From: Saccoglossus kowalevskii
Lineage: Eukaryota > Hemichordata > Enteropneusta > Harrimaniidae
Reading direction: 5' to 3'
DNA length: 20,745 nt
NCBI RefSeq assembly: GCF_000003605.2
Contig: NW_003147776.1
Span: 79,490 to 100,234 of the forward strand
In this document: positions 1 through 20,745 of the stretch, in pieces
Numbering within the stretch: the first letter of the stretch is position 1
Layout: every line of letters starts with the position of its first letter
Notes under the pieces: model-generated
Told to the model about the DNA's origin: nothing
What the model saw: the letters and a program-made list of their open reading frames with translations, nothing else
Databases searched by the model: none
Made by a program: the position numbers and the translations under genes

Positions 1-2310
1 ATCAAAACATGTCATTCGTAATAGTGTGTAAACCCTCATAGCATGTCATTCGTGATAGTGAGTTAATCCTCATAACATGTTTTTCGTAATAGTGATTAAA
101 CCCTCATAACATGTCATTCGTAATAGTGTGTAACCCCTCATAACATGTCATTCGTAATAGTATGTAAACCCTCATAACATGTAATTCGTAATAGTGTTTA
201 ACGCCTCATAACATGGATTCGTAATAGTAACCCTTCATGACATGTCATTCGTAATAGTGAGTAAACCCTCATAACATGTCATTCATAATAGTGAGTAACC
301 CCATCATAACATGCCATTCACAATAGTGGATAACCCTCATAACATGCCATTAGTAATAGTGTGTAACCGTCGTAATATGCAATTTTTGACAGTGTCTAAC
401 CGACCCTAATATGTAATTTTTAGTAGCGTGTAGCATCTCATAACATTTCATTCTTAGTAGTGTGTACCCCTCATAGCATGCCATTCTTTACAGTGAGTAA
501 ACCCTCATAACATGTCATTCGTAATAGTGAGTAAACCCTTATAACATGTCATTCGTAATAGTTAGTAACACCTCATAACATGTCATTCGTAATAGTTAGT
601 AGCCCCTCATAACATGTCATTCGTAATAGTGAGTAAACACTCATAACATGTCATTCGTGATAGTGTGTAAACCCTCATAACATGTCATTCGTAATTGTGT
701 GTTTACCCTCATATCATGTAATTCGTAATAGTGAGTAAAAATATTCACAATATGTCATGCGTAATAGTGAGTAAACCCTCATAACATGTCATTCGTAATA
801 GAGTTTAACCCCTCATAACATGTCATTCGTAATAGTAACCCCTCATAACATGTCATTTGTAATAGTGAGTAAACCCTCATAACATGTCATTCGGAATAGT
901 GTGTAACCCCTCATAATATGTCATTCGTAATAGTGTGTAAACTTTCATAACATGTAATTCGTAATAGTGTGTAAACCCTCATAACATGTCATTCGTAATA
1001 GTGAGTAAACCCTCATAACATGTCATTCGTAATAGTGTGTAAACTTTCATAACATGTCATTCGTATTAGTGCTTAACCCCTTATAACATGTCATTCGTAA
1101 TAGTAACCCCTCATAACATGTCATTCGTAATAGTGAGTAAACGTTCATAACATGTCATTCGTAATAGTAACCCCTCATAATATGTCATTCGTAATAGTGT
1201 GTAAACCCTCATAACATGTAATTCGTAATTGTGTGTTTACCCACATATCATGTAATTCGTAATAGTTTGTAACCCCTCATAACATGTCATTCGTAATAGT
1301 GAGTAAACACTCATAACATGTCATTCGTAATATTATGTAAACCCTCATAACATGCCATTCGTAATAGTGAGTAGACTTACATATCATGTAATTCGTAATA
1401 GTTTGTAACCCCTCATAACATGTCATTCGTAATAGTGAGTAAACCCTTATAACATGTCATTCTTAACAGTTAGTAACCCCTCATAACATGTCATTCGTAA
1501 TAGTTAGTAACCCCTCATAACATGTCATTTGTAATATTTTGTAACCCCTCATAACATGTCATTCGTAATAGTGAGTAAACACTCATAACATGTCATTCGT
1601 AATAGTGAGTAAACTCACATAACATGTCATTCGTAATAGTGTGTAAACCCTCATAACATGTCATTCGTAATAGTTTGTAACCCCTCATAACATGTCATTC
1701 GTAATAGTGAGTAAACACTCATAACATGTCATTCGTAATAGTGAGTAAACTCACATAACATGTCATTCGTAATAGTGTGTAAACCCTCATAACATATCAT
1801 TCGTAATAGTTTGTAACCCCTCATAACATGTCATTCTTAATAGTGAGTAAACACTCATAACATGTCATTCGTAATAGTGAGTAAACTCACATAACATGTC
1901 ATTCGTAATAGTGTGTAAACCCTCATAACATGTCATTCGCAATAGTGAGTAAACCTTCGTAACATGTAAATTCTAAAAGTGTGCATCCCTCATAACATGT
2001 CAACAGCATGTAGTTACGCACAACTTGTTATTCTTAAAAGTTTGAAAGCCTCATAACATACCAATATTTTCAGTTTGTAAACCCGCATAATTTGTCATTC
2101 CGTATAATGTATAACCAATCCTTACATGTCATTCTTTATAGCGTGTAACCCCTTAAACATGTCAAACTTCATAGCTTGTAATCCCTCATAACATGACATT
2201 CCTATTAGTGGGCAACGGCCCATAAAGTGTCATTCTCAATAGCGTGTATCCCTTCATAACATGCCAGTTGTAATAACGTGTAACGTCATTATTAATGCCG
2301 TGTAACTCCC
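1..2310. repeat. 34-bp minisatellite array (about 65 units), open at left edge
   Basis: Head-to-tail repetition of a 34-bp unit with core TGTCATTCGTAATAGTG followed by a variable GAGTAAAC/GTGTAAAC/TTGTAACC segment and CCTCATAACA. Units are well conserved up to about 1965 and then decay; by 2200-2310 only the phrases 'cctcataaca' and 'gtgtaac' remain. An internal island at about 310-490 is also degenerate, which suggests two separate homogenisation events. At least four units (near 223, 833, 1101 and 1166) are 30 bp because AGTGAGTAA has collapsed to AGTAA, as expected from slippage between the two AGT copies. The unit contains TAA and TAG on the + strand, so it is not coding. The array probably continues left of the window. 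One isolated relic unit lies at about 2845-2890. Confidence 0.97.
1269..1948. repeat. 136-bp higher-order repeat inside the 34-bp array (5 periods)
   Basis: The variant unit beginning GTAACCCCTC recurs at 1269, 1405, 1541, 1677 and 1813, every 136 bp, which is exactly four 34-bp units. In the last three periods the four variant units come in the same order (TTGTAACCCC, GAGTAAACAC, GAGTAAACTCA, GTGTAAACCC), so they form a true higher-order repeat with few differences between periods. The first two periods share the phase but have different third and fourth units. The layout indicates recent tetramer-sized unequal exchange or amplification at the right side of the conserved part of the array. 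Confidence 0.9.
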
Positions 2311-2416
2311 ATTGACGCTGCAGGTCGTCGTCTTCTGCACCGATCTGAAGCATATCGCGCAAGGTGTGTCGGTAGTTTGTTCGAAACTTCGAACGTTTCA
2401 AAGTCAGTCGTCGATT

Positions 2417-2578
2417 GGCACGTATTTTACAGAAATATTAAAGCGCGGTGGTCGTCGCGCAGCGCGTGTTCGAATTTCAAGTAAATAAACAATATATTTT
2501 ACACGCGCTGTATACGTCGCTATGAGTCCCATATCGAACACGACTCGGCGCGACGACTGCCGCCCTTTAAATCGTGCC
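2417..2578. repeat. CpG-rich imperfect inverted repeat (fold-back or MITE-like)
   Basis: The left arm 2417-2474 and right arm 2533-2578 are complementary in order. GGCACG (2417-2422) pairs with CGTGCC (2573-2578), GTCGTCGCGC (2451-2460) with GCGCGACGAC (2548-2557), and CGTGTTCGA (2465-2473) with TCGAACACG (2534-2542). An ATTAAAGCGCGG-like stretch in the left arm also matches the right arm, with small indels. The loop of about 58 nt is AT-rich. The arms are far richer in CpG than the surrounding DNA. This could be a small fold-back transposon, a hairpin-RNA locus, or a short CpG island by coincidence of sequence. Short open frames on both strands here have no recognisable similarity. Confidence 0.7.
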
Positions 2579-3190
2579 ATGGACCTGTTACTAAATAATG
2601 ATAAATGAAACTCAGAAAACTTGTAAGAAAAAAACTGGGCCCAAATTGCGCAAATTTGCAATAAGTAACGAGCGTTTTTATCGCTTTAAAGGACGTTTTA
2701 TTTTATAACTAGAGTAAACCTGAAATTACGCAAGTACTTTCGATCTTTAAACTCAAATTTGATTATCGTTATTATGTGTTAGTTTCTGCTGTTTCAAAGA
2801 TTGAATTATTTATGACATTAATATTTTGCTCACTAAACAATATTTCACTAACCCCTCATTCCCAGTAGCGTACAACCTCGTAAAGAGGTGTATGCCTATG
2901 TTAAATATGTGCTCGCCTCATTTATGTGTGTTCGATTTTTTGCATTATGTATATAAAGAGAATGTATCAACGTGTGATTCGTGTTAAATTGTGAAAATAT
3001 GTTGAATGTTACGTATTCAACGCGAAATTTGAACACACAGTTATTGACTTCTGTGATGTTTTAAAATATTTAATATGTACATGTACATGTCTTATGCTGA
3101 CTATATATCAATAATAATAAAGAACCTTTTATGAGTTTTGAAAAAATATCACTCTATTACCTTTTATAATGCTGCCATGTAATGATGACT
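2579..3190. other. Unassigned AT-rich stretch
   Basis: No gene or repeat is recognised except one diverged relic of the 34-bp unit at about 2845-2890 (ctaacccctcattcc then agtagcgtacaacc) and a short ACATGTACATGT palindromic run near 3077. If the exon at 3213 is real, this stretch would be intron. Confidence 0.5.
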
Positions 3191-3212
3191 TATATTTTTT
3201 TTTATTTTGCAG
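3191..3212 (+). promoter_or_regulatory. Candidate 3' splice site
   Basis: A T-rich tract of about 18 nt runs directly into TTTTGCAG, ending at 3212. This is a strong polypyrimidine tract plus CAG acceptor, and the open frame that follows ends in a stop 126 nt later. Confidence 0.55.
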
Positions 3213-3338
3213 TTACCCGCTACCCTGAGTTTGTTATTAAAACAGCTGAACAGCGATTACAGAACACGAATGGCACTGAATGATATAGACAATATGTTCA
3301 ACTCTGCAGAAGATGACGCGGTCAAAGAAGAATATTAA
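3213..3338 (+). CDS. Candidate terminal coding exon, unidentified protein
   Basis: Reading directly from the acceptor gives 41 codons and then TAA. The peptide starts LPATLSLLLKQLNSDYRTRM and ends in an acidic tail, FNSAEDDAVKEEY. The composition (leucine-rich amphipathic start, charged C-terminus, few rare residues) looks like genuine protein rather than chance translation. There is no ATG in frame upstream before a TGA at 3186, so it can only be an internal or last exon. A poly(A) signal AATAAA lies about 235 nt downstream, which fits a last exon with a short 3' UTR. I do not recognise the family. The preceding exon is not visible, so it probably lies left of the window, which would put the 34-bp array in the last intron. 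Phase 0 is assumed because the other two frames close early. A chance ORF after a T-rich tract remains possible. Confidence 0.5.
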   Translation, partial: LPATLSLLLKQLNSDYRTRMALNDIDNMFNSAEDDAVKEEY

Positions 3339-3572
3339 CACGCATTAAATATTAGTATGTCCTAGCGCCCTCTTACGGCAAGTAGTTGTCCTGGGATGTA
3401 TCGCCTCGCCACGTGGTACCGTACCGTATCGTTTGTTCAAATAACTTCTTACTCAAAGGTGGAATGAGGTCATATTACCCCCCCTCTCATTTATAATGTC
3501 AATTTAAAGGAATAGCATATTTGCTATATTTTTATTTTCCTGTGCCTAGTGTCATTGCGATTTGAAGAAAAA

Positions 3573-3578
3573 AATAAA
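3573..3578 (+). terminator. AATAAA poly(A) signal candidate
   Basis: AATAAA lies about 235 nt after the stop codon of the candidate terminal exon, followed by T- and GT-containing sequence. Position and hexamer fit cleavage and polyadenylation of that transcript, but the hexamer is common in AT-rich DNA. Confidence 0.35.
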
Positions 3579-3613
3579 TGATTATTTTCAAATGATGATA
3601 CAGTAAATGAATA

Positions 3614-3664
3614 CACCACTGAATTTTTTGTCATATTCAGTGGTGATGGCACCAGGTCACCTGG
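3614..3664. repeat. Perfect 11-bp stem-loop followed by CCAGGT palindrome
   Basis: CACCACTGAAT (3614-3624) and ATTCAGTGGTG (3635-3645) form a perfect 11-bp stem with a 10-nt loop. Seven bases later, CCAGGTCACCTGG (3652-3664) is itself a palindrome, and the TCACCTGG octamer is repeated once more just downstream. The location just after the AATAAA could mean a structured 3' UTR or downstream element, but nothing proves transcription. Confidence 0.6.
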
Positions 3665-4810
3665 CGAGTCACCTGGGGATATTTGTTCAACATTTCTAAT
3701 GATTTTTATACTTTGTAAATGTCATCCATATTGGATAAGACATGCACGCCCTTCTTCTGGATATATCGGCATTAGTGATGAATGAGTATGAGAAATTTTA
3801 CACACAACGGCTCCGCAGTCTAACCTCCATCGATTTCAGTTTTAGTGTCATTGTTTTTAGCTGACATACATGTAAACTAGTATGACAACTTATCCAAACA
3901 GTCGTGGGTTTTCAAAATATATCTTGCCAATATACTAAAGAAACATCCACAAACTAATATTGATAATCCTAATTGTTACTACCACATATCATATCATTTA
4001 GTGTTCCAGGTGCCTGTGAGCAGTAATCCCATGTACGTCGTTAGTTTTCCCAATCTAAAAGATTACATGTTGGTGCATGTCTCCGTCGTTTAGTGTTTAA
4101 ATCTCCTTCCATACTGTTAATATTTTCAGTTGTTATAGTAACCATTCGACACTACCACTCGTCTTTCCGACATTTCATTAACACACCGAGTGGCACATTT
4201 AATTTAAATATATTATTCATGTTAATGGTCGTTCATTACACAAATATCGATTATCGATTTTGGAATTGTTAAGGAACAATATCAAGGAAACAGTATATGG
4301 GTTAAACAGTATGAGCAGTTATATCTCGTCAACAGTTTAATGAGGCTACATATTTATGAAGAATACATTTATAATGCGAATAAAAATAAGCATAAATGTA
4401 CCTATGGTTGAAACTTGCAGTATTACACAAAGTAGACACCGTTTTGTACATTTGATCTGTTGTTAATGTTGACTTTTATCTTCAAAATAAAGTAATTGGA
4501 GCATATGATTTCGGTGATATTTATACAACTTACACTATTATAATAATTAAATGTGCACGGGGGAACGTTCACGTTAGCGCCAGTACGAAATTTATTACAA
4601 CCCGATTGCACGTTCTTTACACTTTTAAAGAGACGCATTTAAAATACCTCATTCTAAAGTTGCTTTTCGTAAAGGTTGGACTTATAAAATGCTGCTCAGA
4701 CAAATAGTGTATGGATACGATGCTATAACCAGTCTACACACAATATTTATAAACGTTATATTTATTATCCGTTGGCTATACTATACTAGCGTGTGGCACG
4801 GTGAACGGCA
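3665..4810. other. Unassigned intergenic stretch
   Basis: About 1.1 kb of AT-rich sequence with no coding region, RNA gene or repeat that I can support. A short minus-strand open frame at 4423-4638 has no recognisable features and is not treated as a gene. Confidence 0.5.
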
Positions 4811-5064
4811 ACCAATATGGCGGCGTCCGTTCCAACAAAGACCTTGACCACACCCAAACCTGAGGTGTACAGAAACCTAGCTGTTCGCTGTGAGAACAAA
4901 TAATGCAAATAAGAAACGTACTCGATCTAAATCGCCGGTGAATCGGGACAAACTAAATGAAACGAGAGACAATCAAACGGGAACTAACAAAAATAGTACA
5001 GAAATCATTAATAAATTAACTGACAAAGACGCCATTTTTACAATTTACTGTCGCGGTAGTGTAT
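4811..5064 (+). pseudogene. Short frameshifted ORF pair behind an ATGGCGGC start, unidentified
   Basis: CCAATATGGCGGC at 4812-4824 resembles a YY1/TISU-type start context. ATG at 4817 opens 28 codons (beginning MAASVPTKTLTTPKPEVYRN) that stop at 4901. The +1 frame is closed upstream by a TAG at 4878 and then opens from 4881, carrying a basic segment NKKRTRSKSPVNRDK that resembles a nuclear-localisation signal, followed by a polar stretch up to about 5064, where a 22-bp repeat begins. The two frames overlap, so a single frameshift would have joined them. The N-terminal Ala/Thr/Pro region plus basic patch is reminiscent of LINE ORF1 N-termini, but I cannot assign a family. It could also be the first exon of a host gene; GT dinucleotides are present but no strong donor is seen. 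Confidence 0.3.
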
Positions 5065-5066
5065 AC

Positions 5067-5155
5067 TTTTCAGAACTCAGAGCCTCAGAACCAACTTTTC
5101 AGAACCTCAGAACCAACTTTTCAGAACCTCAGAACCAACTCCTCAGAATCCAATT
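5067..5155. repeat. 22-bp tandem repeat (about 3.5 copies)
   Basis: TTTTCAGAACC followed by TCAGAACCAAC repeats at 5096 and 5118 exactly; a related longer unit starts at 5067 and a decayed one at 5140. The motif TCAGAACC also repeats within each unit, so the array probably grew from an 11-bp ancestor. Confidence 0.9.
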
Positions 5156-5220
5156 TCAAAATAGCTTCTTTATCATCGGAAGTCATATTTTAGGTTATTA
5201 TTAATATGATCACATCCAGC

Positions 5221-5519
5221 CCCAAAATATGCAAAATAGCTAAATCCAGTTATTTCATTTGATCTCAGCAACCTTTGAGCCGATTATGTTCATATTTGGT
5301 AGGATTACATCTTGGCACGAGAAGATGTGCTTCTGACAGTAATGACCACGCCCTCCAAAATATGCAAATTAGATCAATGTAATTATTTGCTCTTATCCCA
5401 GCAACCATTGGACCAATTTAGTTCATATGTGGTAGGATCACACCTTGGAACGAGTAGATATGGTTTTGGCAGTAATGACCACACCCTCCCAAAAATATGC
5501 AAATTAGATAAATGCAGAA
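5221..5519. repeat. 133-135 bp tandem repeat (2.25 copies)
   Basis: The block that starts with AAAATATGC and ends with CAGTAATGACCAC occurs at about 5221-5350 and 5351-5484, with a third partial copy at 5485-5519. The AAAATATGC anchor is at 5224, 5357 and 5492. Internal landmarks shared by both full copies are a CAGCAACC motif, a TTCATAT..GGTAGGAT motif and the terminal AGTAATGACCAC. Divergence between copies is moderate. Short ORFs here are by-products of the repeat. Confidence 0.9.
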
Positions 5520-5574
5520 AATCGACACAGTAGTGGTAGAGATAACAGCAAAATACTGCATTGATCTAATTTGC
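5499..5574. repeat. 19-bp inverted repeat around a 38-nt spacer
   Basis: GCAAATTAGATAAATGCAG at 5499-5517, which is the start of the third 133-bp unit, is repeated in inverted orientation at 5556-5574 with one mismatch. The array therefore ends in a snap-back copy of its own unit start. Confidence 0.8.
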
Positions 5575-5585
5575 CATATCCATCC

Positions 5586-5660
5586 GCATTATACTGGTAA
5601 AGAGTCCGTATTATACTGGTAAAGATCTTCCCGAGTCCGCTATTCTGGTAAAAACTCGGG
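5586..5660. repeat. Diverged direct repeats of a CTGGTAAA motif with a hairpin
   Basis: Three related segments (GCATTATACTGGTAAAGAG, GTATTATACTGGTAAAGATC, GCTATTCTGGTAAAAAC) follow one another, with GAGTCCG between them. CCCGAGT (5630-5636) and ACTCGGG (5654-5660) form a perfect 7-bp stem. The following 150 bp are relatively CpG-rich, with no gene recognised. Confidence 0.65.
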
Positions 5661-6007
5661 TGAAGCGCGGCACGCGTTAAAACAACTATCACGCCATGAC
5701 ACGCCAGTAAAAAAAAGTGACGCCTGGCTGTTGCTATAGTAAAGTCTGACTTCACGTCTTGTGAATGACGCAGATCAAGCGCCGACACATTTCCCTAATG
5801 TCATATAAGGCCAGCCGCGGGACATGATGTAGTTTCACCCATTTCTAAGAGGGAAAACATTGCAAAGCATCCAGTTTTCGGTCGGATACAAATTGAATGC
5901 GGTATCAAAGCCAGTAAAACATTCGGAGAAGGAATGGATAATTTATAAAGTGGTCATGTCTAAAATAACCATAAGTATTGTAAAGTCTTTTCACTGTGAT
6001 GTGTCAA

Positions 6008-6285
6008 CAGGGGCAGATCTAGGATTCTTGAATGGGGGGGGGGGGGTAAGTTGGCCGAAAGCCAAGTTTGTGAGCGCCCATGGCGTGAAGCCCTGTTGGT
6101 TGGTAAAAATAGGGGGGCCGCCCATGGTCAAACTGTGTAAAACAACAGTTGATTGAGGTTATTAAAGGATGTTGTAATAATGTAAACAGCGTGGCAGTGC
6201 AAGTTCCCTGTTCCTACGTGGGGCTTGAAAAAATGGTCCAGATAGTCTGACGACCAGCCCCCCCCCCTAGATATTGTAAATGCCC
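6008..6285. mobile_element. MITE-like element with G13 and C10 tracts, possibly hAT-derived
   Basis: The left end CAGGGGCAGATCTAGG (6008-6023) is followed by a run of 13 G (6034-6046). The right end carries a run of 10 C (6258-6267), then CTAGAT and a terminal GCCC at 6285. Inverted, the right end reads GGGC..ATCTAGG plus the G run, matching the left end with an internal indel. CAGGGGC termini are typical of hAT-family ends. No convincing 8-bp target duplication is visible (TGTGTCAA on the left, TATGTTCA on the right), so the exact borders are uncertain. The 98-codon frame at 5860-6156 that crosses into the element (GADLGFLNGGGG) is a chance translation of it. No transposase is present. Confidence 0.55.
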
Positions 6286-6339
6286 TATGTTCAGAATCCG
6301 AATTGACATGGCACGAGTCAGACGTGTTAGGCTGTTAGG

Positions 6340-7540
6340 TAATAGGTTAAGAATAATAAGTTAAAACTGGTAAGGCAGTTAGATGAAAAAGATGAAAAGA
6401 TGAAAAAGCAATGAAGGCAATATTCGTACTAAAACAAACACTCAATTCTGTTTCAAACCTCTACCACAGCTTTAAATTTATTTGATAAATTGATAGCTTC
6501 CATCATTAGCTATGTGTGTGAAGTATGGAGAGAGAAAGTCACTAAAAATAGAGATATTATTGAAAATGGTAACTATTCTTTCTGCATATTACTCCTGGGG
6601 GTTAAAAATAATGCTACTAAGCATGTAATGTTAGGTTTTCGCCATAAAAAATAATACACAGATAATTAAATTCTGGTTCAGATCAAAACTTTCAGAGACG
6701 CCCAAGTTAATAAAAAATCACCTGTGTTGAGGTCAAAATAATAAAGACTGGGTGGACAAAAACTTTTGACAAAATTATCAGTGATAAAATTCTTTATAAA
6801 GTAATCAAACAACAAATAAAAAGGAAAAACAGCTCCAAACCAAGATTATACCTGCTTTGCTGAGAGAGAATTATATGATAAAATGGAAAGAAGCTCTAAT
6901 TGATGACAACAGTTCAAATGGTGGAAAAAAGAAATTGGCAAATGGAAAAATATTTAATAACAATGAGTAGTGTTAAACTGAGACAAGCCTTATGTCAGTT
7001 CAGAATCTGTGATCATAAACTCTAAGGAATAAAAGAGTATGGAAATACTGTGATAAAGAGAAAATTGAATATGAGGTACATTTCCTTATCGAATTGCATT
7101 ATTCAAGTACTGTAATGAAATTATAAAAAAATAGCAAGTTAAATGAACTAGAAAAATTCTGAAAAATTGTACAGGAATCCGAACTGCACAACATGTACAA
7201 ATGCGATTGAGATGTGAGCAGCTCCACCAAAATAAAAACTATTCTTTCCACCATAGTTATGATTTTAATGTGATTTTTCACTACTTAGCAATAGCAATAG
7301 TAGTTAGTGTATTGTATTGTACTGTGCTTTATGTGATAGTGTGCAATATTGTTTAGCTTTATTTTATTTTATTTTATTTTATTTTATTTTTTTTTATTTT
7401 ATTTTATTTTATTTTATTTTATTTTATTTTATTTTATTTTATTTTATTTTATTTTATTTTATTTTATTTTATTTTATACGACGAAAAAACAACTCACTGT
7501 AGATTGTTTTAGTGTTTAATAAATATTATTATTATATACC
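6340..7540 (+). mobile_element. Degenerate LINE 3' end (C-terminal RT-protein region and 3' UTR)
   Basis: Translating with frameshifts recovers the order typical of the region after the reverse transcriptase in many invertebrate LINEs. AMKAIFVLKQTL is near 6410, LNLFDKLIASIISYVCEVW near 6470-6525, and a segment matching the usual 'FC..LLGVKKST..MV.GELG' block (seen here as FCILLLGVKNNATKHVMLG) near 6575-6635. LRENYMIKWKEAL is near 6860-6900. A zinc-knuckle-like piece, KYCDKEKIEYEVHFLIE, lies near 7040-7095 and has lost its later cysteine. Many stops and frameshifts make it a dead copy. It is truncated on the 5' side: no palm or endonuclease sequence is seen before it. The non-coding tail contains an (ATTTT)n tract and ends in TAATAAATATTATTATTATA, a common LINE tail form. 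The clade is not determined. Confidence 0.8.
7358..7477. repeat. (ATTTT)n microsatellite
   Basis: About 24 pentamer copies, with one T-rich interruption near 7381-7396. It sits inside the 3' UTR of the LINE remnant, about 45 bp before that element's terminal TTA-type tail. The 61-codon Phe/Tyr/Ile/Leu-rich frame through it is not a gene. Confidence 0.98.
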
Positions 7541-7789
7541 AGATATACTCATCCTTTCGTTTTCATCCTATAAAATATTTCCTGAAGCAATTTTGTTATG
7601 GTCTCTGATTTTTCTTTTGAAATCGTCTCAAAAACGCAGGAAATACCGTATAAGAAAGTTTAATTTTCAAAATTTATCTTGAGGAAACATGCTCTCAGTC
7701 CCCCTAGAAAGCTGGCGCCGGTGTTCGTTGGTGCTTCAGTGAGTAAAAAGACCCGAACAACCACCCCACTCCAAGCAAAATCCTTCTTA
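7541..7789. other. Spacer between two LINE remnants
   Basis: AT-rich sequence with no clear similarity. It may hold an unrecognisable upstream part of the next element. Confidence 0.4.
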
Positions 7790-7799
7790 CGGGCATGCT

Positions 7800-8155
7800 A
7801 TATAATGTGTATTCACCCATAGACGGACGTGAGCGTTTTCACTGTTTTCAGCAGCAAAAATTTGAATGATTATCCTGTTATTGTTGGTGGTGATTTTAAT
7901 TGTAAACCTGACATTGACCGTAATGGCGGTAGGGAGCCAGACATGCACACGTCGTACGCACCAGTCTTTGTGCTTTAAAGGTTCAAGTTAATCTATGCAT
8001 GGCGTCATCACCATGGCAGCAACACAATCTTCACATGTGAGCGTGGCAACACTCTCGTACGGTTTGGTAGGTTTTACATCTACAAGCACATGCGCAGCTG
8101 TCTGAATGCTATTGAAATACACAATGCATTTCAGACTATTCTATAGTGCCATCAA
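7800..8155 (+). pseudogene. AP-endonuclease domain fragment of the Tx1-like LINE
   Basis: NVYSPIDGRER (from 7808, in a different frame) corresponds to the NVYAPN-type motif of apurinic/apyrimidinic-like LINE endonucleases. VIVGGDFNCKPDIDRNGG (7880-7933) contains the GGDFN signature, in which Asp and Asn are catalytic. Further on, FGRFYIYKHM and an altered SDH-type segment (FQTILxCHQTD, where the usual reading is FSDH) close the domain. In the intact family this domain nicks target DNA. Frameshifts between NVYSP and GGDFN, and in-frame stops after VFVL, show that it is inactive. The N-terminal endonuclease motifs are missing. Confidence 0.8.
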
Positions 8156-8399
8156 ACTGACTGACAACATGAAGCAAAATCCAGTCTGGTGTTTGAATAG
8201 TAATGTCCTTACAGAATTATGGGTCCAGTGGCAAACTGAACGTAATACTTTCAAACATGTGCAAACACGGAAGGACATTGGGAAGCACAAAATCCGAAAT
8301 GTTGTTACAAGACTACTGTCATTTCAATAGTAGAGAAAATAAAATAAAGAGAAAAAGCGCGCCTTAGAAAATGAAATCAATAAAATGGAGCAGTGGCAA

Positions 8400-9050
8400 A
8401 CATTGCTTCTCTTTCCCGTGCTTTTGCCATTCGAACCCGTCACAAATATCTTAATGAGTCTGATGCCCCCAGTTCATACTTTTTCAAACTTGAGAAACTA
8501 AATAGACATAAGGAAAGCGATAGCTTATATTCAGCAGGGAAATGGCCGTCTAAATGAAGACACTTGTGAGATACTTAGTATCACTCGAAATTTTATGCAT
8601 CCCATTACACACGCGATAACATAGATGAGAATCCACAACTTACTATTCTTGAAGGGATGCCAGATCTCTGTGAAACAGATCGTGAAAACCTTGATGAAAC
8701 CTTTTCTTTTGAAGAAGTTACGAAAACAGTTAAAGTTTTTTTCCTGTGGGCACACTCCTGGATTTTTTTTCGAACATTTTGGAATATCATTAGTAGAGGC
8801 ATTCGTCAAGGATGCTCACTCTCCACACCTTATATGTCATTGCCACAGAGCCGTTACTCCATAAAATCAGACAGGATAAAACATCACAGGTATTGTAATC
8901 CACCAGAGTAACGAAATACACAGCAAACTGACAGCATATGCTGACGACATATAAATATTCATTACACGCAAACAAGACTTGGTTGGAAATATATGAGAGT
9001 ACATTGAATTCCAAAATCAACTTTCAAAAGTCAGAGGGAATATGGGTTGT
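8400..9050 (+). pseudogene. Reverse-transcriptase fragment with fused ends (core deleted)
   Basis: Before the RT core, YFFKLEKLNRHKESDSLYSAG, then LNEDTCEILSITRNFYASHY, then LCETDRENLDETFSFEEVTK match the usual 'YFF.LEK....', 'EIL....FY..LY' and 'E.E.PIT..E' sequence that precedes the palm. At about 8760-8790 the text EFF-like FFRTFWNII, normally the 'SPG.DGLP.EFY..FW' region, runs straight into GIRQGCSLS, normally the 'G.RQGCPLSP' motif some 150 residues further on. The YRPISLLN and motif A region is therefore missing. After it come a shifted ADDI-like stretch near 8938-8952 and KSEGIW. The fragment cannot encode an active polymerase. Confidence 0.8.
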
Positions 9051-9119
9051 CAGCTGGCGAAACATCAACAGCTCTCTCCTGGGTATTAAGTGGACCTGTA
9101 CGGGCTAAGACAGTCATAG

Positions 9120-10115
9120 ACAAACACTGGACTGAATTAAAGCAAAAAGTTGAAAAAATTGAGTTTTAGGCGTTTTTTAGGCGTTTTGCCCCTGCAATGT
9201 CTTTCAGAGGGCGTGCACTGGTAATAAACAATTTGCTTTATCCCAGTATTTTTATAGCTTTTATAGTTTGTCACCGTCCCCTAATATTGTTTCCCCACTT
9301 CAAGGTTCTTTGTAAACTTTTTTTTTGGCAAGGCCGACACTGAGTGCAGGCGGAAACTTTGTATTTGCACAGAGAAAATGGTGGGCAATATGTCACACAC
9401 TTACCATCTCGCATTGACATTATGCACCTTGAGTACGTGCAACGGTATTTATACTCCGATTATGATGATCGTGTATTAAATTTACAGATTATTTTTTTTT
9501 TCAATCTAGCCGGTAATCTGTCGTATGCAAACACTTATTATGCACTACACTCTACTGAATTTCATTAACTTCCTGCATTTACTCTGACTTGCTACGCTGT
9601 TGGAAATCACTTGCCAAGAAGTGAATTTTTAATGACTCAAACGTTACCGACATTCTTGCGGAATCATTGTTTAACAACCCACATATTTTTCATCCAGTGC
9701 GGAATGGACCATTTCTTTTAAAACACTTCGCCACCGCGGGCGGTTGGAGGGTACACGACCTGTTTGGCTTTCAAAATAACACCTGGCTGTCAGCGCTTTT
9801 TAGTTGTTAATAAAGTCAATATACACTCCAGACGCATACTTGACCTTAGTTTGGATGTTGTGCATAATGGTACTCCTGGTAAATGGAAAGCAATCGTAAA
9901 TACAAAATTAGAAGACAACTTGATAAATCAACCTTTATTCAGTTTGAGTTTTCAGCTACATTTCTAAGGTGAGCTGAATTTGCCACTATACAAACTTCAA
10001 AAAGGCGCTACATACAAATACCTCATAGCGGTTCTGAACAAAACTCGTCATTCGGATAGACTTGAAAATGTGTGGCGTGATCTACTGACCTTGCCTTCAT
10101 GCCTAGGCTTTTTGT
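9120..10115 (+). pseudogene. C-terminal region of Tx1-like LINE ORF2, decayed
   Basis: Recognisable pieces in shifting frames include HWTELKQKVEKIEF, RGRALVINNLLYPSIF, FFWQGRH, an EGGQ-like ENGGQYVTHL, LEYVQRYLYSD, FFFNLAGNLSYANTYYAL, LAKK, HPVRNGPFLLKHF, GGWRVHDLFGF and YKYLIAVLNKTRHSDRLENVWRDLL. The order matches Tx1-type elements, in which this long region follows RT. At least one TAG/TGA and several frameshifts occur. The terminal zinc-knuckle segment usually found after WR..L is absent. Confidence 0.75.
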
Positions 10116-10231
10116 TTTATTTTACCCGTGAATCAAATATCACTATATCTAGTCTACATATAGATTGTCACAATACTGCACCATATTTGCACGTATTATT
10201 TATTTTTCTATGACACAATACTATACCTAGT

Positions 10232-10347
10232 CTATCATAAATCTGCACGTTAAAACTATTGTCAAAAACATTTCTATCGTAAGTCTGCACGTTAAAACTA
10301 TTGTCCAAAACATTTCTATCGTGAGTCTGCACATTATATCTTTTGAC
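10232..10347. repeat. 42-bp tandem repeat (2.7 copies)
   Basis: CTATCGTAAGTCTGCACG followed by TTAAAACTATTG and CAAAACATTT starts at 10232, 10274 and 10316, an exact 42-bp spacing. Because 42 is a multiple of 3, the minus strand shows a 14-residue repeat (DRNVFDNSFNVQTY), which does not by itself indicate a gene. Confidence 0.9.
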
Positions 10348-10349
10348 CA

Positions 10350-12150
10350 AAGACACGATGTTACACCCCACACACTATAGCTGTTTGCCCAGTAATTAAC
10401 ACTTGTGCCGTGATTATGGATTTTTATTTACAAATACGTTTGAATAGTATGTCTTTGATGATATATGTATTAGTTACATATATATTGCCCTAAACCTTCA
10501 ATGTGTTTGTCAGATCTATTTAGCATATTCACGCGGAACGTTTATAGGCATAATTGATATGAGAAGTATTCAAATAAAAGGACATGAGCTGAGATTGCTT
10601 TTTTCTTATTTCATGATATATGTTTGAATCTCTATGACATTATATATCAGGACGTGTTTGTTGAACAATATTTGTTTCTGTGACATTCAATTGCGTTCTT
10701 ATATCCACATACACTTATGGATGTGAGAAAGTATTGATACATTTGCCGATTAACAACAATCTAAATTGAAGATTTTTACATATAGACTACATCACTCTTG
10801 TGTGCACTTCTGTAACAAAGTTCAGATTTAATTAAATTAAAATACCTTGTTATAGGTTTCACATTTTACCTTAACCATTTAACGTATTTCTTGATGGTGT
10901 GACTCAAACAACTCAAGCGAAGTAGGATAAAATTGCAGTTGAAACGTCAAGCGTCGAACAACCCACTGGGATACATAGCTTCTACAACCCCGTTCGTTAA
11001 ATTGTGTTACGCTTGATTTACATTCATTGCATTTTGGTGGCAATTACTCGTTTTTACTAAGTCGATAGAGACGTGCATTCTGTATATTAATTGAATATTA
11101 CATTAATAGTTAAGATGTATTCGACATGGGGCGTAGAATTAATTGTTAACATTTGTGACGGCAGCTAGATCGGAAACGAGGAAGACATACGTAACGGGCG
11201 CCGTTTATATATGATTTGAACTATTTAATTAGTTCACGTTAACGCGCATACCACCACGAATTATTAACTGAAGAAAATATTGCGCTTATTTTTTTCTCAG
11301 GTGATCAAAGTAACATGCCATGAGTTTATAACACCGATCGTTTGATCCACCTTTATCATGTGAGTTTCGATTCTGGTATAATTAAAAAAATACAGAATGG
11401 TAATATTATATAGAGTGGAATAAGCGGTAGCTTATCACACACAACTATTTGCTGTTGCACATTGATTCGTTGTAGACACAGTAGTGCATGGTACACATCA
11501 TTCAAATTATATGCAGTGTTAGACAATACGCAACTACAGAGAATTAGCTTTTTTGTATCTTCCACACAAGCAGCAAACTAGTTCCTTTGGAAGATAACAC
11601 TATCGGTATTTTATTGATATTATAATGCTTATATGTAACAAGAGTAAAATTAATAAAACGATTTTTTGTTGGTCTCCGTTACGAATTGTTCACTCTTGAT
11701 CTTCTGATTTTTCTTAGATTACACAAATATTAATAATGCATTTATTGGAAACGTTAGTTGCTTTGATTTTTAAAATTAAATTGGAATAACCAATAATTGA
11801 TATGACTAGCATGTATTATTGATTGCGTGCGTGTGCTTTATTTGAATGCGGTGTGGCATATGTCACGAATTGGTTTGCCTTATATACTGCGATTTTAGAC
11901 ATATATACTATATATATTGTGGCTTAACACTACTTGTTCTTTCTCTCTCATGGCCAACCAAATCATGATCAATTTGAGATAAATAGAGGGTTTATCAATT
12001 GTTTGTTTATAACGTATTTTAAAAAAAGACATGCGTGTGTACATTGTATATACGTAGTACTCATATAATTCGAATACATGGAAGTCGTGCACATTACAAA
12101 TGTGAAAAGAAACATTCACGTTTACTAATATATTTAAAACCCATTTTTAC
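10350..12150. other. Unassigned AT-rich stretch
   Basis: About 1.8 kb with no coding region, RNA gene or repeat I can support. Two acceptor-like sites with T-rich tracts occur (ending at 11300 and 12152); only the second is listed separately. Minus-strand short frames at 11356-11565 and 11895-12119 show no recognisable features. Confidence 0.5.
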
Positions 12151-12152
12151 AG

Positions 12153-12228
12153 GCGACCACATAAGTCGAGAAGCAGCAAAATTCCGGGCTTCTCGGGAGT
12201 CATAGACTGGAATACAACGAGTCACTAA
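12153..12228 (+). CDS. Possible short terminal exon (weak)
   Basis: CCATTTTTACAG ends at 12152 and is followed by sequence clearly richer in GC than its surroundings. Two frames stay open: one ends at TAG 12203-12205 (DHISREAAKFRASRES) and the other at TAA 12226-12228 (SSKIPGFSGVIDWNTTSH at its end). A perfect 8-bp stem (CGAGAAGC 12167-12174 with GCTTCTCG 12188-12195) lies inside. There is no partner exon in view and no family match, so this is only a candidate. Confidence 0.2.
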
Positions 12229-12324
12229 ACATGTAATTCCTACAGTTCATGTAGCCTGTTAATGTATGAAGTGATAATCCCCCCTACAAATAAACAACGT
12301 AACTGCGTAATGTATGATTGCATG

Positions 12325-12598
12325 CATATATAATAATGTACCAATGCATATATAGTAAGGTACCAATACACATATAATAAGATACCAATACATATATAAT
12401 AAGGTACCAATACATATATAATAAGGTACCAATACATATATAATAAGATACCAATATATATAATAAGGTACCAATACATATATAATAAGGTACCAATACA
12501 TATATAATAAGGTACCAATACATATATAATAAGATACCAATATATATATATATATATAAGGTACCAATATATATATAATAAGGTACCAATGCATATAT
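12325..12598. repeat. 22-bp minisatellite with GGTACC sites (about 12 copies)
   Basis: The unit GGTACCAATACATATATAAT plus AA is repeated with two main variants, GGTACC and GATACC, and shorter or longer TA runs (including a TA dinucleotide expansion near 12541-12558). All three minus-strand frames read through as Tyr/Ile/Leu-rich peptides, which is a by-product of the unit. It is flanked by unrelated AT-rich DNA. Confidence 0.97.
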
Positions 12599-12599
12599 T

Positions 12600-13364
12600 T
12601 TATTAAAGTCTCAAGTTCAAAGGCATTTTCTCGTCTATCGTAATATTCTAACGTAATGATGTATGCCCATTAACACATTATTACGTTATATAGTCACACC
12701 AGATGCGTGCAAGCGTACATGCGTACAAAACAAATGCTACGTATGTATCCACGTGTTATATACAATAGGACTTTTGTTGCATTTTTGTGGTATATAATGA
12801 TGTCATATTACACCGAGTGTGACATAGAAGTACACCCGTAATGATTATAAACACCGACAACGTCTTTCGGCATTGAGATCATTACATGACAAGTGAAGCG
12901 TATTGACCAGACAACAACAAAGAACAATAACAACAATACTCAAGTTATCACTATCTCAATTTGTTACCTCTTTCATAAATCCAGCTAGCTTTACATTACA
13001 CCAAATTCTTCTCATACTGTAAATCACTCACCGTACATCAGTATGTTTTTAATAAATATTTTAAATTCGGTTGCATACTGCCCTCCATGTTTTACCGGTG
13101 ACCATGCCATGTACTTTTGTTTTCATCATGTGAGTCACGCCTATGAATTATAGGAAATGAGTTCAGTTATTCAAATAGTTTCCCCTTCGATAATGTCTAA
13201 GTGTATCATAGGGCATTGGTTTGCTGTATATCGGCTTGATACAATGAGGGCTGACTGGATTGCAATATCAAGCACGAGCTGGCTGGTTTTTATTTCTTTC
13301 CATTTTGTTATGAATCTTCGCGGATTAATACATTTCGGTTTTAGTATCCTTTATTCTATGTTTT
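12600..13364. other. Unassigned stretch
   Basis: AT-rich, with an ACA/AAC-rich run near 12912-12945 and no gene that I can support. The 78-codon frame at 13157-13393 lacks recognisable features and runs into the candidate LTR. Confidence 0.5.
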
Positions 13365-13480
13365 TGTCATATTACCTCAAACCCTGCAAATAGAAGTGTG
13401 CACGGAATCATGGGAAGAAACAGTGTGTATTGCCGTGTGATAACTTTCATAAAGGAGATTGATAGGTCATACTAATTTTC

Positions 13481-13610
13481 AAAACTGGAAGGACAGTTGG
13501 AATCTACCAGGTGTGCTTTTCATTTACGTAACAAGGGGTGTTTACAACTTTGAAAGGTCAATTGGAATCTGCCAGGTGTGCTTGTGATTTACATAGCAAA
13601 AGATGTTTAC
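13481..13610. repeat. 65-bp tandem duplication in U3-like region
   Basis: TTGGAATCT..CCAGGTGTGCTT..ATTTAC occurs at 13497 and 13562, and GTTTAC recurs at the same 65-bp offset. The two copies differ at several positions. Duplicated enhancer blocks in this position are common in LTR U3 regions. Confidence 0.75.
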
Positions 13611-13703
13611 GATCTACTGACTTGCCTACGTGAGACAGCTTCTAGCATGACCACATTCTAATTGGCTCATGTGGAAACCCAGGTGGTGTATCTGAAATTT
13701 GCC

Positions 13704-13711
13704 TATAAATA
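13704..13711 (+). promoter_or_regulatory. TATA box (TATAAATA)
   Basis: GCCTATAAATAGGC is a full TATA consensus. An initiator-like TTTCATTTTC lies about 30 nt downstream, so a start site near 13738-13741 is expected. It would drive transcription to the right, from the LTR candidate. Confidence 0.5.
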
Positions 13712-14067
13712 GGCTCGGCTGAGGACAGTTGTGGTCTTTCATTTTCACTGAGTACACTGTGTGTTATTGCTGCGAAATTGTCTGACAAGTGATACAGGCT
13801 TCAACCATCATTCTGTTAGACTTGTATGAACTGCTCTGTGATCTCCTGCTTTCAGCGATGCCCTCCAGAATAACAGCGTTCCTCTTCAAGCAAGACTCCT
13901 GTATTTCTTAGTTTTTGTGTTGCAGAAGCCATTGACTGTCATTCATCTCTACAACCTGCAACTGTGAGTTATCAACAATGCCCACACCTGGGCAATCCAC
14001 TATTTTAGTGACTTCATTCATTGTATTTTTCTGTGCTTTATTTCTTGTAATTATTTTATAATTGGGT

Positions 14068-14073
14068 ATTAAA
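14068..14073 (+). terminator. ATTAAA poly(A) signal candidate
   Basis: ATTAAA is followed within 30 nt by GT/T-rich sequence (TTGATATGTTGGTGTATGTG), a reasonable downstream element. It lies about 330 nt after the predicted start site, which would define an R region. Confidence 0.35.
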
Positions 14074-14225
14074 GCCATGAGCTTTAACTTGATATGTTGG
14101 TGTATGTGTACTTTATTTCCAGTAGTATTGTCTTGTCTATTCCATTCTAGCAGTGAACCCTCTGTCCAGTGTGAGTTTTGTGGGTGGCCCTCTCAATTAC
14201 AATAGGCAGGCCTTGTACTATGACA

Positions 14226-14613
14226 GCTGGTAACGTTCAAATCAGTCCTGTATTTTGTTTTGCACCAGTTAAACCATTTTAGTTGATTTTGCTCAATGTC
14301 AATTCTGAGATAATAGTGCTATTCTGTGTCTTAATTGGAATATGTTAATTTAGTGATGTCATGTTACCCAGCCAGGTGTCAGCTGTCAATGCGTGCACAT
14401 TGACCTACATATGTGAGACATGATAATTATTGTACTTCTTTTGTATAAGAACTGGTGACTGAATGCCTATTCATATTGGTAAATGTTGTATAGTAGGATT
14501 TAGCTGGAATTTCGAAATATTATTTCTCCTTGTTCTTTTTCATGTTATGAAGGTTACGGGAACATTATATTCACTTGGTGTTTTATTGAAATTATCTATT
14601 GCCCTTGCCTTTG
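14226..14613. other. Unassigned stretch before the 21-bp array
   Basis: No gene is seen. A GTCAATG/CATTGAC inverted pair lies at 14385-14404. The open frame starting at 14463 simply runs into the 21-bp array. Confidence 0.5.
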
Positions 14614-16650
14614 AAGTCTTTACTGACCGAAATACAAGCTTTACTGAACGAATGACAACCATTACTGACCAAATAAAAACTTTCACTAACCGAAAGACAG
14701 CACTGACTGACCGAATGACGACCTTTACTGACCGAAACACAATCTTTACTGATTGAATGAAAACTTTTACTGACCAAATGAAACATTACTGGGCGAATGA
14801 CAATCTTTACTGGCCAAACGACTGCATTTACTAAGCGAATCACATTCTTTACTGACCGAATGACAGAAGCTACCGATCAGATGGCAACCATTACTAACCG
14901 AATGACAATATTTACTGACTGAACGACACCTTTACTGACTGGATGACACCATTATTGACAGAATCCACAATCTTTATTGACCAAATCACTACCTTAACTG
15001 ACCGGCTTTCAGCATTTACTGGCCGAATGACAGTATTTACTGAACGGCTTTCAGCATTTACTGGCCGAATGACAGTATTTACTGAACGGCTTACAGCATT
15101 TACTGGCCGAATGACAGTATTTACTGAACGGCTTACAGCATTTACTGGCCGAATGACAGTATTTACTGAACGGCTTACAGCATTTACTGGCCGAATGACA
15201 TCATTTACCCACCGACTGACAAACTCAACAGACAAAAACACATCATTTACTGACCGAATGACAACCTTTACTGAACGATTAACAGCATTCACTGGCTTGA
15301 TGACAAATTTTCTGAACAAAAGACAGCATTTACCAACTGAATGACTACTTTTACTGATCAAATGACAGCATTGACTAACCAAATCACAACCATTCCCGTC
15401 CAGATGACACATGTACTGACCAAATGACAGCATTTACCCACAGAATGACAAACTCGACAGGCCGTAACACAGCATTTATTGACCGGATGATAACCCTTTA
15501 CTGAACGATTGATATCGCTGACTGAGAGAATGACAATCCTTACTGACTGAATGACAACCTTTACTGAGAGTAAAACAACATCAAATACCCGGATGACAAC
15601 CTTTATTGACCGAATCACACAACTATTCCCGGCCAAATGACACTTTTACTGACCAAATGACTACTTTTACTGACCAAATGACGGCATTTACTCACAGAAT
15701 GACAAACACTACAGGCCGGAACACAGCATTTATTGACCGCATTTACTGACCGAATGACAGAATTTGCTGACCAGATTACTGAATCGACTGGCCGAATGAC
15801 ATCATTTACTGACCGGATGACGACCAATATTGACCGAATCACGACCTTTACTGACGAAATGACTACTTTTAATGATCGAATGACAGCATTTACTGAGCAA
15901 AACACAACTTTTACTGACCAAATGACAGCATTTACCCACCGAATGACAAACTCTACTGGCCGAAAGACGGCATTTATTGACCGGATGATAACCTTTACAG
16001 AACGATTGACAGCATTTACTGATTGGATGATACCTTTATTGACAGAATAACAACATTAACTGTCCGACCAGATGACAACATTGACTGGCCGACTGACAAC
16101 ATTGACTGGCCGGATTACAATCTTCATTGACAGGATGATAACCTTTATTGACTAGATGACACCCATACTGACTGAATGACACATTTCCTGACCAAATCAC
16201 AACCTTTCCTGACCACATGACAGCATTTACGCACCGAATCACAATCTTTCCTGACCGCATGACAGCATTTACGCACCGAATCACAAACTCTACTGGCCGA
16301 AATAAAGAATTTATTGAGCGGATGATAATCTTTACTTGCCGAAACACAGCATTTACTAGCTGGTTGGTAAATTTTCCGACCGAATGTCAGCATATTCTGA
16401 CCGAATGATAAACTTTAATGTCAGAATGACAGCATTTGCTGATCAAAACACAACCATTCCTGGCCAAATGACAGAATTTACTGACCGGATGACTGCTTTT
16501 AATTATGGAATGACAGCATTTACTGAGCAAAACACAAACTTTACTCACCGAATAACAAACTCTACAGGCCGACAGAATTTAGTGACCGAACGACAACCTT
16601 TACTTGCCGAAACACAGTATTTATTGACAGGATGATAACCTTTACTGAAT
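14614..16650. repeat. 21-bp minisatellite array, left part (about 97 units)
   Basis: The unit TTTACTGACCGAATGACAGC plus one base is repeated head-to-tail over 2 kb with substitutions, mostly at the GACC/GGCC/GAAC and CAGCA/CAACC positions. Because 21 is divisible by 3, every frame shows heptapeptide repeats (FTDRMTA forward, VIRSVNA reverse), and several ORFs of 60-170 codons result on both strands. Stops are scattered and the forward open stretches are not all in the same frame, so indels have not been selected against. I read it as a non-coding satellite. A recurrent longer pattern (CC..CGAATGACAAACTC followed by a CATTTATTGACCGGATGATAA block) returns every 230-340 bp. Confidence 0.95.
15003..15203. 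repeat. 42-bp higher-order repeat (4.8 copies)
   Basis: The dimer of a CGGCTTWCAGCATTTACTG unit and a GCCGAATGACAGTATTTACTG unit starts at 15003, 15045, 15087, 15129 and 15171, always 42 bp apart and nearly identical. This is the most recently homogenised part of the 21-bp array. Confidence 0.95.
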
Positions 16651-16727
16651 AAATAATAACTTTATTTAATTAAGCGCAACAATTCCAACATATGAAGATC
16701 AAAGGCGCTGATACAATAAACAATCAG

Positions 16728-18505
16728 TCAAATATTAAAAGCACATTGAAATAAGTGCGTTTTCAGTCTGGATTTAAAAATGTCTACTGAAGGACTAGAA
16801 CGAACAGACAGAGGTAATTCATTAAAAAGTTTAGGACCTAAATTTTCAAAAGCACGGTCTTTGTATAACACCTTGGACTTTTTACTACTCATCTGACGAG
16901 TTTTAATAAGAAACTTCGATTCAGATCTTAAACTACGACTCGGTACATAAAATTCGATTAATTCACATAGATAATTTGGGGCAAAACCATACAAAGATTT
17001 ATACACTAGTAAAAGTAATTTGAAATTGATTCTTTGTACAACTGGTAACCAATGAAGTTTAATAAAAATGTCTGTAATGTGGTCATATTTTCGAGCACGT
17101 GCTGCTGAATTTTGTACACTAATAAGATGTTTTATCTTAGTTACAGGGAGACCAGACAATAATGAATTACAGCTGTCTGAACGAGAAGATATGAAAGCAT
17201 CAACCAACTTGCCAGTATCAGATTGGGATAATGATTTGCGAATACGATTAATATTTTTTAGATGGGAATATCCAGATCTACAAATAGTAGAAATGTGTGT
17301 TTCCATAGATAGATGCGAATCAAACAAGACACCTAACTTGACGAAGCACTAACCAATTCTTCACTAAATGCGATACTAGACAAAGAACTCGAGTCTTGTG
17401 AGAAACTTCCAGACGACATGGACACAAATTCAGTTTTCGACACATTCAAAAGTAGGAAATTACAAGACGTCCAATCGCTAACATCTTGAATACATGTTTT
17501 GAAGTATCACCCGGGTGCGAATTTGATCATCTTCAGAAACCGATAAATAAATCTGTGTGTCATCGGCGTAAAAATGATATTTTACGCCGTGACATCGCAA
17601 TAACTCGTCCAATGGACGCATGTACATTGAGAACAATAATGGCCCTAAAACGGAGCCCCGTGGAACACCGGTTTATAATATAGACGTCATATCAGAAAAT
17701 ACTTTTCCAATTTTCACTTTTTGAATGGGTTACTCAAATACGACTCAAACCATTTAATGAGACCATTCAAACCAAAATTTGATCTCAACCTATCGATGAG
17801 AATCCTATGATTCACAGTATCAAAAGCGGCTGAAAGATCCAAAAGTACGAGAGCAACTGAATTATCAATACTGCATAGTACATCATTAGCGACCCCACTC
17901 GTTTCAGTGCTATGTGCGGCCCGATACGCTGATTGAAACTCTTCATACAACGAATAATTGTCTAAATGTTGTTTCACTCTGGATGCAACGACACGTTCAA
18001 GGACTTTAGATATAAAAGACAAATTAGAAATCGGTCGATACTTTTTCAGTATATTTGAATCCAACGATGCTTTCTTGAGCAGAGGTTTAATCAGCGCACA
18101 TTTCATTTTCTCAGCAGTCCAAATCACACGAAGCCGACGACGATTTTTTTATAATTTTAATCATTTCATCCTCCGTGGCTGATTCAAAACATTCCATTGC
18201 ATCACCAGAGCACTTGTGCAGTTCGTTAAAACGGTTTCCATTCAATAAATTTATATTTACTCCTTGATTGAATTTCTTAATCTTGTCCACGAAAAACATG
18301 CTAAACAAATTCGCTAAATTTATTTTGTTATCGTGAATCGGCAACGAATTCAAATTATTTGTCGAGCCTAGAAGACCATTTACGATGGAAAACAGTTTCT
18401 TTTGGTCACCATTACAATCCGCGATCTTATCAGCGAAATAACTCCTACTTGATACTTCAATAAGATCATTAACCTTATTTCGTGTAGATTTGGCGATGGA
18501 CAGTT
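16728..18505 (-). pseudogene. LINE reverse-transcriptase ORF, frameshifted, with a deletion
   Basis: The minus-strand order follows the CR1/L2/Jockey superfamily. The pre-RT block RSYFADKIADCNGDQKKLF (about 18445-18390) is followed by NLFSMFF and by KKSSSASCDLD near 18130. The frame then changes into MKCALIKPLLKK and YRPISNLSFISKVLERVV. Motif A, LLDLSAAFDTVNH, has its Asp codon at 17819-17821. [13 protein letters not shown] follows just after an in-frame TAA, and the catalytic YADD box is at 17559-17570. The C-terminal part (17327-16728, 199 residues) is intact and contains HLKNINRIRKSLS, LHWLPVVQRINFKLLL and the closing FKSRLKTHLF. Intact elements normally have about 40 residues (PIP..LLK..L..) between SCDLD and MKCAL; these are missing here. 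At least three frame changes and one stop make it inactive. Both catalytic Asp motifs are nevertheless preserved, so decay is moderate. Confidence 0.92.
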
Positions 18506-18616
18506 AAACCAGTTCGCTGCCACGTCAACCAGTGCTAAACTAAACACCAACACAAGCAGAATGCCAGGATTTATCATCTTTGTGAATGTTTGTCGACGTA
18601 TTAGGTGAACACCAGG
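18500..18616 (-). pseudogene. Captured non-LINE segment: 39-nt leader plus signal-peptide start
   Basis: This segment is inside the insertion, between the target duplication and the first LINE-like residues. On the minus strand it has 39 nt of leader (18616-18578) and then ATG at 18577-18575. The peptide has MINP, a hydrophobic stretch GILLVLVFSLALVDVAA and then NWFNC. A V-A-A before N fits the -3/-1 rule for signal peptidase, so the mature protein would start at Asn-Trp with a Cys a few residues later. LINE similarity (KSTRNKVNDLIE) starts in another frame at about 18497; the signal-peptide frame continues as nonsense to 18380. LINE proteins of this group have no secretory signal, so this looks like the 5' end of an mRNA for a secreted, possibly cysteine-containing, peptide joined to the LINE. 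The family is not recognised. Confidence 0.6.
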
Positions 18617-19010
18617 GAATGATCGACAGCATTTACTGACTGGATGAGAATCTTTACTGTCAGAATGACAGCATGTACTGACCGAATGAGAATTGTTACT
18701 GACCGAATGACAATCTTTACTGACTAAATGAGAGCATCTAATGACTGATTGACAAACTTTACTAGCCGGATGGCCGTAAAACATCATTAACTAACCGGAT
18801 GACTACCTTTACCGACCGAATGTCAGCATTTACCACACCACTCACAACTTTTACTGACCGAATGAAAAATTTCACTGGCCGAATGACAGCATTTACTAAC
18901 CGAATGACAATCTTTACTGTCAGAATGACAGTATTTACTGCCAGGATGACAATCTGTACTGCCTGGCAAACTTTACTAGCCGGATGGCAGTCTATTACCG
19001 ATGAACGACT
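18617..19010. repeat. 21-bp minisatellite array, right part (about 18 units)
   Basis: Continuation of the same unit after the LINE insertion (TTTACTGACCGAATGACA.. and variants with TTTACTGTCAGAATGAC and TTTACTAGCCGGATGGC). It decays towards 19010. The phase across the insertion matches the left part once one GAAT is removed. Confidence 0.95.
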
Positions 19011-19460
19011 TGCATACAAATGAAAATCTTTAACAACTACATGGCTAAATTCATTTCATTATATGATATTTTGACGACCATCTTGTTGGTACCCAGAATA
19101 TTCAACTAACAGTATTATTTAGCATATGCCCAATTATCGGAGTGTGTCAATTATAGTCCATGTTTAGTGTTATCTTATATATACTATTAGTTTTATTGGC
19201 AGTTAAATGTTAATTAATAGGATTTGTACAACATACACTAGATCAATTGTACAACATACAGATCTCGCAATGCGCCATGTTATTCCCATGTTCGCCGTTG
19301 CATTCCAATATACGTCATACCATTTAAAGCGATCGTATTTCACGCCTTCACATCATGCGCCCACAGTGAGCTGGCGCTAGTGTGATAAGAAATTAAATTA
19401 ATTTGCCGACATGGGGCAGCCATCTTGAATACGGCTTGAACCTAAATAATAAGACAAGTT
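19011..19460. other. Unassigned stretch with a short direct repeat
   Basis: TTGTACAACATACA occurs at 19224-19237 and 19247-19260. CAGCCATCTTG near 19418-19428 is the reverse complement of a YY1-type CAAGATGGCTG; on the minus strand it opens a 26-codon frame beginning MAAPCRQ that I cannot support as a gene. Confidence 0.45.
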
Positions 19461-19490
19461 GAAACCGAAATCGAAACCGATGCTGATTGG
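19461..19490. promoter_or_regulatory. Triple GAAANN motif (IRF/ISRE-like) with inverted CCAAT box
   Basis: GAAACCGAAATCGAAACC (19461-19478) is three consecutive GAAANN hexamers, the recognition pattern of interferon-regulatory-factor proteins. GATTGGCT (19485-19492), an inverted CCAAT box, follows 6 nt later. No gene is confirmed next to it: the 65-codon + frame at 19563-19760 has a hydrophobic N-terminus (MLFFFSYRVCYF...) but no other support. The motif could be chance. Confidence 0.3.
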
Positions 19491-19499
19491 CTCGTTAGT

Positions 19500-19994
19500 T
19501 TTATTTATTTTTCCTTCACCTAGTTTCGAGCTAGATTTTTTTTTCACGATGATATTGCTGTAATGTTGTTTTTCTTTTCTTATCGTGTGTGTTATTTTTC
19601 GAGTTTTGTTTTCTGTATTTTACCCTGTACATTGATTCAAGCTTCATTTCAGGGCAGTTTGTTTCTTCATTTTTGTGATTCCCTCTCCCAGCTTATATTG
19701 AACAACTCATCACATACGATAAGCAATCAACTTCTAGGCCAGAGTAAAATCCTAGTCTGAGCTAGGCTGTGTTCGAGTGAGATGTGTATTCAAGTTAGCA
19801 AGCTATGGAAAAATGAAATAGGATAATATGCTTCGTTCTTACGTTTATCCATATTTGTTCTCAATAACCAGTTCGTGTTCAGAAATATTGAAACATGCGC
19901 AGTTAATCACTTGGTTGGGAAAATATAGGGTGCAAAAAATATATTCAAATGTATGCTAATGAGTATATATAAACAAGCAATTTTATGGGGGTTG
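19500..19994. other. Unassigned stretch
   Basis: T-rich sequence holding the weak hydrophobic frame 19563-19760; nothing else is recognised. Confidence 0.4.
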
Positions 19995-20092
19995 CATACG
20001 TTGAGAACTTGGGTTGGTGGCGACCCTGCATAAGTTGAGAATTTAGTAAATTTAAAAGTTGGGTTGCCAACTTAGCTGGCGACACTGCATAA
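19995..20092. repeat. Diverged tandem duplication (34 and 59 bp units)
   Basis: CATACGTTGAGAACTT at 19995 and CATAAGTTGAGAATTT at 20029 start two units that both end in GGCGACNCTGCATA, with the second unit longer because of an internal insertion. A third start (CATAAT) follows at 20088. Confidence 0.65.
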
Positions 20093-20432
20093 TATTCTGT
20101 GACAACATATACTGCACACTTCTTCTTAATGTTATAAGTTTTACTGGATGTTAAATAGAGAAGATAAAAGAGTTGATTATATCTCCACTCCACCACTAAA
20201 AAACGGACTTACGAAGCGGCTTTACCTTTGGTCAGATGCATGCCATTTTGTTTGGGGGGATTTGAATCACTGTTCATTTTTTCTCGCTTAAATAATCGCC
20301 ACAAATGCGACAAAACATAAGCAAGATAATTTTATTTTTATTCTCTGTGATTTTAAGCACATTGTCCACAAAAGCTATGAAGCGTTAACACAAAGAAAAC
20401 TGTCGACAACACCGCCATTTGACATCTATTGA
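20093..20432. other. Unassigned stretch
   Basis: AT-rich, with no feature that I can support. Confidence 0.4.
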
Positions 20433-20594
20433 AAAACTTCGACAAACCTTGAGATACTGCAGAAAAACAGTACAACAGGAATACCGATCGATGCTGGTGC
20501 CAAGTATGTTGGTTTCGTTCTTGAAAAAATTAAGGACAACATTTCGCGCTTGGTGGTATTGGTTAATTGGAACCATAAAAACACAAAAATGTAA
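20433..20594 (+). CDS. Possible coding exon, unidentified
   Basis: One frame is open from the TGA at 20430 to the TAA at 20592 and reads, among other residues, GIPIDAGAKYVGFVLEKI and then KDNISRLVVLVNWNHKN. This has the composition of a folded globular protein (alternating hydrophobics, Gly, Asp, Trp). GTAAGT, a strong 5' splice-site core, lies at 20591-20596 and overlaps the stop; splicing there would remove it. There is no good start codon and the CAG at 20460-20462 lacks a pyrimidine tract, so the left border is unknown. Competing open frames on both strands (e.g. 20389-20613 +) are more basic and less protein-like. It may be a host exon or a fragment of a mobile-element protein; I do not recognise it. 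Confidence 0.3.
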   Translation, partial: KTSTNLEILQKNSTTGIPIDAGAKYVGFVLEKIKDNISRLVVLVNWNHKNTKM

Positions 20595-20745
20595 GTTTTA
20601 TCTTGCTGCCTAACCATTCACTATATTCAGCGACCATTTGAACTTTAAATCTTACTTTAACAATCCTAATTTGTTAGGCATACTTGAATAGTGCTGTTAT
20701 AATTACAGGGTATAAATTGTACGCTTCAATACAAGACAGAGGCAT
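20595..20745. other. Unassigned right edge
   Basis: AT-rich sequence after the GTAAGT; nothing recognised. Confidence 0.4.

Follow-up and report, generated by a model that had tools for sequence, protein, structure and literature searches.

The start of a spliced host mRNA at the 5' end of a truncated LINE in Saccoglossus kowalevskii

In a 20,745-nucleotide stretch of the Saccoglossus kowalevskii genome (hereafter the window), we identified a LINE insertion that opens, at its 5' end, with about 94 nt copied from the start of a host mRNA; this mRNA had been spliced, stands in the sense orientation and encodes a product with a predicted signal peptide. We consider it likely that the LINE enzyme switched from its own RNA to the mature host mRNA during target-primed reverse transcription. 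An earlier note on this DNA had proposed that the reverse transcriptase jumped into the mRNA of a secreted protein; the fusion of a host mRNA to the LINE is borne out here, and the step from fused RNAs to a jump of the enzyme is one that we infer.

The mRNA copy and its source-like gene

A search of the joint region against the genome (572 Mb in 4830 contigs) returned the window itself, copies of the satellite that surrounds the insertion, one LINE copy (C1148), and two blocks on contig C594 that are collinear, on the same strand, and 95% and 85% identical. The foreign segment alone returned the same two C594 blocks (E values of 2.9e-11 and 1.9e-10) in a shallow search that skipped very common words, scored both of its two first-look candidates, and places the segment at a minimum of two loci, the window and the C594 gene. 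All parts of the insertion lie on the minus strand of the window. Positions 18578 to 18619 are a copy of exon 1 of the C594 gene, a 42-nt 5' leader, with 40 of 42 bases identical, the last three positions (18617 to 18619) overlapping the target site duplication. Positions 18526 to 18577 are a copy of the beginning of exon 2, comprising the ATG (18577 to 18575) and a hydrophobic signal-peptide start (MINPGILLVLVFSLALV, which is not LINE sequence), 17 codons plus one base in all, ending in the middle of the exon. Between them, at 18577/18578, the window aligns to the spliced exons with no gap, the leader passing directly into the ATG, and the 87-bp GT...AG intron of the gene is missing; the template was therefore a spliced mRNA. 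From the ATG, the exon 2 copy is identical to the gene over 35 bases; beyond these, the two differ in length by 3 bases and at several substituted positions, with the frame kept (FSLA versus LGT). Because this match is imperfect, the mRNA may have come from an allele or a paralogue of the C594 gene.

Read from genomic DNA alone, the predicted gene (L009) occupies C594:219616-221190 on the minus strand, and 221190 is its first base to match the window. The model has a TATA box at 221224, the 42-nt exon 1, the 87-bp intron (GTTACAC...TCCTCAG), an exon 2 that opens with the ATG, and a second intron of 381 bp, with a 354-residue frame running over two coding exons to a stop. The predicted protein begins MINPGILLVLVLGTLVVDA/TVDVRG, and a von Heijne-type matrix gives its signal peptide a score of 6.75 with a single clear site (VDA/TVDVR). 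The signal is followed by alanine/proline repeats on the pattern NAIPASAAPTRGS and by a cysteine-rich repeat, CTNDCxWxxDGxCDDGG...GTDCxDCG (CxxxCxxxxDGxCDDGG...GTDCxDCG), that occurs four times. No Pfam family scored above its cut-off against the protein, and the cysteine repeats had no match in the PDB. The search for a source gene that the earlier note had called for thus ended at a locus with the same leader and the same signal-peptide start, a different mature protein, and an intron that the copy lacks.

The copy may reach nearly to the start of the transcript. Its first base lies 34 nt downstream of the first base of the TATA box, close to where a cap would be predicted, and a fair initiator (GTTAGTTC, judged by consensus) would set the cap 2 nt farther upstream. 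The end of copying would then correspond to +3, and possibly up to +6, of the predicted transcript; this range arises because TTC, with which the copy opens, is shared with the target duplication.

The earlier note had described a leader, an ATG and a hydrophobic segment at the 5' end of the insertion, and these are real and distinct from the LINE. Its boundary at 18500 was misplaced, as the LINE begins at about 18526. The VAA cleavage site and the NWFNC that it had read as the start of a mature peptide, at 18500 to 18525 on the minus strand, proved to be an off-frame reading of LINE DNA: the LINE frame of the window copy reads WQRTGLTVHRQIY here, as does C1148, and C1148 gives DVAANWFNC in the same off-frame. 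The hydrophobicity of the segment is unusual: counting ATG frames of 25 codons or longer, it was reached in 12 of 20,000 random segments with the composition of the window and in 21 of 20,000 with its own. The match to the C594 gene is much the stronger evidence. As a signal peptide, the open reading frame in the window scored weakly, at 3.58 on a von Heijne-type matrix. Among random segments, 248 of 20,000 with the composition of the window and 1,315 of 20,000 with that of the segment attained this value, and a minimum of 15 of the 226 ATG frames in the window (nested frames counted apart) scored higher. This scoring could mislead, because the best cleavage site falls in LINE sequence.

The LINE fragment, its target site and the joint

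The remainder of the insertion, from 16651 to 18525, is a 5'-truncated and decayed LINE fragment of about 1.9 kb that retains a linker region, the reverse transcriptase, the 3' part and a tail, with frameshifts. The reverse transcriptase is recognized as RVT_1 at 17714 to 18127 (4.5e-14; 53.1 bits, cut-off 29.6), and the 5' end of the fragment matches C1148, the sole LINE relative compared, at 86%. Upstream of the joint position C1148 runs on as coding sequence (...NVDIYHARTERRNAERTWRRTGLTVHRQIY), marking the window copy as truncated. Its motifs are suggestive of the CR1/L2-like clade; matches to chains of L1 ORF2, of R2 and of one RNA-directed DNA polymerase had E values of 0.005 to 0.33, too weak for clade placement. 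Compared with what related elements presumably carry, the LINE seems about 30 codons short at 18100 to 18130 on the minus strand, between CDLD and TAEKMKCALIKP; either a simple deletion or the removal of a piece by splicing may account for the gap.

In a 200 kb sample (contigs C594, C3808 and C1-C3) searched together with loci L009-L034, there was no further LINE copy beyond those of the window and C1148. Pattern searches for LINE relatives fitted 4 stretches in IMG/VR and 594 in GTDB genomes, none of them confirmed in either collection, and the joint region had no relatives among plasmids; these outcomes are expected, as the genome is animal-like. Elsewhere in the window, plus-strand remnants at 7850 to 9960, among them RGIRQGCSLS near 8800, resemble by eye what is presumably another LINE in an advanced state of decay. 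A separate plus-strand stretch at 3213 to 3338 resembles a terminal coding exon, with the acceptor TTTTGCAG leading into LPATLSLLLKQLNSDYRTRMALNDIDNMFNSAEDDAVKEEY and a stop codon, and had no match in the PDB.

The complete insert spans 16651 to 18616 (1966 bp) and lies inside a 21-bp satellite on contig C3808. It is flanked by two copies of GAAT, at 16647 to 16650 and at 18617 to 18620, so that the duplication around the whole insert is only 4 bp long. At the right copy, the three bases on the insert side (TTC on the minus strand) match the mRNA as well. When the flanks are joined after one GAAT, the TTTACT/TTTATTG anchors of the satellite fall at 8, 29, 50, 71 and 92, an exact 21-bp register that fixes the bounds of the insert and agrees with the GAAT target duplication given in the earlier note. 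Inspection of the window sequence by eye revealed neither a poly(A) tract nor a second duplication between the mRNA part and the LINE. The two parts are most simply accounted for by arrival as one insertion, because a single duplication pair and the 21-bp register enclose both, and no tail or duplication lies inside. Long open frames, such as 14912-15433 and 14943-15344, run through the 21/42-bp satellite (14618 to 18961) on either strand; they are repeats and not genes. A second satellite in the window, at 2 to 2283, repeats a 34-bp unit about 68 times in tandem.

The joint itself was placed by a three-way comparison of the window, the C594 gene and C1148. It falls at 18525 to 18527, in the middle of an exon of the gene; one G is shared, and the last mRNA base is either 18527 (joint 18527/18526) or 18526 (joint 18526/18525). 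A mosaic of gene and LINE leaves 1 mismatch in 45 bases at this point, compared with 24 if all the sequence is taken from the gene and 9 if all is taken from the LINE. Ahead of the joint C1148 reads TGAACG, with no AG acceptor, and in the gene one of the two equivalent breakpoints is immediately followed by GT (GTCGATGC). The fold predicted for the RNA of a 200-base stretch of C1148 spanning the joint was unexceptional (z of -1.49; 13 of 200 shuffles folded equally well).

Routes to a chimeric insertion

Template switching fits these observations best, because C1148 lacks an AG at the joint and neither blastn nor tblastn revealed a LINE in the 29.7 kb surrounding the C594 gene. On this model, the LINE enzyme would have started at the 3' end of its own RNA, copied it as far as about GACGTGG during target-primed reverse transcription, left it, and entered the mature mRNA part-way through exon 2. 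It would then have copied the host mRNA to within about 2 to 5 nt of the cap, and the end of the cDNA would have been joined to the target through the 3-nt overlap TTC. It seems reasonably probable that a LINE enzyme outside mammalian L1 here left its own RNA in mid-synthesis, entered a mature mRNA at an internal, non-splice position and copied it approximately to the cap. If the joint did arise by such a jump, LINEs of this kind can carry a secreted-protein leader and start codon to new places without splicing. The chimera in the window is most likely dead and not a functional gene, its copy having decayed.

A similar product could arise before reverse transcription if an RNA ligase joined the 5' fragment of a cut mRNA to a 5'-shortened LINE RNA and the chimera was then reverse transcribed whole. 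RNA ligation has been proposed for U6/L1 chimeras in the consulted sections of PMC13174262, and a joint in the middle of an exon that follows no sequence rule is compatible with it. It would leave an identical picture, with no distinguishing sequence mark at the joint. As it calls for two cleaved ends and an extra enzyme, we regard it as unlikely.

Splicing, in cis or in trans, is a still less probable route. A cryptic donor in exon 2 would have been joined to an acceptor in the LINE RNA and the product retrotransposed, as in the alternative of the earlier note, in which a host exon was spliced to an intronic LINE. The GT that follows one of the two breakpoints would serve as the donor, a LINE variant with an AG at that codon would suffice as the acceptor, and the consulted text of PMC13174262 favors splicing as the origin of several human L1-mRNA chimeras. 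Set against this are the position of the joint within a coding exon, a donor context (GTT/GTCGAT) that is poor by consensus, and the two observations already cited, on C1148 and on the surroundings of the gene, which together leave the intronic alternative disfavored.

Two successive events are very improbable. A truncated LINE would have inserted first, with a fragment of host cDNA captured later at its 5' edge or during repair of its 5' end. DNA repair is able to capture cDNA, which lends this sequence of events some plausibility; the one duplication pair and the 21-bp register nonetheless span both parts, and by eye the joint has no second duplication or tail.

We find it barely conceivable that the segment is the 5' region of the LINE family itself, or an inverted LINE piece left by twin priming, with the look of a signal peptide arising by chance: positions 18500 to 18525 are indeed LINE, but nothing supports such an origin for 18526 to 18619, which C594 matches with the intron precisely removed and which is unlike the 195 bases upstream in C1148 in either orientation (the forward score was reached by 73 of 500 shuffles and the reverse-complement score by 405 of 500). 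Recurrence of the segment in many LINE copies, which the earlier note had said would make it part of the element, was not seen in the one LINE copy compared, C1148, which continues there into LINE coding sequence. The other outcome that the note had named as refuting, no similar gene together with no signal-peptide prediction, did not arise either. Twin priming was considered as a candidate and rejected: it requires an inverted 5' segment, and this one is in the sense orientation relative to both the mRNA and the LINE, which is evidence against it.

Known LINE chimeras

Fusions of LINEs with other RNAs have been described in several lineages, and template switching by a LINE enzyme, which we prefer for the present insertion, has been proposed for some of them. 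The most direct comparison is with human L1, for which the consulted sections of PMC13174262 catalogue 17 chimeras with mRNAs or long noncoding RNAs. Of these, 15 involve the beginning of the transcript, and 6 of the 17 end exactly at splice donors, with 4 more unjudged; the L1 part is mostly near full length, and the authors favor splicing. The insertion described here resembles these human cases, as set out there, in having the sense-strand start of a spliced mRNA on the 5' end of a LINE with target site duplications around the whole. It differs from them in its mid-exon joint, at which C1148 offers no acceptor, and in a LINE truncated to about 1.9 kb; in these respects it is closer to the U6/L1 and fungal MGL chimeras.

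For the U6/L1 chimeras of mammals, either template switching or RNA ligation has been proposed (PMC13174262, in the text consulted; see also PMC4476161). Like the present insertion, they carry a sense host RNA on an often 5'-truncated LINE; in them the host RNA is complete to its 5' end, as it may nearly be here. Their partner is a small nuclear RNA and the fusion is recurrent, whereas the partner in the window is a protein-coding mRNA found once. In Magnaporthe, the MGL LINE has given rise to chimeric retrogenes by template jumps, without notable microhomology as far as the consulted text of PMC2104539 describes them. These too consist of a foreign RNA fused to a LINE 3' fragment, unlike the present insertion in that the partners are the noncoding WEIRD RNA or a SINE. 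The switch motif given for MGL in that text, GCC*A/U, is absent from C1148 at the joint (TGAACG/GACG). Template switching by a CR1 enzyme has also been proposed for PittSINE, a CR1-mobilized SINE of passerine birds, according to the consulted part of PMC5729268. There, as may be the case here, a new 5' RNA head is proposed to have been added by the switch; PittSINE, in contrast, is a tRNA head on a SINE and became an amplifying family.

No mRNA chimera of a CR1/L2-like LINE was named in the titles and abstract openings of the literature searched. Chimeras that join LINEs to mRNAs are already known from human L1, as are those of a fungal LINE with other RNAs, and the present case adds an unusually complete record. 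In an unrelated genome, it combines an identified source gene, a cleanly missing intron, a mid-exon joint and a truncated LINE, and so separates template switching from splicing more clearly than the human catalogue, in which splicing is favored. It also illustrates that chimeras of this kind are recognizable from raw sequence.
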